This document shows positions 1-64,000 of a DNA stretch of 64,000 nt, piece by piece. The DNA lies in NCBI GenBank assembly GCA_001897535.1, contig MKTC01000027.1, positions 1 to 64,000 on the forward strand, in the 5' to 3' direction. Below the pieces are notes generated by a model. The model did not search any database, was not told the DNA's origin, and saw only the letters and a program-made list of their open reading frames with translations. Each line of letters starts with the position of its first letter. The first letter of the stretch is position 1. The position numbers were made by a program, and so were the translations under genes. The stretch is from Bacteroidetes bacterium 37-13. Lineage in GTDB: Bacteria; Bacteroidota; Bacteroidia; Chitinophagales; LD1.

Positions 1-163
1 CTGCTCCAAATTGAAAAAGGTCTTTTTAGCGCCACTCAAAAACACAGCTATTTTTCTCCGCTCCTCAACTAAACCTTGCTTAAATCGCTTCTAATAAAGC
101 CGTTTTTTTCGATGTTTTCACTTTTAGTTTGAAGAAAGAGGTGGTTGTGCAACGGTTACGCAT
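1..163. other. Left edge, no gene recognised
   Basis: No convincing coding sequence is visible here. A 66-codon open frame begins at 129 but runs antisense over the end of the phospholipase-D-like gene and has no recognisable features. The stretch ends at the inverted repeat that marks the boundary of that gene. It could be the tail of an unseen neighbouring element. Confidence 0.5.
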
Positions 164-181
164 GTTAGCGGTTGGTTTTTT
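164..181 (+). repeat. Left copy of an imperfect inverted repeat flanking the PLD gene
   Basis: The sequence starting GTTAGCGGTTGGTTT matches, in inverted orientation, the sequence at 972-955 on the other strand (GTTAGCTGTAAGTTT) at 12 of the first 15 positions. The two copies point inward and enclose only the phospholipase-D-like gene. This suggests a mobile or cassette-like boundary; that reading is inference. Confidence 0.4.
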
Positions 182-186
182 ATCTA

Positions 187-909
187 TTACATTGTTCGTC
201 TCAATTCTTGTTGATGTTCTGTATAACAGCTATAACATTGTGGTTTATTCATACTTGTCATTTCGTATTCACCACATCTATGACAAACGTTCTCTTGGTA
301 GTCTGGATTTTCAAATTGAGCCCAAATAGAAAAACAGTCGCCACAATAAGGTCTGGTTGGGTTGTAGTCAATTCGAGTTTCACAACGTATACAATAACCT
401 CTAATTATTTTTCTATAATTTGTCTGCTTGTTGTTAGCTTGTTTTTTGTCAACAAAAATTGGTCTGTCTGTTTTACGTAATGCAGTTTGTTCGGCTGATT
501 GAATAATAGAAAGTGTTTCTGCAACCGCTTTGTCAAATAGGTCTTTGTCTGTATTACGGTCAATGAGAACACCCATTTCACGATTATTTTTCTCCGAGAA
601 CTCATACATATTCATTGATGTAATAACCATTTTCGTTTCGTTGAAATAACACTTTGCGTGTAGGTTTTCAAAAAAATAAAGTTCTACATTTTTCAGTTCA
701 GCAAGTGAGTTTCTTTCGTTTGGTTTTAGTTCATCTTTACCGTAGATAATTTTTATTGAAACATTTTTATTTGAAGCATCTTTTAGTCGTTCGTAAAATG
801 TTTTTGAGATTTGCAGATATGGTGAAACAAGAATAAGTTTTGACTTAGCGTCAATAATTATATTCTCAATATTGTAAGATGTTCCGTTTGTCGTTAAAAA
901 TTCTGCCAT
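187..909 (-). CDS. Phospholipase D-like domain protein with C-terminal double zinc finger
   Basis: A 240-residue protein. The N-terminal half looks like a PLD-superfamily nuclease/phosphotransferase: strand-rich start (residues 15-60), then one HxK motif (His84, Lys86) followed by a Thr-Ser-Met-Asn stretch (97-100) where the family usually has its GSxN segment. One HKD half-site implies that it works as a dimer, as in the bacterial endonuclease Nuc. The tail holds two matching clusters, Cys173/176/189/192 and Cys209/212/225/228, each CxxC-x12-CxxC, which should bind zinc. There is no signal peptide, so it is probably cytosolic and may act on nucleic acid. It lies alone downstream of the tuf terminator, bounded by inverted repeats, which suggests acquisition. 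The substrate is unknown; a defence or DNA-processing role is conjecture. Confidence 0.75.
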   Translation of the reverse strand: MAEFLTTNGTSYNIENIIIDAKSKLILVSPYLQISKTFYERLKDASNKNVSIKIIYGKDELKPNERNSLAELKNVELYFFENLHAKCYFNETKMVITSMNMYEFSEKNNREMGVLIDRNTDKDLFDKAVAETLSIIQSAEQTALRKTDRPIFVDKKQANNKQTNYRKIIRGYCIRCETRIDYNPTRPYCGDCFSIWAQFENPDYQENVCHRCGEYEMTSMNKPQCYSCYTEHQQELRRTM

Positions 910-954
910 TTTTTATTGTCCAATTGTTTCTGTCTGCTCATTTTTTTGTGTCGT

Positions 955-972
955 CCGAAACTTACAGCTAAC
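955..972 (-). repeat. Right copy of the imperfect inverted repeat flanking the PLD gene
   Basis: Read on the minus strand this starts GTTAGCTGTAAGTTT and pairs with the copy at 164-181. It sits about 45 bases upstream of the PLD start codon and directly abuts the tuf terminator, so the inserted unit would span roughly 164-972. Confidence 0.4.
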
Positions 973-973
973 T

Positions 974-1004
974 AAAAAAGGCTGCCAAAATTTTGACAGC
1001 CTTT
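974..1004 (-). terminator. Rho-independent terminator of tuf
   Basis: An 8-bp perfect stem (977-984 with 997-1004, AAAGGCTG/CAGCCTTT) with a 12-base loop. On the minus strand it is followed by a run of T, and it lies 28 bases past the tuf stop codon. Confidence 0.8.
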
Positions 1005-1031
1005 CTATTATGTAAGAAGTAATCTTCTCGA

Positions 1032-2228
1032 TTATTTCAAAATTTCAGTTACTTGACCGGCACCTACTGTACGTCCACCTTCGCGGATAGCGAAACGCAA
1101 ACCTTTTTCCATCGCGATTGGATAGATAAGTTTTACACTAAGTGTAACGTTATCACCAGGCATTACCATTTCTACTCCTGCAGGAAGTGTAATTTCACCG
1201 GTTACGTCAGTTGTACGGAAATAGAACTGTGGACGGTAGTTGTTGAAGAATGGTGTATGACGACCACCTTCTTCTTTGCTTAATACGTAAACTTCGCACT
1301 TAAATTCAGTGTGAGGCGTTACAGTACCAGGCTTAACAATAACCATACCGCGTTTAATGTTTTCTTTATCTATACCGCGCAATAGCAAACCTACGTTGTC
1401 GCCAGCTTCGCCACGGTCAAGAATTTTACGGAACATTTCCACACCGGTAACGGTTGATTGAAGTGCTTTTTCACCTTCTTTCAATAAACCGATAATTTCA
1501 ACCGGATCGTTAGAGTTGATAACACCACGCTCGATACGACCGGTAGCAACTGTACCACGACCAGTGATAGAGAATACGTCCTCAACCGGCATCAAGAAAG
1601 GTTGATCAACAGCGCGTGGAGGAACCGGAATCCAGCTATCAACAGCAGCCATCAATTCTTCAATTTTAGCAACCCATTTTGGATCTCCGTTTAAGCCACC
1701 CAAAGCAGAACCTTGAATTACAGGAATGTTATCGCCATCAAAGTTATAGAATTTCAATAAGTCGCGAATTTCCATTTCGCCCAATTCTAAAAATTCAGGA
1801 TCGTCAACCAAATCAACTTTGTTCATAAACACAACGATTTGAGGAACGCCTACTTGACGAGCCAACAAGATGTGTTCACGAGTTTGAGGCATTGGTCCAT
1901 CTGTAGCAGCCACCACAAGGATAGCTCCGTCCATTTGCGCAGCACCCGTAACCATGTTTTTAATATAGTCAGCGTGTCCCGGGCAATCTACGTGTGCGTA
2001 GTGTCTGTTTTCTGTTTGATATTCAACGTGAGAAGTGTTGATGGTGATACCACGCTCTTTTTCTTCCGGTGCGTTATCAATTGAGTTGTAATCTCGTTTT
2101 TCAGCAAAGCCTTTATTAGCTAATACTGTTGTAATAGCAGCAGTAAGGGTAGTTTTTCCGTGGTCAACGTGACCAATGGTACCGATGTTTACGTGCGGCT
2201 TGTCTTTTACGAATTTTTCTTTAGCCAT
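1032..2228 (-). CDS. tuf: Elongation factor Tu
   Basis: EF-Tu carries aminoacyl-tRNA to the ribosomal A site as a GTP complex. All G-domain motifs are present: the P-loop GHVDHGKTT near residue 19, DCPGHADY (switch II), NKVD and the SAL motif, followed by the two beta-barrel domains, ending in the usual GAGxVTEIL. The length, 398 residues, is typical. It is the last gene of a minus-strand unit after four tRNA genes, 59 bases downstream of tRNA-Thr(GGT), and ends at a clear terminator. In this arrangement tRNAs and EF-Tu are transcribed together. Start chosen because MAKEKF is the family's standard beginning. Confidence 0.98.
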
Positions 2229-2287
2229 TTTTTCTTTTTTTAATGGTTGATGTAATGTTTATTATTGTTTGTTTTAAAACGTTTTCG

Positions 2288-2359
<72 letters not shown>

Positions 2360-2396
2360 TTGTTAAGGAATTTCCAACAAAACTCCTTTTGTTCAG

Positions 2397-2469
2397 AGCG
2401 GGAGACGAGGCTCGAACCCGCGACCTACAGCTTGGAAGGCTGTCGCTCTACCAACTGAGCTACTCCCGC
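2397..2469 (-). tRNA. tRNA-Gly (anticodon TCC)
   Basis: Acceptor stem GCGGGAG/CTCCCGC; anticodon stem ACAGC/GCTGT around the loop CTTCCAA, anticodon TCC. The D-arm and T-arm (GGTTCGAGCC) are normal. CCA is not encoded. Confidence 0.95.
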
Positions 2470-2632
2470 AATTTTTATTTAACTGCTTCGCAAATATTAC
2501 TTTTATATGCTGCAAACACAAATATTGCTTAGCAACAAAAGGAATATTTACCAATTTATACTTTTCAAGAAAAACTATGGTTGAAATATTTTCGCGCATA
2601 ATGCTTCTTGTTTTTTCCAAAGAACATTAAAG

Positions 2633-2715
2633 TGGGGGAAGATGGATTCGAACCACCGAACTCCGAAGAGGACAGATTTACAGTCTGTTGCCGTTGGCCA
2701 CTTGGCTATTCCCCC
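2633..2715 (-). tRNA. tRNA-Tyr (anticodon GTA)
   Basis: An 83-base class II tRNA with the long variable arm expected of bacterial tRNA-Tyr. Acceptor stem GGGGGAA/TTCCCCC; anticodon stem ACAGA/TCTGT, loop CTGTAAA, anticodon GTA. A 163-base spacer separates it from tRNA-Gly; no gene was found in the spacer. Confidence 0.95.
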
Positions 2716-2801
2716 CTTTTGCTTGTTCAACATTTTTGGCTGCCGAACAAGAATGAACAACTAAAGCTTTGTAAAAACAAAGTTTCAAAGTTGTTTCTAT
2801 G

Positions 2802-2874
2802 AGCCAGCGGAGGGATTCGAACCCCCGACCTACTGATTACAAATCAGTAGCTCTACCAACTGAGCTACGCTGGC
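2802..2874 (-). tRNA. tRNA-Thr (anticodon TGT)
   Basis: Acceptor stem GCCAGCG/CGCTGGC; anticodon stem ACTGA/TCAGT around TTTGTAA, anticodon TGT. It is the first gene of the Thr-Tyr-Gly-Thr-tuf unit, about 70 bases after the predicted transcription start. Confidence 0.95.
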
Positions 2875-2902
2875 TTCTCAAAGAACTTTTAGTGTAATTT
2901 TT

Positions 2903-2918
2903 TGTGTTTTAAAACACA
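2903..2918. promoter_or_regulatory. 16-bp perfect palindrome in the tRNA-tuf leader
   Basis: TGTGTTTTAAAACACA is perfectly self-complementary. It lies between the predicted promoter (2951-2981, minus strand) and the first tRNA, so it falls in the transcribed leader. It could be a regulator site or a processing hairpin; nothing in the sequence decides this. Confidence 0.35.
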
Positions 2919-2950
2919 CTTCGCCACACTTGTTTTCAAAAAACGAGGCG

Positions 2951-2981
2951 CAAATGTAATCTTCTGCATTTGATTTTCAAA
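2951..2981 (-). promoter_or_regulatory. Bacteroidota-type promoter of the tRNA-tuf operon
   Basis: On the minus strand TTTG (2981-2978) is followed after exactly 19 bases by TACATTTG (2958-2951), a full match to the Bacteroidota primary sigma-factor consensus TTTG-N19-TAnnTTTG. The predicted start is near 2945, about 70 bases before tRNA-Thr(TGT). The 2875-3188 stretch holds no believable gene; the 70-codon frame inside it shows no features. Confidence 0.75.
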
Positions 2982-3091
2982 AAATACTGTACTATTCTTT
3001 TTTTTTCTTTTCACCGAAAGTTTTTCTGCCTTCTTAATTAGGCATTCTGTTGATGAATGTTGCAACATTTCGCGTAAATTTTCGTTAAGCA

Positions 3092-3123
3092 TTTGTACCA
3101 CTTCCTTTAAAATTGTATATTAG
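3092..3123 (+). promoter_or_regulatory. Probable promoter of hpf
   Basis: TTTG at 3092-3095, 20 bases, then TATATTAG at 3116-3123, one mismatch from TAnnTTTG. The start would be near 3129, giving a leader of about 60 bases before the hpf start codon. It faces away from the tRNA-tuf promoter. Confidence 0.5.
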
Positions 3124-3188
3124 TGCTGCAATGGCGAGGGAGAGATGGCTAATAAATTTTTTCACCAAATTAAATCCTTAGTTAAATT

Positions 3189-3494
3189 ATGAACATTGTA
3201 ATTAGACCGGTGCATTTTGATGCTACAAGCCAATTAGTTGATTTTATCACTAAAAAACTACAGAAACTCGAAGTCTTTTTCGATAAAATTATTGAAGCAG
3301 AAGTTTATTTAAAGCTCGGCACCAAGCAAAATATTAAAGATAAAATTGTGGAAGTAAAACTTTCGGTACCCGGCAAAACACTTTTTGCCAGCGAAGTTTC
3401 TAAAGCATTTGAAGAAAGCGCAGATAAAGCGGTAGAAACTATTTCTAGACAACTTAAAAAACACAAAAACAAACTCATTGAACAAAACAGTTAA
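3189..3494 (+). CDS. hpf: Short ribosome hibernation promoting factor (HPF/YfiA family)
   Basis: A 101-residue protein covering the beta-alpha-beta-beta-beta-alpha fold of the RaiA/HPF family: an N-terminal strand with the FDAT segment, the helix around residues 14-36, central strands, and the C-terminal helix ending in RQLKKHKNK, the basic stretch typical of this family. It binds the decoding region of idle ribosomes and protects them. It lacks the C-terminal dimerisation domain of long HPF, so it is the short form. It is transcribed divergently from the tRNA-tuf unit, with its own promoter and terminator. Confidence 0.9.
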   Translation: MNIVIRPVHFDATSQLVDFITKKLQKLEVFFDKIIEAEVYLKLGTKQNIKDKIVEVKLSVPGKTLFASEVSKAFEESADKAVETISRQLKKHKNKLIEQNS

Positions 3495-3535
3495 TTTAAA
3501 AAACAAACAATAAATCTCCCTCAATAATATTGATA

Positions 3536-3561
3536 AAAAGGCTCGCTTTTGCGAGCCTTTT
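3536..3561 (+). terminator. Rho-independent terminator of hpf
   Basis: An 11-bp stem AAAAGGCTCGC/GCGAGCCTTTT around a TTTT loop, followed by a T-rich tract, 41 bases past the hpf stop. Confidence 0.85.
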
Positions 3562-3881
3562 GCTTTTTGGGATATTTTTAAAGCTCGAATTGCAAGCCAG
3601 TGCTTCTACTCCTAATTTCTATGCTACTTTGTAAAGATATTTTTGAAATTCTGTCTCGTCCTAAAAAAAATAAATCATAAGCCATTTCAAAATTAGGAGA
3701 TTTCTTTGCACCTTAAAGTAATAAATTTTAGGTATTAAAATGTCTATGATTAAGAAATAAACCGCCACCAAATCTCCTTCACAGATAAAGAAAAAGAGCT
3801 TCTACTTTGTTTTTAAAATTGTACTTACCTAAAGCCTTTTTTTTGCAAAACTGCTTGTTTAGGCGGAAAAATTTAAGTCCA
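3562..3881. other. Intergenic stretch without a gene
   Basis: No coding sequence recognised. The string TGTCTCGTCCT at 3650-3660 recurs near 42990 in another gene-poor gap, possibly a trace of an old mobile-element end. The following promoter (3882-3912) belongs to the next gene. Confidence 0.5.
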
Positions 3882-3912
3882 TTTGAAGTTCTATTTTCCT
3901 TTTATACTTTTG
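3882..3912 (+). promoter_or_regulatory. Bacteroidota-type promoter of the ACMSD gene
   Basis: TTTG at 3882-3885, a spacer of exactly 19 bases, then TACTTTTG at 3905-3912: a full consensus match. The start is predicted near 3919, about 55 bases before the TTG start codon. Confidence 0.75.
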
Positions 3913-3972
3913 TGCGAAGCTGATGCAGTTGCGCATTGCAACACGCAAATTATTTAAAACGAGTCATTTACC

Positions 3973-4983
3973 TTGTGCCTAAAAGTTGATATTCACACAC
4001 ATATTATTCCAAAAAATTTGCCACGTTGGGCAGATAAATATGGCTATGGCGGCTTTATTCATTTAGACCATCACAGAGCAGGTTGCGCGCGAATGATGCG
4101 CGATGATGAATTTTTTCGCGAAATTCAGGAAAACTGCTGGGATGCCGAAGCGCGCATAAAAGATTGCAATTTGCACCGCGTAGATGTGCAAGTGCTCTCT
4201 ACCATTCCGGTAATGTTTAATTATTGGGCAAAGCCTAAAGACTGCTTGGAAATTTCATCGTTTTTGAACGACCACATTGCAGAAATTGTACAAAAATATC
4301 CAAAGCGTTTTGTTGGTTTGGGAACTGTTCCCATGCAGTCTGCCGAGCTTGCTGTGAAAGAGCTTGAACGCTGTAAAAAAATTGGTTTAGTAGGAATAGA
4401 AATTGGTTCAAACATTAACGATATGAACCTAAATGAACCTTCTTTTTTCCCGGTGTTTGCCGCTGCCGAAAAGTTAGGAATGAGTGTTTTTGTTCACCCT
4501 TGGAACATGATTGGTTTTAAGCAAATGCAAAAGTACTGGCTGCCTTGGCTGGTGGGAATGCCGGCAGAAACTTCGCGCGCAATTTGCAGTATGATTTTTG
4601 GTGGAATTTTTGAGCGCTTTCCAAAACTAAAAGTGGCGTTTGCACATGGCGGAGGTTCTTTTCCTGCAACAATTGGCAGAATAGAAAGAGGCTTTGAAAC
4701 ACGACCCGATTTAACTGCAATAGATAATGACGTGAATCCAAGAAATTATATTGGCAGGTTTTATGTTGATTCCTTGGTTCACGATAGCGCATTTTTAAAA
4801 TACTTGACCGAAACAATGGGAATAAACCATGTTTGCATCGGCAGCGATTATCCTTTCCCTTTGGGTGAAGAAATTCCGGGAAGTATTATTGAAACAGTGA
4901 AATGGAACAATGGAGAAAAGGAAAAACTAATGCACCAAAACGCTTTTAATTGGCTAAATTTGAAGGCGGAAAGTTTCATGTAG
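3973..4983 (+). CDS. 2-amino-3-carboxymuconate-6-semialdehyde decarboxylase family protein (amidohydrolase fold)
   Basis: A 336-residue metal-dependent decarboxylase of the ACMSD family. Seen: HxH at His8/His10, His175 in a VHPW motif, Asp292 in GSDYPFP, and the family segments NCWD...R and QVLSTIPVMFNYWAKP, which are highly characteristic. ACMSD diverts the kynurenine-pathway semialdehyde from quinolinate towards 2-aminomuconate semialdehyde. The start is TTG; an in-frame stop lies 18 bases upstream and no ATG is available, and the reading fits the family's N-terminus. No other kynurenine gene is visible here; the next gene, 87 bases on, is fumarylacetoacetase, suggesting shared control of aromatic amino acid breakdown. 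A related aromatic-acid decarboxylase is possible but less likely. Confidence 0.88.
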   Translation: MCLKVDIHTHIIPKNLPRWADKYGYGGFIHLDHHRAGCARMMRDDEFFREIQENCWDAEARIKDCNLHRVDVQVLSTIPVMFNYWAKPKDCLEISSFLNDHIAEIVQKYPKRFVGLGTVPMQSAELAVKELERCKKIGLVGIEIGSNINDMNLNEPSFFPVFAAAEKLGMSVFVHPWNMIGFKQMQKYWLPWLVGMPAETSRAICSMIFGGIFERFPKLKVAFAHGGGSFPATIGRIERGFETRPDLTAIDNDVNPRNYIGRFYVDSLVHDSAFLKYLTETMGINHVCIGSDYPFPLGEEIPGSIIETVKWNNGEKEKLMHQNAFNWLNLKAESFM

Positions 4984-5070
4984 TATAACTTAAAGTGAAA
5001 GATTAAAAACAGCTTCTGTTTCTATTGGAAACTATGGCATTTTCTTCAAAACAAAAATTGAAAAATTTAG

Positions 5071-6333
5071 ATGAGCAACACAGCAAAAACAACTTGGGTA
5101 AGTGTGAAACCCGGAAGTGATTTCCCAATTCAAAATTTGCCTTACGGAATTTTTAAAACTGCCAGCCACAGCCCGAGAGCAGGAGTTGCCATTGGCGATT
5201 TTATTCTTGATTTAGCTGTGCTTGGCGCTGCCGGAAAGTTTAGTGGAATAGTGCAAGATGTAAGTGTTTTTTCTAAGCCAACACTTAATAGTTTTATAGC
5301 ATTAGGCAAACCTGTAACCAACAAAATTAGAAACAGAATTATTGAACTGCTGAGCGAAGAAAATACCGAACTGCAAAACGATATTGCCTTGCGCGAACAG
5401 GTGTTTGTGAACCAAAGCGATGCCACAATGTTGCTGCCTGTTCAAATTCCAAATTATACCGATTTTTATTCCAGTATTGAGCACGCAACTAACGTGGGAA
5501 AACTTTTTCGTCCCGATAACCCGCTAATGCCCAATTGGAAACATTTACCGGTAGGTTATCATGGCAGAGCTTCTTCTATTGTGGTGAGCGGCACGCCTAT
5601 TCGCAGGCCAAAAGGGCAAACTAAAACAGACGATATGCCAATGCCTGTTTTTGGTGCTTCAAAAGCATTGGATATTGAATTAGAAATGGCTTTTGTGGTA
5701 GGGAAAGAAACCGATATGGGCGAAAGTGTTTCTACAGCTTCAGCAGAAGATTATATTTTCGGAATGTTGCTCTTTAACGATTGGAGTGCGAGAGATATTC
5801 AGCGTTGGGAATATGTTCCGCTCGGTCCTTTTTTAGGTAAAAATTTCGGCTCATCGGTTTCACCTTGGCTTGTGCCTTTAGAGGCGTTAAAAAACTTTAG
5901 GGTTGAAGCGCCTAAAAAAGACACAGAAATACTACCCTATTTGCAGCAAAGCGGCTTAGCAAATTTCGATATTCAACTTGAAGTAGAACTTACAACTCCT
6001 TCGGGTGAAAGTGCTGTTATTTCAAAAAGCAATACCAAATATTTATATTGGAGTATAGCACAGCAGTTGGCGCATCACACCGTGAATGGCTGCAACATTC
6101 AAGTTGGCGATATGTATGCCAGCGGTACTATTAGCGGACCAACACCGGATTCTTTAGGCTCGCTCTTAGAAATTACAGAAGGAGGAAAAAAAGCCTTGTA
6201 TTTGGCTGAAGGCATCGAGCGAAAATATTTGCAAGATGGCGACACCATTACACTTCGTGCTTTTGCAGAAAAAGATGGTGTGCGTATTGGTTTTGGAAGC
6301 TGTGTTGGCACTATTCTCCCTGCGCATAGTTAA
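5071..6333 (+). CDS. fahA: Fumarylacetoacetase
   Basis: A 420-residue enzyme that cleaves fumarylacetoacetate to fumarate and acetoacetate, the last step of tyrosine/homogentisate breakdown. The N-terminal SH3-like domain (about residues 1-115) is followed by the FAH catalytic domain. Seen: the metal-binding ELEMAF segment, NDWSARDIQRWEYVPLGPF, and GKNFGSSVSPW, all diagnostic, plus GTISGP near the end. The length is the normal one. It follows the ACMSD-type gene by 87 bases on the same strand; no other homogentisate-pathway gene is in the window. Confidence 0.95.
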   Translation: MSNTAKTTWVSVKPGSDFPIQNLPYGIFKTASHSPRAGVAIGDFILDLAVLGAAGKFSGIVQDVSVFSKPTLNSFIALGKPVTNKIRNRIIELLSEENTELQNDIALREQVFVNQSDATMLLPVQIPNYTDFYSSIEHATNVGKLFRPDNPLMPNWKHLPVGYHGRASSIVVSGTPIRRPKGQTKTDDMPMPVFGASKALDIELEMAFVVGKETDMGESVSTASAEDYIFGMLLFNDWSARDIQRWEYVPLGPFLGKNFGSSVSPWLVPLEALKNFRVEAPKKDTEILPYLQQSGLANFDIQLEVELTTPSGESAVISKSNTKYLYWSIAQQLAHHTVNGCNIQVGDMYASGTISGPTPDSLGSLLEITEGGKKALYLAEGIERKYLQDGDTITLRAFAEKDGVRIGFGSCVGTILPAHS

Positions 6334-6390
6334 TATAGGCGTTTTCTAAACAACATTTTGCGTGTTGCTTCGTTAGCAGCATCTATTTTC

Positions 6391-6398
6391 TACATTTG
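6391..6398 (+). promoter_or_regulatory. Possible -7 element upstream of porZ
   Basis: TACATTTG matches TAnnTTTG and ends four bases before the porZ start codon; a weak GTTG at 6364-6367 is the only candidate -33 box. If real, the transcript would start at or next to the ATG. A chance match is quite possible. Confidence 0.3.
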
Positions 6399-6402
6399 AG
6401 CA

Positions 6403-8676
6403 ATGCAATTTTTTTCACTTCTCACATTAGTACTTGCAAGTTTAACTTTAGCAGCACAGCCGTTAGGCACTTGGAAACTTTATTTTCCTTACAAAGATGC
6501 TACCGGATTAGAAGATGCCGGAGATATGGTTTATGTGAGCAGCACGCAATCGCTTTACAGTTTTGAAAAAAACACCGGAGTGTTTACTTTTTTCGATAAA
6601 CAAACTGCACTCAGCGATGTGGGAATTAAGTGTATAGATTACAACAGCACCACAAAAACTTTAGCAGTTGCTTACAACAATAGCAATATAGATTTAATAG
6701 CAGATGCTACTGAAGTTTACAATATTCCGGACTTAAAAAACAAGATAATTGCCGGCACAAAAAACATAAACGGCATTTGTAACGCAGGTGCTAAAATTTA
6801 CTTTGCTACCGATGTGGGAATTTTAGCTGTGAGCCAATCAAAAAGAGAAATTTCGGAGGTTTATGTAATTGGAAAATTAGGTGGAAATGTTGCCGTATAT
6901 AGTGTTGCAGTAGGGAATAATAAAATATTTGCAGCTACCGAACAAGGCATAAAAAGTGCGCCACTAAACACTGCTAATCTTCAAGATTTTAATTCGTGGA
7001 AAACATATAGCACACAAGATTCGCTACCCGAAAAAAAGTTTTCTCTCACCGGATTTGCTGCTAATAAATTTTATGCCGTTTGCAACGATACCGTATTTGG
7101 TTTCAATGGAAATTATTGGAACAAACTTTTTTTCGATACTGCATTGCAAGTATTAAACGTGCAAAGTTATGGGAACAACTTTTTTGTGATGTTGCACAAC
7201 ACACAAACAGGCGAAGGCAAAGTTTTAAAAATTGACGATTCGGGCAACCAAAACCTACTAAATGTATCGGTTGGCTCACCAATACAATATTTTATTGATA
7301 ATGATGGCACTACATGGTTAGCAGATATGTATAATGGTGTTTACAAAAACAGCGAGTTGATAAATCCAAACAGCCCAACTTCTTTCAACTCGTTTAATAT
7401 TGATGTAAAGAACAATGTAACATGGGTGAGTGGTGGCGGAGCCGATGCTTCGTGGGGCTACACTTACAACTATTCAGGCATGTATATTCTTAAAAATGAT
7501 ACTTGGAAGAACCTAAATGGCTTCTCTTCTCCTGCTTTAGTAAACTTTCCCGATATTGTAAACATTGCAGTTGCCAACGATGGCGAAAAAGCATACTTAG
7601 CTTCAAACCGCGAAGGTGTGGCAGAAGTAGATTTGAATTCAAATACCATTCAGCAATACAACAAAAACAATTCACCACTTTTAGGCGCAGCCGGAGACCC
7701 TGTAGCAACGCGCGTTACAGCAGTAGCATTAGACAGAGATAATAACCTATGGGCAGGAAATGCGTTTACCAACTTTGGCTTAATAGTGAAAAAGCCAAGT
7801 GGCGACTGGGTAAAACTTCCTTACTTTACCGTAAACCAACTAATTAAAAAAATAGTTATTACTTCAAACAATTACAAATGGATGCTTATGCGTCCCGGTT
7901 CTATTGCAGTTTACTATGAAGGAAATATTTTAGAAAACACAAGCGATGATGCTTTTAGAATATTAGGAACAGGCAAAGGCTATGGCGGCTTAAACAACGG
8001 AAATGTAAACTGCTTGGTTGAAGATAAAGATGGCGCTGTGTGGGTGGGAACAGATGAGGGAATAGAAATTTTTTACTGTGCCGGAAGTGTATTAAGCCAA
8101 AACGGTTGCGATGCACAACGTATTGTGGTTGAACGCGATGGCTACAATGGCTATTTATTCGGAACAGAAATAGTGCGCGCACTTGCCGTAGATGCAGCCA
8201 ATAGGAAATGGGTGGGAACGAGCAATGGCGTTTGGTTAATTTCTGCCGATGGAAAAAAGGAATTACTAAAATTTAATACCGATAACAGTCCGCTGCCATC
8301 TAACTATATTACCGACATTGCAATTAACCACAAAACAGGTGAAGTATTTTTTACAACAGAGCAAGGTATTGCAAGTTATTTGGGCGATGCAATACAAGGC
8401 GGTGAAACTTGTGATAAAGCTGTTGTTTTCCCCAATCCTGTAAGAGCAAGCTACGATGGACCTATTGCCATAAAAGGTTTGGTGGACGATGCTTACGTGA
8501 AAATTACAGATGCTACAGGTTTGGTGGCATACCAAGGCAAAGCCAATGGCGGGCAAATGATTTGGAATGGAAAAACATATAATGGAAATCGTGTAGCAAG
8601 TGGCGTTTACACTGTTTATAGCGCCAACGAAATAGGTAAAGAGAAATGTGTTGCCAAAATAGTTTTAATCAACTAA
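6403..8676 (+). CDS. porZ: PorZ-like type IX secretion system protein (double beta-propeller)
   Basis: A 757-residue secreted protein. The signal peptide covers residues 1-18 and ends in AAQP. It opens with the LGTWKLYFPYKDATG segment typical of PorZ, followed by many 40-60-residue propeller blades with the motif WVGTxxG (for example near residues 545 and 605), as in two-component-regulator propellers. The C-terminal 85 residues form an Ig-like sorting domain (VFPNPVRASYDGP ... GVYTVYSAN). In Porphyromonas PorZ is part of the attachment complex that processes T9SS cargo at the surface. Length is close to the family's. Nine bases separate it from paaD. Other T9SS core genes are not in the window. 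Confidence 0.85.
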   Translation: MQFFSLLTLVLASLTLAAQPLGTWKLYFPYKDATGLEDAGDMVYVSSTQSLYSFEKNTGVFTFFDKQTALSDVGIKCIDYNSTTKTLAVAYNNSNIDLIADATEVYNIPDLKNKIIAGTKNINGICNAGAKIYFATDVGILAVSQSKREISEVYVIGKLGGNVAVYSVAVGNNKIFAATEQGIKSAPLNTANLQDFNSWKTYSTQDSLPEKKFSLTGFAANKFYAVCNDTVFGFNGNYWNKLFFDTALQVLNVQSYGNNFFVMLHNTQTGEGKVLKIDDSGNQNLLNVSVGSPIQYFIDNDGTTWLADMYNGVYKNSELINPNSPTSFNSFNIDVKNNVTWVSGGGADASWGYTYNYSGMYILKNDTWKNLNGFSSPALVNFPDIVNIAVANDGEKAYLASNREGVAEVDLNSNTIQQYNKNNSPLLGAAGDPVATRVTAVALDRDNNLWAGNAFTNFGLIVKKPSGDWVKLPYFTVNQLIKKIVITSNNYKWMLMRPGSIAVYYEGNILENTSDDAFRILGTGKGYGGLNNGNVNCLVEDKDGAVWVGTDEGIEIFYCAGSVLSQNGCDAQRIVVERDGYNGYLFGTEIVRALAVDAANRKWVGTSNGVWLISADGKKELLKFNTDNSPLPSNYITDIAINHKTGEVFFTTEQGIASYLGDAIQGGETCDKAVVFPNPVRASYDGPIAIKGLVDDAYVKITDATGLVAYQGKANGGQMIWNGKTYNGNRVASGVYTVYSANEIGKEKCVAKIVLIN

Positions 8677-8685
8677 CTTGCAGCA

Positions 8686-9171
8686 ATGAACCAATTTGTC
8701 GATAAAATTTATGCAGTGCTGGAAGAAGTGAAAGACCCGGAGATTCCTGTTTTATCGGTAGTGGATATGGGAATTATTACACAAGTTTTTTCTGAAAATA
8801 ACCAACACGCAACTGTACACATGACACCTACTTTTGTAGGCTGCCCGGCAATTGGTGTAATGAAACACGATATTGAAAAAGCAGTACTAAATGCAGGATT
8901 TGAAACCGTAGAAGTAATTGTGGATTTTAAAACCCGCTGGACAAGCGACCGAATGAGCGACAATGCAAAGCAAAAGTTGGAGAAATTCGGCATTGCACCA
9001 CCAACAAAAATTGATGGAAACATAAGCGAAGAAGCGCTTAACAAAGTTCGCTGCCCACATTGCGGCAGCGTGAATACCACACTAAACAGCCCGTTTGGCT
9101 CTACTCTTTGCCGCGCTATTCGCTATTGCTTTGATTGCAAGCAGGGCTTTGAACAATTTAAGCCTATTTAA
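8686..9171 (+). CDS. paaD: PaaD-like DUF59 protein with C-terminal zinc ribbon
   Basis: A 161-residue protein with an N-terminal MIP18/DUF59 domain (DPEIPVLSVVDMG near residue 18) and a Cys-rich end (Cys123, 126, 142, 148, 151), the layout of PaaD/PaaJ. PaaD is needed for maturation of the phenylacetyl-CoA epoxidase and is thought to help iron or Fe-S assembly. None of paaA, B, C or E is present here: it follows porZ by nine bases and overlaps the next gene tail to tail by eight bases. Either the remaining genes are elsewhere or this copy serves another Fe-S process; the sequence alone cannot tell. Confidence 0.85.
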   Translation: MNQFVDKIYAVLEEVKDPEIPVLSVVDMGIITQVFSENNQHATVHMTPTFVGCPAIGVMKHDIEKAVLNAGFETVEVIVDFKTRWTSDRMSDNAKQKLEKFGIAPPTKIDGNISEEALNKVRCPHCGSVNTTLNSPFGSTLCRAIRYCFDCKQGFEQFKPI

Positions 9172-11062
9172 TGCTTAAAGGCAGCGAAATAGCAGAAGGA
9201 TAAAGCGTGCCGCAACCAAAATTAAAACACTTAGGTCGAGGCGTTGTAATATCGAAATGCCCGGCATCTGCACCTGCAAAACTCACCCGAATGGAGTGCC
9301 CTTTATTTAGTTGGTATGAAGTTGGCAACATCTCAAATTGCAACCGCACCATTTCGTTCGTTTGGTAAGGAATAGCATCTTCTTTTAAATAAGAATGAAA
9401 TGGCGTTGATGTTTCATACAACTTGTTTTCGGAAATTTTTCTGTGCATCGGGCGAAACATTCCTTCGGTGATATAAGTAACTGTTCCATCGGGCGAAACA
9501 TCTTCTAAATACGCAAAAACATTTGCATCAGAAGCATCGGCACTCCAGTAAATATCTAAAAAAGGGCTTCCGGTAATTTCGGCAATATTTTGTAATGGTG
9601 AAGTGGTAAACGAAATAAGTTTTTTATCTTCTTCCATTCGGTTAGAATAGTTGGTTGGCCCATTCATAAAAAGTTGTGTAATACTATTCCAGCGTGAAGT
9701 ATTGCCACTGCTTGCACTATAATTAACAGCATAGTTTACTATACCATTTTTCTTAATGTTTGGGGTAAGTGTGCTATCTATATTCAAATAAAAGAGCGTG
9801 TGTTCTTGCTTGGCAATAGGCCATTCGTTGCTTGCTTTCCATGTTTCTTCTCCTATTGTATAGTAGTAAAGTTTAGGTTCTTTATCTATGCCGTTATCAA
9901 TGTCTTTTAAATAAAAATCAAAGAAGCGAAGCATCTCCAATTTCACCGGAAAATTTACAACTTTAGTAGCAGCAAAAGGGCTTACATTGTTTTGTGGGCC
10001 ATGATCCCAAGGTCCTACCAAAACCTTTACCGTATTTTTGGTATTTGCCATTCCATCGAATAAACTTTTTTGCAATGCCCCATCGTACCAGCCACCAATT
10101 CTGTAAATTGGCGTGCCCGAATTTTCAATTTGCTTTCTAAAAGAATGTACGCTGAAAGCTTCGCTACTTAAGCCAAGTTTGGGTAAGGTGTCATCTCTAA
10201 AAACCACATGCTTTATTCCTTCTGTAATATCAAAATTGTTTCGGTGTTGCGCCAAAGCAGATTTGTAAATTTTTTTACCTCTATCGCCTTGCACAGGGTT
10301 TGCACCAAACAGCAAATGCTTGGCCATTTTTCCAAAAATGCTGAAGTTATTGTGGTCTAAATTTTGAGTTGTTTTTCCCCAAGCATCAATAAATGGTGTT
10401 TGTCTAATTCCACCCGGCATCATTACATAGTTATACAAGTCGAAAATGTTGCTGCGCGGAATACAAGCTTTTACTGCCGGATGTTGATTTGCCAAAAGCA
10501 TTTCTGCTGTGGTACCCACATAACTCACTCCGGTGCTGCCTACTTTTCCGTTGCTCCAAGGTTGGTTAATTATCCAATCCACAATCTCTTTTCCGTCTGC
10601 AATTTCTTCGGGGCTAAATTCCATTTTCCGCACACCTGTAGAGGCTCCGGAACCGCGTACATCTGCAATTATACAAGCGTATCCATGCGAAGTAAAAAAC
10701 TCTATTTCTGCCTCCGGAACTACTACTAAAATCGGACTTTTAAATAGATTTAGCGGAAACTTAATTCGCAGCGATCGCAAGTAGCGTGTTAAATATAAAA
10801 TGGTAGGAACCTGCTTTCCTTCCTCTAATTTTTTCGGCAAATACACATCGGTAGCAATTAGTGTGCTATCGCGCATGGTGAGATAGAGCGAATGGTATTT
10901 AAACCCTTTATACTCAGGAGTTGTGTATCCTTGATAAACACCGGGATAGCTTAGTTTTCCATTATTTTTTCCTCCAACTACATGGTTATCTAAGTGTGTG
11001 CCGGCATTGCATACAAGCGAAAAAAAAGTAAAAAGAAATAAGAAAATGTACCGTGTGTGCAT
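9164..11062 (-). CDS. Secreted CocE/NonD family hydrolase (peptidase S15 type)
   Basis: A 632-residue protein with a signal peptide (residues 1-20, ending CNAG). The alpha/beta-hydrolase domain carries the nucleophile motif GVSYVG with Ser180, preceded by ADVRGSGAS, the oxyanion-side motif of the X-Pro dipeptidyl peptidase/CocE family; GPWDHG (near 345) holds the likely catalytic His. The C-terminal 200 residues form the PepX-C jelly-roll (SFAGADAGHFD near the end). Such enzymes cleave peptides or acyl esters; the substrate is unknown. It probably acts in the periplasm or outside. It stands alone; 200 bases of upstream DNA show no feature. Confidence 0.85.
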   Translation of the reverse strand: MHTRYIFLFLFTFFSLVCNAGTHLDNHVVGGKNNGKLSYPGVYQGYTTPEYKGFKYHSLYLTMRDSTLIATDVYLPKKLEEGKQVPTILYLTRYLRSLRIKFPLNLFKSPILVVVPEAEIEFFTSHGYACIIADVRGSGASTGVRKMEFSPEEIADGKEIVDWIINQPWSNGKVGSTGVSYVGTTAEMLLANQHPAVKACIPRSNIFDLYNYVMMPGGIRQTPFIDAWGKTTQNLDHNNFSIFGKMAKHLLFGANPVQGDRGKKIYKSALAQHRNNFDITEGIKHVVFRDDTLPKLGLSSEAFSVHSFRKQIENSGTPIYRIGGWYDGALQKSLFDGMANTKNTVKVLVGPWDHGPQNNVSPFAATKVVNFPVKLEMLRFFDFYLKDIDNGIDKEPKLYYYTIGEETWKASNEWPIAKQEHTLFYLNIDSTLTPNIKKNGIVNYAVNYSASSGNTSRWNSITQLFMNGPTNYSNRMEEDKKLISFTTSPLQNIAEITGSPFLDIYWSADASDANVFAYLEDVSPDGTVTYITEGMFRPMHRKISENKLYETSTPFHSYLKEDAIPYQTNEMVRLQFEMLPTSYQLNKGHSIRVSFAGADAGHFDITTPRPKCFNFGCGTLYPSAISLPLSIK

Positions 11063-11262
11063 GTACTAATACCTATTTTTATCAAATAATTTAAAGGCAA
11101 TAAAATTGGAAAGATTCTTACTGAAAAAAAACAATTTTATAGAATAAATTTTAAGCTGCTTTATTCTTGCATTCGATAAGCTTTTACAATCTCCGATATG
11201 TAGCCAATATTATACTCCAAGTATTACAGCAATAGCACAAACCCTTGGTATCTTCTAAATTA

Positions 11263-12582
11263 TTACCCTTTAAAACCCCACTTCAATAACTCTTTGAAAG
11301 TTACTTTTTTGCCATACATTAAAATGCCTGTGCGGTAAATTCGCGCAGCCAGCCAAGTAGTACCCAAGAAGCCGAGTATTAGTAGTGCAGCCGATAAAAG
11401 TATTTGCCAAAGCGGTGGTTCAAACGGCATGAGCGAAGGCATAATTATTGGTGAAGAGAATGGTACTAAAGACGCCCAAAATGCCACACTGCCATCGGGT
11501 TCACCAATTACTTTTGTAAGCAGAATAATGGAAATAATGATTGGAATAGTAACCGGTAGTGTAAGCGATTGCATGTCGCCATCATCGTTTACGGCTGCAC
11601 CAATTGCCGCAAACAATGCGCCATAAAGCAAAAAGCCTCCAATAAAAAAGAATAGGAACGCACCAAAAATTGGCAAAAACCTAATTTCTGAAATATGCCC
11701 AATCAGTATTCTTATTTCGTCTGCATCAATATTATTTGCTGCTGAAGCAGAGGGCGGAGTCATCATTCCGCCATCCATAGTAATACCCAACACGGCTACA
11801 ATAAAAAAATTTGAAAGCATAATGAGTATTGCCCAAAGCAAGAACTGCGTTAAGCCAACCATGCCAATTCCCACAATTTTTCCGAGCATAAGTTGAAACG
11901 GTTTCACACTACTCACCAGCACTTCCACAATACGATTGGTTTTTTCTTCTTTCACTCCTTTCATAATCATGGTGCCGAAAACCAACAAAGCAATATACAC
12001 CACAAAGCCAATTAAATAGCCTATTACAGAAGCAATTTCGGTGAAACCAACTTTTTCGTTACCCAAATCCGAAGTATAGTTTATGGTTATTTTCTCGTTC
12101 AGATTTTCTATTGCCGCCTTATCCACATCAAGTGTTTCTAATTTCTTTTTGCGTACCACATCGCCAAGCATTTCCGTTAAGTATTGTTTCATAAATAAGC
12201 CCGGGCGGTCAGCAGTAAATAATTGCACACCAATTCGGTTCGGGTTCATAATTTCAAACCCGGCAGGAATACGCAATAAGGCATCAAATTTTGCTTCTTT
12301 TCCATTGGTTTGAATATTGCTGTATAGCGAATCAAAACTCTCGTTTGGGTAGAAAAAATAAACCGATTTGTCTGATGCATCAGGAAAGCGCATATCTTTA
12401 AAAACACCACTTTCATCAATCACGGCAATGCGCTTTTCGCTTGAGCCTAAAGTGTTTACCCAAACTGTTGCACCAACTAAAAGTATAAAACCAATTGGCG
12501 CTAAAAGCGTAGTGAGCAGAAAGCTTTTGGTAAGCACACGGCTCAAATATTCTCTTTGAATTATTATGAGTATTTTCTTCAT
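11263..12582 (-). CDS. ABC-2 type transporter permease (NatB-like)
   Basis: A 439-residue membrane protein: one N-terminal membrane helix (about residues 20-45), a large extracytoplasmic domain (about 50-180), then five or six helices (about 185-430). This is the layout of NatB/YhaP-type permeases of sodium or drug exporters. It overlaps the ATPase gene by 4 bases (ATGA), so the two are translationally coupled and form one exporter. The transported substrate cannot be read from sequence. Confidence 0.85.
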   Translation of the reverse strand: MKKILIIIQREYLSRVLTKSFLLTTLLAPIGFILLVGATVWVNTLGSSEKRIAVIDESGVFKDMRFPDASDKSVYFFYPNESFDSLYSNIQTNGKEAKFDALLRIPAGFEIMNPNRIGVQLFTADRPGLFMKQYLTEMLGDVVRKKKLETLDVDKAAIENLNEKITINYTSDLGNEKVGFTEIASVIGYLIGFVVYIALLVFGTMIMKGVKEEKTNRIVEVLVSSVKPFQLMLGKIVGIGMVGLTQFLLWAILIMLSNFFIVAVLGITMDGGMMTPPSASAANNIDADEIRILIGHISEIRFLPIFGAFLFFFIGGFLLYGALFAAIGAAVNDDGDMQSLTLPVTIPIIISIILLTKVIGEPDGSVAFWASLVPFSSPIIMPSLMPFEPPLWQILLSAALLILGFLGTTWLAARIYRTGILMYGKKVTFKELLKWGFKG

Positions 12583-13484
12583 AAAGCAGCAGCTTTTTCT
12601 ACGTTTTTAATAAATATTTCGTTGATGCTCGGTAGCAATTCTTTAAATGAATTTACGGTTACATTTTGCTCGATAAAGTATTTTAAAACTTCGTTTGAAG
12701 TATTGTTTTCGCTGCTGATAACTGCGCGATTTTCGCTTTGGCTCAGCACTTTAAAATGCTGCTGAAAATGTTCCGGCAATGCACCTTCAAAACCAACCTC
12801 AAACTTGTTTTCTTTAAACTGTTGTTTGAGCACTTTTACTTCGCCACAAAGTATGTTTTCGCCTTTATTTATAAGCGCAATGGTATCGCAAATGCCTTCC
12901 ACTTGTTCCATTCTGTGTGTTGAAAAAAGTATGGCTTTGCCTTGTGCTTTAAAGTTCCTTATTTCTTGCTCTATCAACATAGAATTTATTGGATCTAAAC
13001 CACTGAATGGTTCATCTAAAATAAGCAAATCGGGCTCGTGCAGTACGGTTCCAATAAACTGCACTTTTTGGCTCATACCTTTTGAAAGCTCTTCAATTTT
13101 TTTGTTTTCCCAACTTTCAATATCAAACTTTTTGAACCAAAAATTTATTTTCTCTGCGGCTTCTCGGCTCGAAAGCCCTTTTAATCTTCCAAGATAAACT
13201 AAGTGTTCGCGCACCTTCATTTTCTTATACAAACCGCGCTCTTCGGGCATGTAGCCAATTTGATGAACATGGCGTTCTTCCATCGGTTCACCTTTAAATA
13301 AAATACTTCCACTATCGGGGAAAATAATGCGGGTTATCATTCTTATTAAAGTAGTTTTTCCGGCTCCATTCGGACCCAGCAAACCAAAAATGCTTCCGCC
13401 CTGCAAGTTCATAGACACGTTGCGAGTAGCCTCGTAACTGCCATACGATTTCTTTATTTGGTTAAGTTGTAAAATCGGGTTCAC
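12579..13484 (-). CDS. ABC transporter ATP-binding protein (NatA-like)
   Basis: A 301-residue ATPase with Walker A GPNGAGKTT (near 36), the signature LSKGMSQK, Walker B LLILDEPFSGLDP and the switch His in STHRMEQ. The C-terminal 80 residues are the DUF4162-like extension common in NatA-type subunits. Partner of the downstream permease. It sits 28 bases after the RluA-family gene in a long minus-strand run. Confidence 0.92.
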   Translation of the reverse strand: MNPILQLNQIKKSYGSYEATRNVSMNLQGGSIFGLLGPNGAGKTTLIRMITRIIFPDSGSILFKGEPMEERHVHQIGYMPEERGLYKKMKVREHLVYLGRLKGLSSREAAEKINFWFKKFDIESWENKKIEELSKGMSQKVQFIGTVLHEPDLLILDEPFSGLDPINSMLIEQEIRNFKAQGKAILFSTHRMEQVEGICDTIALINKGENILCGEVKVLKQQFKENKFEVGFEGALPEHFQQHFKVLSQSENRAVISSENNTSNEVLKYFIEQNVTVNSFKELLPSINEIFIKNVEKAAAL

Positions 13485-13512
13485 AATTATTTTGGTTGAA
13501 TGATTTAATGTA

Positions 13513-14232
13513 TTAACGATTGTTTTTGCGCAGCAATTTTAGCAGCACTTCAAAATCTTTTGGCAATGGTGCTTCTACCGAAATACTTTGCTTTGTAATT
13601 GGGTGAATAAAACCAAGCTTTGCCGCGTGAAGTGTAGTTCGCGCAATGGTTGGGCGAGTTTCTTCCTCAAGGTTTTGCTTAAAGTTTTTCATCACCGATG
13701 AAATATGAAAATTTTTAGTTCCGGCATAAATTTCGTCCACCAAAAGTGGATGTCCGATAGATTTTAAATGCACACGAATTTGGTGCATTCTTCCGGTATA
13801 AATTTTTACGCGAAGCCATGCAGCGTGTTTAAAATTTTCATTTACCCAATATTCCGAAATTGCTTCTTTGCCTTTTGCATACACTTTCATGGTTCCAGGA
13901 CGCGCAGGATTTTCTGCCAAAGGCTCATTGATAATGCCGTGTGGCTCAAGCACATTTCCTTTCACCACCGCGAAATATTCTTTTTCTACTTCTCGGTTTT
14001 CAAATATTAAACTCAATGCTTTGTGCACATCTTCGGTTTTTGCAAAACATAAAATTCCACTGGTTTGCTTATCAATTCTGTGTACCACAAACAGTTGCCC
14101 TATTTGGCTTTCGAGCATTCCCACAAAAGAGTTTTCTCTGCTTCCGTTGCGCTCGGGAATACTTGCAATGCCGCTTGGTTTATTGGCAATTACTAAATAT
14201 TCGTCTTCAAAAATTATTGGTATCTGGCTCAT
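13513..14232 (-). CDS. RluA-family pseudouridine synthase
   Basis: A 239-residue catalytic domain of the RluA family, with the catalytic Asp54 in HRIDKQTSG and the conserved TGRMHQIRVH and GHPLLVDEIY motifs. There is no S4 domain, so it resembles RluA, RluC without its S4 domain, or TruC; the target uridine in rRNA or tRNA is not deducible. Its start overlaps the end of the Smr gene by 4 bases. Confidence 0.9.
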   Translation of the reverse strand: MSQIPIIFEDEYLVIANKPSGIASIPERNGSRENSFVGMLESQIGQLFVVHRIDKQTSGILCFAKTEDVHKALSLIFENREVEKEYFAVVKGNVLEPHGIINEPLAENPARPGTMKVYAKGKEAISEYWVNENFKHAAWLRVKIYTGRMHQIRVHLKSIGHPLLVDEIYAGTKNFHISSVMKNFKQNLEEETRPTIARTTLHAAKLGFIHPITKQSISVEAPLPKDFEVLLKLLRKNNR

Positions 14233-14489
14233 TTATCAAAGCGAAAATAAACAAATAGTCTGCCAAAGTTTTTACTATCGTTTTCAATTCGGTGATATTT
14301 AGATTTTATGTGCGGTTGTTGCAGAAATCTTTCCACCTTTTTGCGCAGTTGTCCGCTGCCTTTGCCGGGTATAATTTCCACTTCGCGAATTTTACATTCT
14401 ACCGCTTCGTCAAAAGCATTTTGCAGTGCTTGGTCTATTGCCTTGCTATTATTGTAAATCGGATGTAAATCTACTTTTATGCGAGCCAT
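14229..14489 (-). CDS. Small Smr-domain protein
   Basis: An 86-residue protein that is essentially a single Smr domain: the N-terminal VDLHP motif and the central IIPGKGSGQLRKKV, equal to the family's HGxGxGxLR loop with Pro replacing His. Smr domains bind or nick branched or stalled nucleic acid (MutS2, SmrB). Stand-alone short versions occur in Bacteroidota; the His-to-Pro change in the loop could affect nuclease activity. It is coupled to the RluA-type gene by a 4-base overlap. Confidence 0.8.
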   Translation of the reverse strand: MARIKVDLHPIYNNSKAIDQALQNAFDEAVECKIREVEIIPGKGSGQLRKKVERFLQQPHIKSKYHRIENDSKNFGRLFVYFRFDK

Positions 14490-14502
14490 ATTTTAAGTAT
14501 GC

Positions 14503-15150
14503 TTAGCGAAGTGCATCTCGCCACGATTGCTTTATTAAACCAATGCTCCAGCGAATAATTACGGCACTGCCCACCAAGCCCAAAAGCGGATCGAGCCAAT
14601 TGATACCGGCAAAATATATTGCGGTTAATGAAGCAATAGCAAAGCAACTGAGCACCACATCGCTAAGTACGTGAATGTATGCTGCTTTCAGGCTCAAGTC
14701 CATTTTTTCTTCTTCGCGGTGAAGCACATAAGCGCTTATGGCATTTACAAATAAGCTAAAAATGGCTACTGCAAACGATTCCTTTGTTACCACTATTTCC
14801 GGGTGCATAAAATGTTCTATGGCTTCGTAAACCATAAAAGCAGTAACAATTAAAAGTGCAACGGCACTTGCAAAGCTGCTTAGTGCCAACACGCGGTGTT
14901 CTTTTTGCTGTGTAAGTTCGTGCCTACGCAATCGAATATACAAATACGCGCCCCAAGCTAACAGCAGTACTAAAACATGCGACAACATGTGCCAGCCGTC
15001 CATAATTAAAGTTACGGATTTGCTGCTGTAGCCTACGCTTAATTCCAAAAGCATGGCAACCACAGAAATAGCTACAACTATTTGCGTGCTGCGTTCATTT
15101 GCCTGTCGGTGATAATGAACGTGTTCGTGATGATGATGCGAATGCCCCAA
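14503..15150 (-). CDS. Cation diffusion facilitator, short DmeF-like
   Basis: A 215-residue membrane transporter with a His-rich start (nine His in the first 14 residues) and about six membrane helices. Helix II carries Asp51/His54/His58 (DGWHMLSH) and helix V His160/Asp164 (HVLSD), the metal-binding positions of CDF exporters; His where most family members have Asp in helix II is, as far as I recall, seen in DmeF-type cobalt/nickel exporters. The C-terminal cytoplasmic domain (about 80 residues in typical members) is missing, and the reading frame closes normally, so it is a natural short form. It exchanges divalent metal for protons at the inner membrane; which metal is unknown. Confidence 0.85.
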   Translation of the reverse strand: MGHSHHHHEHVHYHRQANERSTQIVVAISVVAMLLELSVGYSSKSVTLIMDGWHMLSHVLVLLLAWGAYLYIRLRRHELTQQKEHRVLALSSFASAVALLIVTAFMVYEAIEHFMHPEIVVTKESFAVAIFSLFVNAISAYVLHREEEKMDLSLKAAYIHVLSDVVLSCFAIASLTAIYFAGINWLDPLLGLVGSAVIIRWSIGLIKQSWRDALR

Positions 15151-15174
15151 CTTAAAAAAACTAAGTGAGCAAAA

Positions 15175-15570
15175 TTACTGTGCAGGTTGTGCTGGAGCCG
15201 ATTCAGCCGGAGCAGTTTGTGCAGGTGCGGTATTTCCTCCGGCAGGAGCTGCTTGTGGCAAGCTCGCAGGATTGAATGGTTGATTGTTCATTTGCTGTTC
15301 AACTTCGCTCTTTTCTATTTGTGTTTTTGTTTTTACATCTGCACGCTTATCAATAAAAAATGCAGAGCCTACACTTAATACCAAAAGTAAAATAGCGAAA
15401 GTCCAAGTAGCTTTTTCAACCATATCGGTGCTTCTGCGTGCGCCTAAAATTTGCTGACCAACACCACCAAAAGTTGAAGTTAATCCTCCGCCTTTTGGGT
15501 TTTGAATAAGCACTACCAACGAAAGAAATACGCAAACGATGATAATAAGAACGGTAATCGCGATATACAT
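15175..15570 (-). CDS. secG: Preprotein translocase subunit SecG
   Basis: A 131-residue membrane protein with two helices (about 2-24 and 52-75) joined by the conserved loop QNPKGGGLTSTFGGVG, the SecG signature. The tail is rich in Ala, Pro and Gln (TAPAESAPAQPAQ), usual in Bacteroidota. SecG assists SecYEG translocation. It follows the TPR-like gene by four bases. Confidence 0.93.
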   Translation of the reverse strand: MYIAITVLIIIVCVFLSLVVLIQNPKGGGLTSTFGGVGQQILGARRSTDMVEKATWTFAILLLVLSVGSAFFIDKRADVKTKTQIEKSEVEQQMNNQPFNPASLPQAAPAGGNTAPAQTAPAESAPAQPAQ

Positions 15571-15574
15571 ATTA

Positions 15575-16462
15575 TTAAATTTTATCTCTTAATTTTCTAA
15601 TGTGGGCTGCGAAATAAGTGCTTTTCATTGGAAATTTCAAACTCAACTGCTCATAAACTGATATTGCTTGCTTAATTCTGCCTTGTTTTTCCAATAAAAC
15701 AGCAATAGTTTCGGTTATTGGCAACTGTGTTTTTCCATCAAAATCAGCGGTGGGAACAATTCTTTTTTTGTGCTGCTTTTGCTGTGCTATAAAATCGTTC
15801 AAACCTTTAGAGTAGTTGGTTTCTGCTTCTATTTTGCTTTCCAGCATTTCATACGGAATATTGCTTTTTATCAGCACATCTAATTCATCTTTTGGTGGCT
15901 TAGTTTTGGTTGAAGGCTTGTTGCTTTTTTCCTCATTGTTAAAATGCGTGAGCCAGCCCGAAAAAGAGAAATTTTCAGGAACAGAAAGTTCTTCCTCTTC
16001 TATTTCCTCAAATTTTGGCTCTTCCATTTCTTCGGTTTGCTGCTCTGCTTCCGCCTTGTTCTCTATCGCTTCAAGAATGGTTTGGGTAGAAAATTCTTCG
16101 CTCTTTTCTAATGCGGATTCAGTTTGCTCAGTTGCCGTTTCAAAAATATCTTCAACCAAAATTTCTTCTTGAACTTCTAAAACTTTTGATACTTCCGATT
16201 TTTCTTCAACCAAAAATTCTTCCTCAACTACTTTTTCAGTTAAAATTTGGCTTGTAGCAATGGTTTCAGGCTTTTGGTCTAAATAATTTTTAAACCATTT
16301 TCTATCTGCCACATAAGGCACTGTCTGCTGAATAGCATCTGTGGTATTCTGTTTTTTTGCTAACACCACACGCGCTGCCGTAAACCACGGATACGCTGCC
16401 AAATGCACTTCTAAATGCTCTTTTGGAAGCGACTCTAAATGTTGAATGAGTGCAGCGTTCAA
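15575..16462 (-). CDS. Hypothetical acidic protein with C-terminal TPR-like helices
   Basis: A 295-residue cytosolic protein. Residues 1-60 are helical (AYPWFTAARVVLAKK); residues 70-170 are very acidic, mostly Glu, and probably disordered; the end (about 240-290) has a TPR-like pair (VLLEKQGRIKQAISVYEQL). It lies directly before secG, a position I recall for similar proteins in other Bacteroidota; a function in envelope biogenesis would be inference only. A good promoter precedes it, overlapping the end of gpsA. Confidence 0.75.
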   Translation of the reverse strand: MNAALIQHLESLPKEHLEVHLAAYPWFTAARVVLAKKQNTTDAIQQTVPYVADRKWFKNYLDQKPETIATSQILTEKVVEEEFLVEEKSEVSKVLEVQEEILVEDIFETATEQTESALEKSEEFSTQTILEAIENKAEAEQQTEEMEEPKFEEIEEEELSVPENFSFSGWLTHFNNEEKSNKPSTKTKPPKDELDVLIKSNIPYEMLESKIEAETNYSKGLNDFIAQQKQHKKRIVPTADFDGKTQLPITETIAVLLEKQGRIKQAISVYEQLSLKFPMKSTYFAAHIRKLRDKI

Positions 16463-16509
16463 TTTCTCTTACGTTTAAAAAATAGTGTTGTATGGCAATT
16501 TTGAGTGGG

Positions 16510-16539
16510 CAAAACTAATTAACTATATTCAATTACAAA
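16510..16539 (-). promoter_or_regulatory. Bacteroidota-type promoter of the TPR-secG operon
   Basis: On the minus strand TTTG (16539-16536), 18 bases, then TAGTTTTG (16517-16510). Start predicted near 16504, about 40 bases before the start codon. The -33 box lies inside the last codons of gpsA. Confidence 0.65.
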
Positions 16540-17573
16540 TTCAAGTATTCTGCATCGTCTTTCACCGGATAGCGCATGAGTGAATTGATGGCGCGCTCCA
16601 TTGTCCAATTTCCGAAAAACACTTTGTTGAGCGCGAGTAAAATCGGTGCCGACTGTTTTACTTTATCTACTATCAGCTTCCCGATTTTTAAGGTGCGAAC
16701 ACCTTCTGCTACTTCGCCCAAATCTGTAAGTATGGTTTCTAATTTTTCACCTTTTGCCATGCGATAGCCAACGGTATAATTTCTCGATTTTGGAGAAGAG
16801 CATGTTGCCATTAAATCACCAATTCCTGCCATTCCTAAAAATGCTTTTTTATCGGCTCCTAAAGCTTTTCCAATATATATCATTTCTGCCATGCCACGTG
16901 TAATGAGCAATGCACGAGCGTTTTCGCCATAGCCCAAACCACTGAGCGCTCCGGCAGCTAATGCCACATAGTTTTTTAGTACTCCGGCAAGTTCTATTCC
17001 CAATAAATCTTTATTTCCAAAAACTTGCAAGCGCTCACTTCGCAAGCAACCTCTTCCTTCTTGTATCACTTCATTAAATCTGCTGGCAATAACTGTAGCC
17101 GCAGGTTGATGTTCTGCCAATTCTGCCGCCAAATTTGGACCAGCTAAGCAACCAATTCTCACCACTCCGGTTTCTTCGCGAATAAGTTCGCTCATGGTTT
17201 TTATTTGCTTTAATGAAATAGAATCTGCTGTTGCTGTATCTAAATCAAAATCGGTGTGCAAACCTTTAGTGGCGTGAATTACAATATGATCGGGACGCAG
17301 ATATGGTGAGCAATCTTGAATCATAGCTTTGAAATGCTGCGATGGCACTGCCGGAAAAATAATGTAGCAATGTTCGGCAAGTTCTTCGATGCTTTCTGCT
17401 ATATAAACTCTTTCGTTAAAAGTATGCCCGCGGCTTTTTCTTGTGGTGCGAATAAGTTCAGCAGTTTCGGGCGTTCTTTCGTACAAAAATACACGCATAT
17501 TTTCGGCTAATAAGTTTGCTATTGCCGAACCGAAACTACCGGCACCGATTACGCCTGCTATTTTCTCTTTCAT
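16533..17573 (-). CDS. gpsA: Glycerol-3-phosphate dehydrogenase [NAD(P)+]
   Basis: A 346-residue enzyme that reduces dihydroxyacetone phosphate to sn-glycerol-3-phosphate for phospholipid synthesis. Seen: the N-terminal Rossmann motif GAGSFGSAIA, HATKGL, GPNLAAEL with GVLKNYVALAAG (catalytic Lys), GIGDLMATC and SRNYTVG. Full length. It is divergent from greA. Confidence 0.95.
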   Translation of the reverse strand: MKEKIAGVIGAGSFGSAIANLLAENMRVFLYERTPETAELIRTTRKSRGHTFNERVYIAESIEELAEHCYIIFPAVPSQHFKAMIQDCSPYLRPDHIVIHATKGLHTDFDLDTATADSISLKQIKTMSELIREETGVVRIGCLAGPNLAAELAEHQPAATVIASRFNEVIQEGRGCLRSERLQVFGNKDLLGIELAGVLKNYVALAAGALSGLGYGENARALLITRGMAEMIYIGKALGADKKAFLGMAGIGDLMATCSSPKSRNYTVGYRMAKGEKLETILTDLGEVAEGVRTLKIGKLIVDKVKQSAPILLALNKVFFGNWTMERAINSLMRYPVKDDAEYLNL

Positions 17574-17639
17574 GTCTGTTTAAACCCCTGCGAATGTAAG
17601 TTAAAAAACTGTTTTAAATATTTTATGGTAGCCAACTAA

Positions 17640-17670
17640 TTTGTTTTGAAAATAACAAGTGTTATATTTG
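17640..17670 (+). promoter_or_regulatory. Bacteroidota-type promoter of greA
   Basis: TTTG at 17640-17643, 19 bases, TATATTTG at 17663-17670: a full consensus match. Start predicted near 17676, about 57 bases before the greA start codon. Confidence 0.75.
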
Positions 17671-17681
17671 TGTAATTGTGG

Positions 17682-17720
17682 GACGCTTCTGCCAGGCAGG
17701 AGCGTCTTTTATTTTTTATT
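17682..17720 (+). terminator. Terminator-like hairpin in the greA leader
   Basis: An inverted repeat at 17682-17706 (GACGCTTCTGCC with GGCAGGAGCGTC, one G-T pair) followed by 14 bases almost all T (17707-17720). It lies between the promoter and the start codon (17733) and so would act as an attenuator or yield a short leader RNA of roughly 35-40 bases. The upstream gene faces the other way, so the hairpin cannot be an ordinary 3' terminator for it. Confidence 0.65.
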
Positions 17721-17732
17721 AAACATTGAGTT

Positions 17733-18203
17733 ATGGCTATCCATTACATGACAAAAGAGGGCTACGAAGCACTCGAAAGAGAATTGAAATACCTGAGCAC
17801 CGTGCGCAGAAAAGAGGTGGCAAATGCTATTGCTGAAGCACGCGAAAAGGGCGATTTGAGTGAAAATGCCGAATACCATGCCGCAAAAGAAGAGCAAGGC
17901 TATTTAGAAGCTAAAATTGTGGAACTGGAAACACAGTTTGCCTCTGCAAGAATTTTAGATGAAAGCAAACTCGACACATCAAAAGTTGGTGTGCTTTCTA
18001 AAGTAGAAATTCTAAATAAAAAGACGAATAAAAAGATGGTGTTTACGATTGTAAGCGAAGCAGAAGCAAATCTAAAAGAGAATAAAATTTCTTCTACTTC
18101 ACCAATTGGGGCAGCACTCTTAGGCAAAGAAGTAGGCGATATAGCACAAGCTCAAACACCAGCCGGCATTCTAGAACTGAAAGTACTGAATATTAGTATT
18201 TAG
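17733..18203 (+). CDS. greA: Transcription elongation factor GreA
   Basis: A 156-residue protein: N-terminal coiled coil (residues 1-75) with the tip motif REKGDLSENAEYHAAKE, whose acidic residues activate transcript cleavage in backtracked RNA polymerase, then the C-terminal FKBP-like domain with SPIGAALLGKEVGD. Full length. Its leader has a strong promoter and a terminator-like hairpin. It ends 22 bases from the convergent udk gene. Confidence 0.97.
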   Translation: MAIHYMTKEGYEALERELKYLSTVRRKEVANAIAEAREKGDLSENAEYHAAKEEQGYLEAKIVELETQFASARILDESKLDTSKVGVLSKVEILNKKTNKKMVFTIVSEAEANLKENKISSTSPIGAALLGKEVGDIAQAQTPAGILELKVLNISI

Positions 18204-18225
18204 TTGAAATCTGCTTGGCGAAAAA

Positions 18226-18852
18226 TTAGTTCACCGATGCAGAGCGCTTATTTAGCTTTTGCATAATCATACTTACCAAAACATCAATAGCAACATGGTT
18301 CATGCCGCCTTGCGGAATTATTAAATCTGCATAGCGTTTGGTAGGTTCAATAAATTGTTGGTGCATAGATTTCACTATTTCGTAGCGGGCTAAAACGTCT
18401 TCCACTTTTCTACCGCGCTCTAAAATATCGCGCTCAATAATTCTGCGAAGTCTATCATCTGCTTCGGCATCAACAAACACTTTTAAAGTGCAAAGTTTGC
18501 GCACGCGCTCATCAGAAAAAAGTAAAATTCCTTCAACAATTACTACATGATGTGGGGCAATTGGTGTGGTTGCCTCTTGGCGTGTACTGGTTAAATAATC
18601 GTAGGTTGGTTCTTGTATTGCATTTCCTTTTTTTAGCTCGCCCAAATGCTTTACAATTAAATCAAATTCTATAGAATCAGGGTGGTCAAAATTTATTTTT
18701 CTTCTTTCTTCAAGTGTAAGGTGCTTGTTATCTCTATAGTATGAATCTAACGAAAGCACAGCCACTTCGCTGCGGTCTATTTTATCTAAAATATTGCGAA
18801 CAACGGTTGTTTTGCCGCTGCCGGAGCCTCCTGTTATACCAATAATTACCAC
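18226..18852 (-). CDS. udk: Uridine kinase
   Basis: A 208-residue P-loop kinase that phosphorylates uridine and cytidine (pyrimidine salvage). Seen: Walker A GGSGSGKTT at residues 8-16, LSLDSYYRD, NFDHPDSIEFD, and the RRIIERDILERGR lid segment. The start is GTG; it gives the usual IIGITGGSGSGKT N-terminus. A TATATTTG -7-like box lies at 18895-18888 on the minus strand. Confidence 0.94.
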   Translation of the reverse strand: MVIIGITGGSGSGKTTVVRNILDKIDRSEVAVLSLDSYYRDNKHLTLEERRKINFDHPDSIEFDLIVKHLGELKKGNAIQEPTYDYLTSTRQEATTPIAPHHVVIVEGILLFSDERVRKLCTLKVFVDAEADDRLRRIIERDILERGRKVEDVLARYEIVKSMHQQFIEPTKRYADLIIPQGGMNHVAIDVLVSMIMQKLNKRSASVN

Positions 18853-18939
18853 TTTGTTTTCTAATTATTCGTGAAAGAAAAGTAGTGCAAATATAAGCAC
18901 AGCATTAAGTCTATCAGTTTATTTTTTATCCGCAGAAAA

Positions 18940-19761
18940 TTAAACGGCAACTTGGTGTTCGCGCAACGCATCGTTTAGCGAAGTTTTTTTATCGGTACTT
19001 TCTTTGCGCTTTCCAATAATTAAAGCACAAGGAACTTGATATTCACCTGCAGGAAATTGCTTGGTGTAGCTACCCGGAATTACCACACTGCGTTCCGGTA
19101 CAAACCCTTTATATTCCTGCGGTATGGCAGAAGAAACATCAATTATTTTTGTGCTGGCGGTTAGCACCACATTTGCTCCCAAAACGGCTTCTTTGCCTAC
19201 ACGCACACCTTCTACTACAATGCAGCGCGAACCAATAAAACAGTTATCTTCGATAATAACAGGAGCAGCTTGCACAGGCTCAAGCACTCCGCCAATTCCT
19301 ACTCCACCACTCAGGTGAACGCCTTTCCCTATTTGTGCACAACTGCCTACTGTAGCCCAAGTATCAACCATAGTTCCTTCGCCAACATAAGCGCCAATAT
19401 TGGTGTAAGACGGCATTAAAATCACTCCTTTTTCTATAAAAGAACCATAACGTGCAATGGCGTGCGGCACCACGCGAATACCCAATTCTTTATAGTTTCT
19501 TTTCAATTTCATTTTATCGTGAAACTCAAAAGGTCCTACTTCTATCACTTCCATTTCGCGAATAGGGAAATATAATATTACTGCCTTTTTTATCCACTCA
19601 TTCACTTTCCAGCCGCCTTCAAAAGGCTCTGCCACTCTAAGTTCCCCTTTATCTAATGCTTCTATTACTTCTTCTATTTTCTCTTTGTTTTCGGGCTTTG
19701 TAAGTAGTGTTCGATTCTCCCAAATTTCTTCTATTTCACTTTTAAATTTCTGAATATCCAT
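18940..19761 (-). CDS. dapD: 2,3,4,5-tetrahydropyridine-2,6-dicarboxylate N-succinyltransferase
   Basis: A 273-residue acyltransferase of the succinylase branch of diaminopimelate/lysine synthesis. An N-terminal helical part is followed by a left-handed beta-helix of hexapeptide repeats (about 105-235), with MPSYTNIGAYVGEGTMVDTW and GSCAQIGKGVHLSGGVGIGG as family markers. Full length, starting MDIQKFKSEIEEIWE. It is a single gene; other dap genes are not nearby. Confidence 0.95.
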   Translation of the reverse strand: MDIQKFKSEIEEIWENRTLLTKPENKEKIEEVIEALDKGELRVAEPFEGGWKVNEWIKKAVILYFPIREMEVIEVGPFEFHDKMKLKRNYKELGIRVVPHAIARYGSFIEKGVILMPSYTNIGAYVGEGTMVDTWATVGSCAQIGKGVHLSGGVGIGGVLEPVQAAPVIIEDNCFIGSRCIVVEGVRVGKEAVLGANVVLTASTKIIDVSSAIPQEYKGFVPERSVVIPGSYTKQFPAGEYQVPCALIIGKRKESTDKKTSLNDALREHQVAV

Positions 19762-19832
19762 GAAAAATTATTTTGAAACACAATGATATAAAACAAGACG
19801 ACTTTAAATAAAATGTGCGATAGTGAATATTT

Positions 19833-19840
19833 TATATTTG
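19833..19840 (+). promoter_or_regulatory. Possible -7 element upstream of the peptidoglycan-binding gene
   Basis: TATATTTG matches TAnnTTTG, 52 bases upstream of the start codon, but no TTTG lies at the right distance upstream. Confidence 0.35.
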
Positions 19841-19892
19841 CATAAATAAAATAAAGCATAATTTTCGCACCAATAAAACTTCATTATTAAAT

Positions 19893-20873
19893 ATGAAAAA
19901 CCTTCTACTAATAGTTTCCTTGTTAGTGTTTTCAACGGCAATGCGCGCACAAATATTTATTAACACAGGAAACGAAAACTTAGAAAAATACAAGCAGGAG
20001 AACCCAAACATTAACATTTATGACGAGAGCAAACAGGGCAATCAACCTCCGAAAGAAGCGCCAAAAGCTGCCGAAACTGCACCTACTGCTACAACACCAC
20101 AAAGTGCTACACAGCATCTAACTACTCCGCCTGTTGATGGTGATTATCCACCAAATGCAGAACCGGGCAAATGCTATGCTCGTTGTCTTACTCAAGACCA
20201 ATTTGAATTTAAAGAAGAACAAGTAATTGATAAACCTGCCTACTTTAAAACGGAAGTAACACCCGCTGTTTATGGCACAGACTTCGATACTATTGTGCTT
20301 AAAAAATCTTACATAAAGAAAGTTGAAATTCCTGCAGAATACGATGTTACTACCGAAGATGTGCAAGTAAAAGCTGCCACTACAAAATGGCAAAAAGGAA
20401 AGGCTGATGCCTCTTGTTTAAGCGCCAATCCTGCCGATTGCCAAGTTTGGTGCTTGGTTGAAGTGCCTGCAGTTTTCAAAAAAGTAACTAAAAAAACTTT
20501 GAAAACACCTGCTACATATAGAGAAGAAGTAGTGCCTGCCGTAACTAAAGTGGTAGAAAAGAAAATTGTTGTAGAAGCTGCAAAAACCAACAAAGTTGAA
20601 GTGCCTGCTACTTACAAAACAGTAATGAATAAAGTATTAGTGAAAAAAGGTGGATTCCAAGAGTGGCGCGAAGTTTTGTGTGCTGATAAACTTAATGAAC
20701 AACGCATATTAGCCATTCAAAAAGCATTGAAGGCTGAAGGTTACGACCCAGGCCCTTTCGATAATATTTTTGGAACTAAAACTAAAGAAGCGCTTATTAA
20801 ATTTCAGCAAGACAAAGGTTTGCCGGTTGGAAATTTGAATATGGAAACTCTAAAATCTTTAGGAATAAAATAA
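19893..20873 (+). CDS. Secreted peptidoglycan-binding protein with Val/Pro/Tyr repeat modules
   Basis: A 326-residue protein with a signal peptide (residues 1-20, cleaved near RAQ), a Pro/Thr/Ala-rich linker (about 50-90), a central region (about 105-265) with recurring segments of the type VxxPAxYxxVxxxVxVK (for example VEIPAEYDV, KTPATYREEV, VEVPATYKTV) interspersed with Trp/Cys motifs (WCLVEVPA, WREVLC), and a C-terminal PG_binding_1 domain (about 268-326, ILAIQKALKAEGYDPGPFDN). It probably sits in the periplasm, bound to the wall. The central repeat is not one I can name. It stands alone and ends at a strong bidirectional terminator. Confidence 0.8.
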   Translation: MKNLLLIVSLLVFSTAMRAQIFINTGNENLEKYKQENPNINIYDESKQGNQPPKEAPKAAETAPTATTPQSATQHLTTPPVDGDYPPNAEPGKCYARCLTQDQFEFKEEQVIDKPAYFKTEVTPAVYGTDFDTIVLKKSYIKKVEIPAEYDVTTEDVQVKAATTKWQKGKADASCLSANPADCQVWCLVEVPAVFKKVTKKTLKTPATYREEVVPAVTKVVEKKIVVEAAKTNKVEVPATYKTVMNKVLVKKGGFQEWREVLCADKLNEQRILAIQKALKAEGYDPGPFDNIFGTKTKEALIKFQQDKGLPVGNLNMETLKSLGIK

Positions 20874-20900
20874 ATTGTAAAGTAAGTAACTAGCTAAATA

Positions 20901-20940
20901 AAAAGCGGCTCTGAATTTAAAACTCAGAGCCGCTTTTTTA
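20901..20940. terminator. Bidirectional terminator between convergent genes
   Basis: A 14-bp perfect stem AAAAGCGGCTCTGA (20901-20914) with TCAGAGCCGCTTTT (20924-20937), with A and T tracts on both sides. It serves the peptidoglycan-binding gene on the plus strand and the CBS gene on the minus strand. Confidence 0.88.
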
Positions 20941-20956
20941 TTTGGTGCTTTAACGT

Positions 20957-21367
20957 TTAAGACACGCTTAAATGTTTCACCATATCTTTATTGGTAACAA
21001 TACCAACAATCTTTCCACCTTCACAAACAGGCAATGCTTGAAACTTGCCTTCAGCAAGAATTTCATGTGCCTTTTCAATGCTTTCATCTGAGTGAATACA
21101 AATTGGATCGTGTGTCATAATATCAGCAGCGGTAAAGCTAACTTCTAACACCTTTTCATTTAGAGCCTTTCCCTCTTTCATCATCTTATACAAAAAGTTA
21201 ACCACATCGTTCACGCTAATAATACCCACCAATTCATCGTTTGCTCTGCAAACGGGTAAATGTTGAATTTTAAACTCTTTAAAAAATTCAACTACCTGAA
21301 AAAGGTTGTTTTCCGGTTTTGCTACGATAACACTCTTGGTCATAATAGCCGCTACTGTTACTTCCAT
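20957..21367 (-). CDS. Two-CBS-domain protein
   Basis: A 136-residue protein made of two CBS domains and nothing else (about residues 7-65 and 80-136; VGIISVNDVVNFL and VGIVTNKDMVKHL are the paired end motifs). Such Bateman modules bind adenosyl nucleotides and sense energy state, normally acting on a partner. No partner is coded beside it. A TAACTTTG box lies at 21395-21388 on the minus strand, just upstream of the start. Confidence 0.88.
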   Translation of the reverse strand: MEVTVAAIMTKSVIVAKPENNLFQVVEFFKEFKIQHLPVCRANDELVGIISVNDVVNFLYKMMKEGKALNEKVLEVSFTAADIMTHDPICIHSDESIEKAHEILAEGKFQALPVCEGGKIVGIVTNKDMVKHLSVS

Positions 21368-21387
21368 ATCTATTTGTTTTAGTAATG

Positions 21388-21395
21388 CAAAGTTA
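21388..21395 (-). promoter_or_regulatory. Possible -7 element of the CBS-domain gene
   Basis: TAACTTTG on the minus strand, matching TAnnTTTG, about 20 bases before the start codon; no clear -33 box. Confidence 0.4.
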
Positions 21396-21489
21396 AATTC
21401 TTTTATTTAAAAAAAACTGAATTACATCATAATTAAAAATGATTATTTGCATTGGGAAATTGAATTTAAAACATTATATTGAAAGAGAA

Positions 21490-22707
21490 ATGAAAATATA
21501 TACCCATCTGCTCCTTTTGCTCAGCTTTACTTTACAGAGCGCTTCATGCAATGCACAAAAACACAAAACACAAGTAGTTGAATCAAAACATGTTTACCAA
21601 CCAATTATAACCGGAGCAGAAAACACAAGCGCTTATTTTGATTCTCTAAAGGGCAAGCGCATTGCTTTAATGGTGAACCAAACTTCGCTTATTGGAACAA
21701 CACATTTGGTTGATTCACTTTTGGCAAAACAACTAACTATTGTGAAAATATTTGCTCCGGAACACGGCTTTCGCGGCACAGCCGATGCTGGCGAAAAAAT
21801 AAAAAGCGGTGTAGATGAAAAAACCGGAATTCCAATTGTTTCGCTCTATGGTGCAAAGCTAAAACCGGATAGCAACGATTTGAAAAATGTAGATATTGTA
21901 GTTTACGATATTCAAGATGTTGGAGCACGTTGTTTCACTTATATTTCTTCGCTGTATTACTTAATGGAAGCTTGTGCCGATAACCAACTTCCGCTTTTGG
22001 TGTTAGACCGCCCCAACCCAAACATTCAACGTGTTGATGGCCCAATGCTTCAACAAAAATATCGCTCGTTTGTATCGCTTTTACCCGTGCCGCTTTTGTA
22101 TGGTTTAACCGTGGGAGAATTGGCCAAAATGATAGTAGGCGAACGTTGGCTTAGCACTTCAAAACCAATACAACTTTTGGTTGTTCCGTGCTTAAATTAT
22201 ACTAGAAATTCTGTTTACGACCTTCCGGTAAAACCATCGCCCAATTTGCCCAATAGCAGAGCAATTTATTTGTATCCTTCCTTAGTTTTTTTTGAAGGCA
22301 CAAACGTGAGTGTTGGCAGAGGAACCGATTTTCCTTTTCAAGTATTTGGTGCGCCAGAATGGAAAGGATTAAAGTTTAAATTTACACCTAAAAGTGTTGC
22401 AGGCGCTACCTCTCCACCATTTTTAAACCAAGAATGTTTCGGTTACGATTTGCAAAACACTTCGCGCGAATTTGATGTAGAAAATAATGGACTAAATCTA
22501 CAATATTTAATTACTGCATACAAAAATGCTTCAGACAAAAAAAACTTCTTTTTAAAGAATGGATTTGTAAATAAATTAGCAGGCTACGACCTAAAATCGC
22601 AAATAGAAATCGAACTAAGCATTGAAGAAATTAGAGGTTCGTGGAAAAAGGGTTTAGAGCAATTTAAACAAAGCAGAATAAAGTATTTTCTTTATCCTGA
22701 AATTTAA
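21490..22707 (+). CDS. DUF1343 / NamZ-type exo-beta-N-acetylmuramidase, probable lipoprotein
   Basis: About 405 residues from the ATG at 21490; an earlier in-frame ATG at 21439 would put 17 residues before the signal peptide and is less likely. A hydrophobic signal (MKIYTHLLLLLSF) ends in a SASC lipobox. The body carries DUF1343 markers: RIALMVNQTSLI, KIFAPEHGFRG, GIPIVSLYG, DIQDVGARCFTYI, LDRPNP and GRGTDFPFQVFGAP. DUF1343 proteins of the NamZ family release MurNAc from peptidoglycan fragments, so this likely takes part in wall recycling at the periplasmic face. The collagen-like gene follows after 21 bases, probably in one operon. Confidence 0.85.
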   Translation: MKIYTHLLLLLSFTLQSASCNAQKHKTQVVESKHVYQPIITGAENTSAYFDSLKGKRIALMVNQTSLIGTTHLVDSLLAKQLTIVKIFAPEHGFRGTADAGEKIKSGVDEKTGIPIVSLYGAKLKPDSNDLKNVDIVVYDIQDVGARCFTYISSLYYLMEACADNQLPLLVLDRPNPNIQRVDGPMLQQKYRSFVSLLPVPLLYGLTVGELAKMIVGERWLSTSKPIQLLVVPCLNYTRNSVYDLPVKPSPNLPNSRAIYLYPSLVFFEGTNVSVGRGTDFPFQVFGAPEWKGLKFKFTPKSVAGATSPPFLNQECFGYDLQNTSREFDVENNGLNLQYLITAYKNASDKKNFFLKNGFVNKLAGYDLKSQIEIELSIEEIRGSWKKGLEQFKQSRIKYFLYPEI

Positions 22708-22728
22708 ACTTCATTCAACGAAATATTT

Positions 22729-24453
<1,725 letters not shown>

Positions 24454-24473
24454 TTAAAAACGATAATTAGAAC

Positions 24474-24848
24474 ATGAAAAACATTTTAGCAAAACCTGTT
24501 TTATTTCTTTTAGCTTTTGTGTTTTTGCTTTGCTTTCTTCCAAAAGAAAGTGCAGCACAAAAACAACTAAACACAGGCTATTTGCTTATGCGTGTTTACG
24601 ATTCAAACAAGTTTGTGGCATCAGGAAACATTTACGTAAACTCTAAAATTTTTATTACTTACGAAGACGGCAAATTTGAAACTATCGAATTGCTGCCTTT
24701 CAACGAAAAGAATGAGATTGAAAATCTTAAAAAGATAGGAGCAACGCTAAACGATATAAAAAAGAAAGGCTATTTACTCATGAGCGCTACCACCACCGGA
24801 GAACAAGGTGCGCTGATTTCGGATTATGTTTTTCTAAAACAATTTTAA
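24474..24848 (+). CDS. Small secreted protein of unknown function
   Basis: A 124-residue protein with a signal peptide (residues 1-28, ending SAAQ) and a compact alpha/beta body with a repeated GYLLM motif (residues 39 and 102). No family recognised. It starts 20 bases after the collagen-like gene, so it is probably co-expressed and may act with it. Its end overlaps the convergent response-regulator gene by four bases. Confidence 0.65.
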   Translation: MKNILAKPVLFLLAFVFLLCFLPKESAAQKQLNTGYLLMRVYDSNKFVASGNIYVNSKIFITYEDGKFETIELLPFNEKNEIENLKKIGATLNDIKKKGYLLMSATTTGEQGALISDYVFLKQF

Positions 24849-25324
24849 GCTACACCGCCTAATTCGGCAAGTGTTTTTTCTATCCAAAAAATAGAAAGTT
24901 TGTTGCGTACTAAAATGGATTGTTTCATTGAAGTGAAAAAATCTACCAACTTCTGAAACTCCGAAGGCTTTTGCAAATAACCATCGGCACGTAAGTTATA
25001 GCAATCCATCATGTCGCGTCTGTAATTAGAATTTGTAATCACATACACCGGAATTTCTGCCAACCCTTCTGTTGATTTCACATACTCCAAAACATTTTTT
25101 CCATCTAAGCGTGGCATATTCAAATCGAGCAAAACCATATCTATTTTTTCGCCCATAACACCAGAAGTGCGAAGGAACTCACAAGCTTCTTCCCCATCGT
25201 AACAGTAAGATAATCTTACCATGTCTTCTAACTCAGCATCTTTAATTGCTTCTTGCATTAAGCGCAACTCGGCTGAGCTATCATCTACCAATAGCAAATG
25301 ATACGTGTGAGTAGATTTTGCCAT
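24845..25324 (-). CDS. Single-domain response regulator (CheY/Rcp1 type)
   Basis: A 159-residue receiver domain without an output domain. Phospho-acceptor Asp67 in LLDLNMPRLDG, acidic pair Asp14/Asp15, Thr97 and Lys119 are all in place. The insertion between strands 2 and 3 and the DGxxALxFL-like helix resemble Rcp1-type regulators that pair with phytochrome-like or hybrid kinases. No kinase gene adjoins it. A promoter-like ATTG-N21-TACATTTG lies upstream. Confidence 0.92.
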   Translation of the reverse strand: MAKSTHTYHLLLVDDSSAELRLMQEAIKDAELEDMVRLSYCYDGEEACEFLRTSGVMGEKIDMVLLDLNMPRLDGKNVLEYVKSTEGLAEIPVYVITNSNYRRDMMDCYNLRADGYLQKPSEFQKLVDFFTSMKQSILVRNKLSIFWIEKTLAELGGVA

Positions 25325-25344
25325 TACTTGAATTTTGTTTTATC

Positions 25345-25376
25345 CAAATGTAGGCTTTAAAAAATGTAAAATACAA
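25345..25376 (-). promoter_or_regulatory. Probable promoter of the response regulator
   Basis: On the minus strand ATTG (one mismatch to TTTG, 25377-25374), 21 bases, then TACATTTG (25352-25345). Start predicted near 25339, about 15 bases before the start codon. Confidence 0.5.
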
Positions 25377-25427
25377 TTTATGTTCTACACACAAATTGTA
25401 TTTGTGCCTAATATTTACTTCGCTTGT

Positions 25428-26936
25428 TTAGCGTGGCTCATAAGTCTTTTGACTTTCTGATTCCTCGAAGGGCTTTTTCGGCTTGTGTGTTGGGTCTTCT
25501 TCATGAAGAATAAAGTCCTCAACTTGTTCTGCACCAATACGTTTAGCTATAATCTTTTTGTCTTTATCAAGAATATAAATTTGTGGAGTGCTTTGTATAT
25601 CCCACTCGTAGCGGTAATTATTTTGGCGGAATGGATCGGCAACATTTATCCAGTCTAAACCTTTTTCGTGAATAAAGTCTGTCCAATCTTTCATTTTTTC
25701 TTTACCCATAATTGCCGGAGCAAAAACTTCAACACTTATTCCTTTCTTTTTTAAGGCGTGATAAGCTTCTAACAATACCGGTATTTCTTTTTTGCAGTGT
25801 CCGCAATCCGGATCCCAAAAACACAATACCACATATTTGTTTGTTAAATTATAAAGGTTGTAATACTTCTTTAAAGTAGAATCTGCCAACACAATATTCT
25901 GTGCTTTTTTGCCCATCAAAAGCGGTTCTAAAATGGTTCCGCGTTCAATAATTTTTGCCAGCTGTGCAGAATCAACCCAAGGGGCATAACCTTTAGCATA
26001 ATAGTCTTTCACCAAATGCACATACACCGCGTCCATTCCCATTACTTTAGAGTTTGCCATAGTGTTTAAAAAATACACCAGCATATACTTAAAAATATCG
26101 CCTTGTGGATTTGCCTTTTTCAATAAATCATCAGCCGCTGCAGAAAGTGAATCAGGAATTTGATAAACTGTGCGTGTGAAATATTGGTTCAATTTATTGT
26201 GTAAAACCGGAGTGCGCAGCAAGCGGTCGTCATTCAAATCTATATTATCCCAATAATGCGTTTTATACCAATACCATTGGAAAGTAGAATCTGTAATTTT
26301 ACCGGTTGCATCGCGTGGTGCTTCCGGCACTTCAAGCTCTTTCATGGTTTTAAGCACTTTAGCATAAAGTGTTGTTGGGTGGTCGCGCATAATTGTTTCG
26401 CGCTTGCTTTTTACTTCGGTATCTAACTTGCGCAGTTCGCCTTTAAGTGCTTCTTTTTTAGCATCGCCTTCTGCTTTTTTCAACTCACTATTTAGCGAAT
26501 CTGATGCTTTGCGGATTTTGTTCAGATACAACATATCGTCATAAAAAAGTTTATTCTCTTCAGAATTAAACACTTTCATTTTGCCTGCCAATTCTGTGGT
26601 GTCTGTTTCCAATTGAAATTGCGGCTCGCTCATAATAAACTCAAAATAGCGATTGCCTAATTTCGGAAAAACCGCTAAATAAATTCCTCCCGGCAAAGCA
26701 GTATCGGCTTTTATAGTTGCTACACCTTTTGAATCGAACAACACCGTGTCTTTTACATATTGCTTATCGCCACTGTAAAAAGCCAAAACCATGTTGCTGT
26801 TCTCCAACCCTTTTACGGTAAGTTTAATATTGGTGTGAACTTTGGATTTTGCTGCTGTAGGAGCTTTTTCGTTTTTGTTTTGTGCAAATGCAAAAGATAC
26901 GCATAAGCCTAAGGCAAATAGAAATAGTTTCTTCAT
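25428..26936 (-). CDS. Secreted TlpA-like thioredoxin-fold protein (DUF4369/DUF5106 type)
   Basis: 502 residues from the ATG at 26936, which begins a clear signal peptide (MKKLFLFALGLCVSFAFAQ); an in-frame ATG 18 codons upstream would spoil it. In order: a beta-rich DUF4369-like N-terminal domain (about 40-130), a charged helical segment (about 140-200), a DUF5106-like helical domain (about 215-350), and a redoxin domain with the active site CGHC at about 378-381 and the cis-Pro segment STPQIYILD. It probably reduces or isomerises disulfides in the periplasm. It is a single gene, near the surface-protein locus. Confidence 0.85.
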   Translation of the reverse strand: MKKLFLFALGLCVSFAFAQNKNEKAPTAAKSKVHTNIKLTVKGLENSNMVLAFYSGDKQYVKDTVLFDSKGVATIKADTALPGGIYLAVFPKLGNRYFEFIMSEPQFQLETDTTELAGKMKVFNSEENKLFYDDMLYLNKIRKASDSLNSELKKAEGDAKKEALKGELRKLDTEVKSKRETIMRDHPTTLYAKVLKTMKELEVPEAPRDATGKITDSTFQWYWYKTHYWDNIDLNDDRLLRTPVLHNKLNQYFTRTVYQIPDSLSAAADDLLKKANPQGDIFKYMLVYFLNTMANSKVMGMDAVYVHLVKDYYAKGYAPWVDSAQLAKIIERGTILEPLLMGKKAQNIVLADSTLKKYYNLYNLTNKYVVLCFWDPDCGHCKKEIPVLLEAYHALKKKGISVEVFAPAIMGKEKMKDWTDFIHEKGLDWINVADPFRQNNYRYEWDIQSTPQIYILDKDKKIIAKRIGAEQVEDFILHEEDPTHKPKKPFEESESQKTYEPR

Positions 26937-27037
26937 AAATAATTTTGATGCGGTAAATTTACAATTATGATTGACGTAATACTGCAACAAAGGTGAAAAG
27001 TTGCGTAGTTAATTTTTGTTAGGCTGAGCCAAAGTGC

Positions 27038-29092
27038 TTAATTCTCTGAAATCAAAATTTCGACTCTTCGTTCGCGAGCTGCGGCAAGTGAAAAAACACT
27101 GTTGCGCGTGTCTTGTAAATTATCACTTACATTTTTTGCTGCTGTTTCTTCTCCATTAGAAACCATTTCAACTTTCAATCTTCCACTTTGAATGTATTGC
27201 TGCAATGCGCTTTCGCGATAGCGAAACAAAAAATTAAACACACTTGCAGCTCTGCGTCTGCCAAGCAAAATATTGTATTCATTAAAGTTTAGTGGTGAGC
27301 AATAACCTGAAATTTTTATACGCACTTGCTTTCCATTTTCGAGTTGTTTTAGAACTTGTGCTGCTACCACAACCAATTTATGAAAACTCGCTTCTACCGT
27401 ATCGGCAAACCAAATTTTTATTGCTCTTTCTGCTATTGCTTTATCACTTTTTGGAAGAGAAGCCGCATAGTTTTTCAAATACTCATTCTCTAAATTTGTG
27501 TACGATTCATAAGCATCTCTATAACTCAAAATAGTTGTGTCTGCAAGCGTTTTGGGGTTTGGTTCATCATTGTGGAAATACAAAGTTATGTGCTCGTTTA
27601 AGTTTGTAACGTTGGTTTTGTTTGGAAGAATTGGCGCAGTTGAAATTGGAATTTCGTTTTGTGCAACAGCGGTTTCTTCTTGTTTTACTTTCGTTTCCGT
27701 AACTGCCACTTGCGCAACTGTATCAGGAATAATTTTTTGTGCTTGATTAGTTGTGTCGGCAGCGGTTTCTTTCTTTCTTTCTTTCGCTACCATATAAATA
27801 TCGTTGCAGCAGGTTTCGGCTTCAATAAATTTAGAGCCAACTCTATTGCTACTAAAAAATGCTACAGAATCATAAGGTGAAAAATACACTTCGTTTGCAC
27901 CGGAATTTATTGGCTTGCGCATATTTTTTGGCTTGCCAAAATCTGCTGTTTGTAAAGCCTTTATTTCAGCAGCAAAAACATCAAACCCGCCATAGCCATA
28001 GTGCCAAAGCGAAGAAAAATATAAACGATTACTATCTGCAAAAGGCGTAACTTCATCGTCAACAGAATTGATGTGATTGCCTGCGTTTTGCGGATAATCC
28101 CATTCTGTTTTGCTCAATCTTTTGCTCAACCAAATATCCATTTTTCCTTTTGTACCCGGTCGGTTTGAAGCAAAAAACAACCACTGATTTCCGTTTGCTT
28201 CATTTAAAACATTCGGATGCGTTGTGGTGTAGCCTGTAAGGTTGATATTCACCGGTAATTCTTTTGCTGTTTCCCATTTTTGGTTTACAAAATGAGAAAC
28301 AAAAATTTTACACCGTGTGATGCCACTTTCTGTATTGCATTGCGTAAAAAATATTTCTTCTCCATACTTTTTACTGTTAGAAAAAAAACCGTTTGCAATA
28401 TGTTTTGCCGAAGTTTCGGCAATGCCGGGTAAAAAACTTTGGTCTGTTGCAGCATCAATCATTTGTGTGCGAAAAGCCTTTCCTTTTGCGGGTTTGGTGG
28501 TGGAGTAATAAAATTTATTTTCGGGAGAAACAAAAGGGTTAAGTTCAGAAAACGTAGAATTTATACTATCTGGCAAGTGAATAATTTCTAAGGAATCTTG
28601 TGTGCTGTTTGCCATTGCCCACGAGCAACTTTCTATTAATTGTTGAACCTTTTGTGCATAAAAATCTTTCTTGCGATACTTGTTTTGAAAAGCCGTTAAA
28701 TGTGTTTTTGCTTCTTCGTATCGCTCTAAATTTACAAGCATGCTACCCAACCAAAAATTACAGAGTGGAAACTTTTTATCCTTATCTTTTTCGATTACTT
28801 GTTCGTAAGCTTGTTCTGCATTTTTATAGTCATTAAAAAGCCTTGATGCTTCAGCAAAACCATACCAAATTTCTGGTTGCGAATCGTCTTTATCTAATGC
28901 TTGTTTAAAGTATTTTGCAGCGGCATAAAATTCTCCGGTGTTCAAGTTTTCGTTGGCCGCCTTGTAGAGTTGCTCTACCGTTTGCGAAAAAATTATTGAT
29001 GGCAACAAGCAAAGCAGAAAAAGAAATTTTCTGCAAAGCAATTTGTTTTGTTTGTATATATTTTCATTAAGTACAAAAACTTCTTTTCCCAT
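27038..29092 (-). CDS. OmpA-family protein with TPR and beta-propeller (PorE-like layout)
   Basis: A 684-residue envelope protein. After an N-terminal extension and signal segment (LFLLCLLPSIIFSQ, about 25-38) come TPR repeats (about 40-160), a PD40-like propeller (about 180-430; WLFFASNRPGTKGKMDIWLS), a Thr/Val/Ala-rich linker, and a C-terminal OmpA-like domain (about 560-684) with the peptidoglycan-binding NxxLGRRRAxxV motif. The same domain order is known from PorE and from OmpA proteins next to SprF-type genes. It likely ties an outer-membrane complex to the wall. Third gene of the locus headed by the CHU_C giant, 30 bases after the PorP/SprF gene. Confidence 0.85.
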   Translation of the reverse strand: MGKEVFVLNENIYKQNKLLCRKFLFLLCLLPSIIFSQTVEQLYKAANENLNTGEFYAAAKYFKQALDKDDSQPEIWYGFAEASRLFNDYKNAEQAYEQVIEKDKDKKFPLCNFWLGSMLVNLERYEEAKTHLTAFQNKYRKKDFYAQKVQQLIESCSWAMANSTQDSLEIIHLPDSINSTFSELNPFVSPENKFYYSTTKPAKGKAFRTQMIDAATDQSFLPGIAETSAKHIANGFFSNSKKYGEEIFFTQCNTESGITRCKIFVSHFVNQKWETAKELPVNINLTGYTTTHPNVLNEANGNQWLFFASNRPGTKGKMDIWLSKRLSKTEWDYPQNAGNHINSVDDEVTPFADSNRLYFSSLWHYGYGGFDVFAAEIKALQTADFGKPKNMRKPINSGANEVYFSPYDSVAFFSSNRVGSKFIEAETCCNDIYMVAKERKKETAADTTNQAQKIIPDTVAQVAVTETKVKQEETAVAQNEIPISTAPILPNKTNVTNLNEHITLYFHNDEPNPKTLADTTILSYRDAYESYTNLENEYLKNYAASLPKSDKAIAERAIKIWFADTVEASFHKLVVVAAQVLKQLENGKQVRIKISGYCSPLNFNEYNILLGRRRAASVFNFLFRYRESALQQYIQSGRLKVEMVSNGEETAAKNVSDNLQDTRNSVFSLAAARERRVEILISEN

Positions 29093-29122
29093 TTAAGCCT
29101 ATAAAATTCTATTTGTTTTTCA

Positions 29123-30190
29123 CTACAAAAACACCGGACATTGTGTTCCTGTTTTCTTCAATTTTTTCACTCTTGACAATTCATAAATCAAACTAATTTC
29201 TACTCCGCCATTGCTCTTGGTGGCTGTAGTAAACGATGATAAATTGATGTCGTAAGTTAAGTTCACTTTTAGTGTGTTGTATTCTAAACCAACGAGCGGA
29301 TAAATGGCATCAACTCTTTTATTGGCAGTAGAAACCAATTTCTTGCGCGGGTTCATTCTGCAATAGATACCTGTGTTTAAGGCAATTCTTCGCTTTGGCG
29401 AATAATCTAAATAGCTGCGCAAAAACATTCCTAAAGTATGCTCTTGAATATTTGCATCGCCCAAAAACAAACTCTCGCTTTGGAAGCGGTAAAAATATTC
29501 CGGCACTAAATCGAAACGCTCGGCAAGCTTTGCCGAACCTTTTAAATGAATAGAAATTACACTTCCCATTCGCACCGAAGCATCTTTAAAAAATGAAAGC
29601 CGTGGTTGATTGATGTGGCTATATTGAAAACCAATTTGAAATCCGTTTCGCTGATTCTTTACGTATTGGTAAGCAATACCCAAACCCATATCGAATGCAA
29701 AGGCTGAAGTGCGTACAAAATTTTCGTTTGAAGATAGTGTAGAGTCAAATGCATCACCCGAAAACTGACTATCGAAAAACAAATTTTTCGGGTCAAAACT
29801 TCGATAAACAAATCCCGGAGAAACTCCAACAGAAACAAAATGCTGGCGGTGTAATTTTATAGCCACGCTAAGCGGCAGCGCAGCCTGCATAAAAGTAAAT
29901 CTTGAGTCGCCAGCTTTATCGTATTGAAACTGTAATCCTCCACCGAGCCGCGTGCCTTGCTCAAACTGAAAAAAATTCATTTCTGCCGAAGCGCTTACTG
30001 TATTGTAATTTACAGGAACATTTGCCCATTGGTTTCTATAAACTAAATTGAAACGGTAATCTGCATCCATCAAATTGGCGTAAGCAGAAGAGGCATACAA
30101 AGGGTTAAAACCAAACTGCGAAAAGTGTATAGATTGTGCATTGCTAAAACCAAAAACAAACAAGCATATCACCGAAAACAAATGCTTCAT
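29123..30190 (-). CDS. PorP/SprF family outer-membrane protein
   Basis: About 355 residues from the ATG at 30190, which starts a good signal peptide (MKHLFSVICLFVFGFSNAQ); an in-frame start 20 codons earlier is less likely. The mature start SIHFSQF and the segments NPLYASSAYANL and YRNQWANVP are typical of the family, followed by an amphipathic beta-barrel pattern to the end. In Flavobacterium SprF is needed for secretion or surface attachment of the adhesin SprB. Here it directly follows a CHU_C-bearing giant, which is therefore its probable client. Confidence 0.9.
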   Translation of the reverse strand: MKHLFSVICLFVFGFSNAQSIHFSQFGFNPLYASSAYANLMDADYRFNLVYRNQWANVPVNYNTVSASAEMNFFQFEQGTRLGGGLQFQYDKAGDSRFTFMQAALPLSVAIKLHRQHFVSVGVSPGFVYRSFDPKNLFFDSQFSGDAFDSTLSSNENFVRTSAFAFDMGLGIAYQYVKNQRNGFQIGFQYSHINQPRLSFFKDASVRMGSVISIHLKGSAKLAERFDLVPEYFYRFQSESLFLGDANIQEHTLGMFLRSYLDYSPKRRIALNTGIYCRMNPRKKLVSTANKRVDAIYPLVGLEYNTLKVNLTYDINLSSFTTATKSNGGVEISLIYELSRVKKLKKTGTQCPVFL

Positions 30191-30291
30191 TTTCACAGAA
30201 GCAAATCTGTTTGGCTTATCAACTTGCACTAATTTTTGTTTTGTAAACATTCCGTTTTTCTCTATCGTTTTTCTTTTTTCTCAATTCATAA

Positions 30292-33200
30292 TTATTTCAG
30301 CAAGCTAATATTTCCACGTTTTTCAACTACTTCGCCATCATCGCATTTCGCTTTTAGATAAAACCCAAAAACGCCACTATCCAAAGGCTTTCCACCAAAA
30401 GTTCCGTCCCAGCCTTTTGCTTGGTCTGAGGTTTCAAACATCAGTTGCCCCCAGCGATCGTAAACCGCAAAATACAATTCGGTAACGCGCAAACTTCGCA
30501 AGTACAAAACATCGTTTACACCATCACCATTTGGCGTAAAAGCATTCGGTAAAAACACGCCTCCGGTTTTGCATGGTGTTCTAAACACATACACAATTAC
30601 CGTGTCGCTTACCTTGCAGCCGTTGCTGTCTTCTGCCAACACTTTATACACTGTAGTTTCCAAAGGAAAAGCAAGTGGTGTAGCCGAATTGGTATCGCTC
30701 AAAGTTTCATCGTATTCCCATCGAAACGTTGCAACACCTTCGCCCAAAAGTTCTAACTGTGAAGTATCGGAATAATGAATAGTATATGGCTTTGCAATGG
30801 CGTTTACCGATGGTAATTTTGAAACAATATCTACAAGTACTTTACCGGTAAAAGTGCAGCCCATTTGGTTGGTAACCAACACTGTAAAAGTAGTGTCGCG
30901 CGGTGGACTCACCAAAGGTGTGGAAGTGCCTTGTCCTGCTAAAATTAATGTTGGCGGACTCCAATCATAAACTAGTGTTTGTCCAGGTTTAGAGTTGCTG
31001 GCATCTAAACGCACCGAATCGCCAGGACACGTTGCCACACTTGCCTTTACAGACACTGCATCGCTAAATACAATTACAGTTTGTTGAATAGTATCTGTAC
31101 AATTTCCGCGTTTTACGTAGAGTGTATATTTTGTGGTTGAATCTGGCGAGGCAAACGGGTTTGATACATGTGTTTCATTCAACGAGGCATCGTATTCCCA
31201 TTGGTAAGTTACATTATCTACTCCGGGCGGAATACCAATTTGTGTTTTTGCCGATTTGCAAATGGTTACATCGGGCAATATAGACGCAGAATTATTCAGG
31301 ATAAGAATTTGCTTTTCAACCGTATCTACTCTATTGCAAGTAGAAGTATCTGCAACTATCAACTTAATGTTGTACAAGCCCGGCTGAGTGAAAGTGTAAA
31401 CTGCATTACTATCGTTTGTAGTGAAACCATTGCTAAAAATCCAAGTAAAATCAGCATCACCTTTCACATTGCTGGTATTGGCAAACGTAGCGGTGTAGGG
31501 CAATTGGCAAGGCGGAGTTGGCACTATAAAATCAGCAAATGTAATAGGTATATTAAAATCGAATTTGTAAACAGCTTCGTTGCAATTTGGGCTGTTGTTG
31601 GTTTGCGAAACCGCTCCCGATGTAGTAGGAAAATCGCTTACACCACCGCAACCGGCACAAACACTTTGATACAAAATTCCTTGTTTGCTATAGCGTGAAG
31701 TGCCGCCATCTACGTGATCCATTGCTGTTGGGCTACCAAAAAATGTAGAATAAAACAAGCCCGAAGCATCATCATTTAGCACTGCCATGTAAAAATCATT
31801 TCCATCGGTGGTGTTGCTATAAGCTCCTGCCGTAATCGGTAAGTTTCTGGTAGAAAGTTGATTGCCAATGCTCGAGCCCCAGCCGGTTATATAAACTTTA
31901 GAACACAAATCAACCAAAAATGCTGTTGGCGAAATATCAGGAACGCCTCTGCCGGAACCAATAGTAGTACTCCAAATTACGCTGCTTAAATCGTGATGAA
32001 TTTTCGTGATAAACAAACCACTATTTGGGTTGTTGTATGCTGCATTATCAATAAAAAAATTGCTCTTGTCTTCTGTTTGCCCAACCACATAAACATTGTT
32101 TGAACGGTCGTTTTCTACAAAATATATTTGGTCGTATTCAGCAGTTCCCCAATAAGTAGAAGCTTCTATTGCCAAGCCCGATTTATCAATTAAAGTAATA
32201 AAGCCATCGGCTTTGCCGCCTGCGTTTGTAGCTTGCAGCATAGAGTTTTGTGTAATAGGAAAAGAATCCACCGAATGTGTGCCGCCACACACAAACAAAT
32301 CATCATTTTTATCTAACGAAAGCGAATAAATAGCATCATCATTTTCGCCACCTAAATACGAACACCAAACCATTGTAGAAAGGCTGTTGTTCATTTTAAT
32401 AATGATACCGTCTAATCCGCCTTTGTTCTGCTCTTGAAACACACCTTGCGTAACCGGAAAATCGGTAGAGCGCGTGCAAGTTGCCAAGTAAATGTTGTCT
32501 TGTTTATCTATATCTATTTCTCCGCGAACCTCATCGGCATAGTTATATTTCAAAAAATTTGTAGCGCTTGTGTTTAAGCCATCGTTGCCTGTGCCGCCCA
32601 CAAAAGTAGAAGCCAACAATTGTGTTCCATCGGAGCTAAAACGCGTAATCACAATGTCTGAACCATTGATGTAATGAACGCCTAAACCGCCAAAAGGCCC
32701 GGGGCTTGGACCACCATTAAAAGTAGTATCAAAAGCATTTGCCGTAACCGGAAAATTATCGGAACTGGTAGTACCGAACAAAAAGAGCTCATCGTTGGTA
32801 TTCACAATTAAACTATGTGGCAACTCATCTGATTTTCCACCAAGATAAGTTGAGTATAAACGTTGCGTTCCGGTTTCATTATATTTTGTAATTCCAATAT
32901 CAGTTCCTGCGATTCCGCCCTGCCCTGTGCCGCCAGCCCAGTTGATTTGGTAAGCGCCCGGAGTAGTTGGATAGCCGAAGCCAAAAACACTGCCTGCGGC
33001 ATAAGCATTTCCTTTGCTGTCGTAAGTTGCTGTGTAACCAAAATTATCGGCAGTAGAGCCGCTATAAGTAGAAAAAATTAGTGCCGGATCTATCACCAAA
33101 TCATAGCGTCTGTTAAAGCCATTTGGCAAAGTAAATTTCACTTCATTTTCTGAAAGAATAAACGCACACGCCACCTCAACTTTCTTTCCATTAATAACTT

Positions 33201-33840
33201 GGTAAGCATAAGGTTTTGCTTCTACCACATCGCCAACCGAAGTAGTAAGAAGCAGTGCGCCATCCTTAATTAAAATTCCATTTTGTCCTTCATACTTTAA
33301 GCGAATAGGAAGTGCATCTTCTTTATAGTTTGCACGCACTATCCAGTCAAATTTCGGGTGATTATTTTCTGAAAAAACTTTCAAGTTTATACCTTCATAA
33401 ATATTTTCATATTCTACACCGTAAAAGCCAGGAACATGACTTGCCCATTTGGTTTTATCTTTTCCTAAAAAATAATTAAAATACTCTTTTAGCTCTTCTT
33501 CTCCTTTAATTTTTGCGTTTTTGTTTGCCCCCACAAAATTCACTCTCACTGCGTGGCAATCTATGGCTTCAGGAAAGTCAGGAGTGAAATCGTGCGAGCG
33601 GTGATGACTGTGCCTTAGCAGCATAAATTGCTCTTCTTTCGCTTTGGTGAAAGTGTAGCCGTTTTGCTCTAAAAATATTGCGCCAAAAGGAACATCGGCT
33701 TTAAACTTTATATTGGAATGCCATTGGTTTTTATTGAAAATAAAACGCAGGTTTTTGCAACTGCTACACTCGTGCGCAGCAGCAGTAATGCCCCCCAAAA
33801 AAATCATCAATAAAATAATGCGTAAAAGCCTTGCTTGCAT
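30292..33840 (-). CDS. Giant SBBP/PKD surface protein with gliding-type C-terminal domain (CHU_C)
   Basis: A 1182-residue secreted protein. Signal peptide 1-21; an N-terminal beta domain (about 25-250) of the type that precedes SBBP repeats; a large SBBP-like propeller (about 255-760) with recurring YSTYLGG and DxxDNxY-type segments; a PKD domain (about 785-850, FTWIFSNGF); Ig/PKD-like modules (about 855-1085); and the CHU_C sorting domain (about 1095-1182, VFLPNAFTPNGDGVND ... WDGTFGGKPLDSGVFGFYLKA). CHU_C ends mark type-B T9SS cargo. It heads the operon with PorP/SprF and the OmpA protein. Function is probably adhesion or motility; the ligand is unknown. Confidence 0.88.
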   Translation of the reverse strand: MQARLLRIILLMIFLGGITAAAHECSSCKNLRFIFNKNQWHSNIKFKADVPFGAIFLEQNGYTFTKAKEEQFMLLRHSHHRSHDFTPDFPEAIDCHAVRVNFVGANKNAKIKGEEELKEYFNYFLGKDKTKWASHVPGFYGVEYENIYEGINLKVFSENNHPKFDWIVRANYKEDALPIRLKYEGQNGILIKDGALLLTTSVGDVVEAKPYAYQVINGKKVEVACAFILSENEVKFTLPNGFNRRYDLVIDPALIFSTYSGSTADNFGYTATYDSKGNAYAAGSVFGFGYPTTPGAYQINWAGGTGQGGIAGTDIGITKYNETGTQRLYSTYLGGKSDELPHSLIVNTNDELFLFGTTSSDNFPVTANAFDTTFNGGPSPGPFGGLGVHYINGSDIVITRFSSDGTQLLASTFVGGTGNDGLNTSATNFLKYNYADEVRGEIDIDKQDNIYLATCTRSTDFPVTQGVFQEQNKGGLDGIIIKMNNSLSTMVWCSYLGGENDDAIYSLSLDKNDDLFVCGGTHSVDSFPITQNSMLQATNAGGKADGFITLIDKSGLAIEASTYWGTAEYDQIYFVENDRSNNVYVVGQTEDKSNFFIDNAAYNNPNSGLFITKIHHDLSSVIWSTTIGSGRGVPDISPTAFLVDLCSKVYITGWGSSIGNQLSTRNLPITAGAYSNTTDGNDFYMAVLNDDASGLFYSTFFGSPTAMDHVDGGTSRYSKQGILYQSVCAGCGGVSDFPTTSGAVSQTNNSPNCNEAVYKFDFNIPITFADFIVPTPPCQLPYTATFANTSNVKGDADFTWIFSNGFTTNDSNAVYTFTQPGLYNIKLIVADTSTCNRVDTVEKQILILNNSASILPDVTICKSAKTQIGIPPGVDNVTYQWEYDASLNETHVSNPFASPDSTTKYTLYVKRGNCTDTIQQTVIVFSDAVSVKASVATCPGDSVRLDASNSKPGQTLVYDWSPPTLILAGQGTSTPLVSPPRDTTFTVLVTNQMGCTFTGKVLVDIVSKLPSVNAIAKPYTIHYSDTSQLELLGEGVATFRWEYDETLSDTNSATPLAFPLETTVYKVLAEDSNGCKVSDTVIVYVFRTPCKTGGVFLPNAFTPNGDGVNDVLYLRSLRVTELYFAVYDRWGQLMFETSDQAKGWDGTFGGKPLDSGVFGFYLKAKCDDGEVVEKRGNISLLK

Positions 33841-33943
33841 ATTTGCGTAAAGCTAAAAATTGTTTTGTAATACTTTCTTATCTTTAAGACGATACTTTTA
33901 TAGAAATAATACATTTGGCATCACAACATATTTTAGAAATTCC

Positions 33944-34732
33944 ATGTCGCTACTTTACCAAACGCTACAAAAACAACCTTTCGTAATTGCCGGGCCTTGC
34001 ATTATAGAGTCAGAAGAAATATGTTTTGAAATTGCTGAAACGGCAAAACTTGCTGCTGAAAAAAATGGTTTCACATACATTTTTAAAGCCTCATTTGATA
34101 AAGCAAACCGAACATCAATAGGTTCTTACAGAGGAAAAGGAATTGAAGCCGGTTTAAAAATTTTAGAGAAGGTAAAGCAAAAATTTGATGTGCCAATTAC
34201 CACCGATATTCATTTGCCGGAGCAGGCTGCTGCTGTAAGTTCTATTGTTGATATTATTCAAATTCCGGCTTTTTTGTGCCGCCAAACCGACTTACTTTTA
34301 GCTGCTGCCGAAACCGGAAATATTGTAAATATTAAAAAGGCACAGTTTTTAAGTGGCGCGCAAATGCGTTTTCCACTGGAGAAAGTAATTGCTGCCGGCA
34401 ACCGCCAAGTATTGCTCACCGAGCGCGGCAGCATGTTTGGCTACGACCGTTTGGTAGTTGATTTCACAGGAATTTTGGACATGCAAAAATTGGGTGTGCC
34501 TGTGGTGATGGATGCTACACATTCTGTTCAGCAACCCGGAGGGCTGAGCGGCAAAACCGGAGGCAATCGCGAATACGCTTTGCCACTTGCAAAAGCTGCT
34601 GCTGCTGTTGGCGTGCGCGGTTTCTTTTTTGAGGTTCACCCTAATCCGGAAAAAGCACTTTCTGATGGGGCAAACTCATTGTATTTAAACAAGTTTAAAA
34701 AAGCATTGGAGGAAATAAGCAAGTTGTTTTAG
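33944..34732 (+). CDS. kdsA: 3-deoxy-8-phosphooctulonate synthase
   Basis: 262 residues from the ATG at 33944, which gives the usual N-terminus leading to FVIAGPCIIES; an in-frame frame upstream adds 28 residues unlike the family. It joins phosphoenolpyruvate and arabinose-5-phosphate to make Kdo-8-phosphate for LPS. Seen: KASFDKANRTS, TDIHLPEQ, QIPAFLCRQTDLL, KKAQFLSG and MDATHSVQQPGG, all KdsA motifs. It converges on gldE with a nine-base gap. No kdsB or kpsF is adjacent. Confidence 0.96.
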   Translation: MSLLYQTLQKQPFVIAGPCIIESEEICFEIAETAKLAAEKNGFTYIFKASFDKANRTSIGSYRGKGIEAGLKILEKVKQKFDVPITTDIHLPEQAAAVSSIVDIIQIPAFLCRQTDLLLAAAETGNIVNIKKAQFLSGAQMRFPLEKVIAAGNRQVLLTERGSMFGYDRLVVDFTGILDMQKLGVPVVMDATHSVQQPGGLSGKTGGNREYALPLAKAAAAVGVRGFFFEVHPNPEKALSDGANSLYLNKFKKALEEISKLF

Positions 34733-34741
34733 TAATATACT

Positions 34742-36121
34742 CTAAGTATTTTCATGCTCAATTTTCACTTCGCTAATGCGGTTGCTTTCAACTTGCATTA
34801 CTGTAAATTTCAAGTTCTCGTAAATTGCTGATTCGCCATTTGCAGGAATGCGTTCCATAAGTTGAAGCACCAAACCGCCAACGGTTTCTGCCTCGCCTTT
34901 TATTTCTCCAAAGTAATCTTCTTTCAGGTCCATGGCAGTTTCTACTTCAGAAATTAGCGCTCTGCCGTCCATCACAAAAATGCCCTCGCTAATTTTTTTA
35001 ATTGTGCTATCTGGATCTGCTTCGTCAAATTCATCTTTTATGTCGCCAACCACTTCTTCTACAATATCTTCGAGTGTAACAATTCCTCTTATGCCGCCAA
35101 ATTCATCAACCACTACCGCAAGGTGTTTTCGGCTTTCTTGAATTTCGCGCAGCAAATCATCTATATGTTTTGTTTCGGGCACAAACAGCGGTTCGCGCAA
35201 CAGTTTACTCCAATTAAAATCTGCGGGTTTATCTAAATGCTCCAACAAATCTTTGATGTACAAAATGCCTATAATGTTATCAATAGAGTCTTTAAAAACA
35301 GGCATTCGCGAATAGCCGTGTTCTTTGACATATTCCAAAAGTTCTGCGAAGTTAAGCGAAGCTTCAATTGCGGCAATTTCCATGCGTGGGCGCATTATTT
35401 GCTTCACAGTAATATTGCCAAGTTGCACCACTCCTTTTAAAATTCGCGCATCTTCTTTCGACTCCGAAGTGTTTTCTTGTTCAACCGTAATTTCTATTGC
35501 CTTGTTTATTTCAGTAATATCAATTTCAGCGTTATGCTTCTTCAATCTTTTCTCAAAAACTTGCGTGGAATGAATGAGTAAATAGTTAATCGGATAGCAC
35601 ACTTTTAATAAGAAAACAAGCAGTGGTGCAGTGAAGCGCGCAATGGCTTGTTTGTTGTGCGTGGCATAAACTTTTGGTGTAGCCTCACCAAAAAGTACCA
35701 GCACGGAAGTTACCATTGTAACACTAAATAAAAACTCAATTGCATAGCCCGAAAGCGTGAAACCGCCAATGGAAACATCGGCAAAAGAAATCATTCTTTT
35801 AGTGATGAAATAGGAGAGAATAACGATACCGATATTCACCAAATTGTTATTGATTAAAATGGTGGAAAGCAAATAGCGTGGTCGTTCCAGCAACCACGCT
35901 ATGCGATTATCAGCTTTGTCTTCACTTTCTTTTAAATGTGCAATTTCTGGCTTTGTGAGCGAAAAAAATGCAACTTCTGATGCTGACATTAAAGCAGAAA
36001 TAAAAAGCAAAAAAAGTACTGCTAAATTAGCACCAACAACCTCCGCACTGGGCGTATTAAAAGAAAAGCCCGATAGAATGTTTAGTAGCAATGCGGGCGG
36101 AGGGTAACTATCTCCTTCCAA
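34742..36121 (-). CDS. gldE: Gliding motility-associated protein GldE (CNNM/CorC family)
   Basis: A 459-residue membrane protein: a DUF21/CNNM domain with three or four helices (about 25-200), a CBS pair (about 215-345; MRPRMEIAAIEA and GIVTLEDIVEEVVGDI), and a C-terminal CorC_HlyC domain (about 360-450). The start region PPPALLLNIL and the position after ssb and mutY fit GldE. The family moves divalent cations; GldE supports gliding together with GldD in Flavobacterium. gldD, often next in the row, is missing here; kdsA sits there on the other strand. Confidence 0.88.
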   Translation of the reverse strand: MEGDSYPPPALLLNILSGFSFNTPSAEVVGANLAVLFLLFISALMSASEVAFFSLTKPEIAHLKESEDKADNRIAWLLERPRYLLSTILINNNLVNIGIVILSYFITKRMISFADVSIGGFTLSGYAIEFLFSVTMVTSVLVLFGEATPKVYATHNKQAIARFTAPLLVFLLKVCYPINYLLIHSTQVFEKRLKKHNAEIDITEINKAIEITVEQENTSESKEDARILKGVVQLGNITVKQIMRPRMEIAAIEASLNFAELLEYVKEHGYSRMPVFKDSIDNIIGILYIKDLLEHLDKPADFNWSKLLREPLFVPETKHIDDLLREIQESRKHLAVVVDEFGGIRGIVTLEDIVEEVVGDIKDEFDEADPDSTIKKISEGIFVMDGRALISEVETAMDLKEDYFGEIKGEAETVGGLVLQLMERIPANGESAIYENLKFTVMQVESNRISEVKIEHENT

Positions 36122-36158
36122 TTTGTGTTTTGTTTAGTTTAAAAATAATTGCGCAAAT

Positions 36159-36596
36159 TTAAAAAGGTAAATCGTCTCCTTCTACCGCAGGCGCAGCACT
36201 TGCGGTATCGTAATTTTGAGAAGTTGCCGAAGTGTTAGCCTGTTGGGAATAATTGCCTTGTGTGTTGTCTTCTTTTTTATCTAATACTTGAAAATTTTCT
36301 GCAATCACTTCGGTTATATATCTTTTCTGCCCATCTTTCTCGTATTCGCGTGTTCTTATTTTCCCTTCCACATAAATTTTCATTCCTTTCTTCAAATACT
36401 TTTCGGCAAATTCTGCCATGCGAGTGAAAGGAAAACGAACATTGTGCCAATCGGTAATGGTTTGTGTGTTGCCATCTTTATCTCTGTAGCGCTCGCTGGT
36501 TGCCAACGAAAATTCAGCAATAGCATTTGTTTCAGAAAAGCGTTTAACAACGGGGTCTTTACCTAAGTTTCCAATTAAAATTACTTTGTTTACCAT
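36159..36596 (-). CDS. ssb: Single-stranded DNA-binding protein
   Basis: A 145-residue SSB: OB fold in residues 1-105 (MVNKVILIGNLGKDP ... WHNVRF ... YVEGKIRTREY), a Gln/Ser/Thr-rich linker, and the acidic tip DDLPF that recruits partner proteins. It lies between mutY and gldE, a common order in Bacteroidota. Confidence 0.96.
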   Translation of the reverse strand: MVNKVILIGNLGKDPVVKRFSETNAIAEFSLATSERYRDKDGNTQTITDWHNVRFPFTRMAEFAEKYLKKGMKIYVEGKIRTREYEKDGQKRYITEVIAENFQVLDKKEDNTQGNYSQQANTSATSQNYDTASAAPAVEGDDLPF

Positions 36597-36633
36597 AGCT
36601 GTAAAAATTTAAAGGTGAGTGAATTTGTAAATA

Positions 36634-37707
36634 CTAAAGTAAAGATATTTTATGAAAGTGCAAAGCTACAGCCTTCGGTAAAGCAAACTGGTTGAGTTGC
36701 GCAACCGAAACCGCTTGAAATTGTTTTTTGAAAATAGCCGCTGCTTCTTTGCTCCATTTAATTTGTACAAAGTGCATATTGAGCTGTTGGTGTGTAAGTG
36801 TTTGTTTGTGCGTTTCGGGCTTGTTTTCTAACACTACTTTTTTAATCCCAAAATGAGCAGCAATTACTTCTTCAACCGAAAAATTTCCTTCATCAAAAAC
36901 TTCAATTATTGGTGGCTGAAAAAGGTGCTTCCAAATATCTTTTTCGGTTCGTTGTTCCAAAAAAATTTCCTTTCCATTGGTTAAAATAACAAACACAAAC
37001 GTTCGCTTTTTTTTCACCAACGGCTTTGCTTTTACTGGTAAAACATTCACTTTTCCTTTATTAAAAGCGTAGCAATGTTCTGCAAACACACAGCTTTGGC
37101 ACGCAGGATTTTTAGGTGTGCAAACGGTTGCACCAAAATCCATAATCGCTTGGTTATACTTTGCCGGATGCTTGCGGCAAATATGGTTTTGCGCCAGCTC
37201 AAAAAATTGTTTTTTCCCTTCGGTTGAATCAAAAGGTGTGTGAATACCCAAAACGCGCGAAAAAACTCTTATTACATTGCCATCAACTACCGCAACAGGT
37301 TCATTAAAAGCAAATGATGCAATAGCCGCTGCGGTATAAGAACCAACGCCTTTTAGCTTCAATAAGTCTTTGTAATTATTCGGAAAAACACCTTTTAGTT
37401 CTTTGTAAATATACTTTGCTGTAAAGTGTAAATTTCTCGCTCTGGAATAATAACCCAAACCTTGCCAAAGTTTCATTATTTCGGTTTCCGGAGCACTTGC
37501 CAAATCTTTTACTTTAGGGAATTTCTTTACAAAATTTTGATAATAAGGCAAGCCTTGCTCTACGCGGGTTTGCTGCAAAATAATTTCGCTCAGCCATATT
37601 AAATACGGGTTTGTTTCGCCTTTCCACGGCATACTGCGCTGGTTTGCTGTTTGGTTCCATTCCAATAACAGTTTAGCAAACTCTTTATTACTGTACAGCG
37701 CACTCAT
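36634..37707 (-). CDS. mutY: A/G-specific adenine glycosylase
   Basis: A 357-residue glycosylase that removes adenine paired with 8-oxoguanine. Seen: the catalytic Glu segment EIILQQTRVEQG, helix-hairpin-helix LKGVGSYTAAAIASFAF with the catalytic Asp in VVDGNVIRVFSR, the 4Fe-4S ligands C-x6-C-x2-C-x5-C (CTPKNPACQSCVFAEHC), and a C-terminal NUDIX-like domain. Full length; first gene of mutY-ssb-gldE and divergent from the HU gene. Confidence 0.96.
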   Translation of the reverse strand: MSALYSNKEFAKLLLEWNQTANQRSMPWKGETNPYLIWLSEIILQQTRVEQGLPYYQNFVKKFPKVKDLASAPETEIMKLWQGLGYYSRARNLHFTAKYIYKELKGVFPNNYKDLLKLKGVGSYTAAAIASFAFNEPVAVVDGNVIRVFSRVLGIHTPFDSTEGKKQFFELAQNHICRKHPAKYNQAIMDFGATVCTPKNPACQSCVFAEHCYAFNKGKVNVLPVKAKPLVKKKRTFVFVILTNGKEIFLEQRTEKDIWKHLFQPPIIEVFDEGNFSVEEVIAAHFGIKKVVLENKPETHKQTLTHQQLNMHFVQIKWSKEAAAIFKKQFQAVSVAQLNQFALPKAVALHFHKISLL

Positions 37708-37807
37708 TTATTGTTTATATTATATTTTGGTTTACTTAATTACCTTCGCATATTCGGAAAACAAAACGGGGAGGAGAACGAGTTTTAAGTAACTAAAAAA
37801 ACTATGT

Positions 37808-38098
37808 ATGAGAAAAGCTGACATTGTGAGCAGAGTAGCGGAGCAAACCGGAGTACCCAAAGTAGATGTGTTGGTTGCCCTTGAAGCCTTTTTTAAAGAA
37901 GTAAAAACCTCGTTAAAGGGAGGCGAGAATGTGTATGTACGCGGGTTTGGAAGCTTTATATTAAAGAAACGCGCCAAAAAAATTGGTAGAAATATCAAGA
38001 AAAATACTGCGGTAGAAATTCCTGAACATTTTGTTCCTGCATTTAAACCGGCAAAAGTTTTTTCAGACCAAATAAAGAAAGGAACCAAGGTTAAATAG
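37808..38098 (+). CDS. hup: HU family DNA-binding protein
   Basis: A 96-residue histone-like protein: N-terminal helices (MRKADIVSRVAEQTGVPK), the beta-arm motif VRGFGSFILKKRAKKIGRN, and the FKPAKVFSDQI end. HU bends and compacts DNA. Divergent from mutY, a pairing common in this phylum. The gene ends six bases from the convergent Mpo1-like gene. Confidence 0.95.
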   Translation: MRKADIVSRVAEQTGVPKVDVLVALEAFFKEVKTSLKGGENVYVRGFGSFILKKRAKKIGRNIKKNTAVEIPEHFVPAFKPAKVFSDQIKKGTKVK

Positions 38099-38104
38099 TT
38101 ATTA

Positions 38105-38464
38105 TTATTTCCACTTGTTGATAATACCTAAAGAGTTGTGCGCCTCGTCCACTCTTTTATTTATTTGTCCGGTAAGGATATGCCAAAACATTACAAAGTC
38201 TGAACCCAAGCTGTAAAGCGGGTATTGGAAGGTTGCCGGTTTGTTTTTTTCAAGAAAAAAATGCCCAACCCAAGCAAAGCCATATCCGCAAAAAGGAAGG
38301 ATAAAAAATAGCCAACCGTTGCTTAGCGCAAAAGCACCAACAAAACAAAAAATAACCAATGCTGTGCCTATAAAATGCAAAGTGCGCGTTGCGGGGCGAG
38401 AATGTTCCGTTAAGTAATACGGATAAAATTCCCAAAACGATTTGTAAGTTTTATTGGTAGCCAT
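38105..38464 (-). CDS. Mpo1-like (DUF962) membrane protein
   Basis: A 119-residue protein with two hydrophobic stretches (about 30-48 and 50-68). Family motifs: the YYLTEHSRPATRTLHFIG segment with metal-binding His, and GHFFLEKNKPATFQYPLYSL. Yeast Mpo1 is an iron-dependent dioxygenase of 2-hydroxy fatty acids; the bacterial role is not established. Single gene. Confidence 0.85.
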   Translation of the reverse strand: MATNKTYKSFWEFYPYYLTEHSRPATRTLHFIGTALVIFCFVGAFALSNGWLFFILPFCGYGFAWVGHFFLEKNKPATFQYPLYSLGSDFVMFWHILTGQINKRVDEAHNSLGIINKWK

Positions 38465-38616
38465 AATTTTTTCTTAGTCCGCTAAGTTAAACAGAGAATT
38501 TTCAGTTCAAAACAACTTTTGCGCTTGCATCGCTTATTGGTGAAAAAATTAGCGTTTTTTCCATGCAGTTTTACATTTTTAAATGTAAACTTTACAGCTA
38601 TAAAACAGAGTTTAAA

Positions 38617-39471
38617 ATGTATATAAATTCAAATCATATTAAAAAGGCTGAACAGTTTTTTTCGCTTCACCATTCGGAAAAAATATTGGTATTACCAAAT
38701 ATTTGGGAGCCGCTTGGAGCTTTGCTTTTAGAGCAATTAGGTTACAAGGCGGTGGCTACGGCAAGTGCTTCCATGAGCTACACAAACGCTGTTGCCGATG
38801 GTGAAAATATTCCGCTCAATAATTTATTGCAGCAACTTAAAACAATTACAAATTCAGTTGCTATTCCTGTGAGTGTGGATTTTGAAAAAGGTTACGCAGA
38901 AAACAACTCTCGCTTAGAAGAAAACATAAGATATTTAATAGAGGTTGGTGCGGTTGGAATAAACATTGAAGATACTAACAAACACACCAACGAACTTTTA
39001 TCAATCGAAGTTCAGTGTGAAAAAATAAAGCACATAAAATATGCTGCACAAAAATTGGGAACACCATTTTTTGTGAATGCGCGAACCGATGTTTACATAC
39101 ATGGAGAAAACTTTTCTGCCGATGAAAAATTAGCCGAAACCATTAAACGCGGAAAGGCTTACAAAGATGCCGGAGCGGACTGTTTTTATCCAATTGTAAT
39201 GCGCGATGAGCAACACATAAAAACAACTGTGGAAGAATTAAAAATGCCGGTGAATATTCTTGCGCTTTCGGGAATTCCTCCTTTAAAAAGGCTGAATGAA
39301 ATTGGTGTGGCGCGCGTGAGTCTTGGTCCTGGATTTTTAAAAATAGCCATAAAGGCGATGAAAAATTTAGCAACTAAACTTCAAAATCTCGAAGGCTTAA
39401 ATGAAATTGTGGAAAACGAAATCACCTCAGATTATTTAAAGGAACTTGTTGCAAAGCAAATACAGAAATAA
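38617..39471 (+). CDS. Isocitrate lyase/PEP mutase family protein
   Basis: About 285 residues from the ATG at 38617; an upstream in-frame ATG (38563) adds 18 residues unlike the family. It has the TIM-barrel features of the PEP-mutase superfamily: LPNIWEPLGALLLEQLG, ATASASMSYTNAVADGE, the metal-binding SVDFEKGYAEN segment, VGINIEDTN and FFVNARTDVY. The isocitrate-lyase KKCGH loop is missing, so it is not a true isocitrate lyase. Members cleave or form C-C or C-P bonds of 2-oxo acids (for example methylisocitrate or oxaloacetate); the substrate here is unknown. Confidence 0.85.
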   Translation: MYINSNHIKKAEQFFSLHHSEKILVLPNIWEPLGALLLEQLGYKAVATASASMSYTNAVADGENIPLNNLLQQLKTITNSVAIPVSVDFEKGYAENNSRLEENIRYLIEVGAVGINIEDTNKHTNELLSIEVQCEKIKHIKYAAQKLGTPFFVNARTDVYIHGENFSADEKLAETIKRGKAYKDAGADCFYPIVMRDEQHIKTTVEELKMPVNILALSGIPPLKRLNEIGVARVSLGPGFLKIAIKAMKNLATKLQNLEGLNEIVENEITSDYLKELVAKQIQK

Positions 39472-39522
39472 CTTTTAAAGCTTTTATATACTTCCTAAAA
39501 TCTTGTTTTAACTTGCGTAAAA

Positions 39523-40101
39523 ATGTCTTGTAGTATAATAAAAAGCGCTTTAGCCGCAATTGCAATTCTCGCATTTTCTTTCAGTTTTTTCTCTTGCAAA
39601 AAGAACGATACCAAAAAACTTTCAACGCCTCCAACTTGCGACTCTTGCGATTGTAAAGCAAATATTGACGCTCTAATGTTGTTGCCTGCCGAAACTGATA
39701 GTGCAACTGTAGTTACAAAACTAATCGGCCAATGGAATTTAGAATGTATCTCTTTTACTTCTAAGTATGGTTACAACTCTATTACTAAATATGATAGTCT
39801 TGCTGTTCAGTTCACCGATTCTACATATACATTCTTTAAAAATGATTCTTTGCTTTTTTCACATCTCTACTTTGTAGATAGCAGCGGTGTAATTTATAGT
39901 AATGGCGGCAGCTTTTTTTATGGCACATTAAGCGCAAGCCAACCAAGATTTAAAGATTCTTTTTTAGGAATAAATTCAATTTATCCATACACAGGTTCTT
40001 ACTACCAACTTTTAAAAGACGAAAATAATAGCGTTATCCTCGAAAGGCTTTCCTCTTGCTGTGTATTTATGCTCATAAAAGCCGCTATTGTGCTTTTCTA
40101 A
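39523..40101 (+). CDS. Putative lipoprotein of unknown function
   Basis: A 192-residue protein with a hydrophobic signal and an FFSC lipobox (Cys near residue 25), followed by a KKNDTKK stretch and a Cys-rich patch (CDSCDCK, 39-45). The mature part (LIGQWNLECISF...) resembles small lipocalin-like or META-like beta proteins of Bacteroidota, but I cannot assign a family. Single gene. Beyond its stop, a 6-bp hairpin CAACCG/CGGTTG (40110-40124) might be a weak terminator, though no T tract follows directly. Confidence 0.65.
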   Translation: MSCSIIKSALAAIAILAFSFSFFSCKKNDTKKLSTPPTCDSCDCKANIDALMLLPAETDSATVVTKLIGQWNLECISFTSKYGYNSITKYDSLAVQFTDSTYTFFKNDSLLFSHLYFVDSSGVIYSNGGSFFYGTLSASQPRFKDSFLGINSIYPYTGSYYQLLKDENNSVILERLSSCCVFMLIKAAIVLF

Positions 40102-40251
40102 TCTCTTTTCAACCGTTTCGGTTGTGTAGCAGATATAGAATTTTTTGGGTTTGTGTTGTGGCAGATTTTTAGCATAAAACTTCAACAATCAAAGAACTGC
40201 GCTTGAAGCTAACACAAAACTGCCCTACAAAGCGCTGTAGCAGTAGTCCTT

Positions 40252-40770
40252 TTAATTCCGCTTTGCAGCATCTCTTATGGCTCGTTCTAAATTGTCTCCC
40301 TTCAATTCATATTTTTTTAATTGAGCTATATTATCTTGTCTAATGTGCAGTTGTCCTTCGTTACCTTTATTTCCTCTATGCTGACCTTTGGAGTATAATG
40401 GATTTTTCAAGACTTCTTTACTGCTCATAACCCAAAGGACAATTTGGTCTCTGTAAACAGCAACCCAAATAAATACGTCACAGCATTGTGGTTTTAGCTG
40501 CTGAAAATTCATCAAGAAGTTTTTGTCAGTTTTTCTTGAAAGAGCTTTCATATACAGAGGTTCTTCACTCTCACTATCAACTGCCCTTGATGCTTTAACC
40601 TCAATTCTTATTCCATCAAGCCATAAATCATAGTCCCCTGAGTAATTCGGGTCAAGTTTTTTATTTGGGCTTTTTAGCTTAGAGCACTTGCCCTGAACAT
40701 AGGTTTGGGAAAAACCTCTAAACATATGTTTATACAACATTTCTCTCTTGAATAGCCAAACGTTTGTCAT
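40252..40770 (-). CDS. Putative type II restriction endonuclease (PD-(D/E)xK fold)
   Basis: A 172-residue cytosolic protein. The segment SGDYDLWLDGIRIEVKAS (about residues 44-61) carries an Asp and a Glu-x-Lys in the spacing of the PD-(D/E)xK catalytic core; a later beta strand (CDVFIWVAVYRDQIVLWVMS) fits the same fold. As the last gene of an operon with a DNA methylase it is most simply the cognate restriction enzyme. The recognition sequence is unknown. The two upstream genes lie 2 bases away and in overlap, so the three are co-transcribed. Confidence 0.72.
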   Translation of the reverse strand: MTNVWLFKREMLYKHMFRGFSQTYVQGKCSKLKSPNKKLDPNYSGDYDLWLDGIRIEVKASRAVDSESEEPLYMKALSRKTDKNFLMNFQQLKPQCCDVFIWVAVYRDQIVLWVMSSKEVLKNPLYSKGQHRGNKGNEGQLHIRQDNIAQLKKYELKGDNLERAIRDAAKRN

Positions 40771-40772
40771 AA

Positions 40773-41522
40773 TTATTCAAATATTACTGTTTGTCTGCTA
40801 TATGCACACTCAATTTCAATTTTTACTTCTTTAAGTTCTTTTTTGATGTGTTTATTAAACCCTGTATTTGCTACTATCATTTTATCAAATTTAATATCCG
40901 ATTTTAGCATAGATTCATAGTGATAAACATCTCTAATGCGTGAATTCCCCGTAAGAAAAGTATCTTCAGAATCCCAAACTTTAATGGTTACTTTGGGTAA
41001 CTCATCAGAATTTAAATAATAAAACCCCCAATATGGATGAATCTCATTTAAGTCTAAATCAAATTGTTCACTATTTAAGTGTGTTTTGATTTTTGCTTTA
41101 ATGAGGTTATACCTTTCATCAATAAGGTCTGCAAGAACAATGAGCCCTTTTTTCTTATCTGTAAAATCTACGGCATCTACTAAGTCAGCATATAAAAAAG
41201 TTGTATGCCTAACAAAATTTAGGTATAAACCTTGTGCCCACATTTTTCCACCCAAAAGAATTTGAAATGCAGAACTTGGAAAAGACATTCTTTGAAGAAC
41301 TTTATCATTTAATTGTGCAATTTTTCGCAACCTAAATGGTGCATGTCTAAACCAATTGTTAGGATATTCAACATAAGATTGAGCTTCTATAATACAGTCC
41401 TTTTGAATATAAAATTCAGCATCTCGACTGTCCTTTTTCAAATAATCAATAATACTCTGACTGTATGGTGTACACCATATTAAAGGAAGATAGGAAGAAG
41501 TTTCTAAACAGATTTTTTTCAT
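40773..41522 (-). CDS. Unknown protein encoded between methylase and endonuclease
   Basis: A 249-residue cytosolic protein without a family I recognise. It begins LETSSYLPLI and contains later acidic motifs (DLVDAVDF, WDSEDTFLTG, DKMIVANTGFN); this distribution is faintly PIN-nuclease-like, which is only a guess. Its start codon overlaps the methylase stop (ATGA), and the endonuclease gene follows after 2 bases. It may be a specificity or accessory subunit of the restriction-modification system, especially as the methylase ends shortly after its YKGSDITKSG segment and seems to lack a target-recognition domain. Confidence 0.6.
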   Translation of the reverse strand: MKKICLETSSYLPLIWCTPYSQSIIDYLKKDSRDAEFYIQKDCIIEAQSYVEYPNNWFRHAPFRLRKIAQLNDKVLQRMSFPSSAFQILLGGKMWAQGLYLNFVRHTTFLYADLVDAVDFTDKKKGLIVLADLIDERYNLIKAKIKTHLNSEQFDLDLNEIHPYWGFYYLNSDELPKVTIKVWDSEDTFLTGNSRIRDVYHYESMLKSDIKFDKMIVANTGFNKHIKKELKEVKIEIECAYSRQTVIFE

Positions 41523-42778
41523 AGTATTTTTGTTAATTTGGTTCTTGGTGCTTTCAAACCTGATTTTGTTATATCCGAACCTTTGTAAATAGGAACATAA
41601 TCACTTTGCGGTTCATTACTGCAAAATCTATCGTTATTCCCCGTTACAATACCCAATGCCCAATTTGCTCTGTCTTTGAGTGTTATGTGTTTTATTGAAT
41701 AAAGCTGAGTAATAACTTTTGCTTCGGTCTCATTTGTCCAAAAATTAAAAATGTGTTTAGGATTTTCTTTAAAGGAATCCAATGTTCTATTGAACACATT
41801 ATTTTCTGAACAACATTCAACAATGTCGTTTGGGTCAGAAGCATTGTTTTCGACAACAATGGCTTGTGCTTTGGTAACTAAGCCTTTGAATGCTTTATCA
41901 TAATCCACAAGCCGTAGTATTTTTTTTGCCAATACTCTTTTTCGGATGTCTTCAAAAGTAGTAATGTTGAAAAATGCCTCTTGGATTAAAAAACCTAATA
42001 ATCCGTTTACTTTCAAAACAGATAAGCTCGCTGCCAAAAATAAAGACGTTGTGTCTAAACTATTTCCGCAACTATACAATGCGGAATACTTCTCTTTTGC
42101 AGATTTTTCAATTTTCTTGCCCCAAGGTGGGTTGGTGAAAATGAGGTCGTAAGTGATTTCTTCTGTCTTTAATTTATGTGCTTCCTGTAAAAAATCACCA
42201 ACTTTAATATTGTCTGTATCAAAACCAAACTCCTCCTTTTATTCTCTGCCGTGTAATTTGAACTGCATTTTTATCTACGTCAAACCCGTAAACATTTTCA
42301 GGGGCTACTCCTTGTCTAATTGCTTCAATAACAAAATTACCGGAGCCACAACAAGGGTCTAAAATTTACAATCAGGATTGATTTTCATATTCTTAAACAT
42401 ATCTTTTACAACCCAAGAAGGGGTGTAATAAATACCTTCCTTGTTTCTATAAGAATCTGCAAGTGAACTTTCATATTCAATACCAATCTGTTCGCCATTG
42501 TATTTTTCAATCAGTAAGCTTAATTTGTCAGAAACTTCTTTATGGTCGTGGTCATCTTTTAACAATTTGTTTGCTCTTGCATTTAGTTTTTCTTTTCCTG
42601 CAACCTCAGACATAAATTTTTTAAAAGATTCCTGAGAAACAACCCCTTTTCCTGATTGAAATAAGTAACCTGTCTTAATCCAATTACGAATAGTTGCAGT
42701 TGAAACATTAGCGATTTTTGCCGCCTTTTCAATTGTCAGTCCAGATGTTTCTATTTCACCAAAAATATTTGTCTGCAT
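41519..42778 (-). pseudogene. N6-adenine DNA methylase with N-terminal HTH, double frameshift
   Basis: The start (42778) encodes an HTH/MerR-like domain (LTIEKAAKIANVSTATIRNW) and IYYTPSWVVKDMF, the typical lead into a methylase. The frame breaks at the A run 42361-42364 (one base short), where the next frame reads motif I, DPCCGSGNFVIEAI. A second break near 42235 (one base too many) returns to the first frame, which reads motif IV NPPWGKK and runs to the stop at 41519. Net shift is zero, so the repaired product would be about 419 residues. Both breaks are beside short runs (AAAA; CCTCC), so assembly or sequencing error is as likely as genuine inactivation. It would methylate adenine to protect host DNA from the endonuclease. 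Confidence 0.8.
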
Positions 42779-42965
42779 AGTTCAAAGGTCGTTAAAATTG
42801 TTGCAATATTTTGAGATGCTTGACTTTTTTGGCATTGCCACCAACTTATCAATAGATTCGGAATAAAGAATATAAACAAAAGGCATAGAGGAGTTATTTT
42901 AAAATAAAAACGCTAAAACCATTACTGTACAAAGATTTGAGCGTTTTGTTTGCTCCCCCTCTTGT

Positions 42966-42981
42966 CCCGATAGCTATCGGG
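42966..42981. repeat. Perfect 16-bp palindrome
   Basis: CCCGATAGCTATCGGG is fully self-complementary. The half-site CTATCGGG recurs in the second hairpin about 100 bases away. I have the impression that this palindrome is frequent in Bacteroidota genomes, but I could not check. Confidence 0.6.
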
Positions 42982-43064
42982 TTTCTAATGTTGTCTCGTC
43001 CTGAAAAAGGTTTATACATTTTGGTTAAAAATCCTGATACAAGTTTGCATCCTTCTCGTTGGTG

Positions 43065-43085
43065 TCCTGATAGAGCCTATCGGGA
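43065..43085. repeat. Hairpin related to the 42966 palindrome
   Basis: TCCTGATAG (43065-43073) pairs with CTATCGGGA (43077-43085) with one G-T pair and a three-base loop. It lies a dozen bases past the stop codon of the dioxygenase gene (minus strand) and might help end that transcript, but there is no T tract. Confidence 0.5.
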
Positions 43086-43097
43086 GCAAAAAATATT

Positions 43098-43937
43098 TTA
43101 ACCCAATATTTTTTGCCACCAACTTTTTGCTTTCGGGCGAAAAACATCTAAATCTTTATTCTCTAAAACAGGATTATTGTTTTCTAAAACTGCCAACTGC
43201 TTTAACCCGGCCGGACCGTTGTTTATTTCATTATTAAAATAAAAATCCGGTGTACATTCATACACTTCTATTTTTCCATTGTTGCCAAAGTGATAGCGCA
43301 TTTCTGCGTTTTTGCTTACCACACCATAAACAATAGTTAAGCGCGTTTGGTCTGTTTGGTTTAGTCCACTTGCGTGAAGCAAACGATGGTCGTAAACCAC
43401 AGCATCTCCGGCTTTTACGTTTAAAGGAATCAATAATTTCCAAACTTCGTCTATTACATTATCGTAGCACGAAGGAATATTTAAGCCTCGAATGGCTTTA
43501 ATAAACGTATGGTTTTTGGGCAGCACCAAAAGTGTTCCGTTGGTTTCGTTCACATCAACCAAAGGCAGCCAAATATTATAGGAGTTAAATTTAGTTTCAT
43601 CTACAATGCTCCAATCTTGATGCGGTTTTAAACTGCCGTTTGCTCCTTTGCTTTTTACCATAAAAGTAGCACCAAGTGCTGTGGCATTTACAAATGTGGC
43701 TTCAATTGCTCTTGCACAATGTTGGGCAATTACATCATTCATTTTTTTTCGCAAAGCAAAATCGAGTGCGTGCGAAGATGCATACATGCCTTCGGGAAGT
43801 TGTGGGTGATGCTCAAAAAATACTTTGCGCAGAGTTTCCACTTCGCTGCTGTTTAAAAATGGAACAATGGCATATCCTTCTTCTTGAAGTTGTTTATTAT
43901 GCAAGTTGTTGGCAAAAATTGTAACCGGATTTTCCAT
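43098..43937 (-). CDS. Phytanoyl-CoA dioxygenase (PhyH) family protein
   Basis: A 279-residue Fe(II)/2-oxoglutarate oxygenase of the PhyH family. Iron ligands His106 and Asp108 (KPHQDWS) and His188, with Arg199 for 2-oxoglutarate, are in place (VVYDHRLLHASGLNQTDQTRL). Such enzymes hydroxylate small molecules; the substrate cannot be inferred. Single gene, divergent from the arginine decarboxylase gene. Confidence 0.85.
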   Translation of the reverse strand: MENPVTIFANNLHNKQLQEEGYAIVPFLNSSEVETLRKVFFEHHPQLPEGMYASSHALDFALRKKMNDVIAQHCARAIEATFVNATALGATFMVKSKGANGSLKPHQDWSIVDETKFNSYNIWLPLVDVNETNGTLLVLPKNHTFIKAIRGLNIPSCYDNVIDEVWKLLIPLNVKAGDAVVYDHRLLHASGLNQTDQTRLTIVYGVVSKNAEMRYHFGNNGKIEVYECTPDFYFNNEINNGPAGLKQLAVLENNNPVLENKDLDVFRPKAKSWWQKILG

Positions 43938-44001
43938 TTATATTTTCTTCTTAAAAAGGCTTTAAAACTAAAAAGATTAGGTAGGAAGGAAACAATATTT
44001 T

Positions 44002-44009
44002 TAACTTTG
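44002..44009 (+). promoter_or_regulatory. Possible -7 element of the arginine decarboxylase gene
   Basis: TAACTTTG fits TAnnTTTG, 26 bases before the start codon; no TTTG lies at the matching distance. Confidence 0.4.
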
Positions 44010-44034
44010 CATATAAAATAGATAGTATAAAGAA

Positions 44035-45429
44035 ATGAATAGAAACCCGCGCTATCGCGAATTGGTTGAGCAAACTTTTGATTTTCCACAACGCGAATTT
44101 GATATTAAAAACAGCCAACTTCGATTTAACGAACTGCCGCTAATGGAAATTATTGAAAAATATGGTTCTCCATTGCGCATTACCTATTTACCTAAAATTG
44201 GGCAGCAAATTCAAAAGGCGCGCAGACTGTTTAATGCTTCCATTGCCAACAACGATTACAAGGGAAATTATATTTATTGCTACTGCACCAAGAGCAATCA
44301 TTTTTCGTTTGTGGTTGAAGAGGCACTTAAAAGCAAAGTGCAATTAGAAACTTCCAGTGCTTTTGATTTTGAAATAATAAAACGCTTGGAAGAGAAAGGG
44401 AAAATAACCAAAGATATTACCATTATCAGCAATGGTTTTAAGCCGCAACGATATATAGATTACATTACCGATTTTATAAAAGCGGGCTATAAAAACATTA
44501 TTCCCGTGATGGACAATTTAGAAGAAATAGACCAATATAATTTACCTGAGGAGCCTATGAATATCGGCATTAGAATTGCTGCCGAAGAAGAACCAAAATA
44601 TGAATTCTATACTTCCCGCTTAGGTATTGGCTATAAAGATATTCTGCCTTTTTTTAAAGAAAAAATACAGAACAACCCAAAGCTAAACTTAAAGATGCTT
44701 CACTTTTTTATTGATACCGGAATAAAAGACGTAAACTACTATTGGACCGAATTTCATAAAAGCCTGAAAGTATATTGTGAGCTAAAAAAGATTTACCCCA
44801 CGCTAACTGCACTAAACCTTGGTGGTGGCATGCCCATAAAACAATCGCTTGCTTTTGATTTTGATTACGAATACATGATAAACGAAATTGTGTCGCAAAT
44901 TAAAAGCGTGTGTGTGCAAGAAGGTGTAGATGTGCCGGATATTTACACGGAATTTGGCAGCTACACTGTTGGCGAAAGTGGCTGTGTAATTTTTAGCGTG
45001 TTGGCACAAAAACAGCAAAACGATCGCGAAACATGGTATATGCTCGATGGTTCACTCATGAATAATTTGCCCGATATTTGGGGGCTTTCGCAGCGCTTTA
45101 TTATGTTGCCGATTAACCTTTGGGAAAACGAATACAAGCGCGTGAACTTGGGCGGAATAACCTGCGATGTGGGCGATTACTACAATAGCGATTCGCACAT
45201 AAACCAAGTATATTTACCAAAAATAAATGAGGGTGAAAAATTGTATCTTGGCTTTTTTAATACCGGAGCTTACCAAGATACGCTTAGCGGATATGGCGGA
45301 ATAAAACATTGTTTGTTGCCCTCGCCACCGCATATTTTAATTGATGAAAAAACTCCAGGAAAATTTGAATACCATGTTTATGCCGAAGAACAAAGTGCAG
45401 AAAGCATGATGAAAATTTTAGGATATTAG
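44035..45429 (+). CDS. speA: Arginine decarboxylase (PLP, alanine-racemase fold), Bacteroidota type
   Basis: A 464-residue fold-type III PLP decarboxylase. Seen: the PLP-Lys segment YCYCTKSNHFSFV, LETSSAFDFEII, ISNGFKPQRYID, the LGGGMP glycine loop that binds the PLP phosphate, and GGITCDVGDYY, where the family has the substrate Cys-Asp pair. It is shorter than the E. coli SpeA (about 660 residues), as is usual for the Bacteroidota form. It makes agmatine for polyamine synthesis. A small NAD(P)-binding protein gene follows after 18 bases; no agmatinase is near. Confidence 0.85.
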   Translation: MNRNPRYRELVEQTFDFPQREFDIKNSQLRFNELPLMEIIEKYGSPLRITYLPKIGQQIQKARRLFNASIANNDYKGNYIYCYCTKSNHFSFVVEEALKSKVQLETSSAFDFEIIKRLEEKGKITKDITIISNGFKPQRYIDYITDFIKAGYKNIIPVMDNLEEIDQYNLPEEPMNIGIRIAAEEEPKYEFYTSRLGIGYKDILPFFKEKIQNNPKLNLKMLHFFIDTGIKDVNYYWTEFHKSLKVYCELKKIYPTLTALNLGGGMPIKQSLAFDFDYEYMINEIVSQIKSVCVQEGVDVPDIYTEFGSYTVGESGCVIFSVLAQKQQNDRETWYMLDGSLMNNLPDIWGLSQRFIMLPINLWENEYKRVNLGGITCDVGDYYNSDSHINQVYLPKINEGEKLYLGFFNTGAYQDTLSGYGGIKHCLLPSPPHILIDEKTPGKFEYHVYAEEQSAESMMKILGY

Positions 45430-45447
45430 CAACACAACCGACCGACA

Positions 45448-46122
45448 ATGAAAAAGACAGCACTTGTTTTTGGAGCCACCGGCTTGGTAGGCAACCTTTG
45501 TTTAGAAATGTTGGTAGCGTCTAATTTATATTCAAAAATTATTGTGCTTTCGCGAAAGCAAATTACACCGTCACTTTTGAATGTAGAAAATATTATTATA
45601 GATTTTGAAAACCTTGAAGCGATTAAAAATTCAATTCGGGCCGATGATGTTTTTTGCGCAATGGGAACTACCATTGCCAAAGCCGGTTCGCAAGAAAATT
45701 TTACCAAAATAGATTATGAAATTCCCCTCCAAGTTGCTCAAATAGCCAAACAAAATGGAGCAAAAAATTTTATTTTGGTTTCTGCCATTGGTGCCGATAG
45801 TAAGTCAAAAGTTTTTTACAACCGCACAAAAGGAAAGCTGGAAGATGCACTTGAAAAGTTGAATTACGAAAGCCTTATTATATTCCAACCCTCAATTTTA
45901 TTGGGCGAGCGGGAAGACTTTCGATTTGCTGAAATGATTGGCAAAAACTTATTTAAGGGCTTATCCTTTGTTTTTGCGGGGAAACTAAAACCATATAAAG
46001 GAATAGAGGCAAAAACCATAGCAAAAGCAATGGTGGTGAAAGCCATAAAACCTTCCCAAAAAGTAGAGCGTTTAACCTATAAAGAAATTTCCCTCTCTGC
46101 TGAAAAGTATGGAAATTGGTAA
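45448..46122 (+). CDS. NAD(P)-binding Rossmann-fold protein (atypical SDR, TIP30-like)
   Basis: A 224-residue protein with the dinucleotide motif VFGATGLVG (residues 7-15), DDVFCAMGTT, the FILVSAIGADSKSKVFYNRTKGKLED segment with the Tyr/Lys pair of atypical SDRs, and IFQPSILLGERED. Similar to oxidoreductase HTATIP2/YwnB-type proteins; the substrate is unknown. Probably co-transcribed with the arginine decarboxylase gene. It ends two bases from the convergent YggS gene. Confidence 0.85.
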   Translation: MKKTALVFGATGLVGNLCLEMLVASNLYSKIIVLSRKQITPSLLNVENIIIDFENLEAIKNSIRADDVFCAMGTTIAKAGSQENFTKIDYEIPLQVAQIAKQNGAKNFILVSAIGADSKSKVFYNRTKGKLEDALEKLNYESLIIFQPSILLGEREDFRFAEMIGKNLFKGLSFVFAGKLKPYKGIEAKTIAKAMVVKAIKPSQKVERLTYKEISLSAEKYGNW

Positions 46123-46124
46123 GT

Positions 46125-46865
46125 TTATTTTGCTGCTGTTTCGTTCCAATAATAGCTATCGGCATAGATACGTTTGCCAAAAACTAATGTGCCAACTCGC
46201 ACAATAGTTGCACCTTCTTCAATAGCTGTTTCAAAATCGCTGCTCATTCCCATCGAGAGTTCTTTCATTTCTACTTCGGGTAAATTCAAAGCAATTATTT
46301 CTTGTTGAATTTTTTTAAGCAGTTGAAAACACGGACGTACTTTTTCAATTTCTGCACTAAACAAACCGATGGTCATTAAACCTTTAATTTTTAGGTTACT
46401 GAGCGTGGCAACTTGTTGGGTTAGTTCTATAGCTTTTTCGGGTGCCACACCAAATTTACTTTCTTCTTGTGAGGTGTTTACTTGTATAAAAACATCTATG
46501 GTTTTGCCTTCAAGTTGTAACCTGTTGTTAAGTTTTTCAGCAAGATCAAATCGGTCAATAGATTCTATGCAAGCCACATCGCATTTCAATACATCTTTAA
46601 TTTTATTGGTTTGCAAATGCCCTATAAAATGGTTGGTGTGCGGCACATCTTTCAGTGCTTCATATTTTTCTTTTAGTTCCTGAACTTTGTTTTCGGCAAT
46701 AAGTGTAAATCCAGCATCAAAAGCTACTTTTATTTTTTCGGGAGGCACGGTTTTAGTTGCCAGCAAAAGCCTTACTTCTTCCGGTTTTCTTCCGGCTCTT
46801 TTGCAGGCAATATTTATTCTTTCTTTTATGTGCGAAAGGTTGTGTAGTATATCTTCGTTTTCCAC
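46125..46865 (-). CDS. YggS-family pyridoxal phosphate homeostasis protein
   Basis: A 246-residue PLP-binding TIM-barrel protein. Seen: the PLP-Lys in LLLATKTVPPEKI, IAENKVQELKEKYE, HFIGHLQTNKIK, FIQVNTSQEESKFG and ELSMGMSSDFETAI with GTLVFGKR. Family members buffer free PLP. Third gene of a minus-strand operon (haemoglobin, GH13 enzyme, YggS), four bases after the GH13 gene. Confidence 0.93.
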   Translation of the reverse strand: MENEDILHNLSHIKERINIACKRAGRKPEEVRLLLATKTVPPEKIKVAFDAGFTLIAENKVQELKEKYEALKDVPHTNHFIGHLQTNKIKDVLKCDVACIESIDRFDLAEKLNNRLQLEGKTIDVFIQVNTSQEESKFGVAPEKAIELTQQVATLSNLKIKGLMTIGLFSAEIEKVRPCFQLLKKIQQEIIALNLPEVEMKELSMGMSSDFETAIEEGATIVRVGTLVFGKRIYADSYYWNETAAK

Positions 46866-46869
46866 TTGT

Positions 46870-48603
46870 TTACTCTATTTTTATTAGCTTTCCTTCGTAA
46901 GGAAGTAAGGTTGTATTTTCTGAATTTCTATGTGTTGAAATTAGTTGTTTTCCTCCGCTTATTTTATTCTTCACTTTCGATTTAGACATATTTAATACCA
47001 CTAAATATTTTTCGTTTCGGAGTGTTCTGTAATAGGCTAATATTTTATTGCTGCAAAGGTTTTTTGCAAGCTCAAATGTTCCATCTTGCAATGCCGGAGT
47101 TTTGCTTCTTAAATGAAGTATATTTCTATAAAAATTGAGTAAAGAATTTGAGTCTGATTCTTGGGTTTCCACATTTATTTCGGCATAACTTTTTGCTGTT
47201 GGCAGCCACGGTTTTACTTCGGGCGAACAAAATCCTGCATTGGCAGAATTGTTCCAAAGCATGGGTGTTCGGCACTCATCGCGGTTTAAGGTTTCTTTCG
47301 ATAAATCTACCAAGCCTTGTGGTAGTTTTTTGTTTTGAATGGCAATAGCATCTTGTCCTTGTTTTAAAGGAATTCTAACTTTGGGTATTCCTATTTCTTC
47401 TCCAAAATAAGTGAAAGGAACGCCTCGTGCAGTGAATTGAAAGAGTGTTTGCAGTTTACGCTTGGCAACACTTCCGCCTAAGCGTGTAATGGTACGTGTT
47501 CTATCGTGGTTAGAAAAAACCAATGTTGGCATAAGCGGCTCAGCAAAATACTGCTCAAAATTTTCAATCATTTTGTGGTACTTTTTTGCCTTAAAAGGCA
47601 TAGAGATTGCATTGAACATAAACACCATATCCAAGCCCGGTTTGCCTGCGTCTAAACAAAACCTGCGAAGTGTTTTTTCTGCTCCATGCGATTCGCCAAC
47701 CAGCACTCTTTTGCTGTTGGTATATTCATCTGTTACCTGTCGCAGTTCGGTAGAAAACGAAAAACTTTTCTCTTGTAAAAAGTTGTTTTTTACATGCTGA
47801 AAAAATATGGTTAAAGATTTATCGGAAGGTGTAAGGCGGCCGCTGGGAGGATTATTGCGCAAAAGCGAATCTTCGTAAATAGCACTAATAATATCTAAGC
47901 GAAAACCATCCACACCTTTATTTAGCCAGAACCTTGCCACATTAAACATGGCTTCTTTCACGGCAGGATTATTGTAATTCAAATCGGGTTGAAATGGCAA
48001 AAAAGCATTGTAATAAAACTGCTTGCGTTCGGGGCTGTAAGTCCAAGCCCAATTACCTGACATTGCACGCCAATTATTCGGGCGCTTTGTTCCGTTTTTT
48101 CCTTTGCCATTCTTCCAAACATACCAATCGGCTTTTGGATTTGTGCGCGAAGAAGCAGACTCTTTAAACCATTCGTGCTGGTCCGAAGTATGGTTCATTA
48201 CCAAATCAAAAATCAGTTTCATTCCCCGTTTGTGCACTTGTTGTAGCAGCGTGTCGAAAAGTTGCATGGTGCCGTATTGCGGAGAAATGGCAGTGTAGTT
48301 GCTTATGTCGTAACCAAAATCGCGCTGCGGGCTTTCGGTGAAAGGAGAAATCCATATTGTTTCGTAGCCTAAGTTTTTTAAATAATCGAGCTTCTCAATT
48401 ATTCCTTTTATATCGCCAATTCCATCTCCATTGGTATCGTAAAACGAGCGTGGATAAATTTGGTAAACCGTGGTTGATTTCCACCAATCTTTATTTTCTG
48501 CTTGTTGGGCGTTTACAAACAAAAGCGAGCAGGAAAAACACAAAAACAAAATCCACGCCTTGCCTGTTTTATTTTCAACTTCCAAGTGGTTTTTTATACC
48601 CAT
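46870..48603 (-). CDS. Secreted GH13 alpha-glucosidase/alpha-amylase family enzyme
   Basis: A 577-residue glycoside hydrolase. An N-terminal signal segment (WILFLCFSCSLLFVNAQ, residues 16-32) suggests export. GH13 conserved regions: DLVMNHTSD (I), GFRLDII with nucleophile Asp (II), VGES with the acid/base Glu (III), FSNHDRTR (IV), plus the calcium-loop NGDGIGDIKGI. The order and the C-terminal beta domain resemble oligo-1,6-glucosidase and related enzymes acting on alpha-glucans. Its start overlaps the haemoglobin gene by 10 bases. No other starch-utilisation (sus) gene is near. Confidence 0.9.
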   Translation of the reverse strand: MGIKNHLEVENKTGKAWILFLCFSCSLLFVNAQQAENKDWWKSTTVYQIYPRSFYDTNGDGIGDIKGIIEKLDYLKNLGYETIWISPFTESPQRDFGYDISNYTAISPQYGTMQLFDTLLQQVHKRGMKLIFDLVMNHTSDQHEWFKESASSRTNPKADWYVWKNGKGKNGTKRPNNWRAMSGNWAWTYSPERKQFYYNAFLPFQPDLNYNNPAVKEAMFNVARFWLNKGVDGFRLDIISAIYEDSLLRNNPPSGRLTPSDKSLTIFFQHVKNNFLQEKSFSFSTELRQVTDEYTNSKRVLVGESHGAEKTLRRFCLDAGKPGLDMVFMFNAISMPFKAKKYHKMIENFEQYFAEPLMPTLVFSNHDRTRTITRLGGSVAKRKLQTLFQFTARGVPFTYFGEEIGIPKVRIPLKQGQDAIAIQNKKLPQGLVDLSKETLNRDECRTPMLWNNSANAGFCSPEVKPWLPTAKSYAEINVETQESDSNSLLNFYRNILHLRSKTPALQDGTFELAKNLCSNKILAYYRTLRNEKYLVVLNMSKSKVKNKISGGKQLISTHRNSENTTLLPYEGKLIKIE

Positions 48604-48983
48604 ATTGATTGAATTTTCGCCAACATTATTTTTGCCACATTAGCTGCTTTTGTTTTAGCTTCCGTTGCTTTTTCGCCTTCAAAAAGTTCATCAACTGTTT
48701 GGTTAAAGAGTGTTTTCCATGTATTAAATTCCACATCGGTAAGCGGTGTTTCTTTACTTAAAGAAACATGTGTAAGCATAGGGTTTCCCATGTAGCTTTG
48801 TTCTCCCAAAAGCAGACTCGACCAAAAGTTATACATCTTAGGCAGGTGAGTTTCCCAATGCACTTTTGCAACATCATTAAAAATGTATCCAAGTGTTTCG
48901 TTTTGCTGTACCTTGCCGTAAAATGTGTTTACCAAAAGTTCAATATCTTTTCTATCGGTAATATCTTTTTTGCTTTTTGGCAT
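48594..48983 (-). CDS. Group III truncated haemoglobin
   Basis: A 129-residue globin. Family markers: FYGKVQQNETLGYIFND, WETHLPKMYNFWSSLLLGE, and MLTHVSLS carrying the proximal His region, as in the Campylobacter Ctb type. Such globins bind oxygen or NO and may protect from nitrosative stress. First gene of the operon with the GH13 enzyme and YggS; the functional link is unclear. Confidence 0.9.
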   Translation of the reverse strand: MPKSKKDITDRKDIELLVNTFYGKVQQNETLGYIFNDVAKVHWETHLPKMYNFWSSLLLGEQSYMGNPMLTHVSLSKETPLTDVEFNTWKTLFNQTVDELFEGEKATEAKTKAANVAKIMLAKIQSIWV

Positions 48984-49138
48984 ATTTGCTTTTTGTGGTT
49001 TTACGCTAAGAAAAATTACCTTCTCTACTACAAAAATTATTTGCGTGAAAGATAAAGAATTTGCTTTTTTAAAATCCCTAAATTTTCAGTACAAAATTAA
49101 ACAAAGGCTAAACAGATAAAGCATGGTGCTATATTTTA

Positions 49139-49146
49139 TATTTTTG
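49139..49146 (+). promoter_or_regulatory. Possible -7 element of the DsbA-family gene
   Basis: TATTTTTG fits TAnnTTTG, 17 bases before the start codon; no -33 box seen. Confidence 0.3.
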
Positions 49147-49163
49147 AGTGCTATAAACTAAAT

Positions 49164-49961
49164 ATGAAAATAGGATTGCCGCTGTTGGTAAGCATTCTAC
49201 TCTCACAAGCCGGATATTGCCAACAAGCCACAAACAATAAAAACAAACCAGTTATGAAAGTAGAAATATGGAGCGATGTAATGTGTCCGTTTTGCTATAT
49301 CGGCAAGCGCAAATTTGAAGCCGCATTAGCACAATTTCCAGAAAAGGAAAATATAGAAATTGAATGGAAAAGTTTCCAGTTAGAGCCCAACCTAAAAACC
49401 GATACTACTCAAAATGCCGTTGTTCACCTTTCGCAATCAAAAGGTTGGAGTTTGGAATATACGCGCCAAGCAATTTCTAATGTAACAGCAATGGCAAAAG
49501 CCGTTGGTTTGCACTACGATTTTGACAAAGCCGTGGTGGCAAACAGCTTTGATGCACACCGGCTTTCGCATTTTGCAAAAACACAAGGAAAAGGAAATGA
49601 ACTTGAAGAGCAATTGTTTAATGCCTATTTTGTGGAAGGTAAAAATATTGCAGACTTCAACATACTTGCAGAACTTGCCACAGCAAGTGGTTTAGATAAA
49701 AATGAAACACAGAAAATTTTAAAAGAAGGAAGTTTTTCAAGCGAAGTAAAAGCAGATATTGCCGAAGCACAATCGCTTGGAATTAGCGGTGTTCCGTTCT
49801 TTGTTTTCAATCGAAAATATGCAGTGAGCGGTGCGCAAGAAACCAATCGGTTTTTGGAAACTTTGCAGCAAGCCTATACCGAATTTCAAGCTGAAAAAAA
49901 CAAGAGTCTGTTTAAGGTTATTGATGGCGCAAGTTGCAAACCAAATGGTGAATGCAAGTAA
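49164..49961 (+). CDS. Secreted DsbA-family oxidoreductase (FrnE-like)
   Basis: A 265-residue thioredoxin-fold protein with a signal peptide (residues 1-19, ending GYCQQ). Active site CPFC in WSDVMCPFCYIGKRKFE (near residues 41-44), helical insert (about 90-180) with SFDAHRLSHFAKTQG, and the cis-Pro segment ISGVPFFVFN. It matches FrnE-type DsbA proteins, which are normally cytosolic; the added signal peptide implies periplasmic use. The substrate is unknown. A thioesterase gene follows after 44 bases. Confidence 0.9.
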   Translation: MKIGLPLLVSILLSQAGYCQQATNNKNKPVMKVEIWSDVMCPFCYIGKRKFEAALAQFPEKENIEIEWKSFQLEPNLKTDTTQNAVVHLSQSKGWSLEYTRQAISNVTAMAKAVGLHYDFDKAVVANSFDAHRLSHFAKTQGKGNELEEQLFNAYFVEGKNIADFNILAELATASGLDKNETQKILKEGSFSSEVKADIAEAQSLGISGVPFFVFNRKYAVSGAQETNRFLETLQQAYTEFQAEKNKSLFKVIDGASCKPNGECK

Positions 49962-50005
49962 CATAAACCGAATTTTGTTTCTACAAAAAACTATGTTTGC
50001 GCTCG

Positions 50006-50449
50006 ATGGAAAGCTTAAATCCAAACTTTAAAGAATATGTTGAAAACCGCATTAAGGCTAATAAATTTATGCCTTTCTTAGGTTTTAAAATTACACAAAT
50101 TGAAGCCGGAGAAATTACTGGCGAATTAGAATTTAAAGAACACCACAGCCAACAAAACGGCTATTTACACGGAGGAATTACCTCTGCCATTTTAGATATG
50201 GTGGAAGGTTTTGCTGCTTATAGTTTGGTGCGCGATGGTGATTTGGTTTTCACCGTAGAAGCAAAAATTTCATACTTAAACAGAGGTATGGGGAAAAAGT
50301 TTTTTGCCAAAGGTTGGATTATAAAACCCGGCAAGCGTTTCCACTTTTGCGAAGGCGAAATTTGGTACGAAAATGAAATCGGCAAAAAAATTATTGTTGC
50401 CAAAGGTTCTGCAACAATGGCTGTACTTGCAAAGGAAGATTTAAAATAA
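50006..50449 (+). CDS. PaaI-type hot-dog thioesterase family protein
   Basis: 147 residues from the ATG at 50006 (a TTG three codons earlier is less likely). Hot-dog fold with the motif YLHGGITSAILDMVEG (HGG near residue 52) and VEAKISYLNRG, as in PaaI/DUF4442-type thioesterases that hydrolyse acyl-CoAs. The substrate cannot be read. A TATGTTTG box ends seven bases upstream. Confidence 0.85.
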   Translation: MESLNPNFKEYVENRIKANKFMPFLGFKITQIEAGEITGELEFKEHHSQQNGYLHGGITSAILDMVEGFAAYSLVRDGDLVFTVEAKISYLNRGMGKKFFAKGWIIKPGKRFHFCEGEIWYENEIGKKIIVAKGSATMAVLAKEDLK

Positions 50450-50497
50450 AAAATCAGGCTTTATAGGGTTTTAAAATCTAAAAAGCCTTGGTTATCT

Positions 50498-53400
50498 TTA
50501 ATCCAAAATCGTAATTGTTCCTTTGTAAATATCGCTGGTATGGTTATCAATAAACACATACTTTAAGGTATAAACATAAACGCCTCCTAAAAGTTTTTTT
50601 CCTCCGCTAAAGCCATCCCAGCGTTGGTTTACATCAGTACTTTCATACACCATTTCGCCCCAGCGATTAAACACTTTAAACTCAAAAAGTTTTACGCCTT
50701 TTGTGTTGCCATATACTTGTAAAAAGTCGTTTGTGCCATCGTTGTTTGGCGAAAAAGTATTGGGTACAAAAACCGTATAGTCTGGCACAACCGTTGCGGT
50801 AATATCCGAAGAGCCGCTGCAACCCAAACTTGTAGTAACAAACACGGTGTAGGTAACTGTTTTTATTCCGTTAAAAGTTGGGTTGTCGCAATCGCTGCAA
50901 CTTAGCCCTGTTGCGGGAATCCAAGTGTAGCTGCTGACTCCGGCTTGGTTTGAAGTTACATTTAGCTGTACCGGAACGCCCAACGATGTTGAAGTTGGGT
51001 TTGGCAATGCTGTAACCTGAACAGAATCGGGTTCTGTAATCGAAATACTGTTAGTAAGACTACATTGATTTTGGTCAGTTACTGTAACGGTATAATTTCC
51101 TGCTTTTAAGTTGGTGAAAAGTCCCGAATTATTGCTTTCGCCTGTGCTAAATTTAAACGAATAGCTTGGTGTGCCGCCTGCCGCTGTGTATTGCACATTT
51201 CCATCAGCATATTTATGGCACGTAACATCTTTTTGTTGTGAATTTAAAGTGAGCGCATTTGGCTCAGTAATAGTTACTGTTGTTAATGCAGAACAGTTTT
51301 TGGAGTCTGTTACAATCACCGTATAAGTATTTGCTTTAAGGCTTGTAAACTGCCCCGAAGATGAAGAAAGTGAATCTGAAATACTTTTTGCAGTATAATT
51401 AAATCCACTATTTCCTCCGGTTGCTGTTGCTGTAATTTCGCCATTTTGCGTACTAAAACAAGTAATTTGTTTATCGGTTGTAGCAAGTTGAATTGCCACA
51501 GGCTCTACTACCACAGCGGTTATTGTAGTTGTGCAATTATTGCCATCGCTTACTACAACTTGATAGCTTCCTGCAACTAAATTTACAGCAGTATCTGTAG
51601 AGCTCACGTTCGGTTGCCATTGGTAAGTTAGTTGCCCAACACCGCCCGAAGCTGTTATGCGAACAGAGCCAGTTGCTCCACTGTTACAATCTACATCAAC
51701 ATGCGTTTCGCTCACTGCAATTTGCGATGGTTGGTTAATTGTTACTGTTCCCGTTTGTTTACAACCATTTGATGCAGTTGAAGTTGCTGTGTGTGTGCCC
51801 GCAGGTAAACTTGCCGTAGCTGTTGTAGAACTTGAACCGCTCCACACAAATATAAAGGGTGCAATTCCTTCTGTTGGCGAAGCTGTAGCACTTCCGGTCG
51901 CGCCAAAACAAGAAGCATCAGTTCCAGCAATTGCTAACGCAACCGCAGCAGGTTCAGTAATATTTACCGACAAGTTGAAAGTACAGTTATTTGCATCGGT
52001 TACGGTTACGGTATAATTTCCTGCACCAATATTGGTTCTGTCTTGGCTTGAAACTCCTCCGCCCCAATCGAATGTATATGGTGCTGTGCCGCCACTTACA
52101 GTTAATGTTATACTTCCGTTGGTTGCTCCATTGCATGTAGCATCTGTGTGCGTTTCTGTTGCGCTTAAAGCTGTTGGCTCAGTAATAGTTTCTGTAATGG
52201 CGAATGTGCAACCTTTGCTATCGGTTATATTTCCTGCGTAAGTGTTTGGTGCTAAGTTTGGCAATGTAACTGCTCCTGCCGGAAGTGGGTTGCCCATAAA
52301 AGTATATGGAGGAGTTCCTCCTGAAGTATTTACCGTTACTGTTCCGTTGTTCAAGCCGTTGCAAGTTACATCGGTGTGAGATGTGGTGGCAGCGAGTGCT
52401 GTAGGCTCTGAAATTGTGGCACAAACGGTTGCTGTGCAAGCATTGTTATCCGTAGCTGTAAGGCAATAATTTCCTGCGGCTACTCCTGTTAAATCTTCGG
52501 TTGCACCACCATTGCTCCAAACATAAGCAATGGTACCAACGCCTCCGGTTGTTGTTACATCTACGCTTCCTGTTGATGCGCCATTACAACCAACATCAAC
52601 ATGTGTTTCAGACAAAGAAAAAACACTTGGCTCTGTAATAGTTACCGATAAGTTGAAAGTACAGCTATTTGCATCGGTTACGGCAACAGCATAATTTCCT
52701 GCGCCAATATTGGTTCTATTTTGGCTTGAAACTCCTCCGCCCCAATCGAATGTGTATGGAGTAGTTCCTCCGCTTGTTGTTAAAGTGATACTTCCATTGG
52801 TTGCGCCATAACATGTAGCATCTGTGTGTGTTTCTGTTGCGCTTAAAACTGTTGGCTCTGTAATAGTTTCAGTAATAGTGAATGTGCAACCTTTGCTATC
52901 GGTTATGTTTCCCGCGTAAGTGTTTGGTGCTAAGTTTGGCAATGTAACTGCCCCTGCCGGAAGTGGATTGCCCATAAAAGTATATGGAGGAGTTCCACCT
53001 GATGTGTTTACCGTTACTGTTCCGTTGTTCAAGCCGTTGCAAGTTACATTGGTGTGAGATGTAGTGGCGGTAAGTGCTGTAGGCTCTGAAATTGTAACCG
53101 CTAATGCTTTAGTACATGAGTTTCCATCGGTAATAGTAACAGAATAATTTCCTTGCGAAAGTGCTGTTCTGTCTTCGTTTCCATTGCCATCATTCCAAGT
53201 AAAAGTATAAGGTGTTGTGCCTCCTGAAACAGTAACATCAACACTTCCTGTATTGCCTCCAAAGCAAGCAACATCTTGATGTGTTTCACTTGCCAATAAT
53301 TCTGTTGGCTCTGTTATGGTTGCTGAAATTGTTGCTGTGCAATTGTGCGCATCTGTTACGGTGATAGAATAGTTTCCTTGTGTTAAATTGCTTCTGTCTT

Positions 53401-56062
53401 CGGTTTTAACACTATCGTTCCAAACATAAGTGTAGCTTGGTGTTCCGCCATTTACAGAAATGTCAATGTTGGCATTGTTTCCACCAAAACATAAAACATT
53501 TCCATGTTGCTCTCCAAGCACAAGCTGAACAGGCTCTGTAATAATTTCTGTAATCGTATCTGCACAACCTTTTGAGTCGGTAATAATTCCGGTATAAGTG
53601 TTTGGTGCAAGATTAGGCATGGTAGAAGTTCCTGCCGGAACTGGATTGCCGGCATAAGAATACGGCTGTGTTCCTCCTCCAACAGTAATGGTAAGTGTTC
53701 CATTGTTCAATCCATTACAAGTTACATCAGTGTGCGAAGAAGTTGCAACCAAAACAGAGTCCGGTTCAACAATTGTGTCGCCACCTACAATTTTACAACC
53801 GTGTGCATCTGTTACCGTGTAAGTATATTTCCCTGCTGCCAAACCTGTTGGGTTGGTGCCTGTAACTCCTGCTTGCCCCCAAACAATATTGTAAGGCGTT
53901 GTGCCTCCCGATAAATTAACGGTATAGCCTCCCGTGCTTTGCCCTTTGCAATTCACATTTTGAAGCGAAAAAGTTTGTTTTAATAATGGAGGCGTTGCAA
54001 TATTTGCCGTTGCCGTTGCCGTGCAATTATTGAAGTCTGTAACCGTAAGCGTGTATGCGCCACTTCGTAGGTTTAAATTAGTATCTGTTAATATAAAATT
54101 ACTCCAAGCAAAATCATACGGTGGCATACCTCCGGTAACTGTTGGAATTGCTTTTCCTTTTCCCGAATTAAAACAACTATCCATAGTAGTTGCCATGCTA
54201 ATAGCCAATGTTGCTGTTCCGGAAACTGTGCCGCTTGCCGTGGCTGTACATCCTTTGGAGTCGGTTATTGTAACACTAATATTCCCCGGAGGGAGATTGT
54301 TAGCTGCCGGATTATTTGCAGAACCATTACTCCAAGTGTAATTGTAAGGAGGTATTCCTCCAGATGGAACTGAAGCCAACGCCTGCCCCGTATTGGTTCC
54401 GGCACACTTAATTGGTGTAGTGCTGATTTGTGCAGCCATAGCTGCCGTTGGTTGGTTAATAGTTACTGTTCCAGAAAAAGCATGGCCGGGAACATTATCC
54501 GAAAAACTATAAGTATAAGTTCCTGCAGTTAAGTTGGAGGCTGTGGCACCTGTTTTTCCTCCCGGGTTCCATGTTATGTTTGGTGTACCAACTGCGCCTG
54601 TAACATTTAGCGTAGCAGAACCATTTGTGCCATTAAAACATGTTACATCTGTTTTGGTTACGCTTGAAGAAATGCCGCAAGGAAGAGAATTAATAACTGC
54701 ATTATACTGAAGCAATGCCGAACAGCCATTCGCGTCTTTAAAGTCAGGAATGTAAGTTCCTGCGCCAAGTCCGGTTGCCACGTTTGTGCTGCTAAGTCCA
54801 GGCCAGTTTACATATTGATAAGGAGTTGTGCCTCCACTCACCGTAACGGTTGCTGTTCCATTACTTTGCCCGCAATTTGCATCTGTTTTAGAAACCGTTG
54901 CTGTTACCGGAGTTGGCTGGTTAAGCGTGTATTGTCCTGTAGTGGTACAAACATTATCTGTAACTGTAACAGTGTATGTTCCTGCAGTTAAGCCGATAGC
55001 TGTTTGGGTTGTTTGACCTGTGCTCCAAGTATATTGAAATGGGCCAAAACCTCCACTTGGATTTGCCTTTGCACTTCCGTTGCTTCCTCCATTGCAAGGT
55101 GGTGGAGTTAAGGTTGGTGTTAGAGTAATTGGATTCGCAATTTGTATTTGCTTTGTTGCAGTTGAAGAGCAACCATTAAAATCAGTAACGGTTAATACCG
55201 CAGTATAATTTCCTGCGGTTGCATATCTGTGTTTTACATTAGCATTGGCAAAAGTTGGGCTGTTGTTGGTAAGCGTAGTTCCATCTCCAAAATCCCAGTG
55301 CAGCGATTGGTATTGCGAAAGCGAAGCCTGATAGCACGGACTCACAAATTCAAAACTTACAGAATCGCCCAAACATTTTCTACCTGCTTGATCTACAAAA
55401 AAGTCTATAAATAAATCGTACTTAAAATTACTATATGTACAATTTTTCTGCGAATAGTTGTAAAAGCCAAACCTGCCGGGTTTAAAGCAATCGGTAACAT
55501 CAAAAATCAAATTTCCGTCCACATAAATTATTGCTCTGGTGTAGGTTAAGCGCAATTCAAATGCGTGGTTAAAACCGCGATTCCAACCGGGTCCGCCAAA
55601 TGTATTTTGGACTACCGTAAACTCGGGAGTGTTTTGGTGCGCCCAAAATGTGTTGTCGTATTGTGCCTGAGGAATGTTTCCCAAAATTCTGTTGATTGAC
55701 ATTCCGCTTGGTGCCACATCTTGGGTTTTTTCTTTCCAATCGTACATCCAACAATCAAAATCATCAATAGCACCCATCGGGTTTAAAAAGCTAAACACAA
55801 AACCCATGTAGTCATCATCACCATCGGTAGTTTTAAAATTGCCGGTAATTTTTACGTTCATCAAATCAAATGGAGATATAAAATAGGTATTATCACCATT
55901 TATGGTTTGCAGCACTGAAGAGCCTCCGCCCTGCACTACCCAATTTCCGTTGGCGGGTCCGGTTTTGCTCCAAGTATTAAAATCTACATTGGTTATACAT
56001 TGCGCAGTAATTGAAAAAGTAAAAATTAGGCTAACTACTAAATATAGTAAAAATTTCTTCAT
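50498..56062 (-). CDS. Giant SprB-repeat surface protein with CHU_C domain
   Basis: A 1854-residue secreted protein, the longest in the window. Signal peptide 1-20; an N-terminal jelly-roll (about 22-225) resembling the thrombospondin C-terminal/lectin type (DDDYMGFVFSFLNP, FDCWMYDWKEKTQ, GRFGFYNYSQ); a PKD domain (about 230-310, LHWDFGDGTTLTNN); about eighteen SprB-type repeats of 70-80 residues (about 315-1690), each with a CNGxxNGSxxV start, a GGTxPYTFxW middle and a TVTDxxxCTxTxTITEP end; and the CHU_C sorting domain (about 1765-1854, FVPNTFSPNNDGTNDF). SprB repeats are known from the gliding adhesin of Flavobacterium. Role: probably T9SS-secreted adhesin. No PorP/SprF gene is adjacent. 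Confidence 0.92.
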   Translation of the reverse strand: MKKFLLYLVVSLIFTFSITAQCITNVDFNTWSKTGPANGNWVVQGGGSSVLQTINGDNTYFISPFDLMNVKITGNFKTTDGDDDYMGFVFSFLNPMGAIDDFDCWMYDWKEKTQDVAPSGMSINRILGNIPQAQYDNTFWAHQNTPEFTVVQNTFGGPGWNRGFNHAFELRLTYTRAIIYVDGNLIFDVTDCFKPGRFGFYNYSQKNCTYSNFKYDLFIDFFVDQAGRKCLGDSVSFEFVSPCYQASLSQYQSLHWDFGDGTTLTNNSPTFANANVKHRYATAGNYTAVLTVTDFNGCSSTATKQIQIANPITLTPTLTPPPCNGGSNGSAKANPSGGFGPFQYTWSTGQTTQTAIGLTAGTYTVTVTDNVCTTTGQYTLNQPTPVTATVSKTDANCGQSNGTATVTVSGGTTPYQYVNWPGLSSTNVATGLGAGTYIPDFKDANGCSALLQYNAVINSLPCGISSSVTKTDVTCFNGTNGSATLNVTGAVGTPNITWNPGGKTGATASNLTAGTYTYSFSDNVPGHAFSGTVTINQPTAAMAAQISTTPIKCAGTNTGQALASVPSGGIPPYNYTWSNGSANNPAANNLPPGNISVTITDSKGCTATASGTVSGTATLAISMATTMDSCFNSGKGKAIPTVTGGMPPYDFAWSNFILTDTNLNLRSGAYTLTVTDFNNCTATATANIATPPLLKQTFSLQNVNCKGQSTGGYTVNLSGGTTPYNIVWGQAGVTGTNPTGLAAGKYTYTVTDAHGCKIVGGDTIVEPDSVLVATSSHTDVTCNGLNNGTLTITVGGGTQPYSYAGNPVPAGTSTMPNLAPNTYTGIITDSKGCADTITEIITEPVQLVLGEQHGNVLCFGGNNANIDISVNGGTPSYTYVWNDSVKTEDRSNLTQGNYSITVTDAHNCTATISATITEPTELLASETHQDVACFGGNTGSVDVTVSGGTTPYTFTWNDGNGNEDRTALSQGNYSVTITDGNSCTKALAVTISEPTALTATTSHTNVTCNGLNNGTVTVNTSGGTPPYTFMGNPLPAGAVTLPNLAPNTYAGNITDSKGCTFTITETITEPTVLSATETHTDATCYGATNGSITLTTSGGTTPYTFDWGGGVSSQNRTNIGAGNYAVAVTDANSCTFNLSVTITEPSVFSLSETHVDVGCNGASTGSVDVTTTGGVGTIAYVWSNGGATEDLTGVAAGNYCLTATDNNACTATVCATISEPTALAATTSHTDVTCNGLNNGTVTVNTSGGTPPYTFMGNPLPAGAVTLPNLAPNTYAGNITDSKGCTFAITETITEPTALSATETHTDATCNGATNGSITLTVSGGTAPYTFDWGGGVSSQDRTNIGAGNYTVTVTDANNCTFNLSVNITEPAAVALAIAGTDASCFGATGSATASPTEGIAPFIFVWSGSSSTTATASLPAGTHTATSTASNGCKQTGTVTINQPSQIAVSETHVDVDCNSGATGSVRITASGGVGQLTYQWQPNVSSTDTAVNLVAGSYQVVVSDGNNCTTTITAVVVEPVAIQLATTDKQITCFSTQNGEITATATGGNSGFNYTAKSISDSLSSSSGQFTSLKANTYTVIVTDSKNCSALTTVTITEPNALTLNSQQKDVTCHKYADGNVQYTAAGGTPSYSFKFSTGESNNSGLFTNLKAGNYTVTVTDQNQCSLTNSISITEPDSVQVTALPNPTSTSLGVPVQLNVTSNQAGVSSYTWIPATGLSCSDCDNPTFNGIKTVTYTVFVTTSLGCSGSSDITATVVPDYTVFVPNTFSPNNDGTNDFLQVYGNTKGVKLFEFKVFNRWGEMVYESTDVNQRWDGFSGGKKLLGGVYVYTLKYVFIDNHTSDIYKGTITILD
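52032..53110 (-). repeat. Near-identical tandem DNA repeat inside the SprB-repeat gene
   Basis: Two blocks about 678 bases (226 codons) apart are nearly identical in DNA: for example AGTGTTTGGTGCTAAGTTTG occurs at 52241 and 52919, with only scattered third-base changes in the following 90 bases. Each block encodes several SprB modules. This points to recent duplication within the gene. Confidence 0.75.
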
Positions 56063-56142
56063 AGCAACGGAGTAATAATATATTCCGAAAATAATACTTA
56101 GAAGCTAATAACAAAGAAACCGTTGCAAAAGATTAAATTTTA

Positions 56143-56150
56143 CAAAGCTA
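56143..56150 (-). promoter_or_regulatory. Possible -7 element of the SprB-repeat gene
   Basis: TAGCTTTG on the minus strand, about 80 bases before the start codon; the -33 position falls in the lpxC-fabZ end and has no TTTG. Confidence 0.35.
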
Positions 56151-56166
56151 TACGAAAGGATAATTT

Positions 56167-57573
56167 TTACTTGGTGGCCGCCTCCCTGCGTTGCACGCGA
56201 GCCATCAGTTCTGCTTCGCAAACCATTTTGTTGCCTACGTAAGCCGTTCCTTTCATTTCCACAATGCCTCTGCGCACAGGAGAAAGCAATTCCATTTTTA
56301 AAATAAGCGTATCGCCCGGCACCACTTTTTGTTTGAACTTTGCTTTTTCTATTTTCAAAAAATAGGTGTCAAAATTTTCCGGATCAGGATATTCTCTAAG
56401 AACCAAAATTCCTCCAGTTTGGGCTAAAGCTTCTATTTGTAGAACACCGGGCATTACAGGATTTCCCGGGAAATGGCCTAAGAAAAACTCTTCGTTGGCA
56501 GTTACGTTTTTTATGCCAACTACTTCTTTCTCGTTTATCTTAATTATTTTATCAACCAATGCAAACGGATAGCGATGCGGTAGCAACTGCTTTATCTTTA
56601 CCGAGTCGTAAATTGCCGGATCATTTACATCATATTCGGGCGCATCATCTAATCGGGCTTTTTTAATATATGCCTTCAGTTTTTTTCCAAACTCTATGTT
56701 TGATTTATGCCCCGGTCGTGTTGCTATAATTTGAGCGTTGATAGGAATTCCTACCAAAGCCAAATCGCCAACAATATCTAAAAGCTTATGGCGCGCAGGT
56801 TCGTTTGCGTAGCGCAGTTTTACATTGTTTAAAATGCCTTCTTCAACCACTTTTATATCAGGCTTATTAAAAATGCCGGCAAGGCGGGCAACTTCTTGCT
56901 CATTTATTGCTCTATCTACCACTACTATGGCATTGTTTAAATCTCCGCCTCTTATCAATCCTGCATTTAAAAGTATTTCTAATTCATGCAAAAAACAAAA
57001 GGTTCTTGCATCGGCAAACTCTTTTTTGAAGTCGTTTAAATGGTCTAAAGATGCATGTTGCTGCCCCAAAATTGGCGATTGGTAATCAATCATTGCCGTT
57101 ACACGATAGTGGTCGCTTGGCATAGCCAGCATTTCTACTCCACTTTCCGCATCTTTGTATGAAATTGGGTGGCGCAATTCAAAAACTTCGCGCAACTCTT
57201 GCTGTTCTTGTATTCCTGCGGCTTCAAAAACATCAAGAAAAGGTTTTGAACTTCCGTCCATAATCGGAATTTCAACACCATTAATTTCAACTAGTAAATT
57301 ATCAATTTGCAAACCAAGGCAGGCTGCCATTAAATGTTCAACGGTAGCCACTTTCGCGCCATTTTTTTCTAAAGTAGTTCCTCGCTCTACGCTTACCACC
57401 AAATCCACATCTGCAGGAATTATTGGGCTTTCAGGCAAATCTACTCTTTGAAATTTAATGCCGTGGTTGGTTGGCGCAGGAAGAAAATTAAGCGTAACCT
57501 TTTGCCCTGTGTGCAAACCTGTTCCCGAAAGTGTAGCCGGCTGCTTTAATGTTTGTTGGTTGGTTAAATTCAT
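56167..57573 (-). CDS. lpxC-fabZ: Bifunctional UDP-3-O-acyl-GlcNAc deacetylase / 3-hydroxyacyl-ACP dehydratase
   Basis: A 468-residue fusion typical of Bacteroidota. Residues 1-310: LpxC, with zinc ligands in VEHLMAACLG and in PARHKLLDIVGD (His-x3-Asp). Residues 325-468: FabZ, with LLPHRYPFALVDKI and GHFPGNPVMPGVLQIEALAQ (catalytic His and Glu). The first half commits UDP-3-acyl-GlcNAc to lipid A, the second dehydrates 3-hydroxyacyl-ACP for fatty acids, so one protein touches both pathways at their branch point. It follows lpxD on the same strand. Confidence 0.96.
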   Translation of the reverse strand: MNLTNQQTLKQPATLSGTGLHTGQKVTLNFLPAPTNHGIKFQRVDLPESPIIPADVDLVVSVERGTTLEKNGAKVATVEHLMAACLGLQIDNLLVEINGVEIPIMDGSSKPFLDVFEAAGIQEQQELREVFELRHPISYKDAESGVEMLAMPSDHYRVTAMIDYQSPILGQQHASLDHLNDFKKEFADARTFCFLHELEILLNAGLIRGGDLNNAIVVVDRAINEQEVARLAGIFNKPDIKVVEEGILNNVKLRYANEPARHKLLDIVGDLALVGIPINAQIIATRPGHKSNIEFGKKLKAYIKKARLDDAPEYDVNDPAIYDSVKIKQLLPHRYPFALVDKIIKINEKEVVGIKNVTANEEFFLGHFPGNPVMPGVLQIEALAQTGGILVLREYPDPENFDTYFLKIEKAKFKQKVVPGDTLILKMELLSPVRRGIVEMKGTAYVGNKMVCEAELMARVQRREAATK

Positions 57574-57618
57574 TTTATAAAGTACGAAAACAAATTTTTG
57601 TATGCAGAAATTCTATTG

Positions 57619-57626
57619 CAAACATA
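57619..57626 (-). promoter_or_regulatory. Possible -7 element of lpxC-fabZ
   Basis: TATGTTTG on the minus strand between lpxD and lpxC-fabZ, 46 bases before the start codon; only a mismatched -33 (TTTC) at 18 bases. Confidence 0.4.
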
Positions 57627-57682
57627 TTTTTATTTTACCGAACCGAAAAACTCAACTTAACACGAAAAACAAATGACTTCTC

Positions 57683-58708
57683 TTAGCCGTTTATTTTCTT
57701 TTCAAGCTGTGCTATTTTTTTGATGAGGTCGGGCAACTGTTTCAAAGCAGCTAATTGCCTATAATGTTCTCTCGCATCAACTGCCGGAGTACCGGAAAAA
57801 CCTTTGTTCGGAGTATCAATATTTTTAATTACTGCTGCTTGCGCTTGAATTTTTGTGCCATCGGCAATTACTAAATGCCCTGTGATTCCGGCTTGGCCGC
57901 CTACCATATTGTTTTTACCTATTTTTGTGCTGCCCGAAACGCCTGCAAGTGCTGCCATCACTGTGTTTTCGCCTACTTCTACATTGTGTGCTATTTGTAT
58001 TAAGTTGTCTAACTTAACTCCATCTTTAATTAGTGTTGAACCAAGTGTTGCTTTATCTACGCAAGTGTTTGCGCCAATTTCTACATCGTTGCCAACTACT
58101 ACATTTCCCACGTGTTGAATTTTTTGAAATGTGCCATCAGCCTGCGGAGCAAAACCAAAACCATCGGCTCCAATCACCGCTCCCGAATGAATGATAGTTC
58201 TTTTTCCAATTACGCATCTTGGATAAACTTTCACTCCGGAATATAAAATTGTATCGTCTCCAATTTCACATTCATCACCAACATACACATGCGGATAAAG
58301 CGTTACGTTATTTCCGATTTTTGCATTCTTACCAATATATACAAAATCTGCAATAGAAACATTGTTGCCCAAAATGGTATCTTTTCCAACATGGCACCAT
58401 TCTGCTACTTCTTGTTTTCCTTGTCCGGCTTGGCTATAAACGTCAAGTAATTTTGATAAGCAAGAATATGGGTCAGCAACGCGGATAACTGCCTGAACTT
58501 GTTTGCTGCTCACTGCCAAACTTTCATTCACGATTAAAACTGCTGCCGTTACACTTTCTGCATACGTTTCGTACTTTGGATTGCTGATAAATGTGAGCGA
58601 TGAATTGTCGGATTCTTCAATCTTGGAAAGTTTTGAAACTATTGCTTCGGGATTTCCTTCTAATTTCCCGTTAATAACCTCGCAAATTTGGCGAGCCGTG
58701 AACTGCAT
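57683..58708 (-). CDS. lpxD: UDP-3-O-(3-hydroxyacyl)glucosamine N-acyltransferase
   Basis: About 341 residues from the ATG at 58708, which gives the family's MQFTARQICEVINGKLEG start; an ATG seven codons upstream precedes a basic stretch not typical of the family. The N-terminal uridine-binding domain (about 1-100; LTFISNPKY) is followed by a left-handed beta-helix of hexapeptides (about 100-310) with HSGAVIGADGFGFAPQ and catalytic IQIAHNVEVG. It adds the second acyl chain in lipid A synthesis. Same direction and pathway as lpxC-fabZ, which follows after 109 bases. Confidence 0.95.
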   Translation of the reverse strand: MQFTARQICEVINGKLEGNPEAIVSKLSKIEESDNSSLTFISNPKYETYAESVTAAVLIVNESLAVSSKQVQAVIRVADPYSCLSKLLDVYSQAGQGKQEVAEWCHVGKDTILGNNVSIADFVYIGKNAKIGNNVTLYPHVYVGDECEIGDDTILYSGVKVYPRCVIGKRTIIHSGAVIGADGFGFAPQADGTFQKIQHVGNVVVGNDVEIGANTCVDKATLGSTLIKDGVKLDNLIQIAHNVEVGENTVMAALAGVSGSTKIGKNNMVGGQAGITGHLVIADGTKIQAQAAVIKNIDTPNKGFSGTPAVDAREHYRQLAALKQLPDLIKKIAQLEKKING

Positions 58709-58887
58709 ACGCGTAATTTTTTTTTTCAACCGTAAGAAAACGCATTTTTATTAAAAAAATTATGCCTCCGCTTTAAAAAAATGAAATCGCGCTACCTAAA
58801 TGCTGCATTTTCATACTTCTGCCTAATATATCGTTCATTAACGAAGTTTAAGTCATCTTGTTAGCATCTATATCATTTTAAAACAGC

Positions 58888-58895
58888 TATGTTTG
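58888..58895 (+). promoter_or_regulatory. Possible -7 element of sucA
   Basis: TATGTTTG fits TAnnTTTG, about 30 bases before the sucA start; no good TTTG upstream. Confidence 0.4.
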
Positions 58896-58925
58896 CTTTA
58901 AAATGTTGAAAACGCATAAATAAAC

Positions 58926-61637
58926 ATGGATAAGTATTCTTACCTATCAAACGCTACGCCCGAATATATTGAGAATTTGTATCTCGATTTTAAAGCCAAT
59001 CCTGCTTCGGTAGATGTGGAATTTAAAAAGTTTTTTGAAGGTTTTGATTATGCCAGTAGTTCTGCTAATGGCAATGGAAAAGCAACTTCAGTTTCTTTGG
59101 ATGAAATTAAGGTTTACAAACTCATAACCGACTATCGCGATAAGGCGCATTTAATTTCAACCACCAATCCTTTACAACCGCGCAAAGACCGCAAAGCCAA
59201 TTTAGAATTAGAAAATTTTGGACTCAGCGAAAAGGATTTAGAAAGGCGCTTCCAGATTGGAAATGAAATAGGCTTGCCCAATGCAACCCTAAGCGAAATA
59301 ATTGCAAAACTCAAAGCTGTTTATGCCGGAAATATTGGGTTTGAGTTTGGTTATGTGCGCACCAAAGAAGAAAGAGATTGGCTCTTGGAAAGAATTGAAA
59401 AGCCTGCGCAATTATATAATTACAACATCGGCAAAAAAGAGCAAATTTTCCGTGCGCTAAACCGCGCATCGGTATTTGAAAAGTTTTTAGGCACAAAATA
59501 TATTGGCGAAAAAAGATTTTCACTCGAAGGTGGCGAAACCACTATTCCTGCGCTCGAAGCCATCATAAACAAGAGTGCAGAATTAGGCGCAGAAGAAGTA
59601 ATTTTTGGAATGGCGCACCGCGGCAGACTAAATGTGCTGGCAAACATTATTGGAAAAACCTACGAAGAAATTTTCAACGAGTTTGAAGGCAACATCGTTG
59701 GCGATCCGATTTTTGGTGATGGTGATGTAAAATACCACTTAGGATATACTTCTTTATTTAAAGCCGCAAAAGGAAAAAGTGTTTATTTAAAGCTAATGCC
59801 CAACCCTTCGCACTTGGAAGCGGTAAGTCCGGTAATTGCCGGTTTTTGCAGAGCAAAAGCAAATACTATTTACAATGAACACTTCGAAAAAATTTTACCA
59901 ATAGCAATTCATGGCGATGCTGCTCTTGCCGGTCAGGGAATAATATACGAAGTACTGCAAATGGAAAAATTGCCCGGTTATCATATTGGCGGCACTTTAC
60001 ACTTTGTAATCAACAACCAAATCGGTTTCACCACAGGGTTTGAAGAAGCTCGCTCCAGCGATTATTCTACTTCAATTGCCGCTACTATCGAAGCACCCGT
60101 TTTTCACGTGAATGGCGATGATGCCGAAGCAACAGTTTTTGTAAGCGAATTAGCAGCAGAATACAGACAAACTTTCAAAAAAGATGTTTTTGTTGATATG
60201 GTTTGCTACCGTAAATGGGGACACAACGAAAGCGATGACCCTAAATTTACGCAGCCGCTTATGTACCAGCTGATTGATAAACATGTTAACCCACGCGATG
60301 TATATTCAAAAGTGTTAGAGCAGCAAGGCAAAATGGGCGCTGACTTGGCAAAAAAATTAGAGAAAGAATTTTGGGCAGAACTACAAGAGCGCTTAGACTT
60401 GGTGAAGCAAAAACCTTTGCCATATAAACCACAGCCAACCGAAGAGGCTTGGAATAGTTTGCGCAGCGCTACCGGCAAAGATTTTGAACAATCTCCAGAA
60501 ACGGGAGTGAAAGAAGCAACGCTTTTAGCGCTTGCAGCGACCATGAATACTATTCCGCAGGATTTTTCTCCTCTTAAAAAAATGAAGAAATACCTTGCAG
60601 AAAGGCAAACTTTAATGGTGGAAGAGAAGCGCTTGGATTGGGCGGCAGGCGAACTTTTAGCCTATGCAAGTATTTTGAACGATGGAAAAGATGTGCGCTT
60701 TAGCGGTGAAGATGTGGAGCGCGGAACTTTCACCCATCGCCATGCTGTAATTTATGACGAAAATAATGGAAACGGCTACAACCGCTTAAGCAAACTATCG
60801 CCAACACAAGGCAAGTTTAGAATTTACAATTCGCACCTGAGCGAATACGGTGTGTTGGGCTTTGAATATGGCTATTCCATGGTTCACCCCGAGCCGTTAG
60901 TAATTTGGGAAGCACAGTTTGGCGACTTTAATAATGGCGCACAAATAATGATAGACCAATTTATTGCTGCCGCAGAAAGCAAATGGCAACGCTGCTCCGG
61001 TTTGGTAATGTTGCTACCTCACGGCTACGAAGGTCAAGGTCCGGAACACAGCAGTGCTCGCTTGGAGAGGTTTTTGCAATTGTGTGCCGAGCTAAACATG
61101 GTTGTTACAAACATTTCTTCTCCGGCAAACTATTTCCACGCCATGCGTAGGCAGTTGGCTTGGGAATTTAGAAAACCGCTAATCGTGATGAGTCCGAAAT
61201 CGCTGTTGCGCCATCCGCAATGTGTTTCAGATTTAAGCGAAATAACAACCGGTACTTTCCGTGAAATAATTGCCGATGAACCACAGAGCAAAAACATTAG
61301 AAGAATTCTCTTCTGCTCAGGTAAAATTTATTTCGATTTAAAAAACAAGCAAACACAGAAAGCGGCTAACGATGTGCTAATTGTTCGCATAGAACAGCTA
61401 TATCCAATACCAGAAAAGCAAATGCAAGAAGTGGTGAAAAAGTATCCAAAAGCTGAAGTAGTTTGGGTGCAAGAAGAGCCGTTGAACATGGGCGCTTGGT
61501 CGTTCTTAATTGGAAGATTATACGATGTGCTGCCAATGAAAGTTGTAGCCAGAAAAAATTCTGCTTCACCTGCCACAGGCTATAAAAAACAGCACTTAAA
61601 AGAACAAGAAGCTATTTTAGAAGCTGCATTTGCATAA
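58926..61637 (+). CDS. sucA: 2-oxoglutarate dehydrogenase E1 component
   Basis: A 903-residue thiamine-diphosphate enzyme. N-terminal E2-binding segment (YSYLSNATPEYIENLYLDFK), then the TPP domain with FSLEGGET, GMAHRGRLNVLANI, GDGDVKYHLGY, the metal/TPP motif HGDAALAGQG ... NNQIGFTT, and the pyrimidine-binding and C-terminal domains (HGYEGQGPEHSSARLERFLQLC). It decarboxylates 2-oxoglutarate in the TCA cycle. sucB does not follow: the next gene is tsaB, overlapping by one base. Confidence 0.97.
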   Translation: MDKYSYLSNATPEYIENLYLDFKANPASVDVEFKKFFEGFDYASSSANGNGKATSVSLDEIKVYKLITDYRDKAHLISTTNPLQPRKDRKANLELENFGLSEKDLERRFQIGNEIGLPNATLSEIIAKLKAVYAGNIGFEFGYVRTKEERDWLLERIEKPAQLYNYNIGKKEQIFRALNRASVFEKFLGTKYIGEKRFSLEGGETTIPALEAIINKSAELGAEEVIFGMAHRGRLNVLANIIGKTYEEIFNEFEGNIVGDPIFGDGDVKYHLGYTSLFKAAKGKSVYLKLMPNPSHLEAVSPVIAGFCRAKANTIYNEHFEKILPIAIHGDAALAGQGIIYEVLQMEKLPGYHIGGTLHFVINNQIGFTTGFEEARSSDYSTSIAATIEAPVFHVNGDDAEATVFVSELAAEYRQTFKKDVFVDMVCYRKWGHNESDDPKFTQPLMYQLIDKHVNPRDVYSKVLEQQGKMGADLAKKLEKEFWAELQERLDLVKQKPLPYKPQPTEEAWNSLRSATGKDFEQSPETGVKEATLLALAATMNTIPQDFSPLKKMKKYLAERQTLMVEEKRLDWAAGELLAYASILNDGKDVRFSGEDVERGTFTHRHAVIYDENNGNGYNRLSKLSPTQGKFRIYNSHLSEYGVLGFEYGYSMVHPEPLVIWEAQFGDFNNGAQIMIDQFIAAAESKWQRCSGLVMLLPHGYEGQGPEHSSARLERFLQLCAELNMVVTNISSPANYFHAMRRQLAWEFRKPLIVMSPKSLLRHPQCVSDLSEITTGTFREIIADEPQSKNIRRILFCSGKIYFDLKNKQTQKAANDVLIVRIEQLYPIPEKQMQEVVKKYPKAEVVWVQEEPLNMGAWSFLIGRLYDVLPMKVVARKNSASPATGYKKQHLKEQEAILEAAFA

Positions 61638-62284
61638 TGAGCACCATACTTCTTTGCATAGAAACCGCAACACCTGTTTGCTCGGTTTGCATTAGCGAAG
61701 AACAAACCATATTGGCAAAAGTAGAAAGTGTAGAGCCAAACAATCACGCCAAAATATTGGCAGTTTTAATACAAAAAGCATTATTGCTTGCGCAAAAAAA
61801 AATTGCAGATTTAACCGCAATATGCGTGAGCGAAGGTCCGGGTTCTTATACCGGTTTGCGGATTGGTTTCGCTACGGCTAAGGGCATTTGCTATGCTGCA
61901 AACTTGCCGCTAATTCTTGTGCCTACCTTGCAAGCAATGGCAATAGGAATGAAACCAAATGCTAAAGACGGCTTTGTACTTTGCCCTGTTTTAGATGCCA
62001 GAAGAAACGATGTTTATTTTTCTTTCTTTAATACTAATGCTGAAGAAATAACTCCACACAATTGCAAATCTGTTGATGAGGTAAACGGTTTACTATTGCA
62101 AATGCAATCCAAAGCCATTGTTGCCGGAACGGGAACTAATAAATTTGAAATGTTCTTGGATAGTGTTATTATCTCAAATGAAAATGTGATTGACGCACAA
62201 AATATAGTTTCTATTGGTTTAGAAAAATTCAAAAACAATCAGTTTGCCGATTTAGCTTATAGTGAGCCGGTTTATAGAAAATAA
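61637..62284 (+). CDS. tsaB: tRNA threonylcarbamoyladenosine biosynthesis protein TsaB
   Basis: A 215-residue ASKHA-fold protein, partner of TsaD in making t6A37 in tRNA. Markers: ILLCIETATPVCSVCI start, SEGPGSYTGLRIGFATAKGI, and PVLDARRNDVYFS. Full length, slightly short of the E. coli protein (231). Start codon overlaps the sucA stop (TAATG), so translation is probably coupled. Confidence 0.92.
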   Translation: MSTILLCIETATPVCSVCISEEQTILAKVESVEPNNHAKILAVLIQKALLLAQKKIADLTAICVSEGPGSYTGLRIGFATAKGICYAANLPLILVPTLQAMAIGMKPNAKDGFVLCPVLDARRNDVYFSFFNTNAEEITPHNCKSVDEVNGLLLQMQSKAIVAGTGTNKFEMFLDSVIISNENVIDAQNIVSIGLEKFKNNQFADLAYSEPVYRK

Positions 62285-62432
62285 AATGTATTGTTTTAAC
62301 CACACCACCTGTATATTATTTTAGTCTAACTTTAGTCTTTCGTAGTTTTAAAGAAGTATTTGTAACTGATGCAAAAGCTTTACCTATAAATAATATTTAG
62401 GAAAACCAGTTCCCTGTTTTAATCTTTGGCAT

Positions 62433-62440
62433 TATCTTTG
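62433..62440 (+). promoter_or_regulatory. Possible -7 element of the repetitive secreted protein gene
   Basis: TATCTTTG fits TAnnTTTG, 37 bases before the start codon in a 192-base gap; a clear -33 box is absent. Confidence 0.35.
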
Positions 62441-62476
62441 TTAATAATATAAACGAATCGATTAAAACATTCACTT

Positions 62477-64000
62477 ATGATAAAGCATTTACTATTAACC
62501 GTAGCGGCAATTATTGCATTTACTTTTTCTTACTCTCAAAGCGGCAGAGTGGGTATTGGTACAAGCAATCCTGAACAGAAATTAGATGTAGCAGGAAGTG
62601 CTAAAGCAAATGATAAAGTAATAGGTACGCGCGGCTTTGTGGCAGGTAGTGTAACAACCGATACCGCCAAAGCAATATTTAGTACAGATGTAACGAATAA
62701 AGGGTTTTACATGCCGCGTTTAACTACCAATCAAAAGAATACTTTAGGTGGCACGCTAAATGCTACCAACAAAGGCTTATTGGTGTTTGATACAGATTTA
62801 AACCGCACCGACTTTTGGGATGGTAGTGCATGGAAAGCCGTAGGCGATGGTGCTGGCGGTCCGCCAACAGGCGCAGCCGGAGGCGACTTAACGGGAACTT
62901 ATCCAAACCCAACTATTGCCAACAGTGCAGTAACTTCTGCAAAAATATTAGATGGCACCATAGCCGGAATAGATATACAAAACAACACCATAGATTTAAC
63001 CCAAAAAGTAAATAATGTTTTACCCGTGAGCAATGGCGGCACAGGCGTGAATACAGTTACCGGAGTAGTAATAGGCAATGGAGGCTCTCCTGTAAGTGGT
63101 TTGGCAGCAAGCGCAGGCAATCAGGTTTTGCGCAGAAACAATGCCAACACAGCTTACGAGTTTGCACAAGTACAATACAGCGATGTGGCAGGAACACCAA
63201 GTGCTTTACCTCCAAGCGGCACAGCCGGAGGCGATTTAACGGGAACTTATCCAAACCCGACTATTACCGCCAATGCTGTAACTTCTGCAAAAATAGCCAA
63301 TGGAACCATACTTGCAGAAGACCTTAACCAAATGAGCGCAACAAACGGACAAGTACTAAAATGGAATGGCTCTGCATGGGCTCCGGCAGCCGATAATAAC
63401 AGTGGAGGAACGGTAACAAGCGTAACCGCAAGCAATGGTTTAAATTCTACCGGAGGAGCTACACCAGATATTAAATTAGGCGGAACTCTTTCTGCAAATA
63501 CCGATGTGGCACTAAGTGGTAAAAATCTTACTTTTTCAGGTAGTGGCAATCTGGGGATAGGTACGGCTGCTCCTTCACAAAAATTAGATGTAGATGGAGG
63601 ATTTAGAACCGCAGCCGGCAACCTCACTATTTTGAACGATTACATTTATGTATCACCCGCCAATAAAAACACATTGAATTCAGGATATAACGAAAATAGC
63701 ACTGCCGATATGTGGGTAAATTACAGAGGCTATAATGACGGCATGACACAAACGCGCAACTTTAATATTGGAGATGGAAAAGGGGCAAATATAGCATGGT
63801 TTGATGGTGTTAATCGGAGAGTGAGTATCAATAACGGACAAACTGCAAATTACCCCTTAGATGTTGCAGGCGATATAAACACATCAACAGGTTATAGAAT
63901 TGGAGGCGGTGCGGCAAGTGGAAACTATTTACGCGGGAATGGTACTCAATTTGTTTCATCTTCTATTCAAGCAAGTGATATTCCGGATTTAAGTGGTAGT
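62477..64000 (+). CDS. Large repetitive secreted protein, fibre-like (partial, runs off the right edge)
   Basis: The first 508 residues of a longer protein; no stop before 64000. Signal peptide at 1-20 (ending FSYSQ). Segments of the tail-fibre/adhesin-head type recur: RVGIGTSNPEQKLDVAGS (near 23), GIGTAAPSQKLDVDG (near 360), and two copies of GGDLTGTYPNPTI followed by AVTSAKI (about 136-160 and 252-275). A similar [12 protein letters not shown] stands in the collagen-like S74 protein at 22.7 kb, so the two proteins share a module. The missing C-terminus may carry an S74 or a T9SS domain; this is inference. Confidence 0.85.
   Translation, partial: MIKHLLLTVAAIIAFTFSYSQSGRVGIGTSNPEQKLDVAGSAKANDKVIGTRGFVAGSVTTDTAKAIFSTDVTNKGFYMPRLTTNQKNTLGGTLNATNKGLLVFDTDLNRTDFWDGSAWKAVGDGAGGPPTGAAGGDLTGTYPNPTIANSAVTSAKILDGTIAGIDIQNNTIDLTQKVNNVLPVSNGGTGVNTVTGVVIGNGGSPVSGLAASAGNQVLRRNNANTAYEFAQVQYSDVAGTPSALPPSGTAGGDLTGTYPNPTITANAVTSAKIANGTILAEDLNQMSATNGQVLKWNGSAWAPAADNNSGGTVTSVTASNGLNSTGGATPDIKLGGTLSANTDVALSGKNLTFSGSGNLGIGTAAPSQKLDVDGGFRTAAGNLTILNDYIYVSPANKNTLNSGYNENSTADMWVNYRGYNDGMTQTRNFNIGDGKGANIAWFDGVNRRVSINNGQTANYPLDVAGDINTSTGYRIGGGAASGNYLRGNGTQFVSSSIQASDIPDLSGS

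Follow-up and report, generated by a model that had tools for sequence, protein, structure and literature searches.

A predicted PIN-fold nuclease gene at the junction of a broken type II restriction-modification pair in Bacteroidetes bacterium 37-13

Restriction-modification (R-M) pairs are addiction modules, and losing the methylase while the restriction enzyme is kept is expected to be lethal to the cell. Broken pairs are found in genomes: a corrupted methyltransferase gene lies near 74 of 272 solitary restriction endonuclease genes (PMC3488263). Of the systems described, three come close to the locus presented here, namely these solitary restriction genes, ordinary pairs of a PDLC03356 methylase with a PDLC03414 endonuclease (PADLOC models), and VapC nucleases of the PIN fold, whose genes adjoin an antitoxin gene in VapBC modules. 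We found no literature report of R-M loci into which a PIN gene has been inserted, or of one gene family repeatedly breaking R-M systems.

The locus lies in a stretch of 64,000 nucleotides of Bacteroidetes bacterium 37-13 (contig MKTC01000027.1, positions 1 to 64,000), here called the window. Three genes follow each other on the minus strand, as a first-pass annotation of the sequence had described: the remnant of an HTH N6-adenine methylase (M; 42778-41519), an open reading frame of 249 codons (X; 41522-40773), and a gene for a PD-(D/E)xK endonuclease (R; 40770-40252). The stop codon of M and the start codon of X overlap in ATGA, which agrees with the translational coupling already proposed for the two, and a gap of 2 bp separates X from R. 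Upstream of M, a perfect 16-bp palindrome (CCCGATAGCTATCGGG) was noted at 42966-42981; it occurs only once within the window.

The M remnant is spread over two reading frames. Its first part (42360-42778, minus strand) is in frame 1 and encodes a MerR-like HTH and the start of the N6-adenine methylase; the middle part (42237-42359, minus strand) carries SAM motif I (ILDPCCGSGN; ILDPCCGSGNFVIEA) in a shifted frame; and the last part (41541-42236, minus strand), again in frame 1, runs from the NPPW motif to the beginning of a TaqI-like recognition domain. Model PDLC03356 matches at positions 4-127 and 229-405 of 545, and M does stop short of its target-recognition domain, as the first-pass annotation had stated. 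A longer match to this model, running to position 487, was rejected as spurious, crossing ten stop codons over X. Compared with the intact relative described below (L016), M lacks one base near 42360 and has one base too many near 42236, differences that might in principle be sequencing errors, although the loss of the recognition domain is independent of them. Because these two frameshifts flank the SAM motif, M is, judging from its sequence, almost certainly a dead methylase. The source genome holds no second cognate methylase, its other PDLC03356 matches being partial and to other methylases. With its frameshifts and without its recognition domain, M does not look like the functional cognate methylase that belongs to a type II R-M system. 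An unusual type II system, which had initially been suggested as a possibility, is therefore not supported: the locus has no functional methylase left, and a second cognate one was not found in the genome.

R matches PDLC03414 with an E-value of 4e-85, over positions 75-243 of 244, and is in that respect a restriction endonuclease of a known family. Model positions 1-74 are absent, and the shortened protein (40252-40770, minus strand; YDLWLDGIRIEVKAS) is without ~70 N-terminal residues typical of the family.

A scan for the R family over 395 Bacteroidota genomes yielded, as the nearest relative found, an uninterrupted M-R pair in genome G259 (L004/L016). It consists of an intact M with a TaqI_C recognition domain (PF12950, E 2.4e-21), followed directly by an intact R that keeps the N-terminal block (SIFPFNEYEHLI...), and has no third gene. 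Two other intact M-R pairs with the same R family (L006 and L007) both have beta-class methylases. In two further loci (L008 and L009), a beta-class methylase gene is directly followed by an open reading frame that matches the R family only weakly (E 2e-7 and 3e-6) and may encode a restriction enzyme of a sister family.

When the window was aligned at the DNA level with L016, identity was 78% from 42786, just 5′ of the M start, to 41541, and 83% from 40713 to just past the R stop. Between these two segments, a block of 827 bp (40714-41540, minus strand) takes the place of 623 bp of L016 (8487-9109) and has no DNA counterpart there. X is located only inside this gap between the M and R homology. 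Lost to the block were the end of M, which encodes the recognition domain, and ~67 codons from the start of R; the first 19 codons of the present R lie within the block. The alignment indicates that X arrived in a replacement that cut both M and R, and the two look to have been cut in one event. No convincing repeats, such as mobile-element ends would provide, were seen at the block borders. The recognition domain is thus indeed missing, but not by design of the system, since the X-bearing block removed it.

Homologues of X are rare. Searching one genome per species (84,980 species) gave two, in a Candidatus Falkowbacteria metagenome-assembled genome (MAG; L002, 61% identity) and a Deltaproteobacteria MAG (L003, 72%). 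A profile search added a distant fourth member (L013, 24% identity, E 7e-13); one weak match in G259 from a profile search (E 0.003) was left out of the count. A single-sequence search for X in 99 relatives and 394 other Bacteroidota gave no match, nor did the phage and plasmid data (viral_contigs, PLSDB, INPHARED); R was likewise absent from viral_contigs.

In L002, an HTH gamma-class methylase (Eco57I/N6_Mtase) ends soon after its NPPW motif, at ~398 of 727 positions of the family model, and is followed by X and a full-length R, the latter two ~20 bp apart. In L003, a beta-class methylase (N6_N4_Mtase), which is also cut on its 5′ side by the contig end, stops at DFFAHSGITLMAA, inside motif I; X comes next and overlaps in ATGA with an R that has no N-terminal block. 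In L013, a C-protein gene and X face a convergent beta-class methylase (N6_N4_Mtase) cut before motif I, and R is absent. The C-protein gene (2189-2431, minus strand) lies directly upstream of the X homologue, in the place where R would be expected, and X of L013 may be under C-protein control. The order of methylase, X and restriction gene thus recurs in L002 and L003, with M cut in both, but not in L013. X adjoins a 3′-cut methylase in four of four loci, two of them in metagenome assemblies and two in draft genomes, and more than one methylase class is represented. SAM or catalytic motifs have been lost from M in L002, L003 and L013.

The protein X had been described as belonging to no recognised family, and searches of Pfam, NCBIfam, PADLOC, PHROGs and PDB sequences gave no match. 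This includes the PIN profiles of Pfam, NCBIfam and PADLOC, and the protein core with its insert removed gave no Pfam match either; divergence may explain why no PIN profile is matched. A PIN-like look of the segments CLETSSYLPL, RDVYHYES and KMIVANTGF had been spotted ahead of the fold search. AlphaFold2, run with three sequences, gave one confident model out of five (pLDDT 77, pTM 0.78; the others had pLDDT values of 52-59). Neither Foldseek (best E 0.18) nor a viral structure library returned a significant match for this model. When the Foldseek candidates were realigned with VIA-align, the top 16 rows were all VapC or close PIN toxins, the best being 3zvk (Z 9.9, rmsd 3.6, 121 of 134 residues), 6a7v (Z 9.8) and 5x3t (Z 9.6). 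In the predicted model, strands and helices succeed one another as in a PIN core that is interrupted by a helical insert at about residues 55-195, and the alpha/beta/alpha core of that fold is present. Three acidic residues, E7 at the end of strand 1, E46 in a helix and D198 at a helix start, are the same in each of the four X proteins (22-72% identity); the fourth PIN position is N219, and Asp in L013. These three to four conserved residues fall at the positions of a predicted PIN active site. X is accordingly predicted to be a nuclease-like protein of the PIN fold. No small VapB-like open reading frame was seen beside X in the window, L002, L003 or L013, so that the antitoxin gene of a VapBC module does not adjoin it; its neighbours are M and R remnants or, in L013, a C protein and M.

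The dN/dS of X is ~0.09-0.13, which indicates that the gene is under purifying selection; dS is saturated, and timing is therefore beyond resolution. The GC content of X is 30-34% in hosts or contigs of 38-47%, and the entire M-X-R block of L002 has 30% GC in a contig of 47%. This low GC points to horizontal transfer. Behind R in the window lies an eroded attC-like element (40120-40250, minus strand), an imperfect palindrome of ~130 bp whose core (TGCTAAAAATC) is shared with similar elements in the same genome (L028 at C42:2886-2962 and L029 at C4:3838-3906) and behind R in L016 (about 9575-9710). These elements sit behind accessory genes, one copy following a further R-M pair, which has a C5-methylase. 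The two better-kept copies fold strongly (z -2.6 and -5.5) and worn ones do not. The palindromes resemble recombination sites of cassettes, of the attC type or another, and, as better-kept copies exist at other places in the genome, including one behind an R-M pair, the M-R pair itself may be cassette-borne.

We regard it as somewhat probable that X is a horizontally spread PIN-fold nuclease gene that was captured at the junction of a type II M-R pair and disabled it. X would have entered an ordinary type II pair, and the part of M for the recognition domain as well as the N-terminal region of R would have been replaced, apparently in one step. M would be decaying, and X would be the gene now under selection, presumably read from the old M leader through the translational coupling at the ATGA overlap. 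The protein may be a VapC-like nuclease with specificity for RNA or for structure, acting most likely on RNA, in defence, in stress or in a toxin-like role. The shortening of R in the same event as M could have enabled the cell to live on without methylation; as the N-terminus of R is complete in L002, a shortened R is not general, and neither is this step. Against this reading stand the weak Foldseek result, the absent PIN profile match, the single confident model among five, the number of loci, which is four, the complete R of L002, and the R frames that remain open in three loci. A further-reaching version, which we consider doubtful, is that X founds a PIN-fold family that specifically invades type II M-R junctions, disarms the addiction module in one step, by cutting M and in many cases R with it, and takes over its expression signals, as an R-M parasite or replacement.

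Alternatively, X and the R remnant could form a new methylase-free effector of two nucleases (PIN and PD-(D/E)xK), for which the M fragment would merely be a leader. X adjoins R closely in the window, L003 and L002, and in these three loci the R frames are open and the catalytic D...ExK is kept, though M is broken, so that R could still be needed. The dN/dS of R (0.05) is also lower than that of M (0.09-0.10), but these values average over the time preceding the insertion as well. L013, however, has X without any R. Moreover, R of the window is 88% identical to R of L016 at the protein level and only ~50% to R of L002 and L003, and therefore X joined different R-M lineages and did not spread jointly with R. 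We consider such a two-gene effector unlikely. Much the same holds for plain decay, in which an R-M cassette is dying and X is carried in it by chance, with no present role here: the two frameshifts in M and the lost N-terminus of R would fit, and decayed methylases beside solitary restriction genes are well known (PMC3488263), but X is intact and strongly conserved between phyla, and four of four known homologues at the same kind of place are not what chance passengers would give. We judge this reading to be rather improbable.

The first-pass annotation had suggested that X might supply the recognition that M lacks, and X is translationally coupled to a methylase without a recognition domain, as would fit an unusual type II system in which X is the subunit for recognition or a helper in modification. 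The intact relative L016/L004, however, has the domain within M and no X. X stands beside methylases of unrelated classes that are dead judging from their sequences: M is frameshifted in the window, and in L002, L003 and L013 it has been deprived of regions for catalysis or SAM binding. A single family of X proteins could not make good losses so unlike each other, and L013 lacks R altogether. Its predicted fold is also that of a PIN protein and not of a recognition domain. The comparison with L016/L004 and the diversity of the cut methylases lead us to reject X as the missing recognition domain, and a subunit role of this kind is highly improbable altogether. X does not appear to be a working part of the restriction system, and a gene standing between a methylase and a restriction gene is no proof of a three-subunit system. 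The other suggestion made initially, that X is a second effector, fares better: with a predicted PIN-nuclease fold and purifying selection, X could be one.

With the VapC PIN nucleases (VapC2 of Rickettsia felis, 3zvk; VapC11, 6a7v), X shares a modelled core that aligns over nearly the whole of VapC, acidic residues (E7, E46, D198 and N219 or Asp) in the expected PIN secondary-structure elements, and a VapC-like fourth motif, IVANTGF. It differs in its length (249-256 residues with the helical insert, as against ~135 in VapC), in its first acid (Glu, where VapC has Asp), and in lying inside R-M loci, without detectable sequence similarity to VapC and without a VapB-like neighbour. With the PDLC03356 and PDLC03414 pair of L016/L004, the locus shares its gene order and the protein identity of M (~75%) and, over the part that remains outside the block, of R (88%); it differs from that pair in having lost the recognition domain of M and the N-terminus of R, in the two frameshifts of M, and in the presence of X in between. 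Like the solitary restriction genes with a corrupted methylase (PMC3488263), R of the window stands beside a broken M, with no cognate methylase found; what sets the present case apart is that a single gene family is found at the break, in R-M systems unrelated to each other. One conserved nuclease-like gene, four times exactly at a cut methylase, suggests recurrent breaking or takeover of R-M modules.
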